64,000 bases of DNA from Herbaspirillum chlorophenolicum. Its GTDB lineage: Bacteria; Pseudomonadota; Gammaproteobacteria; Burkholderiales; Burkholderiaceae_D. A model generated the notes under the pieces. It was not told the DNA's origin. It made no database searches and saw only the letters and a program-made list of their open reading frames with translations. Both the position numbers and the translations under genes were made by a program. Shown one piece after another: positions 1 through 64,000 of this stretch (its first letter is position 1; each line of letters opens with the position of its first letter). The stretch spans positions 124,001 through 188,000 of the forward strand of contig NZ_LFLT01000002.1 in NCBI RefSeq assembly GCF_001189955.1, in the 5' to 3' direction.

Positions 1-91
1 AGACCTGGAGCCCTACGGCCAGGTCGAGCAGTTTCCCAAGATGGAAGGCCGCCAGATGATCATGGTGCTGGCGCCCAAGAAAAAGAAGTAA
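1..91 (+). CDS. infC: Translation initiation factor IF-3, C-terminal end (partial)
   Basis: Only the last 29 codons are present; the gene runs in from the left edge. The visible tail reads DLEPYGQVEQFPKMEGRQM and ends in a lysine-rich stretch before TAA, which is the usual end of the IF-3 C-terminal domain that binds the 30S subunit and controls start-codon choice. Its position just upstream of rpmI and rplT is the classical infC-rpmI-rplT operon order, which supports the identification. The rest of the protein cannot be judged from this window. Confidence 0.9.
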   Translation, partial: DLEPYGQVEQFPKMEGRQMIMVLAPKKKK

Positions 92-303
92 GTCGAAGTT
101 TGCCGTATCCGGATGGCGTCTCCCGATGCCGTCTGCGCTGTGAAAGCAGTGAAGTGTAGGGCCGACAAAGGATTTGCCGGCCGCAGTCAAATGCGGTGGG
201 CAAAAGCAGCGGAGGGTGAAATACCCGCCGCTGTCAAATAAGTGAGAGCAGGCATCAAAGAGCAGCGAGCATTGCTGCCACCTGCAATCATCAAAAAATG
301 GAG
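92..303 (+). other. infC-rpmI intergenic leader with hairpins
   Basis: This untranslated stretch between infC and rpmI has no convincing ORF. Two hairpins are visible: CCGCA/TGCGG at 181-196, and a longer one at 207-233 with arms CAGCGG and CCGCTG plus an inner GGT/ACC pairing. Neither is followed by a T-run, so they are unlikely terminators. In E. coli, L20 represses rpmI-rplT by binding structured mRNA upstream of rpmI, so this leader is a reasonable place for such control; that role is inferred here. Confidence 0.4.
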
Positions 304-319
304 CTGTCCGGAAGGACAG
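304..319 (+). promoter_or_regulatory. Hairpin covering the rpmI ribosome-binding site
   Basis: CTGTCC (304-309) and GGACAG (314-319) form a perfect 6-bp stem closed by the GNRA-type tetraloop GGAA. The only good Shine-Dalgarno sequence for rpmI, GGAAGGA at 310-316, lies in the loop and 3' arm, 10 bases before the ATG at 327. Folding would therefore hide the ribosome-binding site. This fits translational control of L35 and L20, but the regulator is inferred. Confidence 0.5.
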
Positions 320-326
320 AGTTGCT

Positions 327-524
327 ATGCCTAAGATGAAAACGAAGAGCAGCGCGAAGAAGCGTTTTCGCGTGCGCCCAGGCGGCACCGTCAAGCGCGG
401 TCAAGCCTTCAAGCGTCACATTCTGACCAAGAAGACCACCAAGAACAAACGCCAATTGCGCGGTGCAGTGGGAGTCCATGAGACTAACCTGACATCGGTT
501 CGCGCAATGCTGCCGTTCGCTTAA
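327..524 (+). CDS. rpmI: 50S ribosomal protein L35
   Basis: A 65-residue, very basic protein starting [14 protein letters not shown] and containing the [15 protein letters not shown] segment typical of L35. It is a component of the large ribosomal subunit. Length matches the family (64-66 residues). It lies between infC and rplT, 25 bases upstream of rplT, in the conserved operon. The start at 327 is supported by a GGAAGGA ribosome-binding site, which sits inside a hairpin and is probably a control point for L35 and L20 synthesis. Confidence 0.98.
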
Positions 525-549
525 CCTCACACTCAATTAAGGAGCTACT

Positions 550-912
550 ATGCCTAGAGTCAAACGTGGGGTAACAGCGCGTGCCCGTCACAAGAAAGTC
601 CTCGCCCTCGCCAAGGGTTACCGCGGTCGCCGCAAAAACGTCTACCGTATCGCCAAGCAAGCAGTCATGCGCGCTGGTCAATACGCGTACCGTGACCGCC
701 GTAACAAGAAGCGCGTGTTCCGTGCCCTGTGGATCGCCCGTATCAACGCCGCTGCCCGTCAGCATGGCGTGACCTACAGCGTGTTCATGAACGGCCTGAA
801 GCGCGCTTCGATCGAGCTGGACCGCAAGGTTCTGGCCGACATGGCTGTCACCGACAAGGCTGCTTTTGCTGCCATCGTCAACCAGGTGAAGGCCAACATC
901 GCTGCCGCCTGA
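550..912 (+). CDS. rplT: 50S ribosomal protein L20
   Basis: A 120-residue basic protein with the L20 signature [18 protein letters not shown] and the conserved [18 protein letters not shown] helix. L20 binds 23S rRNA and is needed early in 50S assembly; in E. coli and in Bacillus it also represses its own operon through the mRNA. A clear AAGGAG ribosome-binding site precedes the ATG. It is followed within 105 bases by a hairpin with a T-tract, then by the pheS leader, so transcription may be partly terminated between rplT and pheS. Confidence 0.98.
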
Positions 913-992
913 TCGTCAGCGTGTTGATGCGGTTGCCGACCGCTGAATGGTTCAACGCCTAAAGTAGTACAGCAGTCGGCGCTGCAAAATCC

Positions 993-1032
993 TGCGGGGC
1001 AAAGGTGTAATACCGATGCCCCGTATGTTTTT
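993..1032 (+). terminator. Hairpin with T-tract after rplT (terminator or attenuator)
   Basis: Arms TGCGGGGCA (993-1001) and TGCCCCGTA (1017-1025) pair over 9 bp including one G-T pair, and are followed by TGTTTTT. This looks like an intrinsic terminator for the rplT transcript. The loop and 3' arm contain the ribosome-binding site and start codon of the small Phe-rich ORF at 1016, so the structure could also control leader translation. Which role dominates cannot be told from sequence alone. Confidence 0.55.
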
Positions 1033-1108
1033 GATCCACCGATTTGTGGATCTTCTTCTTTTCGACTTCGTCGTCGGATTTTCGATTGGAGCGAGACTTA
1101 CCGCATGA
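1016..1108 (+). CDS. Candidate Phe-rich leader peptide of pheST
   Basis: A 30-codon ORF with five phenylalanine codons (residues 5, 10, 16, 18 and 22). It has a plausible ribosome-binding site, AAGGTG at 1002-1007, eight bases before the ATG. Its TGA overlaps the pheS ATG in an ATGA arrangement, so pheS translation may be coupled to it. E. coli pheST is controlled by the PheM leader peptide and attenuation; this is a positional analogue, not a recognisable homologue. Translation of the leader is inferred from start context, Phe content and coupling only. Confidence 0.45.
1033..1062 (+). terminator. Candidate pheST attenuator hairpin
   Basis: GATCCAC (1033-1039) and GTGGATC (1046-1052) form a perfect 7-bp stem around a 6-base loop, followed directly by TTCTTCTTTT. 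The hairpin lies inside the Phe-rich leader ORF, with Phe codon 10 in the loop. The stem plus U-rich tail resembles an intrinsic terminator, and its place 43 bases before pheS suggests attenuation of the pheS-pheT-ihfA operon. Confidence 0.5.
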
Positions 1109-2121
1109 ATCCCCTAGACCAACTCGTGGCGCAGGCGCAGAGCGATTTCACCGCCGCGACCGATGCTGCCGCACTGGAAAACGCCAAGGCAAAATATCTG
1201 GGCAAGACCGGCCAGATCACCGAGCAGATGAAGGGGCTGGGCAAGCTGGCCCCTGAAGAGCGCAAGGCGCAGGGGGCGATCATCAACGTCGCCAAGGAAC
1301 AGATCGAAAACGCGCTGACCGCACGCCGTGACGAACTGTCGAATGCGCAGATGCAGGCGCGCCTGAATGCGGAAGCGATCGATGTCACGCTGCCCGGCCG
1401 CGGCCGCGGCGTTGGCGGCATCCACCCGGTGATGCGCTCGTGGCAGCGCGTCGAGGAAATCTTCCGTTCGATCGGCTTCGACGTGGCCGACGGCCCCGAG
1501 ATCGAAACCGACTGGACCAATTTCACCGCATTGAACAGCCCGGAAAACCACCCGGCCCGTTCGATGCAGGACACCTTCTACATCGAAGGCAACGATACGC
1601 AGGGCAAGCCCTTGCTGCTGCGTACCCACACCAGCCCGATGCAGGTGCGTTACGCGCGCATGAACAAGCCGCCGATCAAGGTGATCGCGCCCGGCCGTAC
1701 CTACCGCGTCGACAGCGATGCTACCCACTCGCCAATGTTCCACCAGGTCGAAGGCCTGTGGATCGCCGAGGACATCAGCTTCGCCGACTTGAAGGGCGTC
1801 TACCTCAATTTCGTCAAGGCCTTCTTCGAGACCGACGACCTGCAGGTGCGTTTCCGCCCATCCTATTTCCCGTTCACCGAACCCTCGGCCGAAATCGACA
1901 TCGCCTTCGGCAGCGGCCCGCTGAAGGGGCGCTGGCTGGAAGTCTCCGGCGCCGGCCAGGTGCATCCGACCGTGGTGCGCAACATGGGGCTGGATCCCGA
2001 GCAATACATCGGCTTCGCGTTCGGCTCCGGCCTCGAGCGCCTGACCATGCTGCGCTATGGGATCAACGACCTGCGCCTGTTCTATGAAGGCGACCTGCGT
2101 TTCCTCAAGCAATTCAATTAA
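1105..2121 (+). CDS. pheS: Phenylalanine--tRNA ligase alpha subunit
   Basis: 338 residues, slightly longer than the E. coli enzyme. It forms the catalytic subunit of the alpha2-beta2 synthetase that charges tRNA-Phe. The N-terminal coiled-coil region spans about residues 1-90. The class II core follows, with the motif-2 region around [12 protein letters not shown] and the C-terminal motif-3 [12 protein letters not shown]. It is followed by pheT after 72 bases. The ATG overlaps the stop of the upstream leader ORF; GGAG at 1087-1090 is a rather distant ribosome-binding site, consistent with coupled translation. Confidence 0.97.
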
Positions 2122-2135
2122 ACCGATAACGAGCG

Positions 2136-2157
2136 GCACCGCCTGCGTGGGCGGTGC
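2136..2157 (+). other. Hairpin in the pheS-pheT gap
   Basis: GCACCGCC and GGCGGTGC pair perfectly over 8 bp around a 6-base loop. No T-run follows, so it is not an intrinsic terminator. It may stabilise the pheS message or act as a REP-like element; its role is unknown. Confidence 0.45.
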
Positions 2158-2193
2158 ACGTCCGGCTGATAGCTGAAACTGAAAGTCTGAATC

Positions 2194-4620
2194 ATGCAAT
2201 TCTCCGAAAACTGGTTGCGCACGATGGTCAATCCGAACATGACGTCGGATGAACTCTCGCATTTGCTGACGATGTCCGGCCTGGAAGTGGAGGAGGTGGA
2301 GCCGGTTGCTCCCCCATTCACCAATGTCGTGGTGGGCGAAGTGCTGGAAGTGGCCAAGCACCCCGATGCCGATCGCCTCAACGTGTGCCGCGTCAACGTG
2401 CATACCGGCACCATCCTCAACATCGTGTGCGGCGCACCCAACGTGCGCCCCGGGTTGAAGGTGCCATGCGCGATGGTTGGCGCCGTGCTGCCGCCGGGCA
2501 CAGATGGCAAGCCTTTCGAGATCAAGGTTGGCAAGCTGCGCGGCGTGGAGTCGCAGGGCATGCTGTGCTCGGCGCGCGAGCTGAAGCTGTCGGAGGACCA
2601 TGGCGGCCTGATGGAGCTGCCCGACGACGCACCGGTCGGCCAGAATTTCCGTGATTACCTGCAGTTGAACGACCTCAAGTTCACCATCAAGCTCACCCCC
2701 AACAAGGCGGACTGCCTGTCGGTGCTGGGCGTGGCGCGCGAAGTGTCGGCACTGACCGGCACGCCGCTGAAGGCGCCGCAGTTCCAGACGGTTGCCGTCA
2801 ACCTGGACGAAAAACTGCCGGTGCGCATTTCCGCGCCCGACCTGTGCGGCCGTTTCGCCGGCCGCGTGATCCGCGGCCTCAATGCCAAGGCGCCGACCCC
2901 GCAATGGATGAAGCAGCGCCTGGAGCGCAGCGGCCAACGCTCGATCTCGGCGCTGGTGGACATCTCCAACTACGTCATGCTGGAACTGGGCCGCCCGTCG
3001 CACGTGTTCGACCTGGACAAGATTCATGGCGGCCTCGACGTGCGCTGGGGCAAGAAGGGCGAATCGCTCAAGCTCCTGAACGGCAACACCGTGGAAGTCG
3101 ACGAATGGGTCGGCGTGATCTCCGACGACCGCGAAATCGAATCGCTGGCCGGCATCATGGGTGGCGACGCCACCGCCGTGTCGCTGGACACCACCAATAT
3201 CTACCTGGAAGCCGCCTTCTGGTTCCCGCAGGCGATCCAGGGCCGCGCACGCCGCTACAACTTCTCGACCGATGCCGCGCACCGTTTCGAACGCGGGGTG
3301 GATTTCGCCACCGTGGTCGAGCACATTGAGCGCATCACGGCACTGCTGATCGAGATCTGCGGTACGCCCGACACCAAGATCGGCCAGGTCGACGACCAGG
3401 TCGTCAACCTGCCCAAGCGCAATCCCGTGCAGTTGCGCACCGCGCGCGCTGCCAAGGTGATTGGCGTCGAGATCACCGATGAGATGGTGGCCGATATTTT
3501 CAAGCGCCTGGGTTTATCGTTTACCCAGGAACCCGGCCTGTTCTCGGTGACGCCGCCGTCCTACCGTTTCGACATCGAGATCGAGGAAGACCTGATCGAA
3601 GAGGTCGCCCGCGTCTACGGCTTCGAGAACATTCCGACGTTGCCGCCGGTGGCTGCCAACGCGATGCGTATCGCACCGGAAGAGTCGCGCTCCCTGTTTG
3701 CGATCCGCCGCCTGCTGGCCGACCAGGATTATCAGGAAGTGGTCAATTTCAGTTTCGTGGAAACGGCATGGGAAGCGGACTTCGCCGGCAATACCGACCC
3801 GATCAAGCTGCTCAATCCCATCGCCAGCCAGATGGGCGTAATGCGCTCATCGCTGATCGCCGGCCTGGTGGCCAATGCGCGCTACAACATCAACCGCAAG
3901 GCCTCGCGCATTCGTGTGTTTGAAGTCGGTGCGGTGTTCGCCAAGAATCCTGCCATCGTCGACGGCCCGCTATCGGTGGCCGGCTTCGAGCAGCCAAAGC
4001 GCGTCGGCGCGCTGGCCTATGGGGCGGTGGCCGAAGAGCAATGGGGCCAGCCCAGCCGCAATGTGGATTTCTTCGATGTCAAAGCTGACCTGGAAGCCTT
4101 GTTTGCCCCACGCACGTTGCGCTTCGCCAAGATCGACCATCCGGCGCTGCACCCGGGCCGTTCGGCCAGCGTGATGCTGGGCGAAGAGGTGATCGGCGTG
4201 ATCGGTGAGCTGCACCCCAAGTGGCAGCAAAAGTACGACCTGCCATTGCCGCCCGTGGTGTTCGAAGTCAGCGCTGATGCACTGCAGCAGCGCGACTTGC
4301 CGTCCTATGCCGAAATCTCCAAATTCCCGGCAGTCAGCCGCGACCTCGCGCTGGTCGTCAAGCAGCCGGTGGCAGCCCAGCAACTGCTGGATGTTTTCGC
4401 CGTGGAGAAGCAGGCCAATCCGGCATGCGCTATCATCCAAGCCATTGTTTTATTTGATGAATATCAGGGCAAGGGGCTGGAAAATGACGAAAAAAGCCTT
4501 GCGTTCCGATTCACCATGCAAGATACTCAAAACACCCTTCAGGATGACAAAGTCGACGTTGCGATGAATGCACTGGTGACAGCTGCAAGCGCAAAGCTTG
4601 GCGCCAGATTACGTGCCTGA
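2194..4620 (+). CDS. pheT: Phenylalanine--tRNA ligase beta subunit
   Basis: 808 residues, the full length of a bacterial PheT. Visible parts in order: an EMAP-like tRNA-binding domain at about 40-150 ([13 protein letters not shown]), the B3/B4 editing region around 210-390, a B5 domain around 400-470, a catalytic-like core, and a C-terminal ferredoxin-fold anticodon-binding domain beginning near [14 protein letters not shown]. It pairs with PheS and edits mischarged Tyr-tRNA-Phe. ihfA follows after 62 bases, as in many proteobacteria. Confidence 0.97.
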
Positions 4621-4682
4621 TGTGAGTCCCCGAAAAATAATTACGGACCGGAACCGGTAAGACGGCCAAGCCATTCATCGCC

Positions 4683-5096
4683 ATGAACAACGTGAATTCA
4701 AACGAATTTCAATCCGTGCTGGACGCCGACCTGCAGCGCGCCGTGCTGGAATCCCAGGCGCGCTCGCAGGCCGAAAAAAACCTGCCGACGCTGACCAAGG
4801 CCGAACTGGCCGAACTTTTATTTGAACAGGTCGGTCTGAACAAGCGCGAAGCGAAAGACATGGTGGAAACCTTTTTCGATGAGATTCGCAACGCGCTTGA
4901 GCGCGGCGAGGCGGTCAAGCTGTCCGGCTTCGGTAACTTTCAGTTACGTGACAAGCCCCAGCGTCCAGGCCGCAATCCGAAGACCGGTGAAGAAATTCCC
5001 ATTACGGCAAGGCGCGTGGTCACGTTCCATGCCAGTCAGAAATTGAAGGAAATGGTGGAGCTCTCCAACGGCAACTCCGTTGAACTGTCCGTCTAA
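4683..5096 (+). CDS. ihfA: Integration host factor subunit alpha
   Basis: 137 residues. The C-terminal 100 residues are a clear HU/IHF fold with [30 protein letters not shown] and the DNA-intercalating [13 protein letters not shown] arm. IHF alpha pairs with IHF beta, bends DNA and shapes promoters, recombination sites and origins. About 36 extra N-terminal residues precede the usual start near LPTLTKAE, unlike the 99-residue E. coli protein. No internal ATG or better ribosome-binding site was found to shorten it, so the extension is kept, but the start is uncertain. It follows pheT in the classical order. Confidence 0.95.
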
Positions 5097-5099
5097 TCT

Positions 5100-5501
5100 A
5101 TGAACGATCGTGTCAATAAACCTGCGGCAATCGTTTTGCCGCCGATTCCCGCCAAGCGCTATTTCACGATCGGCGAGGTCAGCGAATTGTGCGGCGTCAA
5201 GCCGCACGTGCTGCGTTACTGGGAGCAGGAATTCACCCAGTTGAAGCCGGTCAAGCGTCGCGGCAATCGCCGCTATTACCAGCATCATGAAGTGCTGCTG
5301 ATCCGCCGCATCCGCGAGCTGCTGTATGAACAAGGCTTTACCATCAGCGGCGCCCGCAACAAGCTGGATGGGAGCAATGGGCTCGAGCAGCCTGAAGTCT
5401 TTCAGGAGCCGGCCATCAGTCTGGACGAGGCCGGCATCGAGAAGATTCGCGAAGAATTGCGCGCGGTACTGCATACCTTGAGGCCAGGGGCGCTTGCCTG
5501 A
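5100..5501 (+). CDS. MerR-family transcriptional regulator
   Basis: 133 residues with a MerR winged-helix domain at about 18-85: YFTIGEVSELCGVKPHVLRYWE, then the wing RRGNRRYYQHHEVLLI. The C-terminus is short and helical without the metal-binding cysteines of MerR, ZntR or CueR, so it is probably not a metal sensor. It starts three bases after ihfA and likely shares its transcript; no separate ribosome-binding site is visible. A small MerR-like gene after ihfA is common in Betaproteobacteria, but its target is unknown to me. Confidence 0.9.
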   Translation: MNDRVNKPAAIVLPPIPAKRYFTIGEVSELCGVKPHVLRYWEQEFTQLKPVKRRGNRRYYQHHEVLLIRRIRELLYEQGFTISGARNKLDGSNGLEQPEVFQEPAISLDEAGIEKIREELRAVLHTLRPGALA

Positions 5502-5527
5502 TTTCTGCCTGCCTGGAGGTCCATTTG

Positions 5528-5559
5528 AAAACCGCTGCATGTCATGCAGCGGTTTTTTT
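5528..5559 (+). terminator. Intrinsic terminator after the pheST-ihfA-merR operon
   Basis: AAAACCGCTGCA (5528-5539) pairs perfectly with TGCAGCGGTTTT (5545-5556) around a 5-base loop and runs into seven T residues. It lies 27 bases after the MerR-type gene and closes the operon. Confidence 0.92.
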
Positions 5560-5657
5560 ATTGATATGTGCTTGCGGGAGGAGGAGTGAGGGCGGGCGCC
5601 GTACTTGGCGCGGCATCATCCCTTCCTGCGCCGGCCGTGTAATGAAAGGAGCGTCAC

Positions 5658-6188
5658 ATGAAACATCAATGGCGGCCCATGGTGGCTGCGGATTTGCCGA
5701 AGGTCATGGCCATGGCGGCTGTCGTGCACGCCGGTTATTTCGAGGAAGAGCAGGTCTTTGCGGAGCGCCTGGCATTGTTCGCAGCAGGCTGCTGGATAGC
5801 GGAACGCACGGACGGTGCGCTGCCGCCGCAGCCGGTCGGCTATGCGGTGATGCACCCGGCACGGCTCGGATATCCGCCATCGCTCAATTCTCTCCTGCAC
5901 ACGCTGGACGATCATGCGGATTGCCTCTATCTGCATGATGTAGCCTTGCTTGCCGATGCGCGCGGCGCGGGTCTTGGCCACGCCTTGCTGGCGATCCTGC
6001 GCGAGCAGATGCGGCATTCCGGCCTGACGCAGGCGGCGCTGGTCGCAGTGCACAGTTCCCGGCCGTACTGGGAGGCGGCGGGCTTCGCCGTCCTGCAGCA
6101 GATGCCGGCAGCATTGTCGGAAAAACTGGCGAGCTACGACAGGCAGGCGGTGTACATGGTAATGACATCTGCCGACGCCATTGGGTGA
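5658..6188 (+). CDS. GNAT-family N-acetyltransferase
   Basis: 176 residues with the acetyl-CoA-binding motif A of GNAT enzymes at about 97-115 (DVALLADARGAGLGHALL, the R-G-x-G-L-G loop) and a following motif B-like segment with SRPYWEAAGF. It should transfer an acetyl group from acetyl-CoA to an amine; the substrate is unknown. AAAGGAG precedes the ATG at good spacing. It stands alone between the ihfA operon terminator and a convergent PAP2 gene, so context gives no hint of substrate. Confidence 0.88.
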   Translation: MKHQWRPMVAADLPKVMAMAAVVHAGYFEEEQVFAERLALFAAGCWIAERTDGALPPQPVGYAVMHPARLGYPPSLNSLLHTLDDHADCLYLHDVALLADARGAGLGHALLAILREQMRHSGLTQAALVAVHSSRPYWEAAGFAVLQQMPAALSEKLASYDRQAVYMVMTSADAIG

Positions 6189-6314
6189 GTCGGCGTCCTA
6201 TGCGCCGATGACGAAATTCAGGACAACACAGAATAACGAAAACTGAATGGGAAAGGGCCGGCATGCATATTGGCTGGCCGATCTTGGCAGATGCCGTAGA
6301 GGGCCGCTTCCTCT

Positions 6315-6926
6315 TTAAAGCGGTTCAGTGCGGATGAATGCCTGTTCCCGGCCCGACAATTTCATCGCAATTTCCTGGAGCAGGTCATGGGTGGGGGCTG
6401 GCTTGCCTCCGGTCCCAAGCAGCAGGGCTGCGATGAGAATGGCGGGCGCCCATTTGGCTGAGAGCCGGCCTGGTGCAACATCGTAACTGCGGCAAAAAGC
6501 CCATGCGGCTATTGCGCCGGTCATCAGGCCGGCAATGACTTCCGATTCAGAATGCAGATGCAGCAGCAGGCGCGAGGCGCCCACGGTAAGCACCAGGGCG
6601 GTGGCGATGCCCAGCAGAACCAGGGGAAGGTGCGGTGAGCGCTCCCTGCCGAACAGGAATGCCGCTGACAGGTAGACTGCCGCGGCAGAGGCGGTATGTC
6701 CGCTGATGCCGGTGAAGTTGATGAAGGGCGGACGAATATCCCAGCCCATGAACAGGAGCTTGCTGATAACGACAAGCAGCATCGCGCAGCAAAAATAAAA
6801 AAGCCATCGGGCGGCCTGTTTCCAGGCGCCGTTCAATGCGAGCCAGATGGCAAGAACAAAGGCGCCGGGGACAGTGATTGCGCTGTCTCCAAGGGAAGTG
6901 ACTGCATTCCAGATCGTCATCATCAA
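6315..6926 (-). CDS. PAP2-family membrane phosphatase
   Basis: 203 residues with several hydrophobic segments. The three PAP2 phosphatase blocks are present: K56 with RP at 65-66, SGH at 75-77, and SR at 118-119 followed by H125. The last acidic residue of block 3 is Glu129 instead of the usual Asp. Such enzymes dephosphorylate lipid phosphates including undecaprenyl diphosphate. The gene is divergent from the exopolysaccharide cluster, so lipid-carrier recycling for EPS is a fair guess, but it could equally be a general phospholipid phosphatase. The ribosome-binding site is poor and the start has three successive ATGs. Confidence 0.82.
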   Translation of the reverse strand: MMMTIWNAVTSLGDSAITVPGAFVLAIWLALNGAWKQAARWLFYFCCAMLLVVISKLLFMGWDIRPPFINFTGISGHTASAAAVYLSAAFLFGRERSPHLPLVLLGIATALVLTVGASRLLLHLHSESEVIAGLMTGAIAAWAFCRSYDVAPGRLSAKWAPAILIAALLLGTGGKPAPTHDLLQEIAMKLSGREQAFIRTEPL

Positions 6927-7344
6927 TACATCAAAAAGAAGTGCTGTTATTCAAATGCAGCCAGCGCTGCCGGAGTGAACACTGCCGGCAGGCGTGATCT
7001 ACCTATTCCATTGGAAATTGTGCCAGTTGTTGCTGAGGTGAGGCGACGCTGGATGGAGTTTTTTCGCGCGCAAAAATTCACCAAAATTTTCTCTGGCATG
7101 CAAATGCAGGAGCATCTTTCGGCATCTCGTCGCATTGTCCTACAGCGCATGTAGGGATCTGCTGATTGACTTTTTTGGGGAAAATTTAATTAACACATTA
7201 ATTTATATTTCGCAATACTTTTTCAACATTTATTTTGATTAAATGGGGAAAATGCTGCATGATGACATCTGATTTTTTCTGTTGCGACGCAGCAATGGAC
7301 GGTTGGGAAAATTTCCTATGTTGAACTTTGCATAACAGGAAGGG
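6927..7344 (+). promoter_or_regulatory. AT-rich upstream region of the EPS operon with repeated GGGAAAAT boxes
   Basis: This 418-base gap separates the PAP2 gene from the EPS cluster and is much more AT-rich than its surroundings, especially 7160-7320. Three co-oriented copies of GGGAAAAT occur at 7178, 7246 and 7305; the last forms the near-palindrome GGAAAATTTCC. A related inverted box, AAAATTTTC, lies near 7083. TTGACT at 7166-7171 could be a -35 element, but no convincing -10 follows at 16-18 bases. The layout suggests a regulated EPS promoter; the exact start site is not resolvable. Confidence 0.45.
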
Positions 7345-8595
7345 ATGTTGAACAGGATGACTTTGCGGTTTTCATTCGTTTTCTCTGGCCGATCAGGTGC
7401 CCCATTTATCGCTCTCGTAGCCTTGGGGACGCTGCATCCGGCCTATGCAGCCGATGAGGACGGCAAGGTTGTCACGCCCTATGCCCAGTACTCGATTCTC
7501 TATGACGACAATTTGCTGCGACTGCGTGATGAAAATGCCGCATTGTCCGCGGTCGGCACCACCCAGATGTCCGATTACGTACGCAATGCCGTCGGCGGGA
7601 TCAAGATCGACAAGATGATCAGCCGCCAACACATCATGCTGGATGCGAGCTTGAACCGGACCAATTTTGATTATTTCAAGCAGTTCGATAACACCGGCAA
7701 GGATTTGAAGGCGGATTGGGGCTGGGTGGCTGGCGACTATCTGTCAGGCGATGTTGGCTATGTCTATTCCGAGGCGCTGACCCCATTCCAGAATTTTCGG
7801 GTGTTCGAGAAGAACATGCGGACCCAGAAAACAAGCTACGCGACGGCCGCATGGCGCATGCATCCGGACTGGACGCTGCGAACGCAATTTACGCGCTTCA
7901 GCCTGGATTACGACCTGGCGTCGCAACTGCCCAATACGCTGGAGCAGAACTCGGCCGAGCTGGGCTTGGACTACACCGCACGCAGCGGCAGTGTGGCGGG
8001 AATCCAATTACGTCATTCGCGCGGCACTTTTCCCTACACCACCGTCATCAGCGGCACCGAAATCAATAACTCGTTCAAGCAGGATGAGGTGAAGGCGAAG
8101 GTCCTGTGGCTGTTCAGCGGCAAGACGCGCTTGCAGTTCCTGGGCGGCTGGGTTGAGCGCACGCGCGACATGTCCGGTGCGGCCGATTATTCGGGCTTCA
8201 ATGCACGCGTGATTGCAGACTGGGCGGCCACCGGCCAGACCCTGTTTACCGTCAACCTGTGGCGTGAAATCGGCGGCTTGAGCGATGTCGATGCGAACTA
8301 TGCGCTGACCAACGGCGTCAGCCTGGCCGCGAAGCTGCAATCTTCCGACAAGCTGCGTTTCGACGGTTTTCTGGACTATGAAAAGCGCAATTACAACGGC
8401 GCGGCAGTGATTACCGGCGTAACGCCCTCATCCCGTCGCGACAAGTATGAAAAGGCCACCCTGAGCGTGACTTACTCGCCGACAACATCATTGTCATTGA
8501 TCGGCTCGATCTTTCGCGAAAAGCTGCAGTCGAATATCGATAGTTTAGGTTACGTCTCCAACGGTATCGCGGTAACAACACGCTACGAGTTCTGA
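7345..8595 (+). CDS. epsL: EpsL-like outer-membrane beta-barrel protein of the EPS operon
   Basis: 416 residues. A signal peptide ends near HPAYA/AD (about residue 34), and the rest is rich in alternating aromatic and polar residues ending in RYEF, typical of an outer-membrane barrel. It resembles the EpsL-type protein found at the start of EpsE/F/G-type exopolysaccharide operons, and probably helps polymer pass the outer membrane. AGGA lies four bases before the ATG at 7345; an ATG at 7357 is a possible alternative. The name rests on barrel character and operon position. Confidence 0.65.
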   Translation: MLNRMTLRFSFVFSGRSGAPFIALVALGTLHPAYAADEDGKVVTPYAQYSILYDDNLLRLRDENAALSAVGTTQMSDYVRNAVGGIKIDKMISRQHIMLDASLNRTNFDYFKQFDNTGKDLKADWGWVAGDYLSGDVGYVYSEALTPFQNFRVFEKNMRTQKTSYATAAWRMHPDWTLRTQFTRFSLDYDLASQLPNTLEQNSAELGLDYTARSGSVAGIQLRHSRGTFPYTTVISGTEINNSFKQDEVKAKVLWLFSGKTRLQFLGGWVERTRDMSGAADYSGFNARVIADWAATGQTLFTVNLWREIGGLSDVDANYALTNGVSLAAKLQSSDKLRFDGFLDYEKRNYNGAAVITGVTPSSRRDKYEKATLSVTYSPTTSLSLIGSIFREKLQSNIDSLGYVSNGIAVTTRYEF

Positions 8596-8603
8596 GGTCC
8601 GAT

Positions 8604-10016
8604 ATGAATGAGATCCATGACCATTTGCCCTTGCCGAACATCAAGCCTAATTCGGTTGCGCTGCTTTTCAAGCGCTTCCTTGAACCATCGTTCGTCGTTT
8701 CTTATCTGTGGCTGATCACCAAAATTGAACGGCAGCCTTTCAGCGGCGATTATTGGGTGCTGGCCATCATGGCGTTTTTTGCCAGCTCCTATATCTTCGG
8801 AGAAATGCATGGGAGGCGCTTGCGGCGCAACCCCAAGAGCGTGCGATGGATCGTGCCGATTTTCATCGACTGGCTGCTGGTCGTGGCTGTGCTTGCGGTA
8901 CTGGGCTACGTGTGCGAACTGTACAGCTTGTTCACCGTCAAGATCATCGTGCCGTGGGTGATCGGCACGCCGTTCGGCCTTGTCGTGAGCCAGCATGCGC
9001 AGTCGCGCGTCATGAGGGACATGCGCACCAAGGGCGATATCGAGAAGGCCATCATCATCGGCGTCAATCCGGCATCGCTGAAACTGGCCGAGCGCCTGGC
9101 CGACTATCCCGCCCTGATGCTCAACCTGATGGGCTATTTCGACGACCGTGCGGTAGGGCGTCAGCCCGAGGGTACCTATACGCCCTTGCTGGGAAAGATG
9201 TCCGACGTGGCCGCCTATGTGCGCGAACACGGCATCAACCGGGTCTATATCAGCATGCCGATCTCGGCGCAGCCGCGCGTGCTGCAGGTCATCGACGAAT
9301 TGCAGGATACGACCGCATCCGTCTACTTCATTCCCGATATCTACATCTTCAACCTGATCCAGGCACGGTTCGACTATGTCGGCGGCATGGCGGTGATGGG
9401 CATCTGCGAGACGCCCTTCACCGGCATCAACAAATTCGTCAAGCGTGCCAGCGACATCGTGCTGGCATCGATCATCCAGCTGATGCTGCTGCCGGTGATG
9501 CTGGTGATCGCAATCTGCGTCAAGGCGACTTCTCCCGGACCGGTGATCTTCAAGCAGCGCCGTTATGGCCTGGATGGCGAGGAAATCGTGGTCTACAAAT
9601 TCCGTTCGATGACGGTGATGGAAGATGGCGGCAGCGTGCAGCAGGCCACCAAGGGCGACATGCGCCTGACCAAGATCGGCGGTTTCCTGCGCAAGTCGTC
9701 GCTGGATGAGCTGCCGCAGTTCTTCAACGTCATCCAGGGACGCATGAGCATTGTCGGGCCGCGTCCGCATGCGGTTGCCCACAACGAGCTGTACCGCAAG
9801 CAGATCAAGGGATACATGCTGCGCCACAAGGTCAAGCCCGGCATTACCGGCTGGGCGCAGGTCAACGGCTTGCGCGGCGAGACCGAGACGCTGGACAAGA
9901 TGAGGGCGCGTATCGAGTTCGACCTTGAATACTTGCGCCGCTGGTCGCTGGTGTTCGACCTGTGGATCATCATCCAGACCGTGCGCATGGTGCTCAAGAA
10001 AGAGAACGCGTACTAA
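8604..10016 (+). CDS. Undecaprenyl-phosphate hexose phosphotransferase (WcaJ type)
   Basis: 470 residues: four N-terminal membrane helices (about 25-140), a CoA-binding-like domain (about 145-260), a further helix near 285-310 and a C-terminal bacterial sugar transferase domain. Signature motifs are KFRSM, SLDELPQFFNV, GPRPHA and KPGITGWAQVNGLRGE. It starts repeat-unit assembly by moving a hexose-1-phosphate, usually glucose-1-phosphate, from UDP-sugar to undecaprenyl phosphate at the inner membrane. It lies eight bases after the EpsL-like gene, ahead of the export genes. Galactose cannot be excluded as substrate. Confidence 0.92.
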   Translation: MNEIHDHLPLPNIKPNSVALLFKRFLEPSFVVSYLWLITKIERQPFSGDYWVLAIMAFFASSYIFGEMHGRRLRRNPKSVRWIVPIFIDWLLVVAVLAVLGYVCELYSLFTVKIIVPWVIGTPFGLVVSQHAQSRVMRDMRTKGDIEKAIIIGVNPASLKLAERLADYPALMLNLMGYFDDRAVGRQPEGTYTPLLGKMSDVAAYVREHGINRVYISMPISAQPRVLQVIDELQDTTASVYFIPDIYIFNLIQARFDYVGGMAVMGICETPFTGINKFVKRASDIVLASIIQLMLLPVMLVIAICVKATSPGPVIFKQRRYGLDGEEIVVYKFRSMTVMEDGGSVQQATKGDMRLTKIGGFLRKSSLDELPQFFNVIQGRMSIVGPRPHAVAHNELYRKQIKGYMLRHKVKPGITGWAQVNGLRGETETLDKMRARIEFDLEYLRRWSLVFDLWIIIQTVRMVLKKENAY

Positions 10017-10244
10017 AAAGAAAAATAGCGCGCGGTTCACGTTTGTTCGAATGGTCATGAGATCGCCATCTGTCAGCTCAATGACGAGTTGACCAGGACT
10101 GGCGCGCAGAACCCGCTGGAATCAGTGCCATCGCAGCAATTCACAGGTGCGGCCGGCAGCGATGCTGTTACCCACGGCGTCGCAGGGCTGAAGTCTGGGC
10201 CCGAATGAAGAAGACGCACAAACCGGAAAAATTGGAGTCGAAAA

Positions 10245-11036
10245 ATGATGAAAAGAGTTTTGCTGTTGCTGCTCGGATTGATGATTGCAGGCTGGGGCCC
10301 GGCCTCTACTGCAGCCGACATCCCGCTGGGACCGGGCGATGTGGTCAAGGTCAGTGTCTTCGGCAGCGACGACCTCACTTTGGAAACCCGCGTCAGCGAA
10401 GCTGGCAGCATCAGCTATCCGATGATCGGCGACGTCCAGGTGGCCGGCCTGTCGCCCGCGCAGGCATCGCGCAAGATGGCCGACCTGCTGCAGAAGGGCG
10501 GTTTCCTGGTCAACCCGCAGGTCAATATCCTGGTGACGGTGCCGCAAAGCCAGATGATTTCGGTGCTGGGACAGGTGATCAAGCCTGGCCGCTATCCGCT
10601 GGACGGACAGCGCAACGTGGCCGATGTGATCGCGCTGGCCGGCGGCGTTTCACCCGATGGCGGCGACAGCGTGACCATCGTGCGCACCGAGAATGGCCAG
10701 GTCACCAAGAAGCAGGTCGATATCTATGACCTGACCCACAACGGCGACGGCACAGCCTTGCCTTTCGTCGGACCCAACGATGTGGTCTATGTCGAGCGTT
10801 CGCAGAAGTTCTACATCTATGGCGAAGTGCAGCATCCCGGCATGTACCGGCTGGAGCGCGGCACTACCGTGCTGCAGGCATTGTCGGTCGGCGGCGGCCT
10901 GACCCTGCGCGGCACCGAGCGCGGGCTCAAGGTCAAGCGCAAGTCTGCAAGCGGCGAGATGGAAGAACTCTCGCTGAAGAAGGACGATCTGTTGAAGCCG
11001 GACGACATCGTCTACGTCAAGGAAAGCTGGTTCTGA
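10245..11036 (+). CDS. epsE: Polysaccharide export protein EpsE (Wza-like)
   Basis: 263 residues. After an N-terminal signal (cleavage near STAA/D) comes a polysaccharide export domain (PLGPGDVVKVSVFG) and two SLBB-type domains, with the repeated ISVLGQVIKPGRYPL and FYIYGEVQHPGMYRL patterns. It would form the periplasmic/outer-membrane export channel with EpsF. Unlike E. coli Wza it has no lipobox cysteine near the signal cleavage site, so it is probably not lipidated, which fits a separate outer-membrane barrel upstream. A GGAG ribosome-binding site precedes the ATG; the 228-base gap before it has no ORF. Confidence 0.9.
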   Translation: MMKRVLLLLLGLMIAGWGPASTAADIPLGPGDVVKVSVFGSDDLTLETRVSEAGSISYPMIGDVQVAGLSPAQASRKMADLLQKGGFLVNPQVNILVTVPQSQMISVLGQVIKPGRYPLDGQRNVADVIALAGGVSPDGGDSVTIVRTENGQVTKKQVDIYDLTHNGDGTALPFVGPNDVVYVERSQKFYIYGEVQHPGMYRLERGTTVLQALSVGGGLTLRGTERGLKVKRKSASGEMEELSLKKDDLLKPDDIVYVKESWF

Positions 11037-11101
11037 CCGCTCCGTTCCCACCATCACCCAGTCATCCACCTTGGCCGAAGCGGCCGTGAAGAGGTAACGA
11101 T

Positions 11102-12508
11102 ATGAATCTGTCGCAATTTCTGCTCATCCTGCGGGCCCACCTGAAGGTCATCCTGATGATCTTCGGCGTCACTGTACTGGCGACCATCATCGCCAGCTTG
11201 CTGATGACCAAACAATACAAAGCCACCGCGTCGGTGGTGCTCAACTACAAGGCCAACGATCCGGTGACCGGCCTGGTGGTGACGGCGCAGGCCTTGCCCG
11301 GCTACATGCCGACCCAGGTGGACATCATCAACAGCCGCGGCGTCGTCTTGCGCGTCATCGACGACATGAAGCTGACCGAGCAGCCCTCCATCAAGGAGAG
11401 CTTCGCCAATGACAATGGCGGCAATACCGACATCCGCAACTGGCTGGCCGACGTCCTGCTGAAGAACCTGGATGCGGTTGCCTCCAAGGACAGCAGTGTG
11501 ATCGACATCACCTACAAGGCGGCCGATCCGCAATTCGCCGCGGCCGTGGCCAATGCCTTTGCCGAAGCCTACCAGCAGGTAAGCGTGCAGCTGAAGCTGG
11601 ATCCGACCCGCAAGGCTTCGCAGTACTTCAACGACCAGATCAAGGTGCTGCGCGATGACTTCGAGAAGGCCCAAACCAAGCTTTCCAATTACCAGCAGGC
11701 GCATGGCATCACCAACGTCGACAATCGCCTGGATGTGGAAAACAACCGCCTCAACGACCTCTCCACGCAACTGGTGCTGACCCAGGCTGCGGTGTCCGAG
11801 GCCACCTCGCGCCGCAACCAGGCTAAGGGCTCCGCGGCCGATTCGCCGGACGTCAACGCCAATCCGCTGATCCAGACCCTGAAGGCCAACCTGGCCGGCG
11901 CCGAATCACGCTTTGAACAGGCCGCGCGCCGCCTGGGCGTCAACCATCCCGGCTACCAGACCGCCAAGGCCGAAGTGGATGGCTTGCGTGCCCAGCTCAA
12001 CTCGGCGATCGCCTCCACCTCAGCCAGCGTTGGCACCAATGCCACCATCCTGCAAAAGCGCGAATCTGAAATCCGCGCCGAATTCGACGCGCAAAAGATC
12101 AAGGTGCTGGAACTGAACCGTACCCGCGATGAAATGTCGGTGCTGCAGCGCGATCTCGACAGCGCCCAGCGCGCCTTCGAACTGACTTCCCAGCGCTTTG
12201 CGCAAACCAACCTGGAAGGGCAGTCCAACCAGTCCGATGTGGCGCTGCTGGCCAGTGCCGTGCCTCCGATCAAGCCATCCAGCCCCAAGCTCCTGATTAA
12301 TACGCTGTTGTCGATCTTCGTCGGCGTCATCCTGGGTGTGGCCGCAGCACTGGCCCTGGAGCTGATCAACCGTCGCGTCCGTTCGGAAGAAGATCTGGTC
12401 GAAGGCCTGGGCATCCAGGTGCTCGGCCAGCTCGCGCGGCCGGCGCCGAGCAAGACGCGCGAGAAGCGCCTGGGCTTCAGACGCAATCCCAAGGCCTTGG
12501 GCGCGTAA
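11102..12508 (+). CDS. epsF: Chain-length determinant protein EpsF (Wzc/Wzz family)
   Basis: 468 residues with the family layout: a first membrane helix at about 15-37, a large periplasmic part with long coiled coils (about 180-380), and a second helix at about 405-425 (LLINTLLSIFVGVILG) preceded by a proline-rich PIKPSSPK. It sets polymer length and links inner-membrane polymerisation to export. There is no cytoplasmic kinase domain after the second helix, since that function is on the separate next gene, as in the EpsF/EpsG split systems. AGAGGTAACGAT gives a good ribosome-binding site. Confidence 0.92.
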   Translation: MNLSQFLLILRAHLKVILMIFGVTVLATIIASLLMTKQYKATASVVLNYKANDPVTGLVVTAQALPGYMPTQVDIINSRGVVLRVIDDMKLTEQPSIKESFANDNGGNTDIRNWLADVLLKNLDAVASKDSSVIDITYKAADPQFAAAVANAFAEAYQQVSVQLKLDPTRKASQYFNDQIKVLRDDFEKAQTKLSNYQQAHGITNVDNRLDVENNRLNDLSTQLVLTQAAVSEATSRRNQAKGSAADSPDVNANPLIQTLKANLAGAESRFEQAARRLGVNHPGYQTAKAEVDGLRAQLNSAIASTSASVGTNATILQKRESEIRAEFDAQKIKVLELNRTRDEMSVLQRDLDSAQRAFELTSQRFAQTNLEGQSNQSDVALLASAVPPIKPSSPKLLINTLLSIFVGVILGVAAALALELINRRVRSEEDLVEGLGIQVLGQLARPAPSKTREKRLGFRRNPKALGA

Positions 12509-12553
12509 ACGTCTCTTTCTGGTGAGTGTCGTAACGACTGGCCTGCGCCACCG

Positions 12554-13471
12554 ATGAAACACCTTATCCAACAGGACTCGACGAACATGGACACTGTAAC
12601 TTTGATCACCGACAAGAGTATCGGCAATGCACTGCCGAACCAATCGATTGGCGCCATCCTGGTCGACAGCGGCAAGCTGACGGCCGACGAGGCCGAACGC
12701 ATCATGCGGCTGCAGCGCGAGCGCGGCACGCGTTTTGGCGATGCCGCCATCGAACTGGGATTCTTGACGCAAGCCGATATCGAACAGGCACTGTCGCTCC
12801 AGTTCGACTATCCCTATCTGCTCAAGGGCGAAAGCAAGGTCAGCGAAGAAATTGTAGCTGCCTATAATCCCTTCAGCCCGCAAGTCGAAGAGCTGCGGGC
12901 GCTGCGCAGCCAGTTGATGCTGCGCTGGTTCGACGCCAGCGCCGGCCGCAAGGCACTGACCATCATCAGCGCCGACAGGGGGGAAGGGCGCAGCTTCATC
13001 GCCGCCAACCTGGCTGTGGTGTTCTCGCAGTTGGGCGAACGCACCTTGCTGATCGATGCCGACATGCGCAATCCACGCCAGCACAAGCTGTTTGGCCTGG
13101 ACAACCGCAACGGCTTGTCGGCCATCCTGGCCGGCCGCAGCGAACGCAATGCGGCAATTCACCGCGTCCCCTCATTGATCGACCTGTCGGTGATGACCGC
13201 CGGTCCGACTCCACCCAATCCGCAAGAGCTGCTGGGCCGCTCTGCATTCCAGCAATTGCTGGAAGAGGTGGCACCGCTGTTCGATGTGATCCTGATCGAC
13301 ACTCCTGCCCATTCCGAATGTGCCGACAGCCAGATGGTGGCGGGCCGCAGCGGTGCGTCGCTGATCGTGGTGCGAAAGAACTCCAGCCATATTTCCGCGG
13401 TGCGCGACCTGGTCGACAGCGCGGCCAATTCCAACGTGGTTGTGGTCGGCAGCGTTCTGAACGCGTTCTGA
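12554..13471 (+). CDS. epsG: EpsG-like tyrosine kinase/ATPase of EPS export
   Basis: 305 residues. Residues about 30-90 look like an MshEN/type II secretion E N-terminal domain; a BY-kinase/MinD-type ATPase fold follows from about 115. The P-loop reads SADRGEGRS (139-147), with Arg where the Walker lysine normally sits, and the A' motif is LLIDADMRNP (165-174). The C-terminus ends VVVVGSVLNAF without a tyrosine cluster. It should act with EpsF to control polymerisation. A start at the ATG at 12587, ten bases after AGGAC, is equally possible and would remove 11 residues. Confidence 0.85.
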   Translation: MKHLIQQDSTNMDTVTLITDKSIGNALPNQSIGAILVDSGKLTADEAERIMRLQRERGTRFGDAAIELGFLTQADIEQALSLQFDYPYLLKGESKVSEEIVAAYNPFSPQVEELRALRSQLMLRWFDASAGRKALTIISADRGEGRSFIAANLAVVFSQLGERTLLIDADMRNPRQHKLFGLDNRNGLSAILAGRSERNAAIHRVPSLIDLSVMTAGPTPPNPQELLGRSAFQQLLEEVAPLFDVILIDTPAHSECADSQMVAGRSGASLIVVRKNSSHISAVRDLVDSAANSNVVVVGSVLNAF

Positions 13472-13537
13472 TCGAAAAGCCGGAGCCGGCCGATTCCGCG
13501 CCGGGCAGGAGAAGAAGACTTTCGATGAAAGCAGACA

Positions 13538-14092
13538 ATGGCTGATGGCTTTTTCAGTGCAAACCAGCGAAGCAAAATGGCGGCGGCACTGTTCAACCTG
13601 GTATTCAACTGCCTGCCGGGTTTCGGCACGCGGCGCGGTTTTCTGAAGTTGCTGGGCTTTCGCATCGGAGAAAAAGTGTCGATCCATTCCTGGGTGACTT
13701 TTTTCGATGCCAAAAGGAATGTGTGCATCGGTTCCAACGTCACCATCAACGGCGGCTGTTACCTAGACAACCGCCTGGGCATCGACATCGGCAACAACGT
13801 GAACATTTCGCATGACGTGAAGATTTATACGCTGGGCCACGACATCGACGATCCGCAATGCGCGGCAGTCGGGGGCAAGGTCGCCATCCATGACGATGTG
13901 TGGATCTTTCCCAATGTACTGATCATGCCCAAGGTGGTGATCGGACGCGGCGCCGTGGTGTACCCGGGCAGTGTGGTGACCCGCGATGTCGGAGAGCTGG
14001 AAGTGGTAGGCGGCAATCCGGCGCGCAAGATCCGCATGCGTCGTGACGACATCCAATACCGGATCGATTACCCGGTCTGGTTCGCCAAGTAA
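13538..14092 (+). CDS. Hexapeptide-repeat acyltransferase
   Basis: 184 residues with a left-handed beta-helix from about residue 45 to 165 formed by [LIV]-G-x-x repeats (IGEKVSIHS, IGSNVTING, IDIGNNVNISHDVKI). The GHDIDDP segment carries the likely catalytic histidine, as in the WcaF/maltose O-acetyltransferase group. It probably moves an acetyl group from acetyl-CoA to a sugar in the cytoplasm, decorating the EPS repeat unit. It sits 66 bases after the kinase gene in the same direction. The acceptor sugar cannot be named. Confidence 0.85.
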   Translation: MADGFFSANQRSKMAAALFNLVFNCLPGFGTRRGFLKLLGFRIGEKVSIHSWVTFFDAKRNVCIGSNVTINGGCYLDNRLGIDIGNNVNISHDVKIYTLGHDIDDPQCAAVGGKVAIHDDVWIFPNVLIMPKVVIGRGAVVYPGSVVTRDVGELEVVGGNPARKIRMRRDDIQYRIDYPVWFAK

Positions 14093-14157
14093 GGCGAACA
14101 GCCAAGGGCGCCATCGGCCCTGGTTCCTCCAGCCCATAGTCAATACCAAGAGTCCTG

Positions 14158-15192
14158 ATGCAAAACACGATGAATCCGCCAAATCAACAGACCGGCCGCG
14201 CCAAGATTGCCTATATCCCGATGGAGGATGTCGGCAACGAGTACACCGTGCGCATGCGCGAACTGCTGGCCGGTTATGGCGATGTGGTGCGCTACGAAGG
14301 CACCAAGGCCTGGGCCTTGCGCCTGCTCAAGGGGCGCTTCTGGCGTTATGACTATGCGGTGCTGAACTGGATGGAGAACGAGTTCGTGGACCTGCGTAGC
14401 GGCCGCATCTCCTGGAAGGGATTTGCCAAGGTGCTGGCCAAGACCCTGATCATCAAGGCTGGTGTGCGGCGCGTGGTCTACGTGCGCCACAACAATTACC
14501 CGCATGCGGCGCAGGGGCCGGCAATGGAACGCTCCAGAAAACTGGTGGACTGGTATTGCCGCCTGTTCGCCAATGTACTGTCCCATTCCGGCGCGCTGAC
14601 CGCGGCAGGCGCCGCCTATTGCCCCCATCCCTTGTACCGCATCGCTGAACAGCGTGGCGCAGATCTGCCGCGCGCCTTGCCGGAAGCGTATTTCGTGGTG
14701 TTCGGCCGCATTGCCCGCTACAAGAAGATCGAAGAACTGATCGCCGGCTTTCCCGCCAACAAGGCGCTGGTGGTCGCAGGCGCCGTCGCCGATGAAGCCT
14801 ATGCGCAGCGCCTGCTGGCGATGCAGCGCGACAACGTCATCGTCATGCCCGGCAAGCTGAGCGAGGCGCAGGCGCAAAAGCTGGTGGCGGACGCGCGCGG
14901 CGTGGTGATCTCGCATGCCGATGGCGATGTGGTGGTCAGCGGTACGTTCTTTTATGCGATGTCGGTGCGCCGCCCGGTGTTCGCCATCGAAACGCCTTTC
15001 CTGCGCTGGATCGCACCGCGCGTGGGCGATGAACTGCTGAACCTGGGGGGCGATATGCGCGAACTGTGCCAGACCATCGCCGACGCTGCGCCAGCTGTTG
15101 GCGCGCTCAACCTGTCCGACCGCATCGAAGAGCAGTTCGGCGACGAGGCCGTGCGCCGCGCCCTCGGGCTGGCGCTGGGAAGGGGAGCCTGA
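14158..15192 (+). CDS. Glycosyltransferase, GT-B type, unknown specificity
   Basis: 344 residues. The second half has the typical GT-B donor-binding pattern: VVFGRIARYKKIEELIAGF near 182-200, followed by ALVVAGAV and the later FYAMSVRRPVFAIETPF. The first half has an acceptor-side Rossmann-like fold (IAYIPMEDVGNEYTVRMREL). It should add one sugar to the undecaprenyl-linked EPS repeat unit at the cytoplasmic face. I recognise the fold but not the family number or sugar. An ATG six bases further on (14170) could also serve as start. Confidence 0.78.
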   Translation: MQNTMNPPNQQTGRAKIAYIPMEDVGNEYTVRMRELLAGYGDVVRYEGTKAWALRLLKGRFWRYDYAVLNWMENEFVDLRSGRISWKGFAKVLAKTLIIKAGVRRVVYVRHNNYPHAAQGPAMERSRKLVDWYCRLFANVLSHSGALTAAGAAYCPHPLYRIAEQRGADLPRALPEAYFVVFGRIARYKKIEELIAGFPANKALVVAGAVADEAYAQRLLAMQRDNVIVMPGKLSEAQAQKLVADARGVVISHADGDVVVSGTFFYAMSVRRPVFAIETPFLRWIAPRVGDELLNLGGDMRELCQTIADAAPAVGALNLSDRIEEQFGDEAVRRALGLALGRGA

Positions 15193-15194
15193 AC

Positions 15195-16631
15195 ATGTCG
15201 GCCATTTCCAACGCGCGCTGGGTATCGTTCTCGCAGGGCACGCGCATCCTGTCCCAGGTGATCGGCATGACGGTGCTGGCGCGGCTGCTGCAGCCGCATG
15301 CCTACGGCCTCATGGCCATGGCCGCCATCGTCACCAACCTGGCCTACCTGTTCAAGGATATGGGGACATCGGCGGCGGTGATCCAGGCCAGGGAAATCTC
15401 GCGCGAGACCGCCAGCACCGTCCATTGGTCCAATCTCGGCCTGGGCGTGCTGATCTGCATCCTGATCCTGCTGGCGGCGCCGGTGATGGCGACCGTGTTT
15501 CGCGAGCCGGGCCTGGCCGATGTGCTGTACGTGCTGGCCTGGGTTTTCCCCATCGTCAGTTTCAGCGTGGTGCACCAGGCCTTGCTGGAGCGCGAATCCA
15601 AGTTCGCCGTGGTGGCCAAGGCGGAGGCCCTGGCCGCATTGGTCGGCCTGGCCGCTGCGCTGGGGCTGGCATGGTGGGGGGCCGGCGTGTTCAGCCTGGT
15701 GCTGCAGATGATCGTGTCCACCGTGGTCTCCACCGCCATCATCCTGTGGAATTCGGAATTCAAGGCCTTGCGCCATTGGAGCCGCGAGGAATTCAAGTCC
15801 ATCGCCGGCTTCAGCGGCAACCTGTCGCTGTTCAATGTGGTGCTGTACCTCTCGCGCAATGCCGACAGCATGATCGTCGGCCGCCTGCTGGGTGCGCAAG
15901 TGCTGGGCGCCTACTCGATCGCCTATCGGGTGATGCTGTTCCCGGTGCAGAACATGAGCTACGTGGTTTCGCGCGCGCTGTATCCGGTGATGAGCCGCCA
16001 GCAGGACAACAAGGGCGAGCTGGCCAAGCTTTACCTGAAATCGGTCAGCTTCATCGCCTTCCTCACGGCGCCGTTGATGGGCGGCTTGTTCGCGCTGCGC
16101 GAGCCCTTCGTGGATGTGGTGCTCGGTCCCAAGTGGTCGGCCGCCGCAGTGGTGATCGCCTGGCTGGCGCCGGTCGGTTTCATCCAGTCGGTGATCAGCA
16201 CCACCGGCACCATCTTCATGACCAATAACCGCACCGACCTCCTGTTGTGCATCGGCGTGCTTTCCACCGTGGTGCAGATCGCGGCCTTTTTTGTCGGATC
16301 GCGCTGGGGCGTGGAAGGGGTTGCCATTGCCTATCTGGCCGCCAGCGTGGTCAATGCCTGGCCTGCGTTGTATTACAGCGGGCGCCTGATCGGCGTGGGC
16401 TTCGGCCGCCTGTTCCTGGTGCTGTACCGTTCGCTGCTGCTGACGGTGGCGATGTGCGCCGTGGTGCGCTATGTGCACATGGGCCTGATGGCCGCCGGCT
16501 GGTCCGAGTTGGACAGCCTGGCCGTCAACGTGATCCTCGGCGCCGGCATCTACCTGGTTGGCAGCCTGCTGGCCAACCGGCCGCAGGTCGGGCATTTCAT
16601 CTCGTTTTTCCGCCGGAGGCCGGCGGTATGA
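15195..16631 (+). CDS. Wzx-type polysaccharide flippase
   Basis: 478 residues and about 12-14 hydrophobic helices, the size and pattern of the MVF/PST-type lipopolysaccharide and EPS flippases. The opening ARWVSFSQGTRILSQVIGMT and the RNADSMIVGRLLG segment are typical of this group. It should flip undecaprenyl-linked repeat units across the inner membrane for periplasmic polymerisation. The start at 15195, preceded by AGGGGAG, is preferred over longer in-frame extensions that overlap the previous gene. It lies two bases after that gene, so the two are co-translated. Confidence 0.9.
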   Translation: MSAISNARWVSFSQGTRILSQVIGMTVLARLLQPHAYGLMAMAAIVTNLAYLFKDMGTSAAVIQAREISRETASTVHWSNLGLGVLICILILLAAPVMATVFREPGLADVLYVLAWVFPIVSFSVVHQALLERESKFAVVAKAEALAALVGLAAALGLAWWGAGVFSLVLQMIVSTVVSTAIILWNSEFKALRHWSREEFKSIAGFSGNLSLFNVVLYLSRNADSMIVGRLLGAQVLGAYSIAYRVMLFPVQNMSYVVSRALYPVMSRQQDNKGELAKLYLKSVSFIAFLTAPLMGGLFALREPFVDVVLGPKWSAAAVVIAWLAPVGFIQSVISTTGTIFMTNNRTDLLLCIGVLSTVVQIAAFFVGSRWGVEGVAIAYLAASVVNAWPALYYSGRLIGVGFGRLFLVLYRSLLLTVAMCAVVRYVHMGLMAAGWSELDSLAVNVILGAGIYLVGSLLANRPQVGHFISFFRRRPAV

Positions 16632-16717
16632 GCCATTTCCTCCATTTCCGCCATTCCAGGGCAACCAGCCGCCGCGCCGACAGGCAACGCATGGCCCAGC
16701 ATACGACAGGAGCATGA

Positions 16718-17617
16718 ATGGCTATCGTCAGCGTGGTGATCCCATCCTATAACCGCGGACATTGCATCCGCGAGTCGATCGACAGCGTCTTGCAGCAGAC
16801 GGTGCAGGACATTGAAATCATCGTGGTCGACGATGCGTCCAAGGACGACACGCGCGCCCAGGTCGAGGCGATCGCCGACCCGCGCGTGCGCTACCTTGCC
16901 CACGAGAACAACCGTGGCGGCGGCGCCGCGCGCAATACCGGCATTCAGGCTGCCAGCGCCGAATTCATCGCTTTCCTCGACAGCGACGACACCTGGGCCG
17001 CCAACAAGCTCGAACTGCAACTGGCCGAACTGGAGCGCAAGGGACCTGACTACGGTTTCGTCTATACCTGGCTGATCGGTGTCGACCCTCGGGGCAGGGA
17101 ACTCTGGCGCTTCAGCGATGTGCTCGACGGTGCGAAGGTCGCAGCGCTGTTCATGCGCAATGCGGTAGGCACTTTCTCCAGCGTGATGGTCCGCCGCAGC
17201 GCCCTGGTCGCCGCCGGCGGCATGGATGAGCAAATGCGCAGCTGCCAGGACTGGGACTTGTTCGTGCGCATCAACCAGGTCACCAAGATTTGCTGCGTGC
17301 AGCAGTACCTGGTGCGTTACCTGCAAAACTCGGGCGACCGGCACCGCATTTCGGCCAATCCCACCAAGATCATCGCCGGCCATCAGCGCATGCTTTCCAA
17401 GCTGCGTCCGCAACTGGAAGAGATGGGCGTGGCGGTGAAGGTCGCGACTTTCAAGGAGTTCGCCAAGGTGTTCGTATCGGCGGCCTCGCTGGGCAACGTC
17501 ACCAGGATGATCGCGGAAGTGCTCAAGCTGATGCCCACGCCGTCCAACCTGGTCTGGGCATTGTTGACGCTGGCGCGCGTATGCAAGCGCAAGATCACCC
17601 GCAATGTCGGATATTGA
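16718..17617 (+). CDS. Glycosyltransferase family 2 protein
   Basis: 299 residues with a GT-A family 2 fold: VSVVIPSYNRGHCIRESIDS at the start, IIVVDDASKDDT, and the metal-binding AFLDSDDTWA at about 88-97. A QDWDLFVRI segment follows in the acceptor half. It is cytosolic or loosely membrane-bound and adds one sugar of the EPS repeat unit. The ribosome-binding site GGAG lies six bases before the ATG. Donor and linkage are unknown. Confidence 0.9.
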   Translation: MAIVSVVIPSYNRGHCIRESIDSVLQQTVQDIEIIVVDDASKDDTRAQVEAIADPRVRYLAHENNRGGGAARNTGIQAASAEFIAFLDSDDTWAANKLELQLAELERKGPDYGFVYTWLIGVDPRGRELWRFSDVLDGAKVAALFMRNAVGTFSSVMVRRSALVAAGGMDEQMRSCQDWDLFVRINQVTKICCVQQYLVRYLQNSGDRHRISANPTKIIAGHQRMLSKLRPQLEEMGVAVKVATFKEFAKVFVSAASLGNVTRMIAEVLKLMPTPSNLVWALLTLARVCKRKITRNVGY

Positions 17618-17666
17618 GAATGAACCGCGGAGCAGGCGCACAGCCTGGCCAGGAGGAAAGCCAGCC

Positions 17667-19106
17667 ATGAAAAGGAAATACTTTCAGACATCGCAGCCGG
17701 TCCTGTTGGGCGGCATGCTGTTGCTGGCCCTCGTCATCGGGATCATCGTGCCGATTTTCGCCGGCATGGTGGGCGACAGCTACGCCCGTCTGGCGGCGCT
17801 GCCGGCATTGTTCATCCTGGGCGGGCTGATGATTTTCAATCGCACGCTGCTGCTGTTGATCATCGTGCTGCTGCGCTCGGCCGGGGACATCGTCCTGGAA
17901 GCCACGCGTGCGACTAACGCTTCCGGTTTCTCTCCCGGCCTGGGCGGAGCGATCAATGCGCTCATCATCCTCATCGCCTTCCTGTTCGTGGTGGAAAAGC
18001 CGCAGCGCTTGCCGCGGGCGGTCATGGTGCCGTGGATCATCCTGCTGGCTGTGTCGTTCTACGGACTGGCGGTGTCGCCGGAACTGGGCGCGGCCCTCAA
18101 GATCGTGCTGTCGCTGCTGTCGTACTGCGCCATGTTCATCTGCGCGTTTTACATCGTGCGTACACCCGAGGATTTCCGTTCGCTGGTGAAGCTGGTGATC
18201 TGGTCGTCGGTGCTGCCGGCCTTGTATGGCGTGGTTACCGTGGCGCTCAATGCGCGCGGCGGCTTGAGCGGTTTCCGCCTGCAAAGTACCTTCGGCCATG
18301 CCAACATCCTGGCGTTCTACCTGACGCTGGTGCTGTCGATGGGCCTGTATGTGCTGAAGAGCCCGGAGTTCCGGCTGACGCAATTGAAGCGTATCGGCCT
18401 GATGTCGTGGATGTTCTTCCTCATGGGGCTGCTGCTGCTGACGCAGACGCGCAGCGCGTGGATCGCCTGCTTCCTGATGTTCTTCCTGTACGGTACCCTG
18501 TTCGAGCGGCGCTATCTGCTGTACCTCATGGTGCTGCCGCTCATCGCGCTGATGATCCCCAGCGTGCATGAGCGCATCGCACAGCTCGACAGCGGCAATA
18601 CGGTCGAGACGTATGCCAAGCTCAACTCCTTCGCCTGGCGTGTGCTGCTTTGGAAATCCGGCCTGCATTGGATGTCGCCGTCGCATTACCTGCAGGGCTA
18701 CGGCGTCGAATCCTTCCTGCATTATTCCGTGGTGTTCTTCCCGCTGGCGGGTGGCGTTCCGTGGGGAGCGCACAGCGTCTACGTCCAGTGGTTCTTCGAT
18801 ACCGGACTGATCGGCATCGCGGCCTATTTTTTCGTGTTCTATGCCGTCATCCGCATGCTGGCCAAACTCTATCCGGCGGACAAACTGGCTGCATGCATGC
18901 TGATCTTCATCGCAGTCGAGCATCTGATTGTATCGGCCTCCGACAACGTGCTGGCCTACCTTGCCTTCAACTGGTACTTCTGGCTGCTGTGCGGCGCCGG
19001 TTGCGCCCTGTACTACAACAGCGATGCCTACAAGGCGGAGCAGGAGCGGCGGCGCCAGAAGCGGCTGCCCGGATACCGTCTTCCTGCCACCACACGTGCG
19101 CGCTGA
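17667..19106 (+). CDS. O-antigen ligase/polymerase family protein (Wzy-like)
   Basis: 479 residues, mostly hydrophobic, with around a dozen predicted membrane helices and a large periplasmic loop in the second half (about 300-380). The STFGHANILAFYLTLVLS and TQTRSAWIACFLMFF segments match the Wzy_C/O-antigen ligase domain. In this cluster it is the best candidate for the polymerase that joins repeat units in the periplasm. AGGAGGAAAG at 17651-17660 strongly selects the ATG at 17667 over an earlier in-frame start overlapping the previous gene. A ligase role is less likely given the Wzx/Wzc-type neighbours. Confidence 0.85.
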   Translation: MKRKYFQTSQPVLLGGMLLLALVIGIIVPIFAGMVGDSYARLAALPALFILGGLMIFNRTLLLLIIVLLRSAGDIVLEATRATNASGFSPGLGGAINALIILIAFLFVVEKPQRLPRAVMVPWIILLAVSFYGLAVSPELGAALKIVLSLLSYCAMFICAFYIVRTPEDFRSLVKLVIWSSVLPALYGVVTVALNARGGLSGFRLQSTFGHANILAFYLTLVLSMGLYVLKSPEFRLTQLKRIGLMSWMFFLMGLLLLTQTRSAWIACFLMFFLYGTLFERRYLLYLMVLPLIALMIPSVHERIAQLDSGNTVETYAKLNSFAWRVLLWKSGLHWMSPSHYLQGYGVESFLHYSVVFFPLAGGVPWGAHSVYVQWFFDTGLIGIAAYFFVFYAVIRMLAKLYPADKLAACMLIFIAVEHLIVSASDNVLAYLAFNWYFWLLCGAGCALYYNSDAYKAEQERRRQKRLPGYRLPATTRAR

Positions 19107-19157
19107 GCGGCATCCGACGATGCCGCCGGCTTTCCCAATCAGACAACGACGATACCC

Positions 19158-20384
19158 ATGAAAATTGCCTACCTGGTGAACCAGTATCCCAAAGTCAGCC
19201 ACAGCTTCATCCGGCGCGAGATCGCCGCGATGGAACGGCAAGGTTTCGACGTGCAGCGCATCGCACTGCGCGGCTGGGATGCGGAGGTGGTCGACCAGGA
19301 AGACCAGGCCGAGCGCGAGCGCACCGAATATGTGCTCAAGGAAGGCATGGGTGCCTTGCTCAAGGATGTAATGGGCGCGGCGATCGAGCGGCCGCAGGCG
19401 TTTCTCAAGTCGCTGGTGCTGGCCATGCGCATGGCGCGCAACGGCGAACGCTCGCTGCCATACCATCTGGTCTACCTGGCCGAGGCGGCGAGGGTGGTGC
19501 GGATGATGCGGCGTAACGGGGCTTTGCACCTGCATGCGCACTTCGGCACCAATTCGGCCGAGATTGCGATGCTGGCCCAATGCCTGGGCGGGGCGCAATA
19601 CAGCTTCACCGTGCATGGTCCGGAGGAGTTCGACAAGCCGGTGCAGCTTGGCCTGGGCGAAAAGATCCACCGTTCCGCCTTCACCGTGGCCATCAGTTCT
19701 TACGGCCGCAGCCAGTTGTTCCGCTGGGCCGGCCATCGCGACTGGCGCAAGGTCGGGATCGTGCATTGCGGGCTGGAACCCGCTTTCTATGTCGGTGAGG
19801 AAAGCGCGCCGGCCGTTGCGCCGCGCCTGGTGTGCGTGGGGCGCCTGTGCGAGCAGAAGGGGCAGTTGTTGCTGGTGGAAGCCGCACACCTGCTGGACCG
19901 GGCCGGTGTCGGCTTCGAGCTGGTCCTGGCCGGCGACGGCGAAATGCGCAGGGAAATCGACGGAGCCATCGCGCAGTACGGCCTGCAGGAAAAGATCCGC
20001 ATCACCGGCTGGATCAGCAGCGACCAGGTGCGCGCCGAACTGTTGGCTGCGCGCGCGCTGGTGCTGCCCAGCTTTGCCGAAGGCTTGCCGGTGGTGCTGA
20101 TGGAAGCAATGTCCTTGCATCGTCCGGTGCTGACCACCTACGTGGCCGGAATCCCCGAGCTGGTGAAAAACGATGAGAACGGCTGGCTGTTCCCCGCCGG
20201 CGATATCGAGGAACTGGCGCGCTCCATGCGCGCTTGCCTGGAGGCCTCGCCGGCCCGGCTTGAAGAAATGGGGCGCGCCGCCTATGTGCGCGTGGTGGAG
20301 CGGCATTCGGTCGATACCGAGGCCGGCAAGCTGGCCGCCATGATTCGCGATTCGTTGCCTTCGCACGCGGGGGCAGCCGTTTGA
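19158..20384 (+). CDS. Glycosyltransferase family 4 protein
   Basis: 408 residues with a GT-B fold. The N-terminal half opens MKIAYLVNQYPKVSHSFIRR; the donor half carries LVCVGRLCEQKGQLLLVEA near 225, LVLAGDG and the E-x7-E motif in EGLPVVLMEAMS near 313-324, followed by GIPELVKNDENGWL. It belongs to the WcaL/ExoL-like group of EPS transferases. It lies 51 bases after the polymerase and overlaps the next gene by four bases. The sugar it transfers is not known. Confidence 0.92.
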   Translation: MKIAYLVNQYPKVSHSFIRREIAAMERQGFDVQRIALRGWDAEVVDQEDQAERERTEYVLKEGMGALLKDVMGAAIERPQAFLKSLVLAMRMARNGERSLPYHLVYLAEAARVVRMMRRNGALHLHAHFGTNSAEIAMLAQCLGGAQYSFTVHGPEEFDKPVQLGLGEKIHRSAFTVAISSYGRSQLFRWAGHRDWRKVGIVHCGLEPAFYVGEESAPAVAPRLVCVGRLCEQKGQLLLVEAAHLLDRAGVGFELVLAGDGEMRREIDGAIAQYGLQEKIRITGWISSDQVRAELLAARALVLPSFAEGLPVVLMEAMSLHRPVLTTYVAGIPELVKNDENGWLFPAGDIEELARSMRACLEASPARLEEMGRAAYVRVVERHSVDTEAGKLAAMIRDSLPSHAGAAV

Positions 20385-21439
20385 ATCTGGCGCATACACA
20401 TCACAAGGAAATACCGTCCCTGGATGGATGGCGGGCCGTTGCCATCGCCATCGTGTTCCTGAGCCATGCGGGGCTGGGCGAGCTGGTGCCGGGCGGATTG
20501 GGCGTCACCATCTTCTTCTTCCTCAGCGGCTACCTGATTACCACGCTGCTGCTGCGGGAGTACGGCGCGACCCGCACCATTCAGATCCGCAATTTCTATA
20601 TCCGCCGCGCCCTGCGCCTGACGCCGCCGCTGGTGCTGGTACTGGTTGGCGCCTACCTGCTGACGGCCGCCGGCCTGCTGCAGGGGAATGCCACCTGGCG
20701 CGGATTCTTCGCCCAGCTGTTTTACTTCGCGAACTACTATGTGCTGTTTTTCGATCCGGGGCACACGGTTCCACGGGGTACCGGCATCTTCTGGTCGCTG
20801 GCGGTGGAAGAACACTTCTACTTTGTCTTTCCGGCCTTGTTGCTGCTGCTATTGGGCCGTATCCGCCACGCGCTCATCCCGGTATTCCTGGCGCTGCTGT
20901 GCGTGCTGGTGCTGTCGTGGCGCCTGCATCTGGTGGCGATGCCGGACTTCTCGATGTCGCGCACTTACTATGCAACCGATACCCGCATCGACTCGATCCT
21001 GTACGGCTGCATCCTGGCTACGGTCAGTTTGCCGCAGCGCTGGCAGGCCGCGTTGCGCAGCAAGGTTGCCAGTCGTTTGGGTATCGCCGGCGGCGCCCTG
21101 GTGATCCTGCTGACCTTGCTGGTGCGCGAGGAATCGTTCCGTGAGGGACTGCGCTATTCGCTGCAGGGGCTGGCACTCATCCCATTGTTTTATTACTCGA
21201 TCGGCGACAGCACGAGCTTCCTCCACCGGCTGCTGAACTTGTCGGTGATGCGCAAGATAGGCGTCTATTCGTATTCGATCTACCTGATCCATCACATTCT
21301 GCTGGAGAACCTGGAGGCAATGAGTCCATCGCCGCTGCTCAACGGCTTGGCGGCGGCTGCAGTGGCGCTGCTGTTTGCGTTCCTGATCGACCGCTACCTC
21401 GACACGTATCTGCGGCAGCTGCGGGTGCGCTTCCGCTAG
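20381..21439 (+). CDS. Membrane O-acyltransferase (acyltransferase 3 family)
   Basis: 352 residues, about ten membrane helices. The family signature is present: SLDGWRAVAIAIVFLSHAG with the catalytic-type histidine near 28, FFFLSGYLITTLLL, the basic FYIRRALRLTPPL, and FWSLAVEEHFYFVFP. It would move an acyl group, usually acetyl, across or at the inner membrane to EPS sugars. Translation likely starts at TTG 20381, overlapping the stop of the previous gene (TTGA). No ATG start with a ribosome-binding site is nearby. Unlike the next gene it has no SGNH domain. Confidence 0.87.
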   Translation: MNLAHTHHKEIPSLDGWRAVAIAIVFLSHAGLGELVPGGLGVTIFFFLSGYLITTLLLREYGATRTIQIRNFYIRRALRLTPPLVLVLVGAYLLTAAGLLQGNATWRGFFAQLFYFANYYVLFFDPGHTVPRGTGIFWSLAVEEHFYFVFPALLLLLLGRIRHALIPVFLALLCVLVLSWRLHLVAMPDFSMSRTYYATDTRIDSILYGCILATVSLPQRWQAALRSKVASRLGIAGGALVILLTLLVREESFREGLRYSLQGLALIPLFYYSIGDSTSFLHRLLNLSVMRKIGVYSYSIYLIHHILLENLEAMSPSPLLNGLAAAAVALLFAFLIDRYLDTYLRQLRVRFR

Positions 21440-21491
21440 GGCATCCAGTACCCGTTACCGTTACCCGGAAAACATTTTCAACAAGACCGAC

Positions 21492-23474
21492 ATGGCAATC
21501 GCAAAAGCTCACGAACACGGCACCTCGCTGCATCCGCAATATCGTCCCGATATCGACGGCTTGCGTGCGATCGCCGTCCTGTCGGTGCTGGCATTCCATG
21601 CTTTCCCGGAATTTTTGCCGGGTGGCTTCATCGGCGTCGACATCTTCTTCGTCATTTCCGGTTTCCTGATCTCGCTGATCATCTTCAAGAACCTGGAGCA
21701 GGGACGTTTTAGCATCGTCGATTTCTACATCCGCCGTATCCGCCGGATCTTTCCGGCACTGATGACGGTGATGCTGCTGTGCATCGCCGGCGGCTGGATG
21801 CTGTTGTACGCCGACGAGTACAAGCAACTGGGCAAGCATTTGTTCGGCGGTTCCAGTTTCATCTCCAATTTCCTGTTCTGGAAAGAAAGCAACTACTTCG
21901 ACAACGCGGCCGAGACCAAGCCGCTGCTGCACCTGTGGAGCCTGGCCATCGAGGAGCAGTTCTACCTGTTCTGGCCGCTGCTGCTGGCATTCGTCTGGCG
22001 GCGCAAGTGGGGCTTCCTGCGCATCATGGGCGTGATCGGGCTGGTGTCGTTCGCGGTCAACATCTACCTGGTCGGGCATGACCAGACCGCGGCCTTCTAT
22101 TCGCCATTGTCGCGTTTCTGGGAACTGATGGTCGGCGGTGCGCTGGCCTATATCAACCTGCACCGGCCGCAACTGAACCGCTTCCATCGCGACTTGCAGT
22201 CGGTGCTCGGCCTGGCCTTGCTGGTGATCGGGTTCGCGGTGGTCAACAACACCCGGGCGTTCCCCGGCGGGTGGGCCTTGCTGCCGACCGTGGGCGCTTT
22301 CCTGATCCTGTCGGCAGGGCCGGGAGCCTGGTGCAACCGCAAGTTGCTGGCCAGCCGCGTGCCGGTATGGTTCGGCCTGATCAGTTACCCCCTGTACCTG
22401 TGGCACTGGCCGCTGCTGGCCTTCGCCACCATCATCGAAGGCGCTACGCCCAATCCTGCCATCCGCCTGGGTGCGGCGCTGGCCGCGATTGTGCTGGCCT
22501 GGCTTACCTACCTGTTCATCGAGCGGCCGCTGCGCACCACCAACAGCCTGCGTCCGGTGCTGGCGCTGGCGGCGGTCAATGTGGTGGTCGGCGTGGTCGG
22601 GCTGGGGATCTACTTCAACGCCGGCTTCGTGCAGCGGCCACTGAACGAACGGCTCGATTTCATCGCCGCCGGCGATGTTTTCCTGGGATCGCGCAATGCC
22701 GATGCCAGTTGCCCCAAGCTCAACCAGAGCAAGATCCTGCCGGAAGAGGTTTGCCTGTCCAACTCCGCCACGCCCAAGGTCATGTTCGTCGGCGACAGCC
22801 ACATGATGGCCTTGCATTCGGCGGTCTATTCGCATGCGGTCAAGGCCAGTTCCATCATGGTGGCCGGGCATTCCTGCTATCTCTATCCGAACCTGCCCTA
22901 CAAGGCCGGCGGTGCGCACGACTGGGGCAACAACTGCACCGCGATTGCGCAGGAAGCGCTGGCCGTGGCGGCGCGCACGCCCTCCATCGATACGGTGGTG
23001 ATCAGCAACACCTACCCGCGCGGCGACCTGGCCAAGGCCTCACGCTATGAACTGGACGGCAAGCCGCTATCACAGCGCGAGGCCTTCCTGGCCGGTAACG
23101 CCAGCCTGATCGGCCAATTCCAGAAGATGGGCAAGAAGGTGGTGTACGTGATGGACGTGCCGCATCTCAAACGCGATCCGCATGCCTGCGTGAGCCGCTT
23201 CGATGCATCGGCCGAACGCGACTGCGTGTATACGCCGCAAGAGAACGAGGCATTGCGTGCGCAGTACAACGATGCGGTGAAGGCGTTGCAGGCGAGCTTG
23301 CCGGGACTGGTGGTTTACGACCCGACGCCGGTGTTCTGCGCCGACGGCAAGTGCCTGGCCAAGGTCCGTGGCAAGTACTTGTACAACGATAACCAGCACA
23401 TCAGCGTGGCCGCGTCGCAGTTGGTGTTGGACCGGATGGAGCAGCAGGGACTGGTCCAGTTGCAGGCGCCTTGA
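21492..23474 (+). CDS. OafA/OafB-type O-acyltransferase with SGNH domain
   Basis: 660 residues. Residues about 15-375 are an acyltransferase 3 membrane domain (RPDIDGLRAIAVLSVLAFHA, FFVISGFLISLII, HLWSLAIEEQFYLFWP). The C-terminal part, about 395-660, is a periplasmic SGNH-like domain with VGDSHMM at 433-439 and the D-x-x-H pair D633/H636 in NDNQHIS. The combined enzyme should acetylate the polysaccharide in the periplasm. It is the second membrane acyltransferase in a row, so the polymer may carry two different acyl groups. Confidence 0.92.
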   Translation: MAIAKAHEHGTSLHPQYRPDIDGLRAIAVLSVLAFHAFPEFLPGGFIGVDIFFVISGFLISLIIFKNLEQGRFSIVDFYIRRIRRIFPALMTVMLLCIAGGWMLLYADEYKQLGKHLFGGSSFISNFLFWKESNYFDNAAETKPLLHLWSLAIEEQFYLFWPLLLAFVWRRKWGFLRIMGVIGLVSFAVNIYLVGHDQTAAFYSPLSRFWELMVGGALAYINLHRPQLNRFHRDLQSVLGLALLVIGFAVVNNTRAFPGGWALLPTVGAFLILSAGPGAWCNRKLLASRVPVWFGLISYPLYLWHWPLLAFATIIEGATPNPAIRLGAALAAIVLAWLTYLFIERPLRTTNSLRPVLALAAVNVVVGVVGLGIYFNAGFVQRPLNERLDFIAAGDVFLGSRNADASCPKLNQSKILPEEVCLSNSATPKVMFVGDSHMMALHSAVYSHAVKASSIMVAGHSCYLYPNLPYKAGGAHDWGNNCTAIAQEALAVAARTPSIDTVVISNTYPRGDLAKASRYELDGKPLSQREAFLAGNASLIGQFQKMGKKVVYVMDVPHLKRDPHACVSRFDASAERDCVYTPQENEALRAQYNDAVKALQASLPGLVVYDPTPVFCADGKCLAKVRGKYLYNDNQHISVAASQLVLDRMEQQGLVQLQAP

Positions 23475-23489
23475 TTAGGTGCGGGCCGA

Positions 23490-23520
23490 AAAAATACCCG
23501 CGACCGGAATGGCCGCGGGC
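23490..23520 (-). terminator. Intrinsic terminator for the reverse-strand secreted-protein gene
   Basis: Read on the reverse strand, CCCGCG and CGCGGG arms (with an inner CC/GG pairing) form a GC-rich hairpin followed by TATTTTTTC. It lies 22 bases beyond the stop of the reverse gene ending at 23543 and between two convergent genes. It has the T-run only in the reverse orientation. Confidence 0.75.
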
Positions 23521-23542
23521 GATGTACCGGAAAGTGGGCGGA

Positions 23543-24955
23543 TCAGTTCGCGCGCAGCAATTGACCGCCGACCTTGGATCCGGCGCCGATGCCGCTCTGT
23601 GCGTAGACGATCGCCATCGGGTTGGCGCCGCTCCATTGGAAGGTGGCGGTCTGACCGTTGTCCAGGAAGCCGGTATCGACCAGGGTCTTGTTTCCGTTGC
23701 CCTTGTCGACCACGGTCAAGCGCAGCTTGCCGCCGCCGGTGGTCTTGGCAGTGAGCGTGTAGCTCACGCCGGCGGTGGGCAATGCCCATGACACCGGATG
23801 CAGGTTGTTGCTGTTGTAGTTCACCACCTGCGATTGGGTGGTGGTGGCGGGAAATACCACGGCCTGCTCCCACGACTGGTAGGCGCCGGCCACGGTGCCT
23901 GACTGCAGCGTCCAGTTGCCGCGCATGGAGAGCAGGTTGAGGTTTTTCTCCGGCGTGAAGGCATTGCCATTGCCGTCGACCCAGCCCTTGGCGCCGGTTA
24001 CGCGGCGCAGGTTGGCGCGGATCAGCTGCAACTGGTTGGCGTTGCCGGTGTTCCAGCCGTTGCGGTGCGGGTTGATGTCGGAGCCGATCTCGGCATAGAT
24101 GGAAAACGGCGTGCCGACGTTGGTATCGACCACATAGGCGCCGAAGCGCTTCAGGGTCTCGGCCACTTTGCGCAAATCGGCATCGGTGATCTGCGCAGTG
24201 TCGAAGGACGGCGGCAGCATCAGCAGCGAGCCTTCCGGGAAGGCGCCGGTGTTGACGGCGGCGGCGTTCCAGTCGGCGGTGGTGGCCGGGAACACATAGG
24301 TCGGGTTGGTCGACAGGCCGTTGGTGGTGAGCGAGAGGCACAGCGCATGCGGATAGTAGGGCGCGTTGCGGTCTGCCACTTCGTGGATGCGCATCAGCCC
24401 GCCCGCCGCCGGTACACCGGTGGCGCGGGCGCCCTGGTAGTAATGGCCGGGATCGGGCCAGCCGCTGCCGTCGAGCTTGGTCCAGGCGTACTGGGTGGCG
24501 ACCCATTGCGTGCCTTCCTTCTTCAACTGCCAGAAGGAATGAATGATGTTGGTGACCGGGTCGACGATGTCGGCGTGGCCGTCGCTGCCGGTGGCAGGTA
24601 GGGCCGAGGCAGGCCAGCGCGGAATGGTGACGTCGTGGTAGGTCTCGTCGTCGGCGTTGAGCAGGCCTTGCTTGCCGCTGGCGCCCTTGACGGTCATCGG
24701 GCCGTCATTGGCGGCGGCAAGGAAGATGCCGGTGGAGTAGGCGCCGGTGCTGATGGACGGGAAGTAGGACGACGTGGGAATAACGTCGCTGGCGAAGGTC
24801 GGCTCAACCGGACGGCTGTTCCACAAGGAGTTGGCGGCAAAGGGTTGTTGGTAGGTACCGAATTGGGCAGCTTGTGCCGGCATCGGGATTGCCATGGAAA
24901 AGCTCAGCAGTACTGCGGTAGCCATGGCGCTTCGCAAGCGGATTCGTTTTTTCAT
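23543..24955 (-). CDS. Secreted protein of unknown function in the EPS locus
   Basis: 470 residues. A signal peptide (MKKRIRLRSAMATAVLLSFS, cleavage near AQA/AQ at 29) directs export. The body has many Trp, Asn, Gly and Asp residues with segments such as FAANSLWNSRP, GHADIVDPVTN and GLMRIHEVADRN; the last 100 residues look like a beta-sandwich. This composition suits a carbohydrate-active or carbohydrate-binding protein, but I recognise no catalytic family. AAGGAG five bases before the ATG fixes the start at 24955 rather than further upstream. It interrupts the EPS cluster on the opposite strand with its own terminator. Confidence 0.75.
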   Translation of the reverse strand: MKKRIRLRSAMATAVLLSFSMAIPMPAQAAQFGTYQQPFAANSLWNSRPVEPTFASDVIPTSSYFPSISTGAYSTGIFLAAANDGPMTVKGASGKQGLLNADDETYHDVTIPRWPASALPATGSDGHADIVDPVTNIIHSFWQLKKEGTQWVATQYAWTKLDGSGWPDPGHYYQGARATGVPAAGGLMRIHEVADRNAPYYPHALCLSLTTNGLSTNPTYVFPATTADWNAAAVNTGAFPEGSLLMLPPSFDTAQITDADLRKVAETLKRFGAYVVDTNVGTPFSIYAEIGSDINPHRNGWNTGNANQLQLIRANLRRVTGAKGWVDGNGNAFTPEKNLNLLSMRGNWTLQSGTVAGAYQSWEQAVVFPATTTQSQVVNYNSNNLHPVSWALPTAGVSYTLTAKTTGGGKLRLTVVDKGNGNKTLVDTGFLDNGQTATFQWSGANPMAIVYAQSGIGAGSKVGGQLLRAN

Positions 24956-25290
24956 GTGGACTCCTTGAGATTGGATTGGACGAGGGGTTACTGCAGAGCT
25001 GGATAGGGAAGGATGGCGGTCGGATTTTTGTTTTTCAGTATAGGGATGAGGGAGTGGATTCATACCGGAACAAGTAAATGATTGGTGTAGGCGACTCGTA
25101 TGCGAGTGCACTTGTCGGAGATCGTTCAGTTGCACTGTGCAGTAAGGGAAATTCGCATGCTGTGATGCCGCATTTTTTATTCAAATATTTCTTCCGGGGT
25201 GAATTTCTTTTCCCATCATGCTTGTCAAAGAAGTGGTTTTCCTGAGGGGGATAACGATTTTTGAATGACAACCTCAACAAGGGAAGACAT
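24956..25290. promoter_or_regulatory. Divergent promoter region inside the EPS cluster
   Basis: 335 bases between two divergent genes, more AT-rich than its neighbours around 25150-25260. The only clear element is a small inverted repeat, ACTCG-TATG-CGAGT, at 25094-25107. TTGTCA at 25222 lacks a matching -10. No ORF here is credible. It must contain the promoter of the reverse gene and probably one for the rightward EPS genes. Confidence 0.4.
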
Positions 25291-26484
25291 ATGGAAATGA
25301 ATTTTGCGGTGCAGCTAATTTTGCTCCTTGGCCTGAGCTTGCTGGCTATTCCCGTTTGCGTGCTGCTGGTGCAGGCGATGGCGGCGATCATTGCGCAGCA
25401 TCGCGCGACCCGTTTGAGGGTGCAGCGACCGCGCATCGCGGTCTTGATGCCGGCCCACAATGAGGCGGGCGGTATCGTCGAGGTGATCACCAGCGTGCGC
25501 GCTCAACTGGAACCCGGCGACCGCTTGCTGGTAGTGGCCGACAATTGTTCCGACAATACTGCCGAGCTTGCGCGCCGCGCGGGCGCACAAGTTACCGAGC
25601 GCTTTCATGACCAGAAACGCGGCAAGGGTTACGCGCTTGACCATGGCATGGCCCACCTGGCCGCCGATGTGCCGGAGGTGGTGATCATCGTCGACGCCGA
25701 TTGCATTCCCGAGGCCGGCGCGCTGGACATGGTGGCGCGCGCCGCCGCTCACAGCGGCCGTCCGGTGCAGGCGCTCTACCTGATGTATTCGCCGGCCGGC
25801 GCGGGGCCGATGCGCAAGATCGCGGAGTTCGCGTGGCTGGTAAAGAACCTGGTGCGCCCGCTCGGCTTCCAGCATCTCGGCTTGCCATGCCAGTTGATGG
25901 GGACCGGCATGGCCTTCCCCTGGAAGCTGATCAGCAAGGCCGAGCTGGCGACCGGGCATATCGTCGAAGACATGAAGCTGGGCGTGGATCTTGCACGCGA
26001 GGGGCGGGCGCCGCTGTTCTGCCCGGAAGCGCTGGTGTACAGCTATTTCCCCAGCAGCGAGGCCGGTAGCCGTACGCAGCGCACCCGCTGGGAGCACGGC
26101 CATATGAGCGTGATCCTGACGCAGGTGCCGCGCTTGCTGGCAGCCGGCGTCGGCGCCGGCAACGGTGCGTTGCTGGGACTGGCGCTGGACCTGTGCGTGC
26201 CGCCGCTGGCGTTGCTGGTGTTGCTATGCGCGGGAGCGCTGGCGGTGTCGCTGCTGGCGTGGGCGGTGTTCTCGCTGTGGGCGCCGGCATTCGTGGCGGC
26301 CTTGCTGGTGTTGGCCATCGGCGTGTCCATTGTGGCGGCCTGGATGCAGTATGGCAGGAAGGTGATCTCCTTCGGCGAACTGATGATGGCGGCGCTCTAC
26401 GTGCTGGGCAAGCTGCCGCTCTATTTGAAATTCCTGGTCAATCGCCAGGTGGAATGGGTGAGGTCAAAACGTGATACAGAATAA
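25291..26484 (+). CDS. Processive-type glycosyltransferase family 2, membrane protein
   Basis: 397 residues. One N-terminal membrane helix (about 8-32) precedes a GT2 domain: IAVLMPAHNEAGG, VVADNCSDNT, metal-binding VDADCIPEAG near 140, GTGMAFPW, and the QRTRWEHGH form of the Q-x-x-R-W motif near 270. Two or three helices follow at about 290-365. The QxxRW motif is typical of processive or membrane-embedded transferases such as BcsA or HasA. AAGGGAAG selects ATG 25291 over the upstream TTG at 25261. The next gene overlaps its end by 14 bases. Confidence 0.88.
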   Translation: MEMNFAVQLILLLGLSLLAIPVCVLLVQAMAAIIAQHRATRLRVQRPRIAVLMPAHNEAGGIVEVITSVRAQLEPGDRLLVVADNCSDNTAELARRAGAQVTERFHDQKRGKGYALDHGMAHLAADVPEVVIIVDADCIPEAGALDMVARAAAHSGRPVQALYLMYSPAGAGPMRKIAEFAWLVKNLVRPLGFQHLGLPCQLMGTGMAFPWKLISKAELATGHIVEDMKLGVDLAREGRAPLFCPEALVYSYFPSSEAGSRTQRTRWEHGHMSVILTQVPRLLAAGVGAGNGALLGLALDLCVPPLALLVLLCAGALAVSLLAWAVFSLWAPAFVAALLVLAIGVSIVAAWMQYGRKVISFGELMMAALYVLGKLPLYLKFLVNRQVEWVRSKRDTE

Positions 26485-27670
26485 TCAGGCACGGGCCGCG
26501 CAGGAGGAACAGATCTTGCCGGAGGCCCCACTGGCGTCGGCCGATTTCGACCGTGACGTCCATTGCATCCTCGGGCTGCCGTTCGACCGCGTAAGCGTTG
26601 AGCAAGCGGCCGACCAGCTGCGTGTTGCCGCACGTGACGGACGCCGCTGCTTCTTCTCCACGCCCAACCTGAATTTCGCGATCGCTTGCATGGACGATCC
26701 GGCGTTCCGCAATTCGGTCATCCAGAGCGATCTTTCCATTGCCGACGGCATGCCGTTGATATGGATCGCCAAGGTGCTGGGCATTCCATTGCATGAGCGC
26801 GTGGCCGGTTCCAGCCTGTTCCAGGCATTGCGCCTGGCGGATGCGCGGCGTCCCGTGGCGCGCCTGGAGCGTCCGCTCAAGGTGTACTTCTTTGGCGGAC
26901 CGCCGGGTGTGGCCGAAGCCGCCAGCATCAGGCTCAATGCCGAGCAGTCGCGGATGCGGTGCGTGGGTTTCAATTCGCCGGGCTTCGGTAGTGTGGCGCA
27001 GATGAGCGACGCCAAATCCATCGAGCATATCAACCGCAGCGGCGCCGATTTCCTGGTGGTGGCGCTGGGTGCCAAGAAGGGCCAGGAGTGGATCAAGTAC
27101 AACCTGCCGGCGCTTCAAGTGCCGCTGGTGAGCCATCTTGGCGCGGTGATCAACTTCGTGGCGGGCACGGTCTCGCGCGCGCCCGGATGGCTGCAGAAAT
27201 GCGGCCTCGAATGGGTCTGGCGCATCAAGGAAGAGCCCAAGCTGTGGCGCCGCTATTGGGACGATGGTGCGGCTCTGCTGCAGTTGTTGGCCACGCGCGT
27301 CGTGCCGGCCATGCTGGCCAGGCGCAAGCGGCCGGCCAAGCCTGAATTCGACCGTGCCGCACTGGCAGTGCGCGATGAGGGGGACCGCATCGTCCTGGCG
27401 TTGTCCGGCGCCTGGGGCGGGGAAAACATCGACCGCTTGCGTCCCGCCCTCAAGCAACTGGCCGCGTCGCCGGCCATCCTGGTTTGCATCGATCTGGACG
27501 GCACCGATTTCGTCGACAGCGCGGTGCTGGCATTGCTGATGCTGTTGCAGGGAGACTGCGTGGCCAAGGCCCGCTCGTTGCAACTGGCCAACTCGTCGCC
27601 TGCGCTGCGCCGCCTGTTGCGCTGGCATTGTGCCGATTACCTGATCGAACCTGCCGGCCATGCCGCCTGA
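26471..27670 (+). CDS. WecG/TagA/CpsF glycosyltransferase fused to a STAS domain
   Basis: 399 residues. Residues about 30-270 are a GT26 family transferase (STPNLNFAIACMDDPAFRN, SIADGMPLIWIAKVLG, VVALGAKKGQEWI, HLGAVINFVAG, GLEWVWRIKEEP). After a short basic linker, residues about 297-393 match a STAS fold, with DLDGTDFVDSAVLALLMLL placing an Asp-Ser pair at 349-350 where SpoIIAA-type domains carry the phosphorylated serine. The GT26 part likely adds a sugar to the EPS repeat unit; the STAS part suggests binding or regulation. GTG start with GAGGT seven bases upstream; it overlaps the previous gene. Confidence 0.85.
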   Translation: MIQNNQARAAQEEQILPEAPLASADFDRDVHCILGLPFDRVSVEQAADQLRVAARDGRRCFFSTPNLNFAIACMDDPAFRNSVIQSDLSIADGMPLIWIAKVLGIPLHERVAGSSLFQALRLADARRPVARLERPLKVYFFGGPPGVAEAASIRLNAEQSRMRCVGFNSPGFGSVAQMSDAKSIEHINRSGADFLVVALGAKKGQEWIKYNLPALQVPLVSHLGAVINFVAGTVSRAPGWLQKCGLEWVWRIKEEPKLWRRYWDDGAALLQLLATRVVPAMLARRKRPAKPEFDRAALAVRDEGDRIVLALSGAWGGENIDRLRPALKQLAASPAILVCIDLDGTDFVDSAVLALLMLLQGDCVAKARSLQLANSSPALRRLLRWHCADYLIEPAGHAA

Positions 27671-27735
27671 GGCCGCAATAAGCCATTCAACCAATACCCA
27701 TTTCTTTTTTGCATACTCCCTGAGGAAAGCACGCT

Positions 27736-29058
27736 ATGAAAATCACAGTTATCGGCACCGGCTACGTTGGCCTGGTCACAGGCACCTGCCTGGCGGAAAT
27801 GGGCAACGATGTCCTGTGCCTGGACCTGGACGCAAGCAAGATCAAGGTGCTCAACGATGGCGGTATTCCCATCCATGAGCCCGGCCTGCTTGACATGGTC
27901 TTGCGGAACAAGGCGGCCAAGCGCCTGGGCTTCACCACCAGCATCGAGGAGAGCGTGGCCTTCGGTGAGCTGCAGTTCATCGCGGTCGGCACGCCGCCCG
28001 ACGAAGACGGTTCGGCCGACCTGCAGTACGTGCTGTCGGCGGCCCGTAACATCGGCAAGTACATGACCGGCTATAAGGTGGTCATCGACAAGTCCACCGT
28101 GCCGGTCGGCACCGCCGACAAGGTGCGCGAAACCATCGCCGCGGAGCTGGCCGCGCGCGGCGTCGAGCAGGAATTTGCAGTAGTGTCCAACCCCGAGTTC
28201 CTCAAGGAAGGCGCCGCCGTGGAAGACTTCATGCGGCCGGACCGTATCGTCATCGGCGCCGACGACCAGCGCGCCATCACCGCCATGCGCGACCTGTATG
28301 CGCCGTTCATCCGCAACCACGACCGCGTGATCGTGATGGATGTGCGCTCGGCCGAGCTGACCAAGTACGCGGCCAATGCCATGCTGGCGACCCGGATCTC
28401 GTTCATGAACGAACTGGCCAACCTGGCCGACAAGCTGGGCGCCGACATCGAGCAGATCCGTGTGGGCATCGGTTCCGATCCGCGTATCGGATTCCACTTC
28501 CTGTATCCGGGCTGCGGCTACGGCGGCTCCTGCTTCCCCAAGGACGTGCAGGCGCTGATCAGCACCGCCGACGAAAACGGTATCGGCCTGAAGGTGCTGC
28601 GCTCGGTGGAAGATGCCAACGACGACCAGAAGCATGTGCTGCTCAACAAGATCCGCAGCCGTTTCGGTTCTGACCTGCGCGGCATGACCTTCGCCCTGTG
28701 GGGCCTGGCGTTTAAGCCCAATACCGACGACATGCGCGCGGCGTCGAGCCGCGTGGTGATCGAGGGCCTGTGGGAAATGGGCGCTGTCGTGCGCGCCTAC
28801 GATCCGGTGGCGATGAACGAAGCGCGCCGCATCTACGGCAACGACGACCGCCTGGTCTATGCGGATTCGCCGTCGGGCGCCGTGGCCGGCGCCGATGCCC
28901 TGGTCATCGTGACCGAGTGGAAGGAGTTCCGCGCGCCCAACTTCGATGCCATCAAGCTCGCGCTGAAGCATCCGGTGATCTTCGATGGCCGCAACCTGTA
29001 TTCGCCGGAGCAACTGCGCAAGAAGGACTTCGAGTACTTCGCCATCGGCCGCCGCTGA
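27736..29058 (+). CDS. ugd: UDP-glucose 6-dehydrogenase
   Basis: 440 residues. It oxidises UDP-glucose to UDP-glucuronate with NAD, supplying acidic sugar for the EPS. The N-terminal Rossmann motif is [20 protein letters not shown]; catalytic Cys266 lies in [10 protein letters not shown]; the central [17 protein letters not shown] helix and C-terminal [16 protein letters not shown] segment are all typical. TGAGGAAAG gives a good ribosome-binding site. Its position among transferase and nucleotide-sugar genes implies uronic acid in the polymer. Confidence 0.96.
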
Positions 29059-29107
29059 TTCTGCGGGCATAGCGCCAAAGACCGAATTCACTCAGCATGA
29101 GGACACT

Positions 29108-30235
29108 ATGAAAGCGATGATTCTGGCAGCCGGCAAGGGAACGCGGGTAAGGCCGCTGACCTATGAGCTGCCCAAACCGATGATTCCCATCCTGGGCAAG
29201 CCGGTGATGGAGTATCTGGTCGAGCATCTGGTGAGATACGGCATCCATGACATCATGGTCAATGTCAGCTACCTGCATGGAAAGATCGAGGACTACTTCG
29301 GTGACGGCCAGCGTTTCGGCGCGCGCATCGGCTATTCCTTCGAAGGCTATGTCGACGAAGCGGGGGAAGTGCATCCGCATCCCATCGGTTCGGCCGGCGG
29401 CATGAAGAAGATCCAGGAGTTCGGCGGTTTCTTTGATGAAACCACACTGGTCATCTGCGGCGACGCGCTGATCGACCTGGATATCCAGTCCGCGCTTTTT
29501 GAACACCGCAGCAAGGGGGCAATGGTCAGCGTGATCACCAAGGAGGTGCCGCTGGAGCAGGTTTCCAGTTACGGCGTAGTGGTAGCGGACCACGAAGGCC
29601 GTGTGCAGTCCTTCCAGGAAAAGCCCAAGCGCGAAGAGGCATTGTCCAACCTGGCCAGTACCGGCATCTATATCATGGAGCCGGAGGTGCTGGACCTGAT
29701 TCCGCGCAATGCCGTGTTTGACATCGGTTCGGACCTGTTTCCGCTGCTGGTGGAAAAGAAACTGCCGTTCTACGCACAGAAGCGCTTTTTCAACTGGATA
29801 GACATTGGTAATGTCACCGATTTCTGGGGCGTGCTGCAAGGCGTGCTCAGCGGCAAGGTGGCGCAGATGTATGTGCCGGGAACGCAGGTGCGGGAAGGCT
29901 TGTGGGTCGGCCTGAATACCCGTATCGATTGGGCGGGAACGACCATCGAAGGGCCGGTGTATATTGGCGCCGGCACGCATGTCGAAGCCGGCAGCAAGAT
30001 CGTCGGCCCTTCCTGGATCGGCCATGGCAGCCATATTTGCGCAGGGTCTGAGATCATCAGGAGCGTGTTGTTCGAGTACACTCGCACCGCGCCAGGCACC
30101 AAAGTGGAAGAATCGGTCGTTTGCGGTAATTACAGCGTGACGCGCGAGGGCGAAATGAAGCATATTTCCGAATACGACGACAACCATTGGAACGACGCCA
30201 GAGACCGGCGCCTCAAGCCACGGAAACAAGCTTGA
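29108..30235 (+). CDS. NDP-sugar synthase (nucleotidyltransferase with LbH repeats)
   Basis: 375 residues. The N-terminal nucleotidyltransferase domain has AMILAAGKGTRVRPLTYELP, KPMIPILGKP and the VICGDALIDLDI metal-binding strand; a short left-handed beta-helix follows at about 265-340 (IEGPVYIGAGTHVEAGSKI). It makes an NDP-sugar from sugar-1-phosphate and NTP, in the group annotated as mannose-1-phosphate guanylyltransferase or glucose-1-phosphate transferase. Since ManC is next door, its sugar is uncertain. The start at 29108 is chosen because earlier starts lie within ugd. Confidence 0.88.
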   Translation: MKAMILAAGKGTRVRPLTYELPKPMIPILGKPVMEYLVEHLVRYGIHDIMVNVSYLHGKIEDYFGDGQRFGARIGYSFEGYVDEAGEVHPHPIGSAGGMKKIQEFGGFFDETTLVICGDALIDLDIQSALFEHRSKGAMVSVITKEVPLEQVSSYGVVVADHEGRVQSFQEKPKREEALSNLASTGIYIMEPEVLDLIPRNAVFDIGSDLFPLLVEKKLPFYAQKRFFNWIDIGNVTDFWGVLQGVLSGKVAQMYVPGTQVREGLWVGLNTRIDWAGTTIEGPVYIGAGTHVEAGSKIVGPSWIGHGSHICAGSEIIRSVLFEYTRTAPGTKVEESVVCGNYSVTREGEMKHISEYDDNHWNDARDRRLKPRKQA

Positions 30236-30259
30236 AACATCTGATTTTGTGAGGAAGCT

Positions 30260-31678
30260 ATGAAAATTTATCCCGTCATCCTTTCCGGCGGTTCCGGCAC
30301 CCGTTTGTGGCCTTTGTCGCGCGCTGCGCTGCCCAAGCAACTGATCTCGGTAGTGGGGCAACGTACCATGCTGCAAGATACCGTGACCCGAGTGAACAAC
30401 TGGCCGCAGGTCATGCCGCCCTTGTTTGTGTGCGGCAACGATCACCGCTTCATGGTGGCCGAGCAGATGCGCGAGATCGGCGTCAAGCCGCTGGGAATCA
30501 TGCTCGAACCGGTGGGGAAGAACACGGCTCCGGCTGTGGCCGCCGCCGCCCATCTGTTGGCCAAGCGCGACCCGGATGCGGTCATGCTGGTGCTGCCGGC
30601 CGATCACGTGATCAATGATGTCGAGGCCTTCAGGGATGCCGTGTCGCGCGCATCGGAAGCAGTCGCCGGCGGCGCCCTGGCGACTTTCGGCATCTTGCCT
30701 TCCACGCCTGAGACCGGTTACGGCTATATTCGCCGCGGCAAGCAGGTCGCCGGCGTCGGCGATGCCTTTGTGGTGGACAAGTTCGTCGAGAAGCCGGATC
30801 TCGCCACCGCCAAGGCATTCCTTGAAGAGGGGAGTTATTCCTGGAACAGCGGCATGTTCCTGTTCAAGGCCACCGATTATCTGGAAGAGTTGAACACGCA
30901 TCGGCCGGACATCGCCGCGCCGGTTGAGCAGGCAGTCGCCAAGGGTTATGAAGACCTCGATTTCTGCCGGCTGGACCAGGCCAGCTTCGAAGCCACGCCT
31001 TCCGAATCGATCGATTACGCGGTCATGGAAAAGACCAGGAAGGCCGTGGTCGTGCTGGCCGATATTGGCTGGAGCGATGTCGGTTCATGGAGCGCCTTGT
31101 GGGCCGTGCAGGAAAGCGATAGCAATGGCAACGTGTCGCGTGGCGATGTGCTGCTGCAGGATGTCTCCAATACCCTGGTGCGCGCAGAGAGCCGCATGGT
31201 GGCGGCCTTGGGCGTCGAAGACCTGATCATTGTCGAAACCGACGACGCCGTGCTGGTTGCACATAAGGACAAGGTGCAGGACGTCAAGAAGATCGTCGAC
31301 TCCCTGAAGTCATCGGGGCGCAGCGAGCACCTCCATCACAAGCGCGTATTCCGCCCGTGGGGCAGCTATGAGAGCGTCGCCGAGGGCGAGCGTTTCCAGG
31401 TCAAGCGCATTATCGTCAAGCCGGGTGAAAAGCTCTCGCTGCAGATGCACCACCATCGCGCCGAACACTGGGTCGTGGTCAGCGGCACCGCATTGGTGAC
31501 GCGCGGGGAAGAGGTCAAGTTGTTGAGCGAAAACGAATCGATCTACCTGCCCATCGGCGTGACGCACCGCCTGGAAAACCCGGGCAAGCTGCCGCTGCAC
31601 CTGATTGAGGTGCAGTCGGGAAGTTATCTCGGGGAAGACGATATCGTGCGGTTCGAGGATATCTACAAGCGCGTCTAA
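30260..31678 (+). CDS. manC: Mannose-1-phosphate guanylyltransferase / mannose-6-phosphate isomerase
   Basis: 472 residues, the usual length of the bifunctional AlgA/ManC type. The N-terminal pyrophosphorylase has ILSGGSGTRLWPLSR and the FVEKPD motif; the C-terminal cupin isomerase domain (about 350-472) has RPWGSYESV, the metal-binding QMHHHRAEHW and YLPIGVTHRLEN. It makes mannose-6-phosphate from fructose-6-phosphate and GDP-mannose from mannose-1-phosphate; no phosphomannomutase lies in the window. It is the last EPS gene here. A weak 8-bp hairpin without T-run begins at its stop codon (31677-31701). Confidence 0.95.
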   Translation: MKIYPVILSGGSGTRLWPLSRAALPKQLISVVGQRTMLQDTVTRVNNWPQVMPPLFVCGNDHRFMVAEQMREIGVKPLGIMLEPVGKNTAPAVAAAAHLLAKRDPDAVMLVLPADHVINDVEAFRDAVSRASEAVAGGALATFGILPSTPETGYGYIRRGKQVAGVGDAFVVDKFVEKPDLATAKAFLEEGSYSWNSGMFLFKATDYLEELNTHRPDIAAPVEQAVAKGYEDLDFCRLDQASFEATPSESIDYAVMEKTRKAVVVLADIGWSDVGSWSALWAVQESDSNGNVSRGDVLLQDVSNTLVRAESRMVAALGVEDLIIVETDDAVLVAHKDKVQDVKKIVDSLKSSGRSEHLHHKRVFRPWGSYESVAEGERFQVKRIIVKPGEKLSLQMHHHRAEHWVVVSGTALVTRGEEVKLLSENESIYLPIGVTHRLENPGKLPLHLIEVQSGSYLGEDDIVRFEDIYKRV

Positions 31679-32115
31679 CAATCGTTATTGGGCCGATTGT
31701 TGCAGTGAATGCATGATGCCGGATTCAGCAAGCCGATGTGTGAGTTGGCAGCGTAGCCAGGCAGGCATGCATTCACTGCGTACAGAATCAGAAAAACTAT
31801 TTATATCAATGGCTTAAGCCGCTCTTCCCGGAGTTTTCCACAGGCTTGCCCCCATTTTCTGGGGATAAGTGGGAGAGGGCGGTGACAGGCGGATATGAAA
31901 CGCTGCCATGCGTTTGCCGGAATGCCTTTCCTACGGCGGAAGATTAAAAAACAGGCGCGTTGCACGCCTTTGAACCGTTTTGGGAAAACGGTTTTCAATC
32001 AATGGCTTGGGTGAGTTTTCCTCAGCTTTTCCACAGGCATGTCCCCGAATTGTGTGAACAACTTTGAGACGGTGGCAAAGAGCTCCCGCCTGTGGAAAAG
32101 ATCTGGCGCTTGCGT
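31679..32115. repeat. Intergenic region with a duplicated DnaA-box-like unit
   Basis: A unit occurs twice, 193 bases apart: ATCAATGGCTT (31805 and 31998), 18 bases, TTTTCCACAGGC (31834 and 32027), 17 bases, then an inverted 9-mer (TTATCCCCA at 31868-31860, TTGTTCACA at 32061-32053). A further reverse TTTTCCACA lies at 32099-32091. All five 9-mers differ from the DnaA box TTATNCACA by one base. A hairpin AACCGTTTT/AAAACGGTT (31973-31993) sits just before the second copy. No ORF here is credible. The spacing identity argues for a functional or recently duplicated element. Confidence 0.55.
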
Positions 32116-33282
32116 TTATTGCTTCGCGCCGGCGGCGGTTTGCCATAGCCGCGCAATTTGTTCCGCGCTGCTGCGCAGCAAATGAGGCGCGTCGGCGATC
32201 GCATCTTGCAGGGTGCCGGGGCCGAATACGATGGAGAAGCAGCCCGAGAAGCTGGCCTGGAGTTCGCCCAGCGATTTGCGGTCGATGCCGCCGGAGAGCA
32301 GCGTGGTCGGTATGCCGGCGCGGCGTGCCCTTTGACTGGCGATGAAGGGGGCCTTGCCGTGCAAGGTCTGTGCATCGCTGCGTCCTTCACCGGTGATGAG
32401 CCAGTCGGCGCCGGCCAGCGCCTCGTCCAGATCGATGTGGTCGGCTACCGTTTCGGCGCCGGAGCGGAACTCCGCACCCAGCATCAGCAATGCGTAACCC
32501 AGGCCGCCAGCCGCGCCGGCGCCGGGCTTGCCGCAGGCGGAGCGTCCCAGCTCCTTTTCCAGCACTGCCGCGAAATGGGCCAGTGAGTGATCCAGCACGC
32601 CGACTTGTTCGGGCGTTACGCCTTTTTGCGGGCCGAACACTGCGGTGGCGCCTTCGTCGCCGCATAAGGGATTGTTGACGTCGGACATGGCGACAATCTT
32701 CGCGTCCCTGATGCGCGCATCGATACCGGAGGCATCGATACGGGTTACCTTGTGCAATTGCGAGGGCAGTGGCGGCACGGCTTCTCCGGCCGCATCGTAG
32801 AGCTTGATGCCAAGCGCGGACAGCAGGCCGGCACCGCCGTCATTGGTGCTGCTGCCGCCCAGGCCGACCAGGAAATGGCGTGCGCCGCGATCCAGCAGCT
32901 TGAGCATGGCGTCGCCCACGCCCAGGGTGCTGCGTTGTTCCACCGGCACGGCGATGCCTGCGGCATCGGTCAGGCCGACAATGGCGGCCGATTCGATCAC
33001 CGCGCTGCCATCCTTGAGGATGCCGACCGGACAGTCGGCGAGTTGTCCCGCCGCGTTGCGGCAGGCGATGGCAAGGCGTTCGCCGCCGGCATGCATCAGC
33101 GCGTCCAGCGTTCCTTCGCCGCCGTCGGCGATTGGCCGCAGTCGTATCTGCGCACCGGGAATGGCGGCTTGTATGCCCGCGCCGATGGCAGCTGCGACTT
33201 CTTCAGCGGTCAGCGAGCCTTTGAAGGAGTCGGGGGCGATGACGACGATGGGCGGGCGTGGCGATGTGCTGGTGTTGGTCAT
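32116..33282 (-). CDS. Glycerate kinase
   Basis: 388 residues, the size of GlxK/GarK-type class I glycerate kinases. Clear family motifs: VVIAPDSFKGSLTAEEVA at the start, PIADGGEGTLDAL, GLGGSSTNDGGAG, SDVNNPLCG and GAAGGLGYALL. It phosphorylates glycerate (2-phosphoglycerate product in the GarK type) using ATP in glyoxylate or sugar-acid catabolism. No pathway partner is nearby, so its metabolic setting is unknown. It is transcribed against the EPS genes. Confidence 0.93.
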   Translation of the reverse strand: MTNTSTSPRPPIVVIAPDSFKGSLTAEEVAAAIGAGIQAAIPGAQIRLRPIADGGEGTLDALMHAGGERLAIACRNAAGQLADCPVGILKDGSAVIESAAIVGLTDAAGIAVPVEQRSTLGVGDAMLKLLDRGARHFLVGLGGSSTNDGGAGLLSALGIKLYDAAGEAVPPLPSQLHKVTRIDASGIDARIRDAKIVAMSDVNNPLCGDEGATAVFGPQKGVTPEQVGVLDHSLAHFAAVLEKELGRSACGKPGAGAAGGLGYALLMLGAEFRSGAETVADHIDLDEALAGADWLITGEGRSDAQTLHGKAPFIASQRARRAGIPTTLLSGGIDRKSLGELQASFSGCFSIVFGPGTLQDAIADAPHLLRSSAEQIARLWQTAAGAKQ

Positions 33283-33610
33283 GGATATGGTTTGAAAAAG
33301 GCGCCGGTGGGGTTGCCTGGATTGCGGGAGTCTCTCTGCTTATTCTGGTTGCGTGTCGCAACGGGCGTCCTTGATGGCGAGCCGGCCGCAACCTGGCAAT
33401 TATATAAGCAGAGCCTTATTCGATTATTGAAACGGAGGTATAGGCACTAGAGAATGCCGGTACGGGTTTCCCGCGGGTAAGAGCGTGAACAGGTTTCAGG
33501 GCCGTGTAGTGCAAGCGGCGCGTAACAAAAGGTAAGGGCAGTGGATGCGTGCAAGTGGCTGCGGCATATTCTATTAATTACCGGCCTTACGTGCCGGAGG
33601 AGCAACGGCC
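33283..33610. other. Divergent intergenic region between glycerate kinase and a small lipoprotein
   Basis: 328 bases without a credible ORF. On the reverse strand a perfect TATAAT lies at 33404-33399, about 115 bases before the glycerate kinase ATG, but no good -35 is placed 16-18 bases upstream, so the promoter call is weak. GGAGGAG at the right end is the ribosome-binding site of the small lipoprotein. No other signal was found. Confidence 0.35.
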
Positions 33611-33814
33611 ATGAAGCGTTTTCTTTATCTGCTTGCGGTGCCCGCAGTGTTGCTGCTGAACGGCTGCGTGGCGGTGCCATACGATCCTTATTACGGAGCT
33701 TATCCGGCGCAGCCGGTGTATGCGGCGCCTTATCCTTACTATTCTTATCCGTCTACATCTTTCTATTTTGGTTACGGCGGCGGATGGGGCGGCCGGGGGT
33801 ATGGACGCCGTTGA
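33611..33814 (+). CDS. Small Tyr/Pro/Gly-rich lipoprotein
   Basis: 67 residues. The N-terminus MKRFLYLLAVPAVLLLNGC is a lipoprotein signal with lipobox LNGC and Cys19. The mature part of 48 residues is a low-complexity stretch of Tyr, Pro, Gly and Ala (such as PYDPYYGAYPAQPVY) ending GGRGYGRR. It is probably anchored in the envelope by its lipid. A strong GGAGGAG precedes the ATG. A second lipoprotein of the same style lies at 35950. I do not recognise a function. Confidence 0.78.
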   Translation: MKRFLYLLAVPAVLLLNGCVAVPYDPYYGAYPAQPVYAAPYPYYSYPSTSFYFGYGGGWGGRGYGRR

Positions 33815-34028
33815 TGATGTGACGGGACTGCCGCAATAACAGCCTTTACGGTTTTAGCGGTGAAAAAAGCGTGGAAACGGGGCGCATTGGGGCGCACAAA
33901 ACCGTTAAAATGTTGCGTCCTCAATATTGGCACATGGCTGACGGCGCATCGGGCGCTGTAGCGCTTGTTCAAGCTGTTGCCGCTTTTGCCTCCATTCCGC
34001 TGAATATCAGGAACCGCTGCCGTAAGGT

Positions 34029-34886
34029 ATGAGTTTTTTCAGTTCGTTCACCCGTCCAGACACTGTTTCCCGCTCGCGGCGCCGAACCGTGCTCGGCCTC
34101 GTGCTGTCCGTGCTGATCCACGCCGTTGCGTTCATGGTGCTGCGGGCCAAGCTGAGCGAGCCGCCGCGATTCGATACTCCCGGCAAGCCTGATTCGCCGC
34201 TGCAAGTGACCTTCATCAAGCCGCCCGCGCCAGCCCCCAGGCCAGAGCCGCCGGCTGCTCCCCCGCCTCCCAAGAAAGCCCCGGCGCCGCCGAAGAAGCA
34301 GCAGGCCAAGGTCGCGCCCAAACGCAGTACGCCAGCTCCCCGCAAGACCGAAACGGCGCGTGCCATGCCGGCGCCGGTTGCTCCCGAGGGCACTGTGCCT
34401 CCGGTGACGCAAGCATCGCCGGAGATGGATTTCAGTTCGATGATCAACCGTAACCGCGAGCGCCGGCAGGCGCTGGAGGATGCGGCAGCACAGGAGAATG
34501 CGGCTGCGCGTGCGGCGGAAAATCCCTCTGCCAATGAAATCGCAAAGGCCAATATCGCGTTCCAGGAGCAGCGCGGACGCGGCACCAACGGCGTGTTTGA
34601 GATTATCAGCAAGGGGCCTCGCGTGGCCCAGTATTCTTTCCGCGGCTGGACCAGCGACCAGCGGCGCAGCCAGAAGCAATTGATCGAAGTCGATGCCGGG
34701 CCTGGCGGCAATGTCGAACTGGCGGTGGTGGACAGCATGATTGCGCTGATCCGGAAGTACTATACCGGCGATTTCAATTGGGATTCGCAGCGCTTGGGGC
34801 GGGTAGTCGTGTTGTCGGCTCGCCTGAGCGATACGAAAGGATTGCAAGCGTTTCTGCTGAAGGAATTCTTCAGCACCGGTGGCTGA
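34029..34886 (+). CDS. TonB-like membrane protein with a non-TonB C-terminal domain
   Basis: 285 residues. A single membrane helix at about 20-39 contains SVLIH, placing Ser27 and His31 with the same S-x3-H spacing as the ExbB/D-responsive helix of TonB. A proline/lysine-rich periplasmic spacer (63-126) and a charged helical stretch (136-182) follow. The last 100 residues (185-285, with ISKGPRVAQYSFRGW and GDFNWDSQRLGR) are not the TonB receptor-binding domain that I know. It may transmit energy or force across the periplasm. No exbB or exbD is in the window. Function is inferred only from layout. Confidence 0.7.
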   Translation: MSFFSSFTRPDTVSRSRRRTVLGLVLSVLIHAVAFMVLRAKLSEPPRFDTPGKPDSPLQVTFIKPPAPAPRPEPPAAPPPPKKAPAPPKKQQAKVAPKRSTPAPRKTETARAMPAPVAPEGTVPPVTQASPEMDFSSMINRNRERRQALEDAAAQENAAARAAENPSANEIAKANIAFQEQRGRGTNGVFEIISKGPRVAQYSFRGWTSDQRRSQKQLIEVDAGPGGNVELAVVDSMIALIRKYYTGDFNWDSQRLGRVVVLSARLSDTKGLQAFLLKEFFSTGG

Positions 34887-35090
34887 TATTGCCGCGTCGG
34901 CATTGTCGTTGGCCGGTTCAATTGCCTGGCTGGCATCGCTTCGCGGCAAATTCCCCGCAAAATTCCAACGGTTTATTTATGCCATGCCAAGAGTTGCGAG
35001 GCTTTTCGCTGGTAATGGCGTTTCCTTGCGGGAAATCAAAATATTTCGTGCTAGGATTCATGGTGTTTCCGGATGGAAAGGAACATTCAA

Positions 35091-35363
35091 ATGAATATGG
35101 AACTGACTGGTGAAGAATTGCGCTGGATGTACAGCGTATTCAAAGGCGAATTTCACATCGTCCCGCGACGGATTGTCAAAAGTGTCATCTCCAAAGGGTT
35201 GGGTATTCCCAATCTCGGCGGCGCCTTCAACCTGACGCGTGCCGGCAGGGAAGTATTCCGCCGCACGCCGCAAGAAGGTCTCCAGGACTATAAGGCGGAG
35301 GATGAGGAGATGCATATCATCCGTTCCAAGGCGCGTTCGCGCAGCAACTGGCGTTTAGGCTGA
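35091..35363 (+). CDS. Conserved-looking small hypothetical protein
   Basis: 90 residues, soluble and charged: MNMELTGEELRWMYSVFKGE at the start, a GIPNLGGAFNLTRAGREVF segment in the middle and a basic C-terminus. GGAAAGGA seven bases before the ATG at 35091 makes this start better than the in-frame ATG at 35073. Its residue use and ribosome-binding site look like a real gene. It lies just before tRNA-Pro with its own orientation matching. I recognise no family, and no partner suggests a role. Confidence 0.6.
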   Translation: MNMELTGEELRWMYSVFKGEFHIVPRRIVKSVISKGLGIPNLGGAFNLTRAGREVFRRTPQEGLQDYKAEDEEMHIIRSKARSRSNWRLG

Positions 35364-35421
35364 GTTTTGCTCCGGATTCTCAAGAGCGCATGCAAAGAAC
35401 ATTGATGGCTTTGAGAAATAG

Positions 35422-35451
35422 TTGAGCAAAAAACACATGTCCTGTTATAAT
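35422..35451 (+). promoter_or_regulatory. Promoter of tRNA-Pro
   Basis: TTGAGC (35422-35427) and a perfect TATAAT (35446-35451) are separated by 18 bases. The predicted start is near 35458, six bases before the mature tRNA end, so little 5' processing would be needed. This is one of the clearest sigma-70 promoters in the window. Confidence 0.8.
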
Positions 35452-35463
35452 TTCGAGCTCAGT

Positions 35464-35540
35464 CGGGGCGTAGCGCAGCCTGGTAGCGTACTTGCATGGG
35501 GTGCAAGGGGTCGAGTGTTCGAATCACTCCGTCCCGACCA
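35464..35540 (+). tRNA. tRNA-Pro (anticodon GGG)
   Basis: 77 bases with encoded CCA end. The acceptor stem pairs CGGGGCG with CGTCCCG (one G-T pair). The anticodon stem CTTGC/GCAAG at 35491-35507 encloses the loop ATGGGGT, giving anticodon GGG at 35498-35500, which reads CCC and CCU proline codons. The T-arm contains GTTCGAATC. A promoter lies just upstream and a strong terminator 39 bases downstream, so it is transcribed as a single unit. No duplicated 3' tRNA end was found nearby, so it does not look like an occupied integration site. Confidence 0.97.
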
Positions 35541-35949
35541 ATAGAATCAAAGACTTGCGGCGAAAGCTGTATGTGCAGACGGCACTGAATATTGGATTTT
35601 ATCTAATATTCAGTGCCGTTTTACTTTGTGGGCCAGGGAAGTGCAGGTTGATCTTATGCGCTTCAGTTGTTGCCTTGCCGATATGCCTTGGATGTCCCAA
35701 GCTGAATTGCCGGAGAGCCCTCTTCGCCGGTGAACAATCACTTTCTCAGAAAATCATTTTCGTTATCTGGCGGGATTGATCATGTCTATGGTTTTTTGCC
35801 GCACCGGATGTCCAGGCGTTACACAAACACACAATTTCACGTCCACATCGCTCTTGCTTCAGGCGTTATCTGATCACCACGAATGACATGTGGAGTCCGG
35901 ATTCGACTCTCCGGAAAGCAATCCGCCAAACAAAATCAGGAGCGCAAGA
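35541..35949. other. Intergenic region after tRNA-Pro
   Basis: 409 bases. Apart from the tRNA terminator at 35579-35622 nothing is convincing. Short ORFs cross it but lack ribosome-binding sites and family resemblance. Base composition is lower in GC than the surroundings. No attachment-site repeat of the tRNA end was found. The last bases contain the ribosome-binding site (AGGAGCG) of the next lipoprotein. Confidence 0.4.
35579..35622 (+). terminator. Intrinsic terminator of tRNA-Pro
   Basis: ACGGCACTGAATATT (35579-35593) pairs perfectly over 15 bp with 35605-35619 around an 11-base loop, followed by TTT. It lies 39 bases after the tRNA end and is the longest perfect stem found near any gene here. 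Confidence 0.88.
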
Positions 35950-36174
35950 ATGAAAATCCATTTATTGATTCCGGCTATTGCCGCAACACTCGTTCTGGGT
36001 GGCTGCGTAGTGACGCCGCCTACGGTGCGGCCGGCTTATGTCGCGCCTCCCGGAGTGGTGTACGTTGAACCCACTTATGTATCGCCGGGTCCCGGTTATA
36101 TCTGGGAATACCATCCTCATTATGGTTGGGGCTGGCATCATCCGCAGTACGGCTGGCATCGAGGTTGGCGTTGA
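35950..36174 (+). CDS. Small Tyr/Trp/His-rich lipoprotein
   Basis: 74 residues. MKIHLLIPAIAATLVLGGC is a lipoprotein signal with lipobox LGGC and Cys19. The mature 56 residues are rich in Pro, Tyr, Val and, near the end, Trp and His (WEYHPHYGWGWHHPQYGW). It resembles the lipoprotein at 33611 in layout and composition, and has Cys at the same position. AGGAGCG gives the ribosome-binding site. A bidirectional terminator follows. Envelope location is likely; function is unknown. Confidence 0.77.
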   Translation: MKIHLLIPAIAATLVLGGCVVTPPTVRPAYVAPPGVVYVEPTYVSPGPGYIWEYHPHYGWGWHHPQYGWHRGWR

Positions 36175-36204
36175 GGCTGTAAATGTGGCCATTGATGGTG
36201 AAGT

Positions 36205-36236
36205 AAAAAACAGCGGCAGAGTGCCGCTGTTTTTTT
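36205..36236. terminator. Bidirectional terminator between the small lipoprotein and dmeF
   Basis: AACAGCGGCA and TGCCGCTGTT (36209-36218 and 36222-36231) form a GC-rich stem flanked by an A-run on the left and a T-run on the right, so it can stop transcripts from both sides: the small lipoprotein gene on the forward strand and dmeF on the reverse strand. Confidence 0.9.
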
Positions 36237-36262
36237 ATGGCCTGTCCGTGATGGCGCTGGTT

Positions 36263-37213
36263 TCAGGCAATCCGGTGTTCCAGCGTGAGGTGTTTCAGTT
36301 CGGCGATCGTGGCCAGCTTTTCGCGCAGGACGGCTTCGCTGATGTGTGCCGGAGTCGATACGCTGACAATGGCCGCGCGTGCCGTTGGACCGATACGCCA
36401 TACATGCAAATCGTCAATGTGGGTTTCGTCATCGCCAAGCGTATGGCGAATCCGGTGCGCGAGCCGGTCGTCGGTGACGTCGAGCAGTACGGCGGAGGTT
36501 TCTTGCAGCAGTGAATAAGACCAGCGTGCGATCACCACTGCACCCACCAGGCCCATCAGCGGGTCGAGCCAGGTCCAGCCCAGGTAAAGGCCGGCCAGCA
36601 GGGCGCCGATGGCCAGTACCGAAGTCAGCGCATCGGCCAGGACGTGGATGTAGGCCGAGCGCAGATTGTTGTCGTGGTGATCCTGGCTGTCGTGGCCATG
36701 TTGCTGATGGTGCGAATGCGCATCGTCATGCAGATGGTCATGGTCGCTGCCATGATGTGCGTGTCCGTGGTTGGCCAGCAGCAGCGCGCTGGCAATATTG
36801 ACAGCCAGGCCGATGGCCGCGATGGCAATGGCTTCGCCGAATTGGACCGTGGTTGGCCGGGCAAGCCGCCAGATGGATTCGGCGCCGATGCCGATGGATA
36901 CGCCGGCCAGCACCAGAGCCGAGGCAAAGCCGGCCAGGTCGCCGACCTTGCCGGTGCCGAAGCTGAAGCGCGTATTGCGTGCATGGCGGCGCGCGAACAC
37001 ATAAGCGCCCACCGAGACCGCCAGCGCGCCGGCATGGGTCGCCATGTGGAAGCCGTCGGCCAGCAGCGCCATCGATCCGGTGAGATAGCCGGTGACGATT
37101 TCTGCCACCATCATCACCGCAGTCAGCAGGACGACCCACAATGTGCGTTTGGTATTGCGGTCGTGGTCGGCGCCGAGGTAGATATGTTCATGCGCGAAGG
37201 AGGGTGATTGCAT
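36263..37213 (-). CDS. dmeF: Cation diffusion facilitator, DmeF-like metal exporter
   Basis: 316 residues with six membrane helices and a C-terminal cytoplasmic domain. Metal-site residues are visible: D53 and H56 in LLADGFHMATH (helix 2) and H190-x3-D194 in HVLADALTSVL (helix 5). A long His/Asp-rich loop spans about 149-181, as in DmeF/CzcD-type exporters. It should pump Co, Ni or Zn out of the cytoplasm in exchange for protons. It starts eight bases after a DmeR/RcnR-like regulator in the same operon, which favours cobalt or nickel over zinc. Confidence 0.88.
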   Translation of the reverse strand: MQSPSFAHEHIYLGADHDRNTKRTLWVVLLTAVMMVAEIVTGYLTGSMALLADGFHMATHAGALAVSVGAYVFARRHARNTRFSFGTGKVGDLAGFASALVLAGVSIGIGAESIWRLARPTTVQFGEAIAIAAIGLAVNIASALLLANHGHAHHGSDHDHLHDDAHSHHQQHGHDSQDHHDNNLRSAYIHVLADALTSVLAIGALLAGLYLGWTWLDPLMGLVGAVVIARWSYSLLQETSAVLLDVTDDRLAHRIRHTLGDDETHIDDLHVWRIGPTARAAIVSVSTPAHISEAVLREKLATIAELKHLTLEHRIA

Positions 37214-37221
37214 ATGCGTTC

Positions 37222-37497
37222 CTATTTTGAATAGCGGCGAATTGCTTGCAGAACTTCATCCAGGCCCTGGCTGCGCTCATGGTCGGACAGGCCAGGGCGG
37301 GCGACGTGTTCGCGTGCATGGGCTTCAATCAGTTCATCCATCAGCCCGTTGAGCGCGCCTCGGATAGCCGCGGCCAGATGCAGGGTCTTGCTGCAATCGG
37401 CATCGGCTTCCAGTGCTCGGTCCAGTGCTTGTACCTGGCCGCCGATACGGCGTACGCGCTTGAGCAACTGGTCTTTGTGCTGCGTAATGTGGCTCAT
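37222..37497 (-). CDS. dmeR: Metal-sensing repressor of the RcnR/DmeR (CsoR) family
   Basis: 91 residues, all helical: MSHITQHKDQLLKRVRRIGG, then QALDRALEADADCSKTLHLA with His4, Cys35 and nearby histidines in the positions used for metal binding by RcnR-type proteins. These tetramers bind G-tract operators and release DNA on binding Ni, Co or a related ligand. The G/C-tract operator directly upstream and the metal exporter downstream make the assignment coherent. A start at 37497 is chosen; in-frame extension upstream has no family resemblance. FrmR-type formaldehyde sensing is a less likely alternative. Confidence 0.87.
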   Translation of the reverse strand: MSHITQHKDQLLKRVRRIGGQVQALDRALEADADCSKTLHLAAAIRGALNGLMDELIEAHAREHVARPGLSDHERSQGLDEVLQAIRRYSK

Positions 37498-37500
37498 ACC

Positions 37501-37553
37501 ATACCCCCCTATCCTATTTTTTGGATTATATCGCCGTATCTGGCATTTGTCTC
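37501..37553 (-). promoter_or_regulatory. dmeRF promoter and RcnR-type operator
   Basis: On the reverse strand, GAGACA (37553-37548) and a perfect TATAAT (37530-37525) are 17 bases apart. Just downstream, ATAGGGGGGTAT (reverse of 37501-37512) is the G-tract flanked by inverted ATA/TAT that RcnR/FrmR/DmeR-type repressors bind. It lies between the predicted start and the ATG at 37497, and the G-run also acts as Shine-Dalgarno sequence, so repressor binding would block the promoter's first bases. Confidence 0.75.
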
Positions 37554-37769
37554 GGATCCGGTTGCTGATGTCATTCAGATAAGTTCGGACAGCCACTGGC
37601 TCTGCCTGGCAAGGAGCAAAGATCCGGAAAAATAGACGAACAGCCCCGCCTCTATAAGCTATGCGTAAGTTATCGGCTCTACATTGCGGACAATGCGGCT
37701 CTTTATGCGCGCAGCAATGCCTGCCTTGAAGCAGGCGCAGATAAGCGGAATATCCGCAGGGAGACAAGC

Positions 37770-39443
37770 ATGGCAAAGTTGAAGGCAGGGGCCTCTGAGG
37801 GCCGCATGAGGGCTTGGGGCATAAGGCTGTTGCCTTGGCTGGTGGGCGGGCTGGCAGGGGGCGGCCTGGTTTTCGCGCTGGACGCGTTTCGTGCCGGCGA
37901 AGTGATCGGCGCGCCATGGCAGGCTTGCCTGGCGGTACTGGTGGCGTTGATGTGTTTCGCCTTCGTGCAGCGCCGGCGCAATCCGGGTGCCGCACAACTG
38001 GTCGACAAGGTCGGCAACGAGATCGACCACATCATGATCGGTGCGGCTGAAACTTCCTTCTTCGTCGACTCCATCAAGGGCAAGATCAGCAAGGACGTCG
38101 ACGCGGCCAATAACATCGCGGCCAGTGCGGAGCAGAGCGCGGCCAGCACCGAACAGATTGCGGCCAATGCCGAACGCGCTTCGGCCATTGCCTCCGAGGT
38201 GCGTTCGGAAAGCGTCAGCGGCCGGGCAGAAGTCGACCGCGGCTTGCAGCAGATCGGCCAGGCGCGCACCGATGCGCAGGCGGCTTCCGGCATGATGGAA
38301 CAACTGCAGGAAAAATCGCGCCGTATCCATGGCATCACCGAAGTCATCAGCGAGATCGCGGCGCGCACCAATCTGCTGGCGCTCAATGCCGCCATCGAGG
38401 CGGCGCGCGCAGGAGAGCAGGGGCGCGGGTTTGCCGTGGTGGCAGGGGAAGTGCGCCAGTTGGCGCAACGCACCAAAGAAGCCACGGACGATATCGGCGT
38501 GATGGTGCGCGCCATCAACGAAGAGGCTGAACGCGCCGCATCGGGCATGAATGCGCTCAGCGGCCGTGTGCTGGAAGCGGCGCAGAATGTCGAAAAGGTG
38601 CATACGCTGTTGAACAGCATCGAGCGTTCAGCCAGCCATTCGCAGGAGCAGATCGAGGAGATCGCGCTGGCTTCGCGCGAACACGTGCAGACCACGCAAA
38701 ACATCGCCGAATCCATTTCGGCCATCCGTAACGGGATGCTGCAAACCGATGCCGAACTGCCACGCGTGGCGGCGTCGGCGATGGCGCTGTCGGAGCGCGC
38801 CGAAATCGTGTTCGAAGCGATCGCCGAGAGCGGCGCGGACACGGTGCACGATGCGATCCGCGCGGTGGCGGCGGATGGCGCGCATCGGGTCGGGCGACTG
38901 TTTGAGGAGTCGATCGCTGCCGGCCGCATCTCGGAAGCAGCGCTGTTCGACCGCACTTACAAGCCTATCCCGAATACCTCGCCGCAAAAACACTCCACCC
39001 AGTTCGACGGTTTCACCGACCGTGTGCTGCCGCAAGTCCAGGAAACGCTCCTTGAGCAGATGCCGCAACTGGCGTATGCCGGCGCGGTCGACAACAACGG
39101 TTATTTTCCGACGCATAACAAGAAGTTTTCACAGCCGCTGACAGGCAACTACGACGTCGACCTGGTCAACAACCGCACCAAGCGTATCTTCAGCGACCGT
39201 ACCGGCAAGCGCTGCGGCGCAAACACCAAGCCTTTCCTGTTGCAAACGTATAAGCGCGATACCGGGGAGGTGATGCACGACCTGTCGGTGCCGATCTATG
39301 TCAATGGCAAGCATTGGGGTGGTTTTCGCGTCGGCTACCGTTCCAGCCATGCACCTGCGGCAGCACCGGCGCCGTCCGGGGCAGGTGGGCAACCGCGGCT
39401 CCAGGCGCGGCAAGCCGGCCGTATCGGTATTGCAAAGGTTTAG
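37770..39443 (+). CDS. Methyl-accepting chemotaxis protein with C-terminal sensor-like domain
   Basis: 557 residues. Two N-terminal membrane helices (about 19-38 and 48-66) are joined by only ten residues, so there is no periplasmic sensor. The signalling domain spans about 100-370, with the conserved tip [21 protein letters not shown] near 201-221. After it, residues about 390-525 form a PAS/Cache-like domain ([28 protein letters not shown]) that may sense a cytoplasmic signal. No CheR/CheB docking pentapeptide is present at the end. It precedes cheR in the chemotaxis cluster. Confidence 0.88.
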
Positions 39444-39637
39444 GCCGGCAGCGGCAAACCTGCTTGACTTGGCGCAATAGGGGGGTAAATCCACTTCATT
39501 TCCAAGGCTGATTCGCTTGACCCGGCTCAGTGGCTGATAGATTATTCGACAAGGGGGTACCCCGCCCGCAAGGAGCTGGGGAGTAGAGATCGTATGCATT
39601 CGCGCCGCTGGCGCGATTTGCCAGTGAAGGAAAGTCA

Positions 39638-40507
39638 GTGAAGCCTACCGTGCCGAGCAAGGGCGAGTCCGGGAAAGAGTTCGATTTCACCGGTCGTGAT
39701 TTCGAGCGTGTCCGTGGGCTTATTTATCAGCGTGCGGGCATTGCCTTGGCCGACAGCAAGCAGGAGATGGTCTACAGCCGCCTGGCGCGCCGCCTGCGCG
39801 CGACCGGCATCACCTCGTTCAATCAGTACCTCGACATACTCGAGCGTACCCACGATTCCGATGAGTGGGAGGCATTTACCAATGCGCTGACCACCAATCT
39901 GACTTCATTTTTCAGGGAATCGCATCATTTCCCGATTCTCGCCGATTTTGTCAAGACGCTAAAAGAGCCGGCTTCCATATGGTGTTCCGCCGCATCGACC
40001 GGCGAGGAACCCTATACCATTGCCATGACGGTGTGCGAGGCTTACGGAACGCTGACGCCGCCGGTGCAGATCATTGCGACCGATATCGATACCAATGTGC
40101 TGGCTACCGGCGCCAATGGCGTTTATCCGATGGAGCGCATCGAGAAGCTGTCGCCGGAGCGGGTGAAGAAGTTTTTCCTGCGCGGCAAGGGCAACCATGA
40201 GGGCTATGTGCGCGTGCGGCCGGAGTTGCGCAAGTTGATCACCTTCAAGCAATTGAACCTGCTGGCCGATGGCTGGCCGATCAGCGGCCAGTTCGATGTC
40301 ATCTTTTGCCGGAACGTGATGATTTACTTCGACAAGCCGACCCAGAGCAAGATCTTGTCGAGATTTGTGCCATTGATGAAGCCACATGCCTTGTTGTTTG
40401 CCGGTCATTCGGAAAACTTCCTGTACGTTTCCGATGCACTCAAACTCAAAGGCAAGACGGTTTATGAACTGAATGCGGCGCAGCGTGGCGCAAGGAACAA
40501 GACATGA
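39638..40507 (+). CDS. cheR: Chemotaxis protein methyltransferase CheR
   Basis: 289 residues. An N-terminal helical domain (about 1-95) recognises receptors; the methyltransferase domain follows with [16 protein letters not shown] as S-adenosylmethionine-binding motif, [11 protein letters not shown] and [13 protein letters not shown]. It methylates glutamates of chemoreceptors to adapt signalling. It starts at GTG with AAGGAAAG three bases upstream, and overlaps cheD by four bases (ATGA). The 194-base gap before it has the hairpin CGCGCC-GCT-GGCGCG at 39601-39615 but no clear promoter. Confidence 0.96.
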
Positions 40508-41109
40508 GTCAAGCCCCGGAGCAGTTTGCCTCCAACCTATACTACGATCGCACGTTCGACTGCGATGCGGCAAAGATCCTGCCAGGAGAGTATTTCTTTA
40601 CGCATAAGGACATGATGATCGTCACGGTCCTGGGCTCCTGCGTCTCGGCCTGTATCCGCGACCGGGTGTCGGGTATCGGCGGCATGAACCACTTCATGCT
40701 GCCGGACGGCGGCGGCGACGATGGCAGTCCGGTATCGGCATCGGCGCGCTACGGCACCTACGCAATGGAAATCCTGATCAACGACGTGCTCAAGGCCGGT
40801 GCGCGCCGCGATAACCTGGAAGCCAAGGTGTTCGGCGGCGGCAACGTGCTGCGCGGTTTTTCCGCCATCAACGTCGGTGAGCGCAATGCCGAGTTCGTCA
40901 GGCGCTATCTCAAGGCGGAAAGCATTCGCGTCGTGGCGGAGGACCTGAACGACATTTGGCCGCGCAAGGTTTATTTTTTTCCCCGGACCGGCAAGGTGCT
41001 GGTCAAGAAATTAAAGCAACTGCACAACGACACGCTGGCAGTACGGGAAAAGGCTTATGCAAGCAAACTGGTTACCAAACCGGTGGGCGGCGAAGTCGAC
41101 CTGTTCTGA
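40504..41109 (+). CDS. cheD: Chemoreceptor glutamine deamidase CheD
   Basis: 201 residues. The CheD core begins [20 protein letters not shown] with the catalytic cysteine in GSCVSACI, followed by [12 protein letters not shown] with the catalytic histidine and [13 protein letters not shown]. It deamidates receptor glutamines and so tunes methylation sites. It is translationally coupled to cheR by an ATGA overlap and followed by cheB, the normal order. Confidence 0.95.
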
Positions 41110-41178
41110 GTGTGGCCGCGTGGACAGTAATGAGGCGTGGCGCCGCGCGGCGTAGCAAGCAATACGGAAAGCATGGTT

Positions 41179-42255
41179 ATGAAAATAAAAGTACTCATCG
41201 TTGACGACTCCGCGCTGATTCGCAGCGTAATGCGCGAAATTATCGGTAGCCAACCGGACATGGAAGTGGTCGGTGTGGCGCCCGACCCGATCATCGCCCG
41301 CGAATTGATCAAGCAGACCAATCCGGACGTACTGACGCTGGATGTCGAAATGCCGCGCATGGACGGCCTGGATTTCCTGGAAAAACTGATGCGCCTGCGC
41401 CCCATGCCGGTGGTGATGGTGTCTTCGCTGACCGAACGCGGCTCGGAAATCACCTTGCGCGCGCTTGAACTGGGCGCGATCGATTTCGTCACCAAACCGA
41501 AAATATCGATCCAGAGCGGCATGCAGGAATATGCCGACATGATCGCCGACAAGATCCGCGCCGCTTCGAAGGCACGGGTCAAGGCCCGCGCGCCGCGTGC
41601 GGCGGAGCAGGGGCATGTGCCAGGCGATGTCCTGCCGCAGATCCGCAATCCGCTGACCAGTAGCGAAAAGCTGATCATCATCGGCGCCTCCACCGGCGGC
41701 ACCGAAGCCATTAAGGAATTCCTGATCCGCATGCCGTCGGATTGCCCGGGCATTCTGATTACCCAGCACATGCCGGAAGGTTTTACCCGGTCGTTTGCGC
41801 AGCGATTGAACAACCTGTGCAAAATTTCCGTGGTCGAAGCTGCGGGCAATGAACGGGTGCTGCCAGGCCATGCCTACATCGCCCCGGGCCATTCGCACCT
41901 GAAACTGGTGCGCAGCGGCGCCAACTATATGACCCAGCTCGACCAGGGGCCGCCGGTCAACCGCCACCGGCCATCGGTGGATGTGCTGTTCCAGTCGGCT
42001 GCGGCTTGCGCCGGCAAGAATGCCGTCGGCGTGATCTTGACCGGCATGGGCAAAGACGGCGCACAGGGCATGCTGGAGATGAAAGGGGCCGGCGCCTACA
42101 ATTTCGCACAGGATGAGGCATCCTGCGTGGTGTTTGGCATGCCGCGCGAAGCCATCGCAATCGGCGCCGCGCATGAAGTGCTGTCGCTGCAAGCGATGCC
42201 GGGCCGGGTGCTGGCATGGCTGGCGGAACACGGAAGCCGGGCGTTGCGCGTGTAA
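41179..42255 (+). CDS. cheB: Chemotaxis response regulator and methylesterase CheB
   Basis: 358 residues. The N-terminal receiver domain has [13 protein letters not shown] and phospho-acceptor Asp in [13 protein letters not shown]; the C-terminal methylesterase has the catalytic Ser in [11 protein letters not shown], His in [12 protein letters not shown] and Asp in [10 protein letters not shown]. It removes receptor methyl groups after phosphorylation by CheA, which is not in the window. GGAAAG lies seven bases before the ATG at 41179; an ATG at 41173 is possible but badly spaced. Confidence 0.95.
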
Positions 42256-42263
42256 AACACGGC

Positions 42264-42290
42264 GGCAGCGCCGATTCCGCTGCCATTTTC
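42264..42290 (+). terminator. Terminator-like hairpin after cheB
   Basis: GGCAGCG (42264-42270) and CGCTGCC (42278-42284) pair perfectly around a 7-base loop and are followed by ATTTTC. The T-run is short, so termination may be partial. It lies in the 181-base gap between cheB and cheY, which may carry its own cheY promoter. Confidence 0.5.
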
Positions 42291-42436
42291 GTGGTCGCTG
42301 CACTACAATGCCGTGGCAATGAAGAGGGACGCATGGACGGGATGTCGTGCGTACGGAATAAGAAAGTGGGACGGTTCAAGTTCGCATGCGGGCTGGCCGT
42401 TAACCAAGAAATCAATTGATTAGATGGAGTCTTAGC

Positions 42437-42832
42437 ATGTCGGGTCCCAATACCAAGTTCTTAGTCGTCGATGACTTTTCGACCATGCGCCGCATCGTGC
42501 GCAACCTGCTCAAGGAATTGGGCTACACCAACGTGGACGAGGCGGAAGACGGCGTGCAGGCATTGCAAAAGCTGCGCAGCGACCAATTCGACTTCGTCGT
42601 CTCCGACTGGAACATGCCCAACATGGACGGCCTGACCATGCTGCAGGAAATCCGCAAGGACCCGTCGCTGTCCAAGCTGCCGGTGTTGATGGTCACGGCT
42701 GAAGCCAAGAAGGAAAACATCGTGGCTGCTGCCCAAGCCGGCGCCAATGGGTACGTGGTCAAGCCTTTCACCGCAGCGACGCTGGATGAGAAGCTGGCCA
42801 AGATTTTCGAAAAGATGGCCGCGGGTGGCTGA
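42437..42832 (+). CDS. cheY: Chemotaxis response regulator CheY
   Basis: 131 residues, a single receiver domain. Acidic pocket [12 protein letters not shown], phospho-acceptor in [13 protein letters not shown], Thr in [12 protein letters not shown] and Lys in [11 protein letters not shown]. Phosphorylated CheY binds the flagellar switch to change motor direction. GGAG eight bases before the ATG selects the start at 42437. One base separates it from cheZ, so the two are translated together. Confidence 0.97.
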
Positions 42833-42833
42833 C

Positions 42834-43469
42834 GTGAGCGGGGGGGCAAACGCCGACACTACTGGCGCTCTCAACGAGGAAGTGCTGTCCCGTATCGGGC
42901 ACATGACGCGCAATCTGCACGACAGCCTGCGCGGCCTGGGCTTTGACAGGTTATTGGAAAGAGCCGCCAGCGACATGCCGGATGCGCGCGATCGCCTTGA
43001 GTACGTGGCGCGCATGACCGAGCAGGCGGCGCAACGCGTGCTTACTGCCACGGAGCTGGCCAGCCCGCTGCAAGAGCGCATCAAGGACGGCGCTACGGAG
43101 CTCAAGGCGCAGTGGGATGCGGCGGCGGTATCGGGTTTTTCCGAAACCGACTATCGGGCGCTGGGGGCGAAGACATCGGCATTCCTGGCGCAGGCAGGCG
43201 AGGATAGCAGCGTCACCAAGCAGCAATTGCTGGACATCATGATGGCCCAGGATTTCCAGGATTTGACGGGGCAGGTGATCAAGCGCGTCACCCAATTGGC
43301 GCATGACCTGGAGTCGCAATTGGTGCAGCTACTGGTGGATTACTCGCCCGGTGATGCGAAGAAGGAAGATACCGGCCTCTTGAACGGGCCCCAGATCGAT
43401 CCGGCCGGCAAGGATGTGATTGCCAATCAGGGGCAGGTGGACGATCTGCTGGAAAGTCTCGGCTTCTGA
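42834..43469 (+). CDS. cheZ: Protein phosphatase CheZ
   Basis: 211 residues, long helical hairpin protein. The catalytic glutamine lies in MMAQDFQDLTGQVIKRV, and the C-terminal CheY-binding peptide QGQVDDLLESLGF closely matches the E. coli one. It speeds CheY-P dephosphorylation. The start is GTG at 42834, one base after the cheY stop; longer in-frame extension would overlap cheY. A 12-bp terminator hairpin follows. Confidence 0.95.
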   Translation: MSGGANADTTGALNEEVLSRIGHMTRNLHDSLRGLGFDRLLERAASDMPDARDRLEYVARMTEQAAQRVLTATELASPLQERIKDGATELKAQWDAAAVSGFSETDYRALGAKTSAFLAQAGEDSSVTKQQLLDIMMAQDFQDLTGQVIKRVTQLAHDLESQLVQLLVDYSPGDAKKEDTGLLNGPQIDPAGKDVIANQGQVDDLLESLGF

Positions 43470-43798
43470 GAAGTGCCGCCAGTCATTGCTGCAACGGCAA
43501 TGACTGGCTTTATCTGGCTGGAAATGCGAGAGGCTCGCATTTAATGAGGTGACATTCCCGAGGGAAATCCGGCTACTTCGGCCAGAATGTTGTCATTTCA
43601 GTCGTTTTTTCTTTCCTTTTCGATACGCCTCGTTCTGTGACAGGCAGAGCCTTGTGCTTTTGCCTAGTCCGAAATGGGGGACCTTTTTGCCCCTATTCCC
43701 CTGATGATCCCCGTGCTTGCTCCCCAATAATTCTGGCTATTGTTCTCGAAATCCGTCTATCAATCGGGAACGGAGTTTATGCAGGGGGGATTCGGCAA
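43470..43798 (+). other. cheZ-flhB intergenic region with stacked hairpins
   Basis: 329 bases without an ORF of note. After the cheZ terminator there is a 9-bp hairpin AAATGCGAG/CTCGCATTT (43522-43542), then an imperfect long hairpin (43543-43597, arms AATGA..ACATTC..CCGA with TCGG..GAATGT..TCATT), which ends in a U-rich stretch around 43604-43620. These could belong to a 3' UTR or a small RNA. The right part should hold the flhB promoter, but no clear sigma-28 or sigma-70 site was found. Confidence 0.4.
43478..43512 (+). terminator. Intrinsic terminator after cheZ
   Basis: GCCAGTCATTGC (43478-43489) pairs perfectly over 12 bp with GCAATGACTGGC (43497-43508) around a 7-base loop, followed by TTTAT. 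It lies eight bases beyond the cheZ stop. Confidence 0.8.
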
Positions 43799-44971
43799 AT
43801 GGCCGACGACAGCGACATGGAGCGGACCGAACCCGCCACGAGTAAGCGCATTGAGCGTGCTCGTGAGCAGGGCGATGTGCCGCGTTCGCGCGAAATGGCG
43901 ACGTGCATGGTGCTGCTGATCGGCGGTTGCTGTGTCTGGATGTTCAGTGGTCCGCTGGTGACCAGCCTGGATCGCATCATGGTCGCCACGTTCACCTTTG
44001 AGCGTGCCGCCGCTTACGACCCTGTCGTGCTGTTCAACATGCTCAGCGCGCACTTCATCGATATCGCCATTGCCATCATCCCGATCGCATTCCTGATGAC
44101 CCTGGCCGCGATCGCTTCGCCGTTGATTCTCGGGGGGTGGCTGTTCAATACCGAGTCGCTGATTCCCAAATTCAGCAAGCTCAATCCGGCCAAGGGCTTC
44201 ACCAACATGTTTTCCATCAATTCGCTGGCCGAATTGCTCAAGGCGGTGCTGAAGACCTTGTTGGTTGGTACGGTCGCCTGGCTGGCGATCAAGAGCCAGA
44301 TCGATGCGGTGATGGGGCTGGGTGTCGAGTCGCTCAAGACCAGCAGCCAGCATTCGGCGCACTTGCTGTGGATCAGCTTCGTCATCATCGTGTCGTCGCT
44401 GATTTTCATCGCCATACTGGACGTGCCGTACCAGATCTGGAATTACGGCAAGAAGCTGCGCATGACGCGTGAAGAGGTCAAGAAGGAACACAAGGAAGCT
44501 GAAGGCGATCCACATATCAAGGGCAAGATCCGCGCGATGCAGCGCGCCATGGCCCGCCGGCGGATGATGGCCGAAGTGCCGACCGCCGATGTGGTGGTGA
44601 CCAACCCGACCCACTATGCAGTCGCGCTGAAGTACGCCGAAGGCAAGATGGGCGCGCCCAAAGTGGTGGCCAAGGGCGCCGACGACATCGCCGCCAAGAT
44701 CCGCGAATTGGCGCGCGAGCACAAAGTACCGCTGTTGGAAGCGCCGCCGCTGGCGCGTGCACTGCACACCCACACCGAAATCGGCGACGAAATTCCGGAA
44801 GCCCTTTATACCGCCGTGGCCGAAGTGCTGGCCTATGTCTTCCAACTGCGCACCTACGGCCAGTTTGGCGGCCACCGGCCCACTGAGCCAACCGAACTTC
44901 AAGTGCCCAAGGAACTCGATCCGGCCACGGCGACCAAGTCGCGGGCGGCGCAGCGTAGAACGATGCAATAA
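43799..44971 (+). CDS. flhB: Flagellar export gate protein FlhB
   Basis: 390 residues. Four membrane helices lie between about 35 and 210; the cytoplasmic domain carries the autocleavage site NPTH at 269-272 within VVVTNPTHYAVALKY. FlhB switches the export apparatus from rod/hook to filament substrates. The start at 43799 gives MADDSDMERTEPATSKRIER, a normal FlhB N-terminus, with AGGGGGA upstream. flhA follows after two bases, so both are in one operon. Confidence 0.97.
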   Translation: MADDSDMERTEPATSKRIERAREQGDVPRSREMATCMVLLIGGCCVWMFSGPLVTSLDRIMVATFTFERAAAYDPVVLFNMLSAHFIDIAIAIIPIAFLMTLAAIASPLILGGWLFNTESLIPKFSKLNPAKGFTNMFSINSLAELLKAVLKTLLVGTVAWLAIKSQIDAVMGLGVESLKTSSQHSAHLLWISFVIIVSSLIFIAILDVPYQIWNYGKKLRMTREEVKKEHKEAEGDPHIKGKIRAMQRAMARRRMMAEVPTADVVVTNPTHYAVALKYAEGKMGAPKVVAKGADDIAAKIRELAREHKVPLLEAPPLARALHTHTEIGDEIPEALYTAVAEVLAYVFQLRTYGQFGGHRPTEPTELQVPKELDPATATKSRAAQRRTMQ

Positions 44972-44973
44972 CT

Positions 44974-47070
44974 ATGGCGAAACTCAATACGATGAAACTG
45001 CCGGCCTGGGTGCCGGTGAAAAGCTCCCGGGCGATGGCCGCGCCGATCCTGATCGTCATGATGCTGGCGATGATGGTGCTGCCGCTGCCGGCCTTCATGC
45101 TGGATTTGCTGTTTAGTTTCAACATCTCGCTGTCGATCATTGTGCTGATGACAGCGCTGTATACCGTCAAGCCGCTGGACTTTATCGCCTTCCCGGCCGT
45201 GCTGCTGGTCTCCACGATGTTGCGTTTGTCGCTGAACGTCGCCTCGACCCGTGTAGTGCTGACGGAAGGCCATACCGGCCCGGATGCGGCCGGCAAGGTG
45301 ATCGAAGCCTTCGGCCACTTCCTGATCGGAGGCAATTACACGGTTGGTATCGTCGTGTTCGTCATCCTGACCATCATCAACTTCATGGTGGTGACCAAGG
45401 GCGCCGGCCGTATCGCCGAAGTGGGGGCGCGTTTCACTCTGGATGCGATGCCCGGCAAGCAGATGGCGATCGACGCCGACCTCAACGCCGGCCTGATCGG
45501 CGAACCGGAAGCCCGCGCCCGCCGCAAGGAAGTGGCGCAGGAGTCCGAGTTCTACGGCGCGATGGACGGCGCCAGTAAATATGTCCGGGGCGATGCCGTG
45601 GCCGGCATCATCGTGACGGTGGTCAACATCGTCGGCGGCCTGGTGGTCGGTATGGTGCAGCACGACCTGGCGTTCGATGCCGCGTTGAAGAACTACACCT
45701 TGCTGGCCATCGGCGATGGCCTCGTGGCGCAGATTCCTTCCCTGATCATTTCGACCGCGGCCGGTGTGGTGGTTTCGCGCGTGGCCAACGACCAGGACGT
45801 GGGCGGGCAGCTGATCAACCAGCTGTTTGCCAAGCCCGAGGTGCTCTACATCACCGCCGTCATCATCGGCGGCATGGGCCTGATCCCAGGGATGCCGCAC
45901 TTTGCTTTCATTCTGCTCGCCGCCGCCATGGCCGGCAGTGCCTACGTCATCGGCAACCGCAGGGAACTGGCCAAGACCGCAGCTATGCAACCGGAGTCGG
46001 TTACCACGGCGCCGGCCCAGGAAATGGAAGAGGCTACCTGGCAAGACGTCATGCCGGTCGATACGCTTGGCCTGGAGGTCGGCTATCGCCTGATTCCCTT
46101 GGTCGACAAGGTGCAAGGGGGCGAGCTGCTCAAGCGCATCAAGGGTATTCGCAAGAAATTCGCGCAGGAGGTCGGTTTCCTGTCGCCGCCTATCCATATC
46201 CGCGACAATCTGGAATTGAAGCCTTCGGCCTACCGCATTACCCTCAAGGGCGTCGATGTGGGCAAGGGCGAGGCGCATGCCGGGCAGTATCTGGCCATCA
46301 ATCCCGGCATGGTCACCGGCCCGTTACCGGGTATGATGACCACCGATCCGGCTTTTGGCTTGCCGGCGGTATGGATCGACAACAGCCTGCGCGAACAGGC
46401 TTCCACGATGGGGTATACCGTAGTCGATGCCGGTACCGTGGTGGCGACCCACCTGAACCATTTGATTACCACGCATGCGGCCGAGCTGCTGGGGCGCCAG
46501 GAAGTGCAAAGCCTGCTGGATCACCTGGCCAAGGAAGCGCCCAAGCTGGTCGAAGACCTGGTGCCGAAGATGCTGCCGCTGGGCACGCTGCAGAAGGTGT
46601 TGCAGAACCTGCTGCTGGAAGGCGTGCACATCCGCGACATGCGTACCATCATCGAAACGCTGGCCGAGCATGCGGCGCGCGTCCAGGAGCCCAACGAGCT
46701 CACCGCGATCGTGCGTATCGCGCTGGGCCGTGCGATCGTGCAGCAGATTTTCCCGGGCGACAGCGAGCTGTCCGTCATGACCCTGGACGTCAAGCTCGAA
46801 CGCCTGTTGCTGCAAGCCTTGCAGGCCGGCGGCGACAGTGGCGGCATCGAGCCTGGTTTGGCCGATTCGCTGGTCATGCAAACCGAACAGGCGGCGCAGC
46901 GCCAGGAGCAGATGGGGTTGACGCCGGTATTGCTGGTTCCTGCGCCGTTGCGGTCATTGCTGTCGCGCTTCCTGCGACGCGCCATGCCGCAGTTGCGGGT
47001 GCTGTCTCACTCTGAAATACCAGATTCAAAAACGATTAAAGTTACCAGCCTAGTTGGAGGGCAAGCATGA
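44974..47070 (+). CDS. flhA: Flagellar export protein FlhA
   Basis: 698 residues, the normal FlhA length. About eight membrane helices occupy residues 15-320, with the FHIPEP-type loop RFTLDAMPGKQMAIDADLNAG near 148-168; the rest is the cytoplasmic ring domain that binds export substrates and chaperones. It drives proton-coupled export of flagellar proteins. It lies two bases after flhB and overlaps flhF by four bases (ATGA). Confidence 0.98.
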   Translation: MAKLNTMKLPAWVPVKSSRAMAAPILIVMMLAMMVLPLPAFMLDLLFSFNISLSIIVLMTALYTVKPLDFIAFPAVLLVSTMLRLSLNVASTRVVLTEGHTGPDAAGKVIEAFGHFLIGGNYTVGIVVFVILTIINFMVVTKGAGRIAEVGARFTLDAMPGKQMAIDADLNAGLIGEPEARARRKEVAQESEFYGAMDGASKYVRGDAVAGIIVTVVNIVGGLVVGMVQHDLAFDAALKNYTLLAIGDGLVAQIPSLIISTAAGVVVSRVANDQDVGGQLINQLFAKPEVLYITAVIIGGMGLIPGMPHFAFILLAAAMAGSAYVIGNRRELAKTAAMQPESVTTAPAQEMEEATWQDVMPVDTLGLEVGYRLIPLVDKVQGGELLKRIKGIRKKFAQEVGFLSPPIHIRDNLELKPSAYRITLKGVDVGKGEAHAGQYLAINPGMVTGPLPGMMTTDPAFGLPAVWIDNSLREQASTMGYTVVDAGTVVATHLNHLITTHAAELLGRQEVQSLLDHLAKEAPKLVEDLVPKMLPLGTLQKVLQNLLLEGVHIRDMRTIIETLAEHAARVQEPNELTAIVRIALGRAIVQQIFPGDSELSVMTLDVKLERLLLQALQAGGDSGGIEPGLADSLVMQTEQAAQRQEQMGLTPVLLVPAPLRSLLSRFLRRAMPQLRVLSHSEIPDSKTIKVTSLVGGQA

Positions 47071-48515
47071 ACGTCAAGAAATTTATCGCCAATTCGTCTC
47101 GCGAAGCATGGCGCCAAGTGCGTGAAGCGCTCGGTCCGGACGCCGTCATTCTCTCCAATCGCAACATTCCCGACGGGGTGGAAATCCTGGCGATGGCCAA
47201 TGAGGACATGACCACGCTGGTCGCTCCCGGAGCCGCACGTGAAGCGGTCGCGCGCCCCCAGGCAGCGTCGCTGCAGCAGCAGACGAGCTTGCCGCCGGCG
47301 CCGCAACCCAAGCGTCCGGCCTTGCTGTCTTCTCCGGTTGCGCAGCAGCCGTCGCGGGCGCCACGCGCTGAATCATCTGGGCCGTTGCTGGATCAGCAGC
47401 CGCTGGGCCGGGCCGTATCCAAGGAGGCAGAACAGGCCGATGCACGCGTCTGGCGCAGCCGCAGCAGTCGCGCGGCGCAGGAGAGCGGGCAGGATCAGCC
47501 TCCGCGTTCCTCGCTACCTGAATTCGACGGCAAGGATTACGATGAAATCTTGTCGGAAGTGATGAGCGAGATCCGCTCCATGCGTGGTGTGCTGGAAACG
47601 CAGCTGGCGGAGATTTCCTGGGGCGGTACGCAAAAGCGCGAGCCGCTGAAGGCCCAGGTCATGAAGGAAATGCTCGCGGCCGGTTTCAGCGCCAGCCTGT
47701 CGCGCTTGATTACGGAAAACTTGCCCAGCAACTCCAAGTCGCAAGACATCATGTTCTGGGTCAAGTCGGTGCTGGCGCGCAACCTGAGTACACTGGCCAA
47801 TGAAAGCGAGCTGCTGGAAAACGGCGGCGTGTTCGCCATGGTCGGGCCGACCGGCGTGGGCAAAACCACCACCACGGCCAAACTGGCGGCGCGCTGCGTG
47901 ATGCGTCACGGTTCGGGCAAACTGGCGCTGATCACGACCGACGGTTACCGTATCGGCGGCTACGAACAACTGCGCATCTACGGCAAGATCCTGGGTGTGA
48001 TGGTGCACTCGGTCAAGGACGAAACCGACCTGCGCATCGCGCTGGAAGAACTCAAGGGCAAGCATACCGTGCTGATCGATACCGCAGGCGTGGGCCAGCG
48101 CGACCAGATGGTGGCCGAGCAGGATGCGATGCTGGCCGGCGCCGGCGTCGACATCAAGCGCCTGCTGTGCCTGAACGCCACCGCCACCGGTGGTACCCTC
48201 AATGAAGTGGTGCACGCTTACTCGAGTTCGGGCCTTGCAGGTTGCATCGTCACCAAGCTGGACGAAGCGGCAACCATCGGCAATGTGCTTGACGTGGTGA
48301 TCCGCCACAAGCTCAACCTGCACTATGTGGCCAATGGCCAGCGTGTGCCGGAAGACCTGCATGTCGCCAACAAGCTTTACCTGGCCGACCGCGCTTTCAA
48401 GCAAAAGCGCGAAACCGCGCCATTTGAATTCCAGGAGGGCGAGTTACCCGGGGTGATTGGACCGACAGCACTTTCCATGAATGACAAAGGCTTGCGCGAG
48501 GTGACCTTTGGCTAG
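47067..48515 (+). CDS. flhF: Flagellar biosynthesis GTPase FlhF
   Basis: 482 residues. An N-terminal basic region, a disordered Gln/Pro-rich middle (about 55-150), and a C-terminal SRP-type NG domain with P-loop GPTGVGKTTTTAKLAAR, LITTDGYRIGGYEQL and VLIDTAGVGQRD. FlhF sets where, and with FlhG how many, flagella form. Its presence with flhG suggests polar flagellation or at least placement control. It overlaps flhA and the following flhG-like gene. Confidence 0.95.
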   Translation: MNVKKFIANSSREAWRQVREALGPDAVILSNRNIPDGVEILAMANEDMTTLVAPGAAREAVARPQAASLQQQTSLPPAPQPKRPALLSSPVAQQPSRAPRAESSGPLLDQQPLGRAVSKEAEQADARVWRSRSSRAAQESGQDQPPRSSLPEFDGKDYDEILSEVMSEIRSMRGVLETQLAEISWGGTQKREPLKAQVMKEMLAAGFSASLSRLITENLPSNSKSQDIMFWVKSVLARNLSTLANESELLENGGVFAMVGPTGVGKTTTTAKLAARCVMRHGSGKLALITTDGYRIGGYEQLRIYGKILGVMVHSVKDETDLRIALEELKGKHTVLIDTAGVGQRDQMVAEQDAMLAGAGVDIKRLLCLNATATGGTLNEVVHAYSSSGLAGCIVTKLDEAATIGNVLDVVIRHKLNLHYVANGQRVPEDLHVANKLYLADRAFKQKRETAPFEFQEGELPGVIGPTALSMNDKGLREVTFG

Positions 48516-49350
48516 TCACGACATTGACCAGGCAGCAGGGCTGCGCCGGATGCTGGAGCGTCCGGTGCCGCGCCTGTTTACCTTTTTGTCGGTACTGGGC
48601 GAGGAAGAGAAAAGCGCGATGCTGATCAACCTTGCGACATCGCTGAGCCAGGCTAACCATAACGTGTTGCTCATTGACGGCGGCGTTGCATCGTCGGGCT
48701 TGCTGACCCGTATCGGCTTGCGCCACGATGTTGCCACGTTGCAGGAAGTGGCCCATCAGGAGCGGCCGATGCATGAGGCAATGCGCCTGCTTCCGGAAGG
48801 TTTCTCGATGGCCCGCATCGCGCGCCGCGCGGTGCCGGCAGCCGGTCATCCGCAAGCAGGCCGGTTGACTGCACTTTTCGATACGCTGATTGAGCAAGCC
48901 GAAATTACGCTGGTCAACGGCGTATTGGCGGAGGATCATTCGTTCCCGGTATCGACCATGGAAATGGGCGAGATCGTCATCCAGGTGTCAACGACGGCAT
49001 CGTCGATCAAGGCCGCCTACGTGCTCTTGAAGGGCCTCACCGACAAAGTCGGACGCCGTCCGTTCAGCCTCATCGTCAACGACGCCGGCGAAGCGGAAGC
49101 GCAGACCATCTATGCCAACATGGCGCAGGCGGCCAGCCGCTACCTGGCGGCGCAATTGAACTTCCTCGGATCGATCCCGGCTGACGACCATATCCGGCGA
49201 GCCTGCGGGCAAGGCAGGGCGGTGATGGATGTGTTCCCGTTCGCGGGTGCGACGATCGCCTTCCATCGCCTGGCCAAGCAGCTTGCTGGTCAGGATGCAG
49301 TTAAAAGCACTTACGGAATGGCAACCGACGGTGCAAGTATGGGAGTGTGA
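48508..49350 (+). CDS. flhG: FlhG-like MinD-family protein with degenerate P-loop
   Basis: 280 residues. Position between flhF and fliA identifies it as FlhG/FleN. The fold is MinD-like, but the P-loop reads VLGEEEKSAML (29-39) instead of KGGVGKT, and the A' segment is NVLLIDGGV (52-60). Residues for ATP hydrolysis therefore seem lost, although Lys35-Ser36 remains. It may still act as an FlhF partner. Likely TTG start at 48508, GAGGTG upstream, overlapping flhF by eight bases. Confidence 0.82.
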   Translation: MASHDIDQAAGLRRMLERPVPRLFTFLSVLGEEEKSAMLINLATSLSQANHNVLLIDGGVASSGLLTRIGLRHDVATLQEVAHQERPMHEAMRLLPEGFSMARIARRAVPAAGHPQAGRLTALFDTLIEQAEITLVNGVLAEDHSFPVSTMEMGEIVIQVSTTASSIKAAYVLLKGLTDKVGRRPFSLIVNDAGEAEAQTIYANMAQAASRYLAAQLNFLGSIPADDHIRRACGQGRAVMDVFPFAGATIAFHRLAKQLAGQDAVKSTYGMATDGASMGV

Positions 49351-49355
49351 CGTGC

Positions 49356-50090
49356 ATGTATAACGTCAAGGGAAAAACAGGCAAGAACGATTTGCTGGAG
49401 CTGCATGCGCCGCTGGTCAAGAAGCTGGCGCATCAGCTCAAGGCGAAGTTGCCCCCTAGCGTCGAGGTAGACGACCTGATCCAGGCTGGCATGATAGGCC
49501 TGCTGGATGCGGTCAACCGTTATGAAGAAACGCATGGTGCGCAGTTCGAGACCTACGCGGTTCAGCGCATCCGCGGCGCCATGCTGGATGAGCTGCGCAA
49601 CAGCGACTGGCTGCCGCGCAGCATCCGCCAGAACGCGCGCAAAGTGGAAGACGCGATGCAGTCGCTGCTGCAGCAGTTGGGGCGCCAGCCGCAAGAGGCG
49701 GAAGTCGCCCAGCGCATGAAGATCAGCCTGGCCGAATATCAGTCCATGCTGACCGATTGCGGCGGCCATCAACTGATTTACTACGAAGATTTCCATGATG
49801 ACGACAGCGGCCATGAGCATTTCCTGGACCGCTACCAATCAACTGAAACCGACGATCCGCTGCGCAACCTGATCAATGGCGGTTTTCGTGAGGCCGTGGT
49901 CGATTCGATCCGCGCCTTGCCGGAGCGCGAGCAAATCCTGATGGGCCTGTATTACGAGCAGGAAATGAATCTCAAGGAAATTGGCGCGGTGATGGGCGTG
50001 TCCGAGTCGCGCGTATGCCAGCTGCATAGCCAGGCGATATCGCGCATGCGTTCCTATCTGCGTGAGCATTCCTGGTCTGGAGTGGCCTGA
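49356..50090 (+). CDS. fliA: RNA polymerase sigma-28 factor FliA
   Basis: 244 residues with sigma regions 2, 3 and 4: DLIQAGMIGLLDAVNRYE and FETYAVQRIRGAMLDELR for region 2, and a C-terminal helix-turn-helix NLKEIGAVMGVSESRVCQLH. It directs transcription of late flagellar and chemotaxis genes and is held back by FlgM, encoded nearby. GGGAG lies ten bases before ATG 49356, which is preferred over GTG 49347 overlapping flhG. A terminator follows. Perfect sigma-28 promoters occur at flgM and flgK. Confidence 0.97.
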   Translation: MYNVKGKTGKNDLLELHAPLVKKLAHQLKAKLPPSVEVDDLIQAGMIGLLDAVNRYEETHGAQFETYAVQRIRGAMLDELRNSDWLPRSIRQNARKVEDAMQSLLQQLGRQPQEAEVAQRMKISLAEYQSMLTDCGGHQLIYYEDFHDDDSGHEHFLDRYQSTETDDPLRNLINGGFREAVVDSIRALPEREQILMGLYYEQEMNLKEIGAVMGVSESRVCQLHSQAISRMRSYLREHSWSGVA

Positions 50091-50123
50091 GCCCTGGGCC
50101 GATGCACCATTGGCGCGGCAATA

Positions 50124-50151
50124 AAAAAGCCCGGTATGTACCGGGCTTTTT
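50124..50151. terminator. Bidirectional terminator between fliA and flgN
   Basis: GCCCGGT and ACCGGGC form a compact stem with an A-run before and a T-run after. It stops fliA transcripts on the forward strand and flgN transcripts, which end at 50195, on the reverse strand. Confidence 0.92.
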
Positions 50152-50194
50152 GCATGTGGGCGTACTGGTTTCTGCCGAGGAAGCCTCGCCGGTT

Positions 50195-50656
50195 TCAAAC
50201 TACGCCAAGGCGGCGGCCGACTGACTTGATGCTGCTTTGGCCATCCGGGCCATAGAAGTTGCCCGCATTGGATTTGCCTTGCAGGATGGTCAAGGCGCTT
50301 TGATTGACCGACAGTTTCTTGCCGATCAGGATGCCGTTGACGCGATTCAATTCCTTGGCGTCTTGCGCCAGATCGAACAGGGCAGCCCAGATTTCCTTGT
50401 CGTCATCCGAACTGTGTTCATTCATCCACTGTTGCATGCCGCCTTCATCGTCGGCGTAGCCAAGGCTGGCCAGGATCTGATGGCGATGGCCAGCCAGCGT
50501 GGTCATCTCGGCAACAATGGAAGCCTTTTCGCTGATCAGGTCGGTCATGCCTTCGGACGCAGTCTCGGAGAGCAGTGCTTGCTCCTGGCGCAGTTTTTCA
50601 ACCAGCCGGGCCAGCGCCGTTTTTTCCTGTGTCAGACTTTGTGCCGGGTTGTTCAT
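50195..50656 (-). CDS. flgN: Flagellar export chaperone FlgN
   Basis: 153 residues, nearly all helical: LTQEKTALARLVEKLRQEQ at the start and LNRVNGILIGKKLSVNQSAL near the end, as in FlgN. It binds the hook-junction proteins FlgK and FlgL before export; both are encoded in this window. It follows flgM after 26 bases on the same strand, the normal order. Sequence identity within this family is low, so context carries much weight. Confidence 0.88.
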   Translation of the reverse strand: MNNPAQSLTQEKTALARLVEKLRQEQALLSETASEGMTDLISEKASIVAEMTTLAGHRHQILASLGYADDEGGMQQWMNEHSSDDDKEIWAALFDLAQDAKELNRVNGILIGKKLSVNQSALTILQGKSNAGNFYGPDGQSSIKSVGRRLGVV

Positions 50657-50682
50657 TGTTGGGTGATCCGTACCGATTCGGA

Positions 50683-51024
50683 TTAAGCCTTGCGTGCGTT
50701 GATCAGTGTCTGGACAGTATCGAGCAGGCCGCTGGCGACTTTATCCGGGTCGACCTGGAAAGTGCCGTTGGCGATGGCAGCTTTAATTTCGGCGACTTTC
50801 TTCGCATCGAAGCTGCCGCTGCTGTTGTTTGCCTTGGTTTCCAGCGACTGATAGGTAGCCGACAGGCGCACGTTGTCCGACGCGGCGGCCGTCGAGGCTG
50901 CGCTGCTGCCGGTTTGCACGCCCGACCGCGGCTGGGCCTGGGTCTGCTCGGTGGTGCGTCCGGCGGTGGATTTCAGGGCGTCATTAACGTTCACGGCAGT
51001 ATTCCTTGTAGGGTGAGGGTGCAT
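50683..51024 (-). CDS. flgM: Anti-sigma-28 factor FlgM
   Basis: 113 residues with a low-complexity N-terminus and the FlgM C-terminal helices (DNVRLSATYQSLETKAN, SFDAKKVAEIKAAIANGTF, VDPDKVASGLLDTV). It binds FliA and is exported when the hook is complete, releasing late-gene expression. A perfect sigma-28 promoter lies 21 bases upstream, giving negative feedback by FliA on its own inhibitor. It could also be read from the flgA promoter. Confidence 0.93.
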   Translation of the reverse strand: MHPHPTRNTAVNVNDALKSTAGRTTEQTQAQPRSGVQTGSSAASTAAASDNVRLSATYQSLETKANNSSGSFDAKKVAEIKAAIANGTFQVDPDKVASGLLDTVQTLINARKA

Positions 51025-51044
51025 TGCACCGCCTGTCGCTTAGA

Positions 51045-51071
51045 TTATCGGCTATTTTTCTGCAAACTTTA
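51045..51071 (-). promoter_or_regulatory. Sigma-28 promoter of flgM
   Basis: On the reverse strand the sequence reads TAAAGTTT (51071-51064), 11 bases, GCCGATAA (51052-51045), matching the FliA consensus at every position. It lies just upstream of flgM. Confidence 0.93.
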
Positions 51072-51158
51072 ACAGTTGGCACTGCAATTTGATTCCTGTC
51101 GCTATTTTTCTTTGCGTCCGTCCCAAGTGGGTTCCGACGGGAAATGAGTTGCCGTGTA

Positions 51159-51887
51159 TTAATAGTTGATTTCCAGAATCCCGCCCGCCTTGGCGATGCC
51201 GCTGACAACCTGTCCGGCAGTCGTCCGTGCCTGCGCCATTTGCCCTTCGGATGCGTTGGTCAGGGCACGCGCCTCGGTTGAAATCTGGAAGCCGGGGCCG
51301 TTGGAAACGACGCGCACCGACTGGCCTTGTTGCACCACACGCTGGTTGCGCACGCTGTCCATGCGCAAAGGGGTGCCGGCGCGTACCGACATTGAGACTA
51401 CCCGTCCCACAGCCTGGGATTCGTTGGTGATAATGCCGTTGGGCAATGCCGACAAGTCGCCACGCATGCGCGTGACGTCAGAGGCGCTGATGGTTTGCCC
51501 CTGGACCAGCGGTACGGCTGCCACCAAGTAGTCGGATATCACCTGGACATTGGCGCGCACATACACTGTCCATGGGGCGGGCGCCACGCACTTGATGCCG
51601 ATGGTGGTCCGGCCCCACAGGCGTGCTCCGTTGGGCATGAAGGCTTGCGGCTCGATGCAGGCTGTCAGGTTGAGGCGGGCGTCTACCGGGTCGACATCGA
51701 CCGTGACGCTGCCGGGCAAACCGGAAGTCTGCATCTTGAGGAATTGCTCGGCCACTTGTTGCAAGGCAGGCAAATCCTGGCGCTGGGGGGTATTCGGGTC
51801 GGTTTGGGCAAGCGCACCCTGGAGGCCGCATGCCAGCAGGGCGAGGGCGGCCACGGCATGGCGCAATACGCGGAAAGGGTGTTTCAT
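51159..51887 (-). CDS. flgA: Flagellar P-ring assembly protein FlgA
   Basis: 242 residues. A signal peptide (MKHPFRVLRHAVAALALLAC, cleavage near ALAQ at 28) sends it to the periplasm. The C-terminal SAF-type domain begins near 115 (VAAVPLVQGQTISASDVTRM) and ends in IAKAGGILEINY. It is a chaperone for P-ring subunit FlgI. The ATG at 51887 gives a normal signal peptide; longer in-frame extension upstream does not. It is divergent from flgB, with flgM and flgN downstream. Confidence 0.94.
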   Translation of the reverse strand: MKHPFRVLRHAVAALALLACGLQGALAQTDPNTPQRQDLPALQQVAEQFLKMQTSGLPGSVTVDVDPVDARLNLTACIEPQAFMPNGARLWGRTTIGIKCVAPAPWTVYVRANVQVISDYLVAAVPLVQGQTISASDVTRMRGDLSALPNGIITNESQAVGRVVSMSVRAGTPLRMDSVRNQRVVQQGQSVRVVSNGPGFQISTEARALTNASEGQMAQARTTAGQVVSGIAKAGGILEINY

Positions 51888-52097
51888 TTTTTGCAACTCG
51901 CCCCTTGCGGGGCATTGGCGAATCTTGGCAGCAATGTTACTTCGCGCGCGCGAGGTCAAAAGCAGGAACAAGGGAGGCTTTTCTCTGCTTATCGCCCATT
52001 AAACTTTCAGGGGCAACCGTATGATCGAGCTTATGTAATTCCATCATCGGCGTAGTCCGCAATAACTTGAGCGGCGCCGGTATTCCAGGAGGGCCTG

Positions 52098-52526
52098 ATG
52101 GTCTCAAAGCTCGACGACTTTTTTCGCTTCAACGAAATGGCGCTGAACCTGCGTGCGCAGCGCCAGCAGGTGCTGGCATCCAATATTGCCAACGCGGATA
52201 CGCCGAACTACAAGGCGCGCGACGTCAATTTCGCCGATGCGCTCAAGAATGCCCTGGATAACAAATCGACCGCTTTGCCCCCGCTGCAGATGGCGCGTAC
52301 TGCTGCTGCGCACGTCGCCGGCGAGGCCGCCAGTTCGGGCGAGGGCAGCATTGGCGGCTCGCCGCTGCTGTACCGCACCGCGACCCAGGGCAGCGTCGAC
52401 GGCAACACCGTCGACATGGACGTCGAGCGCAATGAGTTCGTCGATAACGGGATTCGTTACGAAGCCGGCATCACCGCAGTCAACGGCCAGATCAAGGCCA
52501 TGATTAACGCCATCCAACCGGGTTGA
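52098..52526 (+). CDS. flgB: Flagellar basal-body rod protein FlgB
   Basis: 142 residues with the rod-protein N-terminal motif [20 protein letters not shown], which forms the proximal rod. AGGAGG stands just before the ATG. It opens the flgB to flgJ operon. The 210-base region between flgA and flgB should hold two divergent early-class promoters, but only a hairpin GCCCC-TTGC-GGGGC (51900-51913) and a CGCGCGCGCG tract (51943-51952) were recognised there. Confidence 0.97.
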   Translation: MVSKLDDFFRFNEMALNLRAQRQQVLASNIANADTPNYKARDVNFADALKNALDNKSTALPPLQMARTAAAHVAGEAASSGEGSIGGSPLLYRTATQGSVDGNTVDMDVERNEFVDNGIRYEAGITAVNGQIKAMINAIQPG

Positions 52527-52532
52527 TAAGCC

Positions 52533-52937
52533 ATGTCCCTTTCAAATATCTTCAATGTTGCCGGCTCGGCCATGAGCGCGCAGTCGCAGCGCCTGAACAC
52601 CGTTGCCAGCAACATCGCCAACGCCGACAGCGCGACCAGCCCGGATGGCACGCCTTACAAAGCCAAGCAAGTGGTGTTTCAGGCGATTCCGGTCGGCGGC
52701 GTTAAGGACAGTGGCGTGAAGGTGGCGGCAGTGGTCGAAGACCAGGCGCCGCCCAAGCTGGTCTACGATCCCAAGCATCCGATGGCCGACGCCAACGGTT
52801 ATGTGGCGATGCCCAATGTCAATCCGGTCGAGGAAATGGTCAATATGATCTCCGCCTCGCGTTCTTACCAGACCAACGTGGAAACGATGAATACCGCCAA
52901 GTCCATGCTGGTTAAAACCCTCACCATCGGCCAATAG
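52533..52937 (+). CDS. flgC: Flagellar basal-body rod protein FlgC
   Basis: 134 residues: N-terminal [20 protein letters not shown] with the shared NIANADS rod motif, and C-terminal [20 protein letters not shown], both typical of FlgC. It builds the proximal rod together with FlgB and FlgF. It lies six bases after flgB. Confidence 0.97.
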
Positions 52938-52948
52938 GAATCTAGCCC

Positions 52949-53674
52949 ATGACCACCGTATCTTCCGATTTGCTGACGTCCATGAACGGTACGAGCAGCA
53001 CGAGTTCCACCAGTAACTCAAGCAGCCTCAACGACAACAGTCCAGATGCGATTCAGAAGCGCTTTTTGTCGCTCTTGATTGCGCAGATGAAGAACCAAGA
53101 TCCCAGCAACCCGATGGACAATTCGCAGATGACCACGCAGATGGCGCAACTGTCGACTGTCTCGGGCATTAGCCAGCTCAATAGCACGCTGTCGACCCTG
53201 ATGGGTAACCTGAATTCCTCGCAAGCGCTGCAATCGGCAAATATGATCGGCCACAGTGTGCTGGCGGCGGGCAACAACATCCAATTGACCTCGGACACAA
53301 CCAAGGCCGCAGACGGCACCGAAACCACAACGCAAAAGGCGGTGTTCGGCGTACAGCTGGATTCGACGGCATCTTCAGTCACCGTCACCGTCAAGGATTC
53401 CACCGGCGCCGTGGTGCGCACGATGGATCTGGGAACGCAGGCTGCCGGCACGCTGCCAGTGATTTGGGATGGCACCAATGACGCCGGCGGCAAAGCTGCG
53501 GACGGCAGCTACACCTTTACTGTGAACGCCGCCAATAACGGCGTCGGCGTGAATGCAACTGCGCTGGCATTTGGCACCGTTGCCAGCGTGACTACGGCCT
53601 CTGACGGCAGCATCAAGCTCAACGTCTCGAACATCGGCGCCATCAAGCCAACCGATGTCGTGCAAATCCTTTAA
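52949..53674 (+). CDS. flgD: Flagellar hook-capping protein FlgD
   Basis: 241 residues. N-terminal FLSLLIAQMKNQDPSNPMDN is the FlgD signature; the C-terminal FlgD Ig-like and TUDOR-like region includes VIWDGTNDAGGKAADGSYTF. FlgD caps the growing hook and guides FlgE assembly, and is lost when the hook is complete. A Ser/Thr-rich tail precedes the core at residues 9-27. It lies 11 bases after flgC. Confidence 0.96.
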   Translation: MTTVSSDLLTSMNGTSSTSSTSNSSSLNDNSPDAIQKRFLSLLIAQMKNQDPSNPMDNSQMTTQMAQLSTVSGISQLNSTLSTLMGNLNSSQALQSANMIGHSVLAAGNNIQLTSDTTKAADGTETTTQKAVFGVQLDSTASSVTVTVKDSTGAVVRTMDLGTQAAGTLPVIWDGTNDAGGKAADGSYTFTVNAANNGVGVNATALAFGTVASVTTASDGSIKLNVSNIGAIKPTDVVQIL

Positions 53675-53713
53675 TCGTTATTACCGATATCTTTTGAGTC
53701 AAGGGAGTATCAA

Positions 53714-54976
53714 ATGAGTTTTCAACAAGGGTTGAGCGGACTGAACGGCGCGGCAAAGAGCCTGGATGTCATCGGTAATAACGTCGCTAACGCCAGCACC
53801 GTCGGCTTCAAGCAGGCGCAGGCGGAGTTTGCGGATATGTATGCCAATTCGATGAACCGTTCCGGCAATTCGCCGGTGGGCATCGGCGTAATGGTGGCTA
53901 ACGTGGCTCAGTCGTTCACTCAAGGTAACATCTCCACGACTAACAACCCGCTGGACATCGCTATCAACGGCGACGGATTTTTCCAGATGGCAGCCAGCCC
54001 GGACAGCAAAGCGCCGATGTATGGCCGCAATGGCCAGTTTCAGTTGGACAAGAACGGCTACATCATCAATCCAAGCATGAATGGGGCTTACCTGATGGGG
54101 TATGCTGCAGGCGTGTCTGGCGGCGACCCGGTAGCGCTGAAGATCGATACCTCGGCGATGCCTGCTACGGCTACCACTAAAATCAGCACCAAGGTGAACC
54201 TGGATTCGCGCCAGAGTGTGCCGACCGTGACTCCTTTTGATCCGGCCCAGCCGAATTCGTACAACAACTCGACCGGCGTGACGCTGTACGACAGCCTCGG
54301 CAACCCGTACAGCGTGCAGACTTACTACGTGAAGAATGCAACCGCAGGTACCCCGCCGACCACTACCTGGAATATTTACGCGACTGTCGACGGCACTACT
54401 GTTGCTGCAGGCGGCCCCCCAGCCGTCCCGACCGTGATCGGCACCATGACCTTCGATTCGACCGGCGCGATGACCGCGACCACCGGCATGACGCTGGACA
54501 TGACCAACTACACCAAGGCCGGCGGCACCTTCCCGGGAACCATCGCTTTGACGTATACCGGTTCGACCCAGACCGGCTCGGCTTTTGCCAATCTGGCGCA
54601 AAGCCAGGACGGCATGATGCCGGGTACGCTCTCGAGCTTCTCGATCGGCAAGGACGGCAGCATCATCGGTTCCTACAGCAATCAGCAGACCAAGACTTTG
54701 GGGCAGGTGGTCCTGGTGAATTTCGCCAACCCGAACGGCTTGCAGCCGATCGGCAATAACCTGTACCAAGCGACGGCAGATGCAGGTACGCCGATGGTCG
54801 GCGTACCCACGACCGGCAGTCTCGGTACGCTGCAAGCGCGCGCAGTGGAAGACTCCAACGTCGACCTTACTGCCGAACTGGTCAACATGATCGTGGCCCA
54901 GCGCGTCTATCAGGCCAACTCGCAAACCATCAAGGTGCAGGATACCGTCCTGCAGACCCTGGTCAGCATGCGTTGA
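53714..54976 (+). CDS. flgE: Flagellar hook protein FlgE
   Basis: 420 residues, typical length. The N-terminus MSFQQGLSGLNGAAKSLDVI with NNVANASTVGFKQAQ and the C-terminus ELVNMIVAQRVYQANSQTIK are hook/rod signatures; the variable central domain holds many Thr, Gly and Pro residues. It forms the universal-joint hook. AAGGGAGT gives the ribosome-binding site. Confidence 0.97.
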   Translation: MSFQQGLSGLNGAAKSLDVIGNNVANASTVGFKQAQAEFADMYANSMNRSGNSPVGIGVMVANVAQSFTQGNISTTNNPLDIAINGDGFFQMAASPDSKAPMYGRNGQFQLDKNGYIINPSMNGAYLMGYAAGVSGGDPVALKIDTSAMPATATTKISTKVNLDSRQSVPTVTPFDPAQPNSYNNSTGVTLYDSLGNPYSVQTYYVKNATAGTPPTTTWNIYATVDGTTVAAGGPPAVPTVIGTMTFDSTGAMTATTGMTLDMTNYTKAGGTFPGTIALTYTGSTQTGSAFANLAQSQDGMMPGTLSSFSIGKDGSIIGSYSNQQTKTLGQVVLVNFANPNGLQPIGNNLYQATADAGTPMVGVPTTGSLGTLQARAVEDSNVDLTAELVNMIVAQRVYQANSQTIKVQDTVLQTLVSMR

Positions 54977-55086
54977 TCGGATGATGGATGCGCTCTTCGG
55001 GGCGCATATGCTTCAAAGCCGCCGGCATTGCCGGCGGCCGGTTTCAATCAGCGGTGGGGCCAGGCTTCACCGCGCAGAGGGGTTCT

Positions 55087-55827
55087 ATGGATCGTCTGGT
55101 CTACACAGCGATGTCGGGCGCCAAGCACACGCTTGAGCAACAGGCCACCGCCAGCAACAACCTGGCCAATGCTACGACGACGGGTTTTCGCGCTCAGCTC
55201 AATACGTTCCGTTCGGCGCCGGTGGTGGGCGATGGCTTGCCTACGCGCGCCTTCGTGGTGGACTCCACGGCAGGTAACGATTTCTCGCAGGGGCCGATCC
55301 AGGATACCGGCCGGGCGCTTGACGTAGCGGTGCAGGGCAAGGGCTGGATCGCCGTGCAAACGGCGGACGGCGGCGAGGCCTATACCCGCAATGGCAGCTT
55401 CAAGACTACTGAGAACGGCGTTCTGCAGACCCAGTCCGGGCAGCCTGTGCTGGGCGATGGTGGTCCGATCACCATTCCACCGGATGTGACTGTGGCGATC
55501 GCCTCTGATGGCACCGTGTCCACGATCCCGACCGATGGCATTCCGAATGCGGTCAACATTTTGGGCCGCATCAAGCTCGTCAATCCTGACGATAAGAATT
55601 TGAAGCGCGGCGATGATGGCATGTTCCGTACCATCACCGGCGGCGCCGCCCAGCCTGATGCCAATGTGCGCCTGGCCAGCGGTGCGCTGGAAGGCAGCAA
55701 CGTGAACGTGGTGGAGGCGATGGTCAACATGATCAACCTCTCGCGCCAGTTCGAAATGAACATGAAGATGATCCAGACCGCCGAAAGCGATTCGACCAAG
55801 GCGACCCAGATTCTGTCCTTGACCTGA
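55087..55827 (+). CDS. flgF: Flagellar basal-body rod protein FlgF
   Basis: 246 residues starting MDRLVYTAMSGAKHTLEQQA, the standard FlgF start, with ASNNLANATTTGFRAQL and C-terminal MVNMINLSRQFEMNMKMIQ. It is a proximal rod protein. AGAGGGG precedes ATG 55087; longer in-frame extension upstream lacks family character. It lies 110 bases after flgE. Confidence 0.96.
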   Translation: MDRLVYTAMSGAKHTLEQQATASNNLANATTTGFRAQLNTFRSAPVVGDGLPTRAFVVDSTAGNDFSQGPIQDTGRALDVAVQGKGWIAVQTADGGEAYTRNGSFKTTENGVLQTQSGQPVLGDGGPITIPPDVTVAIASDGTVSTIPTDGIPNAVNILGRIKLVNPDDKNLKRGDDGMFRTITGGAAQPDANVRLASGALEGSNVNVVEAMVNMINLSRQFEMNMKMIQTAESDSTKATQILSLT

Positions 55828-55872
55828 TTATTCTGATTGCCTTGGTGTAATCGCCGATTACCGGAGAAATAA

Positions 55873-56655
55873 ATGATTCGTTCCCTTTGGATTTCAAAGA
55901 CCGGCCTGGATGCGCAGCAGACGCAGCTGGACGTGATTTCGAACAACCTGGCCAACGTCAGCACCAACGGCTTCAAGCGTTCGCGCGCCGTGTTCGAAGA
56001 CCTGCTGTACCAGACCGTGCGTCAGCCTGGCGCGCAGTCGTCGCAGCAGACCCAACTGCCGTCGGGCTTGCAGATCGGTACCGGCGTGCGTCCGGTGGCA
56101 ACCGAGCGCATCTTCACGCAGGGCAACGTCAACCAGACCAGCAATGACAAGGACCTGGCGATCCAGGGTGCGGGTTTCTTCCAGATCCTGCTGCCGGATG
56201 GCACCACCGCCTACACTCGCGACGGTTCCTTCCAGACCGACAACCAGGGGCAACTGGTGACCTCCAGCGGCTACACATTGCAGCCGCCCATCACTATTCC
56301 CCAGAACACCACCAAGCTGTCGGTGGGCCGCGATGGCACCGTCTCCATCATGCAGGCGGGTTCTACTGCGAGCACGCAGATCGGCACCATCCAGGTGGCG
56401 ACCTTCATCAACCCGGCCGGCCTGGAAAGCCGCGGCGAAAACCTGTATGTGGAAACTTCAGCGTCGGGCACGCCCAACCCCAATACACCGGGTACCAATG
56501 GCGCCGGTGCATTGTGGCAAGGTTATGTAGAGACTTCGAACGTCAACGTGGTGGAAGAACTGGTCAACATGATCCAGACCCAGCGCGCCTATGAAATCAA
56601 CAGCAAGGCGATCACCACCTCGGATCAGATGCTGGCCAAGATTTCGCAGTTGTAA
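55873..56655 (+). CDS. flgG: Flagellar distal rod protein FlgG
   Basis: 260 residues, exactly the common length. N-terminal [20 protein letters not shown] with [15 protein letters not shown] and C-terminal [18 protein letters not shown] define FlgG, the distal rod subunit that crosses the P- and L-rings. CGGAGAAAT provides the ribosome-binding site. Confidence 0.98.
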
Positions 56656-56707
56656 TCGTCAAGCAGTTGAATGGGTAGTTAGCAGTTTGAAGAAGGATGA
56701 GGCAATT

Positions 56708-57367
56708 ATGAATCGCTTGCTGAAGCTCGCCGCCGTTGTGGGTACGTTTGCCGTCGCCGGCTGCAACACCGTGCCTGAATCCATTGTCAAGGGGCCGATG
56801 ACGGCGCGCCCCCAGCCAGCGTCGTATGCGCCAGCGACGTCCGGCGCGATCTTCCAGTCGGCGGTGTATCGCCCGTTGCTGGAAGACCGCCGTGCGCGCC
56901 TGGTCGGCGATACGCTGACCATTGTGATCAATGAAAAGACCAGCGCAGGCAAGACCGCCGGCAGTTCGGCCAGCAAGACCGGCACGGTCGCATCGCCGGC
57001 GCCGACCATTTTCGGTACCACCATCAAAGAGTTGTCGGCCAGCGGAACGTCGTCCAATACGTTTGAAGACAAGGGTGCAATCAGCTCCAGCAATACCTTT
57101 ACCGGCACCATCGGCGTCACGGTCACTGAGGTTCTTCCCAATGGCAACTTGGTGGTAAGCGGGGAAAAGCAGGTCGCCCTTGACAAGGGGGTGGAATACG
57201 TACGTTTCTCGGGCACCGTGAGCCCGGACAACATCCAGACCGGCAATACCGTTTCCTCGACCGTGGTGTCCGATGCCAAGGTCGAATATCGCACCAATAC
57301 CCGCGTCGACATGGCAGAGTTCATGTCTTCGCTTGGACGTTTCTTCTTTAGCGTGTCTCCTTTCTGA
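56708..57367 (+). CDS. flgH: Flagellar L-ring lipoprotein FlgH
   Basis: 219 residues. MNRLLKLAAVVGTFAVAGC is a lipoprotein signal with Cys19; the body holds the FlgH segments LVGDTLTIVINEKTSAGKTA, GTIGVTVTEVLPNGNLVV and VEYRTNTRVDMAEFM. It forms the L-ring in the outer membrane around the rod. AAGGATGAGG lies upstream of ATG 56708. It is followed 14 bases later by flgI. Confidence 0.97.
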   Translation: MNRLLKLAAVVGTFAVAGCNTVPESIVKGPMTARPQPASYAPATSGAIFQSAVYRPLLEDRRARLVGDTLTIVINEKTSAGKTAGSSASKTGTVASPAPTIFGTTIKELSASGTSSNTFEDKGAISSSNTFTGTIGVTVTEVLPNGNLVVSGEKQVALDKGVEYVRFSGTVSPDNIQTGNTVSSTVVSDAKVEYRTNTRVDMAEFMSSLGRFFFSVSPF

Positions 57368-57381
57368 TGTGGGGTTTTGTA

Positions 57382-58524
57382 ATGTTTAAGGAAAGGTTTT
57401 CCGCTTTGAACCTGGTTCGCAAGGGGCTGCTGGCCGTTGCGGCGGGGCTGTGCGTCGTCGCAGCCATGCCGGCACATGCCGAGCGCCTGAAGGATCTCGC
57501 CAGCATCCAGGGCGTGCGGCAAAACCAATTGGTCGGCTACGGTCTCGTGGTCGGCCTTGATGGTAGCGGTGACCAAACCACCCAGACTCCGTTTACCGTG
57601 CAAAGCGTGATCAGCATGCTGCAGCAGCTGGGTGTGAACGTGCCGACTGGCACCAGCAGCAACATGCAGTTGAAGAACGTGGCGGCGGCAATGGTGACTG
57701 CGACCTTGCCGGCCTTTGCGCAGCCGGGCCAACTGATCGACGTCACGGTGTCTTCCATCGGCAACGCCAAGACCATCCGTGGCGGCACGCTGCTGATGGC
57801 GCCCTTGAAGGGTGCCGACGGCCAGATCTATGCAATCGCCCAGGGCAACATCGTGGTAGGCGGCGTTGGCGCTTCGGCGGCAGGCAGCAGCACCACCATC
57901 AACCAGCTTTCCGCAGGCCGTATTTCCGGTGGCGCCACCGTGGAACGCGCAGTGCCCAGTACGCTGGGCGGCGGCGAGGTGGTCATGCTGGAATTGAACG
58001 ATAACGATTTCTCTACCGCCAGCCGCGTGGTGGACGCGCTCAACAAACGGTTTGGGTCGGATACCGCGGTGGCGCAGGACGGCCGCGTGATTCGCGTGCG
58101 TGCGCCGATTTCCAGCGGCGACCGCGTGGCCTTCCTGGGTGCGCTGGAGAACGTCGATGTGACGCCGGGCAAGCTGGCCGCCAAGGTGATCCTGAATGCG
58201 CGTACCGGCTCGGTGGTGATGAACCAGAGCGTGATGCTGGAGACTTGCGCCGTATCGCACGGCAACCTGTCGGTGGTGATCCAGGCCGACAATGCCGTCA
58301 GCCAGCCAAATGCACTGGCCGGCGGGCAGACCGCAGCTGTCCAGAATGCGCAGATCTCGATCAACAAGGAACCCGGCAAGGTCATGCTGCTCAAGGGCGG
58401 CGCTTCGCTGGCCGATGTGGTCAAGGCGCTTAACGCCATCGGTGCGACACCGCAGGATCTGCTGGCGATCTTGCAGGCCATGAAGGCGGCGGGTTCGTTG
58501 CGTGCCGAGCTTGAAGTGATTTAA
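57382..58524 (+). CDS. flgI: Flagellar P-ring protein FlgI
   Basis: 380 residues. A Sec signal peptide ends near MPAHA/E; the mature protein opens ERLKDLASIQGVRQNQLVGY with GLDGSGDQT, highly conserved in FlgI. It builds the periplasmic P-ring with help from FlgA. GGGG eight bases upstream favours ATG 57382 over ATG 57367, which overlaps the flgH stop and has no ribosome-binding site. Confidence 0.97.
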   Translation: MFKERFSALNLVRKGLLAVAAGLCVVAAMPAHAERLKDLASIQGVRQNQLVGYGLVVGLDGSGDQTTQTPFTVQSVISMLQQLGVNVPTGTSSNMQLKNVAAAMVTATLPAFAQPGQLIDVTVSSIGNAKTIRGGTLLMAPLKGADGQIYAIAQGNIVVGGVGASAAGSSTTINQLSAGRISGGATVERAVPSTLGGGEVVMLELNDNDFSTASRVVDALNKRFGSDTAVAQDGRVIRVRAPISSGDRVAFLGALENVDVTPGKLAAKVILNARTGSVVMNQSVMLETCAVSHGNLSVVIQADNAVSQPNALAGGQTAAVQNAQISINKEPGKVMLLKGGASLADVVKALNAIGATPQDLLAILQAMKAAGSLRAELEVI

Positions 58525-58610
58525 ACACGGCGTTTATGCAGTAAGAGGCAGTAAGGCTGACGTCGTTATCTGCCTTGCCAACAATAACTGATTGCCAATC
58601 AAGGTACTTC

Positions 58611-59588
58611 ATGCTCAACAAGATCAACCCATCCAATCCGACCGAAAATCTGGCCGTCGATGCGAATGGGCTGAACAGCCTGCGCGAGACGGCACGGCAG
58701 AATGGTAATTCGCCGGAAGCGGTCAAGGGGGCGGCCAAGCAGTTCGAGGCATTGTTCTTGAACATGATGATGAAAAGCATGCGCGATGCCACGCCGCAGA
58801 ATGGTCCGTTCGATAACGAGCAAACCAAGATGTTCACCTCCATGCTGGACCAGCAGATGAGCCAGAACCTGGCGCAGCGCGGTATCGGCCTGGCCGATGT
58901 GCTCACGCGCCAACTGTCCGCCTCATTGCCGAAGAAATTGCCGGACGCGCAGGACCTGGAGCAGCAGCAACAGCAGTTGGACGACGGTTTGCAGATGAAC
59001 ATCCCCTTGGTCAAGGACATGAGCGAAGCCGACCGCGCCAAGTTCATCCAGAGTTTTGCCAACCAGCAAGCTGCTGATGGCACCGACCAGAATGGACAGG
59101 GACGCAACAAGCGCCGCTCCAACAAGCCCGCGCATGTCGAGGCATTCCAGAACCGTTTGCAGGCAGATGCCGAAATAGCAAGCCGCATGACCGGCATTCC
59201 GGCCAAGTTCATGCTGGCCCAGGCGGCCCTGGAAACCGGCTGGGGCAAAAAGGAAATCACGTCCCGCGATGGACGTTCGGCGCACAACCTGTTCGGCATC
59301 AAGGCTACCGGCAACTGGACAGGTAAGGTTATCGAAGCGACTACGATCGAATATATCAACGGCAAGCCGCAAAAGCGTGTGGAAAAATTCCGTGCATATG
59401 ATTCGTATGCCGACGCTTTCCGCGACTACGCGAATTTGCTGCGCAGTAATCCGCGTTACGAGAAGGTACTCGCCAGTGCACAAGACGCACACGGATTCGC
59501 CTATGGCTTGCAGCGCGCAGGTTACGCGACCGATCCGCACTATGCCGAGAAGCTCTCACGCATCATCCGCCAATCCTTGTCGGCATAA
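58611..59588 (+). CDS. flgJ: Flagellar rod-cap and peptidoglycan hydrolase FlgJ
   Basis: 325 residues, dual-domain type. Residues about 30-110 are the rod-cap domain (AAKQFEALFLNMMMKSMRDA, MFTSMLDQQMSQNLAQR). A Gln-rich linker follows, then a GH73 glucosaminidase domain (about 175-325) with catalytic Glu in MLAQAALETGWGKKEI. It caps the rod and cuts peptidoglycan for its passage. It ends the flgB to flgJ run. Confidence 0.96.
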   Translation: MLNKINPSNPTENLAVDANGLNSLRETARQNGNSPEAVKGAAKQFEALFLNMMMKSMRDATPQNGPFDNEQTKMFTSMLDQQMSQNLAQRGIGLADVLTRQLSASLPKKLPDAQDLEQQQQQLDDGLQMNIPLVKDMSEADRAKFIQSFANQQAADGTDQNGQGRNKRRSNKPAHVEAFQNRLQADAEIASRMTGIPAKFMLAQAALETGWGKKEITSRDGRSAHNLFGIKATGNWTGKVIEATTIEYINGKPQKRVEKFRAYDSYADAFRDYANLLRSNPRYEKVLASAQDAHGFAYGLQRAGYATDPHYAEKLSRIIRQSLSA

Positions 59589-59670
59589 GAACCGGCCCAC
59601 ACGCTCATCGGGAGTCGTTCGATTGTCCGATGGCATCGTGAATCCAGGTTCTCGGCACGCGTACAACGCT

Positions 59671-59709
59671 GATCGGTGCCGGCCGGAAACAAAAACGGCC
59701 GGTCCGATC
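59671..59709 (+). terminator. Long hairpin between flgJ and flgK
   Basis: GATCGG..CCGGCCG (59671-59685) pairs with CGGCCGG..CCGATC (59696-59709), 13 bp in total with a small asymmetric bulge and a 10-base A-rich loop. The bases right after it read TAAAGTTTTTG, a weak T-run that is also the -35 of the flgK promoter. It probably separates the flgB-J transcript from flgKL. Confidence 0.55.
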
Positions 59710-59736
59710 TAAAGTTTTTGTAAAGCGTGCCGTAGA
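59710..59736 (+). promoter_or_regulatory. Sigma-28 promoter of flgKL
   Basis: TAAAGTTT (59710-59717), 11 bases, GCCGTAGA (59729-59736). The -35 is identical to that of the flgM promoter and the -10 keeps six of eight consensus positions (GCCGATAA). It lies 29 bases before flgK, a late gene, so FliA control is expected. Confidence 0.85.
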
Positions 59737-59765
59737 CTTGGTTATTCCGTTAAAGAAGATCCAGC

Positions 59766-62060
59766 ATGGCAACCAATATCTTTAGCATCGGTCAGAGCGC
59801 GTTGCAGGCGGCGATGGCAGCCCAAGCCACGACCAGCCACAACATCTCGAATGCGACCACTCCCGGTTACAACCGCCAGGTTGTCGTCCAAAGCACGGCT
59901 GGCGGCATCAACTATGGCTATGGCTTTGTTGGGCAGGGGACCCAGGTTGCCGAGATCAAGCGCGTCTATAACGATTTCCTGGTCAAGCAACAACTGGCAT
60001 CGCAGACAACAGCCAGCTCACTGGATTCCTACTATTCGCAGATCTCCCAGCTCGACAATCTGCTGGCCGATAAGGACGCCGGCTTGTCGCCTGCGCTGCA
60101 GGATTTTTTCAAGGCCGTCCAGAACCTGGCCTCCAATCCGAATACCGATGCGTCGCGGCAATCCGTGCTGTCGATGGCTTCCACCCTGGTGGCGCGCTTC
60201 CAGAGCCTGAACGATCAGATGGCGCAAAGCCGTACCAGCGTCAATAACCAGATCACCTCGACCGTCAGTACGGTCAACTCGTACGCTGTCCAGTTATCCG
60301 AGCTTAACCAGGCGATCGTCAAGGCGCAAGGCGCCAGCGGCGGCCAGGCGCCGAACGACCTGCTGGACCAGCGCGATCAGGTGATTGCCCAGATCAACAA
60401 GTACGTCAAGGTCAGCACCGTGCCGCAGGATAACGGTTCGCTTAGCGTGTTCATCGGTTCCGGCCAGCCGCTGGTGGTGGGCGACCTGGTGACTACGCTG
60501 GTGGCGACGCCTTCCCCGGATGACGTGTCGCGCCTGCAGATCGGTTATCCGGTGTCCGGCGGTAAAACCGCCATCATTCCCGACAGTTTCTTCTACGACG
60601 GCGGCAGCCTGGGCGGTTTGCTGAAATACCGTACGGAGACGCTCGATCCGGCACAGAATTCCCTGGGCCGTATTGCCACGATCCTTGGTTCGACGTTCAA
60701 CGACCAGCAAAAGCTGGGTTTGGACCAGAATGGCGTGGCCGGCACCAACTTCTTCAACCTCGCCAGCCCGGCGGTGTCGGGCAAGTCGACCAATAGCCCG
60801 ACTGCCGCGATGACGGCAACCATCACCAATGCTTCGGCGCTGACCACCAGCGACTACACCCTGTCGTATGACGGTACCAACTACACCGTCACCCGCCTGT
60901 CCGACAATACCCAGACCGTCATCAACCCGGCCGCCGTGCCGGCGCCGGTGGTGGATGGCGTGTCGTATTCCGGGGTGACGATGGCCGCCGGCGACAGCTT
61001 CAAGATCAAGCCTACCGTCGATGGCGCCGCACAGTTGTCGCTGGCGCTGACCAATACGCAGCTGATCGCGGCGGCAGCGCCCATCGTCACGGGCGGCAAT
61101 GCTGCCAGCAGCGTGGGCCTGAGCACGACAGGCAATACCGGCAGCGGCATCGCATCCAACACGTCGCTGGATACGTCGGTCTTTACGCAAGGTTCGACGC
61201 TGGGTTTTGCCGTCAGCACTGGCGGCGGTGGGCAACTGCAGCTTACCGGCACTTGGGCGGGGGTGGCTCCCGCGCCGTCTATCACGGTCACGGCGCCCGA
61301 TGGTACATCCAGCACAGTGGCGGCAGGTACGGCATTCAATTACGTCCCGGGCTCCACGCTGAGCAGTGGCGGCGTGAGTTTCACGCTGTCCGGCACACCG
61401 GTTGCCGGCGACAATTTCAATTTCGCTCCGGTGGCCGGAAATAAGGGAACGGCCTCCATCAGCGCGGGTTCGGTCGACTCGAATTATCTGGCATCGCCGC
61501 TGACGGCGCCGATGAAGATGACCTATTCGACGACAGCGCCGGTCGGTTTCGCGATTTCCCCTGCGGTACCGGCGGCTGGCGGCGTCATTACCCACAAGGA
61601 CGGCACGACGACGGCTATCGCCGGCGGCGCGACTAGCTTGCCGTATGTCGCCGGGGATTCGTACACCTTCGGCGGTATGACGTTCGCCATCAGCGGGCAA
61701 CCGGCCAATGGCGACCAATTCACCATCTCGCCCAATACCAACGGTACCTCCGACAACCGTAATGCGCTGCTGCTGGCAGGCTTGCAGACCAAGAACACCA
61801 TTGGCAATACCACCTATCAGGGATCGTATTCGCAACTTGTGGCAACGATTGGCAACAAGACCAACGAAATCAATGTGACCAGCACCGCCGAAAAGGCGCG
61901 GTTGGCGGCGATTACAGCGGAACAGCAATCCGAGTCCGGCGTCAACCAGGATGAGGAGCTGGCCAACATGATCAAGAACCAGCAGCAGTACCAGGCTGCG
62001 GCCAAGATCATCCAGGCGGCCAGCGACATGCTCAACGTGTTGTTCACGCTGGGCAATTAA
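59766..62060 (+). CDS. flgK: Flagellar hook-associated protein 1, FlgK, with extended middle region
   Basis: 764 residues against about 550 in E. coli. The N-terminus (SIGQSALQAAMAAQATTSHN, NISNATTPGYNRQVV) and C-terminus (EELANMIKNQQQYQAAAKII) are standard FlgK. The extra length lies at about 345-660, where three similar beta modules occur, each ending in a pattern like GVSFTLSGTPVAGDNFNFAP: about 352-417, 477-555 and 592-656. These likely project from the hook-filament junction. A sigma-28 promoter lies upstream and flgL follows after 25 bases. Confidence 0.95.
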   Translation: MATNIFSIGQSALQAAMAAQATTSHNISNATTPGYNRQVVVQSTAGGINYGYGFVGQGTQVAEIKRVYNDFLVKQQLASQTTASSLDSYYSQISQLDNLLADKDAGLSPALQDFFKAVQNLASNPNTDASRQSVLSMASTLVARFQSLNDQMAQSRTSVNNQITSTVSTVNSYAVQLSELNQAIVKAQGASGGQAPNDLLDQRDQVIAQINKYVKVSTVPQDNGSLSVFIGSGQPLVVGDLVTTLVATPSPDDVSRLQIGYPVSGGKTAIIPDSFFYDGGSLGGLLKYRTETLDPAQNSLGRIATILGSTFNDQQKLGLDQNGVAGTNFFNLASPAVSGKSTNSPTAAMTATITNASALTTSDYTLSYDGTNYTVTRLSDNTQTVINPAAVPAPVVDGVSYSGVTMAAGDSFKIKPTVDGAAQLSLALTNTQLIAAAAPIVTGGNAASSVGLSTTGNTGSGIASNTSLDTSVFTQGSTLGFAVSTGGGGQLQLTGTWAGVAPAPSITVTAPDGTSSTVAAGTAFNYVPGSTLSSGGVSFTLSGTPVAGDNFNFAPVAGNKGTASISAGSVDSNYLASPLTAPMKMTYSTTAPVGFAISPAVPAAGGVITHKDGTTTAIAGGATSLPYVAGDSYTFGGMTFAISGQPANGDQFTISPNTNGTSDNRNALLLAGLQTKNTIGNTTYQGSYSQLVATIGNKTNEINVTSTAEKARLAAITAEQQSESGVNQDEELANMIKNQQQYQAAAKIIQAASDMLNVLFTLGN

Positions 62061-62085
62061 TCGAAGATTTTGAGGGAAGACTGAC

Positions 62086-63219
62086 ATGCGTATTAGCACC
62101 CAGATGTTGTATCAGATGAGCAATAACGATCTGACAAACATGCAAGGCCAGCTCCTTAAGCTGAACCAACAGGTTTCGGCCGGCCAGAAGGTGCTGGTGC
62201 CATCGGACGACCCGGTGTCTTCCGCTCGTGCGCTGGACCTGAACCAGAGCCAGGCGCTGAACGACCAGTATAAAATCAACCGCCAGAACGCCAACAGTTC
62301 ACTGGCGCAGGTTGCCAGTACGCTTTCCAGTTTCACCGACATGCTGACCAAGCTGAAGTCGGACGGGATCAAGGCCGGTAACCAGTCGTTCAGCAATGCC
62401 GAACGCGCCAACCTGGCTGCCGAGCTGAAGGGCAATTTCCAGGAAGTGCTGGGCTACGCCAATGCAACCGATGGCCAGGGCAATTATCTGTTCTCCGGTT
62501 TCAAGAGCACCACCCAGCCATTTACGCTGGATGGCAATGGCAATGCCGTGTACAACGGCGACCAGGGTTCGATGACCTTGCAGGTCGATTCGACCCGCCA
62601 GATGGAAATCAGCGCTTCCGGCCAATCCATTTTCCAGGGCAATGGCCAGGATATTTTCCAGACCATGAACAACCTGATCAGCGTGCTGTCGGTGCCGGTG
62701 ACCGAGGCCGCCAACAATGCCGACGAAACGGCCGCCAACACTTTTGAGTATCCTGCAGGTACAGGCCAGTTCCCGATCCAGGCATATAAGACTGCGCAGG
62801 CGACGCTGGATGCAACCGATCCCAATGATCCCACCTATGCAGCCAAGTTTTCCGCGGCCGCGGCTGCCAAACTGAAGTCGGATGCCGCCGATGCGGCGCG
62901 TACTCCGGTGGTCGGCAGCCAAGCCGCTCTGACACGCCAATTGGCCCAGTTCGGCACGCAGTTCGATGCCATGATCAATAACGTCGGCACCGCTACCGCA
63001 TCGGTCGGCGCACGCCAGAATGAGTTGGATAGCCTGGACGCCGCCGGCCTGGTCAAGAATGAGAACTACACTGCAACGATCAACAACCTGCTGGGCCGCA
63101 ATACTTCCGACGTGTCTGAACTGATCAGCGACCTGACGCTGAAGCAGACTTACCTGGCGGCGGCACAAAAAGTGTTTGTGTCGACCAGCAGCCTGACGTT
63201 GCTGAACTACCTGAAGTAA
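62086..63219 (+). CDS. flgL: Flagellar hook-associated protein 3, FlgL
   Basis: 377 residues with flagellin-like ends: MRISTQMLYQMSNNDLTNMQ and KVLVPSDDPVSSARALDLNQ at the start, LTLKQTYLAAAQKVFVSTSS and SLTLLNYLK at the end. It forms the second junction ring between hook and filament. TGAGGGAAG gives the ribosome-binding site. It is followed by a strong bidirectional terminator. Confidence 0.96.
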   Translation: MRISTQMLYQMSNNDLTNMQGQLLKLNQQVSAGQKVLVPSDDPVSSARALDLNQSQALNDQYKINRQNANSSLAQVASTLSSFTDMLTKLKSDGIKAGNQSFSNAERANLAAELKGNFQEVLGYANATDGQGNYLFSGFKSTTQPFTLDGNGNAVYNGDQGSMTLQVDSTRQMEISASGQSIFQGNGQDIFQTMNNLISVLSVPVTEAANNADETAANTFEYPAGTGQFPIQAYKTAQATLDATDPNDPTYAAKFSAAAAAKLKSDAADAARTPVVGSQAALTRQLAQFGTQFDAMINNVGTATASVGARQNELDSLDAAGLVKNENYTATINNLLGRNTSDVSELISDLTLKQTYLAAAQKVFVSTSSLTLLNYLK

Positions 63220-63256
63220 TAAGAAGGCCCTGGCGCCCTCTGGGCGTGTATGTAGC

Positions 63257-63286
63257 AAAAAAGGCGAACCGTGGTTCGCCTTTTTT
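63257..63286. terminator. Bidirectional terminator between flgL and fliR
   Basis: AAAAAAGGCGAACC (63257-63270) and GGTTCGCCTTTTTT (63273-63286) form a long stem with A-run and T-run at the ends, working in both directions between convergent flgL and fliR. Confidence 0.93.
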
Positions 63287-63304
63287 GTTGGGGGAACGAT
63301 TTGC

Positions 63305-64000
63305 TCAGGGTTTGAAGCCAGCGGCAATGGGCGACATGTTGCTCAGCAGGCGCACCATTTCTATGCCGTCGGAGAGGAAGTGCTGCAGCGGCGTCAGCAT
63401 GTAAGGCAGGCCGAGGCCGATCAGGATGAAGCCGGACAGCATGGTGACTGAAAAGCCGATACCGAACAGGTTCAGTTGCGGCGCCGCGCGCGTCAGGATG
63501 CCCAGTGCAAAGTTGGTGATCAGCAGTGCGATCACTAGTGGCAGCGACAATTGAAGTCCCATGCTGAATATGCGCGTCCCCCACAGGGCAAGGCTGTGAA
63601 AGCCTTCCGCAGTGATGGGTTGGGCGGAGATGGGCAGGGTATGGAAACTTTCCGCCATGACCGAGAGCAGGATCAGGTGGCCGTTCAGGCTCAGGAACAC
63701 CATGGTCGCCAACAGCGAGAACACCTGGCTGATTACCGAGGTACGGCCTTGGGTTTGCGGATCGAAGAAGGCTGCGAATGACAGGCCCATGGTGGCGCTG
63801 GTAAATTCACCCGCTGCTTCGACGGCAGCGAACACGATGCGCATGGCTAAGCCCATGGACAGGCCGATGATCAGTTGCTGGGCCAGGACCAGCAATCCGG
63901 CCATCGACATGGGGTCGAGTGCAGCCGGTATCGGTACGTCAGGTCCGATCACCAGCGCTATCGCGATTCCCAGCATCACCTTGACCAGCATCGGTACGTT
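63305..64000 (-). CDS. fliR: Flagellar export protein FliR (N-terminus missing at window edge)
   Basis: 232 codons are visible; the gene enters from the right edge, so about the first 30 residues are missing. The hydrophobic pattern with five or six helices and segments LAMRIVFAAVEAAGEFTSAT, GLSFAAFFDPQTQGR and PLVIALLITNFALGILTRAAPQLNLF are typical of FliR. It is part of the export gate with FliP, FliQ, FlhA and FlhB. Its direction implies that the fliE-to-fliR cluster lies to the right on the reverse strand. Confidence 0.95.
   Translation of the reverse strand, partial: NVPMLVKVMLGIAIALVIGPDVPIPAALDPMSMAGLLVLAQQLIIGLSMGLAMRIVFAAVEAAGEFTSATMGLSFAAFFDPQTQGRTSVISQVFSLLATMVFLSLNGHLILLSVMAESFHTLPISAQPITAEGFHSLALWGTRIFSMGLQLSLPLVIALLITNFALGILTRAAPQLNLFGIGFSVTMLSGFILIGLGLPYMLTPLQHFLSDGIEMVRLLSNMSPIAAGFKP

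Follow-up and report, generated by a model that had tools for sequence, protein, structure and literature searches.

The intergenic gap between manC and the glycerate kinase gene glxK contains two copies of a compact 65-bp cassette, in which a perfect IHF site is followed after 17 bp by three DnaA boxes or box-like 9-mers at offsets 0, +12 and +26, the last of them inverted. As judged from the DNA, this element is probably a tandem pair of DARS2-like DnaA-reactivation modules. It comprises the same parts in the same order as in E. coli, which makes DnaA reactivation the best reading, while a datA-like or titration role stays in play because box II is weak, the IHF site is nearer and no Fis consensus is present. 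A datA- or DARS-like role had been proposed in a first, sequence-only reading of the window (the whole 64-kb stretch of DNA that was analysed), and it appears to be supported by the DARS core geometry, the IHF site, the conservation of the units and sampled data that place oriC elsewhere.

Unit 1 spans positions 31804–31868 and unit 2 positions 31997–32061 (Table 1). The sequence-only reading had described the pair as an 11-mer, ATCAATGGCTT, at 31805 and 31998, 193 bases apart, followed after 18 bases by TTTTCCACAGGC and, 17 bases past this first 9-mer, by an inverted box. All of these positions were found again, with TTTTCCACAGGC at 31834 and 32027 and the inverted boxes at 31860 (TTATCCCCA) and 32053 (TTGTTCACA). 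That description missed the IHF site and the third box-like 9-mer, which is conserved between the outer boxes. The 11-mer is present and sits inside the perfect IHF consensus WATCAANNNNTTR, but the element shared by the units is this consensus rather than the 11-mer, whose inner bases vary more among 141 units. A fifth site, TTTTCCACA, is likewise present on the minus strand, but it lies outside the units and its position is not conserved. Within each unit the boxes are located on one side of their own IHF site, and because the units stand in tandem, IHF site 2 is also flanked by unit 1 on its other side. The box II position fits the DnaA box consensus at 5 of 8 bases in unit 1 and at 4 of 8 in unit 2. 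The 437-bp gap has a GC content of 0.51, with an AT peak of 72.5% in 40 bp and no strongly AT-rich stretch, and contains no match to the Fis consensus GNNYANNNNNTRNNC. The gene for one partner protein, ihfA, is also located in the window, 27 kb from the element.

Table 1. Features of the paired cassettes, their convergent neighbours and a partner gene; positions are those of the window.
Feature	Position	Strand	Basis or remark
A-tract 5' of IHF site 1	31792..31796	+	sequence; column conservation in 141 units
IHF site 1, TATCAATGGCTTA, perfect WATCAANNNNTTR	31804..31816	+	consensus from passages of PMC4585315 and PMC10380432
DnaA box III, unit 1, TTTTCCACA	31834..31842	+	
DnaA box II position (degenerate), unit 1, TTGCCCCCA	31846..31854	+	same in 8 of 8 aligned gaps
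DnaA box I, unit 1, TTATCCCCA	31860..31868	-	opposed to boxes II and III
A-tract 5' of IHF site 2	31985..31988	+	sequence
IHF site 2, AATCAATGGCTTG, perfect WATCAANNNNTTR	31997..32009	+	
DnaA box III, unit 2, TTTTCCACA	32027..32035	+	
DnaA box II position (degenerate), unit 2, ATGTCCCCG	32039..32047	+	
DnaA box I, unit 2, TTGTTCACA	32053..32061	-	
Single extra DnaA box, TTTTCCACA	32091..32099	-	not conserved in place
manC (GMP_PMI), left convergent neighbour	30260..31678	+	
Glycerate kinase (Gly_kinase), right convergent neighbour	32116..33282	-	
ihfA, IHF alpha subunit (HMM-matched part)	4791..5057	+	partner protein implied by the element

Four perfect matches to WATCAANNNNTTR, the published IHF consensus (given in passages of PMC4585315 and PMC10380432), are found on the two strands of the 64-kb window, and two of them lie exactly at the units. 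For a wider view, 141 distinct units were collected from the fetched loci with a gapless matrix (score at least 40, related sequences not down-weighted); the matrix was built from such units and the genomes are related, so counts over the 141 units are not independent, and being gapless the matrix cannot show other IHF gaps. The consensus is perfect in 87 of these 141 units and has at most one mismatch in 132. In 31 aligned units, and then in the 141 distinct ones, ATCAATGGCTT is conserved as ATCAA-NNNN-TT(G/A); across the larger set TCAA and TT(G/A) are almost fixed, and the bases between them are more variable. Adenine occupies columns -13, -12 and -11 in fractions of 0.93, 0.91 and 0.68 of the 141 units, and upstream A-tracts are typical of strong IHF sites. 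DnaA, Hda, IhfA and IhfB are all encoded in the genome from which the window was taken (hereafter, the source genome).

The arrangement of the boxes was examined with a core pattern taken from the E. coli boxes, TTNTNCACA-N3-TTNTNCACA-N5-TGTGNANAA, with up to three mismatches. The window contains two matches, each accompanied by a perfect IHF site at a fixed place and each at the three-mismatch limit; none was found in 300 Markov-1 windows (19.2 Mb). Matches occur in 59 of 61 genomes: the 34 genomes of the same genus contain 244, with 4 to 10 in each, and the 27 genomes outside it contain 72. Reversing the pattern left one match in all 61 genomes. When the gaps between the boxes were widened to 4 and 6 bp, three matches were obtained, or one with this variant reversed. 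Since the altered gaps almost never match, it is the exact gaps that matter and not box density alone. The number of mismatches exceeds three in 63 of the 141 units, and some of the three-mismatch matches from other families resemble AT-rich sequence matched by chance. One candidate core with three mismatches (C161:2069) was rejected as a likely chance match, as it overlaps an open frame. At the box II position, offset 12 is the best interior match over the 141 units, but by a narrow margin (4.55 versus 3.85 of 8), so that the average gives partial support to box II being an ordinary DnaA box.

A search of the source genome, a 5.3-Mb draft, with a short version of the compound pattern that the sequence-only reading had pointed to, ATCAATGGCTT-N16..20-TTTTCCACA, returned three matches, the two window units and C1:73042. 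A longer pattern with up to three mismatches returned five, two in the window and three at C1:72869-73376, and the backwards controls of both patterns returned none. The second array is located between convergent DUF2026 and DUF3299 genes; both gaps of the source genome thus lie between convergent genes. A sequence model (R1) was then built on 31 units, five of them from the source genome. Units came from 10 of the 48 stretches in the collection scan, many of which are from unrelated bacteria; the six units of L055, near-copies of those of L012, were left out, and the weak matches in L025, L037 and L051 were unused. R1 matches all 34 genomes of the genus (E <= 0.1; G024 only at 0.003) and 13 of the 27 genomes outside it, most near E 0.01-0.1. 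A scan of 399 genomes of the order, made with stricter filters, gave matches at E <= 1e-4 in 39 genomes from 30 of 158 genera, the same genus included, and the other 360 genomes had none at this level.

When one best-match locus is taken per genome, the DUF2026/DUF3299 locus accounts for 29 of 30 and holds one to seven units; the exception is G017 (L090). This count covers the best locus of each genome; R1 finds further full-length matches elsewhere in G003, G004, G014, G017, G022, G023 and G031, some of them weaker, and on several contigs of a Paraburkholderia. A decayed mobile repeat scattered over many unrelated gaps, the outcome that would have told against the sequence-only reading, is not the main picture, as 29 of the 30 best loci are orthologous. 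G014 has, besides its DUF3299 array, a separate array of seven diverged units (L180 6597-7446, G014:C19) between what are presumably a response-regulator-type phosphatase-like gene and a leuA-like gene. In another family of the order, L213 4923-8726 (G324) contains nine IHF-17-core units over about 4 kb.

Conservation around glxK was analysed in eight gaps, the window and seven others, with identities measured against the window. The units have identities of 0.86 and 0.89, as against 0.30-0.50 for the sequence that separates and surrounds them. In the IHF site of unit 1 the first five bases reach 0.91 and the NNNN bases 0.68. The outer boxes reach 0.97-1.0, and box II reaches 1.0 in unit 1 and 0.87 in unit 2. 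The identity of the fifth site is 0.27 over the seven other gaps, and CCTGTGGAA-like strings occur near its region in some gaps at other distances. Conservation is confined to the predicted binding sites, a pattern of conserved units in diverged surroundings that agrees with the earlier suggestion of selection on protein binding. The position of the unit pair next to glxK is retained in all eight gaps. Only in the window and L050 does manC directly adjoin the pair; it is about 1.3 kb off in L030 and about 9 kb off in L172, and the remaining four fetched stretches showed no manC. The left side of the pair in L030 is instead faced by a different coding-like stretch.

In a scan of E. coli MG1655, boxes I(+), II(-) and III(-) of DARS1 as well as of DARS2 were located at 0/+14/+26, in agreement with section 20 of PMC5742627, which describes equal spacing in DARS1 and DARS2 and an opposed box I. 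When the window units are read on the minus strand, box I, the degenerate box II and box III also fall at 0/+14/+26. With DARS2, located between rppH and mutH, the units share the three-box core, an IHF site on the box III side and an intergenic position. They differ in that the nearer of the two DARS2 IHF sites is 58 bp from box III and here the distance is 17 bp, in that the gap contains no Fis consensus, in the degeneracy of box II and in the presence of two or more whole modules in tandem. The two IHF distances differ by 41 bp, close to four turns of the helix, perhaps by coincidence; PMC5742627 describes the spacing of DARS2 as optimised. DARS1 (bioD-uvrB) has the same three-box core, but no IHF consensus was found in the bioD-uvrB gap, whereas each window unit has one. 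Like the units, datA combines an IHF site with DnaA boxes outside oriC; unlike them, it has another box order and orientation and a location close to oriC. Its IHF site lies between the boxes, an arrangement that differs from the single unit and may be matched by the second IHF site of the pair. The DnaA-box clusters of B. subtilis, of which several lie outside oriC, resemble the units in this respect and differ in being without IHF, as far as a passage of PMC13220808 describes them. Section 10 of PMC10380432 and passages of PMC8682772 explain the E. coli device: boxes I and II are arranged head-to-head so that contact between the AAA+ domains of ADP-DnaA leads to ADP loss, box III strengthens this loss, and IHF together with Fis activates DARS2. 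According to the former source, box II is essential together with box I.

The distance from the origin, another point raised by the sequence-only reading, was determined in five complete genomes, in which the loci lie 0.33-0.45 of the genome from oriC or dnaA. For the complete congener G020, 25 stretches of 20 kb were sampled and analysed for GC skew, a strand-biased octamer and box density. A candidate oriC consists of eight boxes within 600 bp (three perfect) with an AT-richer dip; dnaA begins about 6 kb downstream of it, and at a distance of about 12 kb there is an mnmG-like gene, which we take to be mnmG from its N-terminus. This candidate (L169 12865-13929) is not directly upstream of dnaA. 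The distance from this cluster, as a fraction of the genome, is 0.34 for the array and 0.41 for the glxK pair. In the four other complete genomes the fraction was measured from dnaA and is 0.33, 0.36, 0.33 and 0.45 for the array and, in one of them, 0.41 for the glxK pair. The GC skew of G020 is noisy. The strand-biased octamer GGGNAGGG flips between 2.48 and 2.75 Mb; it is left-arm-like at 5.23 Mb, 5.49 Mb and 1-20 kb, right-arm-like at 60-80 kb and undecided at 4.68 and 4.95 Mb. This pattern is in broad agreement with the cluster, although the switch could be a few tens of kb beyond it, and the arrays are far from the origin whichever switch position holds. The gene rpmH was discarded as an origin marker, because several hundred kb separate it from dnaA in the five complete genomes in which it was looked for.

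Cores were also observed at two other loci of the source genome. A pair between hemE and priA (C2:49058 and 49423; L209 6059 and 6424) is separated by 365 bp and has one and two mismatches; both cores have a perfect box II, and 83-84 bp off on the box III side each has a perfect IHF consensus, which points the other way. Core pairs of similar spacing are present in several congeners. A single core between cstA and htpX (C105:108439; L178 6440) has one mismatch and a near-consensus box II, and no IHF consensus with at most one mismatch was found nearby, which makes it DARS1-like; similar cores occur in G015, G020 and G029. In a sister genus, a scan of G034 that required an IHF match (up to two mismatches) at the 17-bp gap identified eight units (L179 3433-6551) with one or two core mismatches and a near-consensus box II.

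The main alternative, which we regard as distinctly less probable than reactivation although far from negligible, is a datA-like or titrating sink, in which IHF-assisted assemblies would hydrolyse ATP-DnaA (DDAH) or simply keep DnaA from reaching oriC. In that case an ATP-DnaA-specific assembly that lowers initiation would be favoured by the weak box II. Like datA, each unit pairs one IHF site with DnaA boxes, the second IHF site of the tandem pair lies between two box groups as in datA, box II is degenerate in the manner of low-affinity boxes, and arrays of up to seven units would bind many DnaA molecules; the use of DnaA-box clusters outside oriC in B. subtilis, as a passage of PMC13220808 reports it, is in line with this role. 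However, the datA IHF site is placed between same-direction boxes about 55 and 85 bp off and not beside an opposed triplet, and datA is near oriC, whereas these loci are distant from oriC or dnaA. For titration alone, gaps fixed at 3 and 5 bp would be unnecessary, and loci with a single unit exist.

The remaining explanations are all very unlikely in our estimation. DnaA and IHF have roles in transcription as well, and with the pair next to glxK in every one of the eight gaps, a DnaA/IHF-controlled promoter or terminator of manC and glxK can be imagined; in L030 the stretch facing the pair on the left would allow a promoter. Against so improbable a reading, both gaps in the source genome lie between gene ends, and such convergent neighbours argue against promoters; manC directly adjoins the pair in only two of eight gaps, and a like unit occurs at an unrelated locus. 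The box clusters, the tandem copies and some full-length matches at further places could also suggest an ectopic or relic replication origin or a decaying mobile repeat. We give this little credence: the cluster and octamer in G020 place oriC far from both loci, the gap is not strongly AT-rich, 29 of 30 best-match loci are orthologous and conservation does not extend beyond the predicted binding sites. On the first two of these grounds, oriC identity was rejected for the unit arrays. There is similarly a slight chance that the DnaA-plus-IHF module has a function outside the E. coli list, for example in terminus-side chromosome organisation or as a replication-passage timer. In its favour, over a quarter of the genome separates both loci from oriC or dnaA in the five complete genomes measured, two of which served for the glxK pair, and the unit number varies from one to seven; the core geometry, however, equals that of DARS, so a new function is not required.

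The reading of the element as DARS2-like is thus favoured by the E. coli-like core offsets, the perfect IHF sites, the absence of Markov matches, genus-wide matches set against few in the controls and altered gaps, units conserved in place, IHF on the box III side, the presence of genes for DnaA, Hda, IhfA and IhfB, and the eight sister-genus units with one or two core mismatches and the same IHF gap (the one scanned for). It is weakened by the degenerate box II, by both units being at the three-mismatch limit and 63 of 141 above it, by an IHF distance of 17 and not 58 bp, by the lack of a Fis consensus and by chance-like matches in other families. In the proposed mechanism, ADP-DnaA would bind boxes I and III and, cooperatively, box II. 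Head-to-head AAA+ contact across boxes I and II would loosen ADP, and bending by IHF at the adjoining site would assemble or gate the complex. The freed apo-DnaA would take up ATP, raising ATP-DnaA before the next initiation at oriC, and the several units at two loci together with the two further core loci may act additively.

In the literature, the DARS2 core is reported as conserved in gammaproteobacteria related to E. coli (a passage of PMC4245941), and DARS conservation is placed mainly in gammaproteobacteria near E. coli (passages of PMC4245941 and PMC8682772). One review sentence extends DARS2 to E. coli-proximal beta- or gammaproteobacteria (PMC5742627), a passage of PMC10380432 mentions similar sequences in many proteobacteria, and V. 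cholerae is named for DARS in part of PMC6090056. Searches of the open-licence PMC literature for DARS2 with Herbaspirillum or betaproteobacteria and for DnaA boxes with Herbaspirillum returned no paper, and DARS1 with Burkholderia returned passages on the DARS of E. coli and V. cholerae only. The passages retrieved from a replication paper on Burkholderia cenocepacia mention DnaA-box clusters and do not contain the word DARS.

It is possible, though we put this forward tentatively, that Burkholderiales have distinct modular reactivation loci: Fis-independent cassettes of IHF site, 17-bp spacer and DARS core, arranged in tandem (one to seven per Herbaspirillum array, eight in the sister genus) at conserved sites far from the origin in Herbaspirillum, with separate DARS1-like and nearer-origin cores, and with the number of cassettes setting ATP-DnaA regeneration. 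If the form is indeed genus-wide, multi-copy and free of a Fis consensus, reactivation of DnaA catalysed by DNA would seem to be an older and more flexible layer of control. The compact 65-bp cassette would be a small test object for IHF gating, and its species-specific copy number makes the dose-response directly testable. In summary, the arrangement of these loci suggests that these bacteria time the copying of their chromosome by multi-copy versions of the E. coli device.
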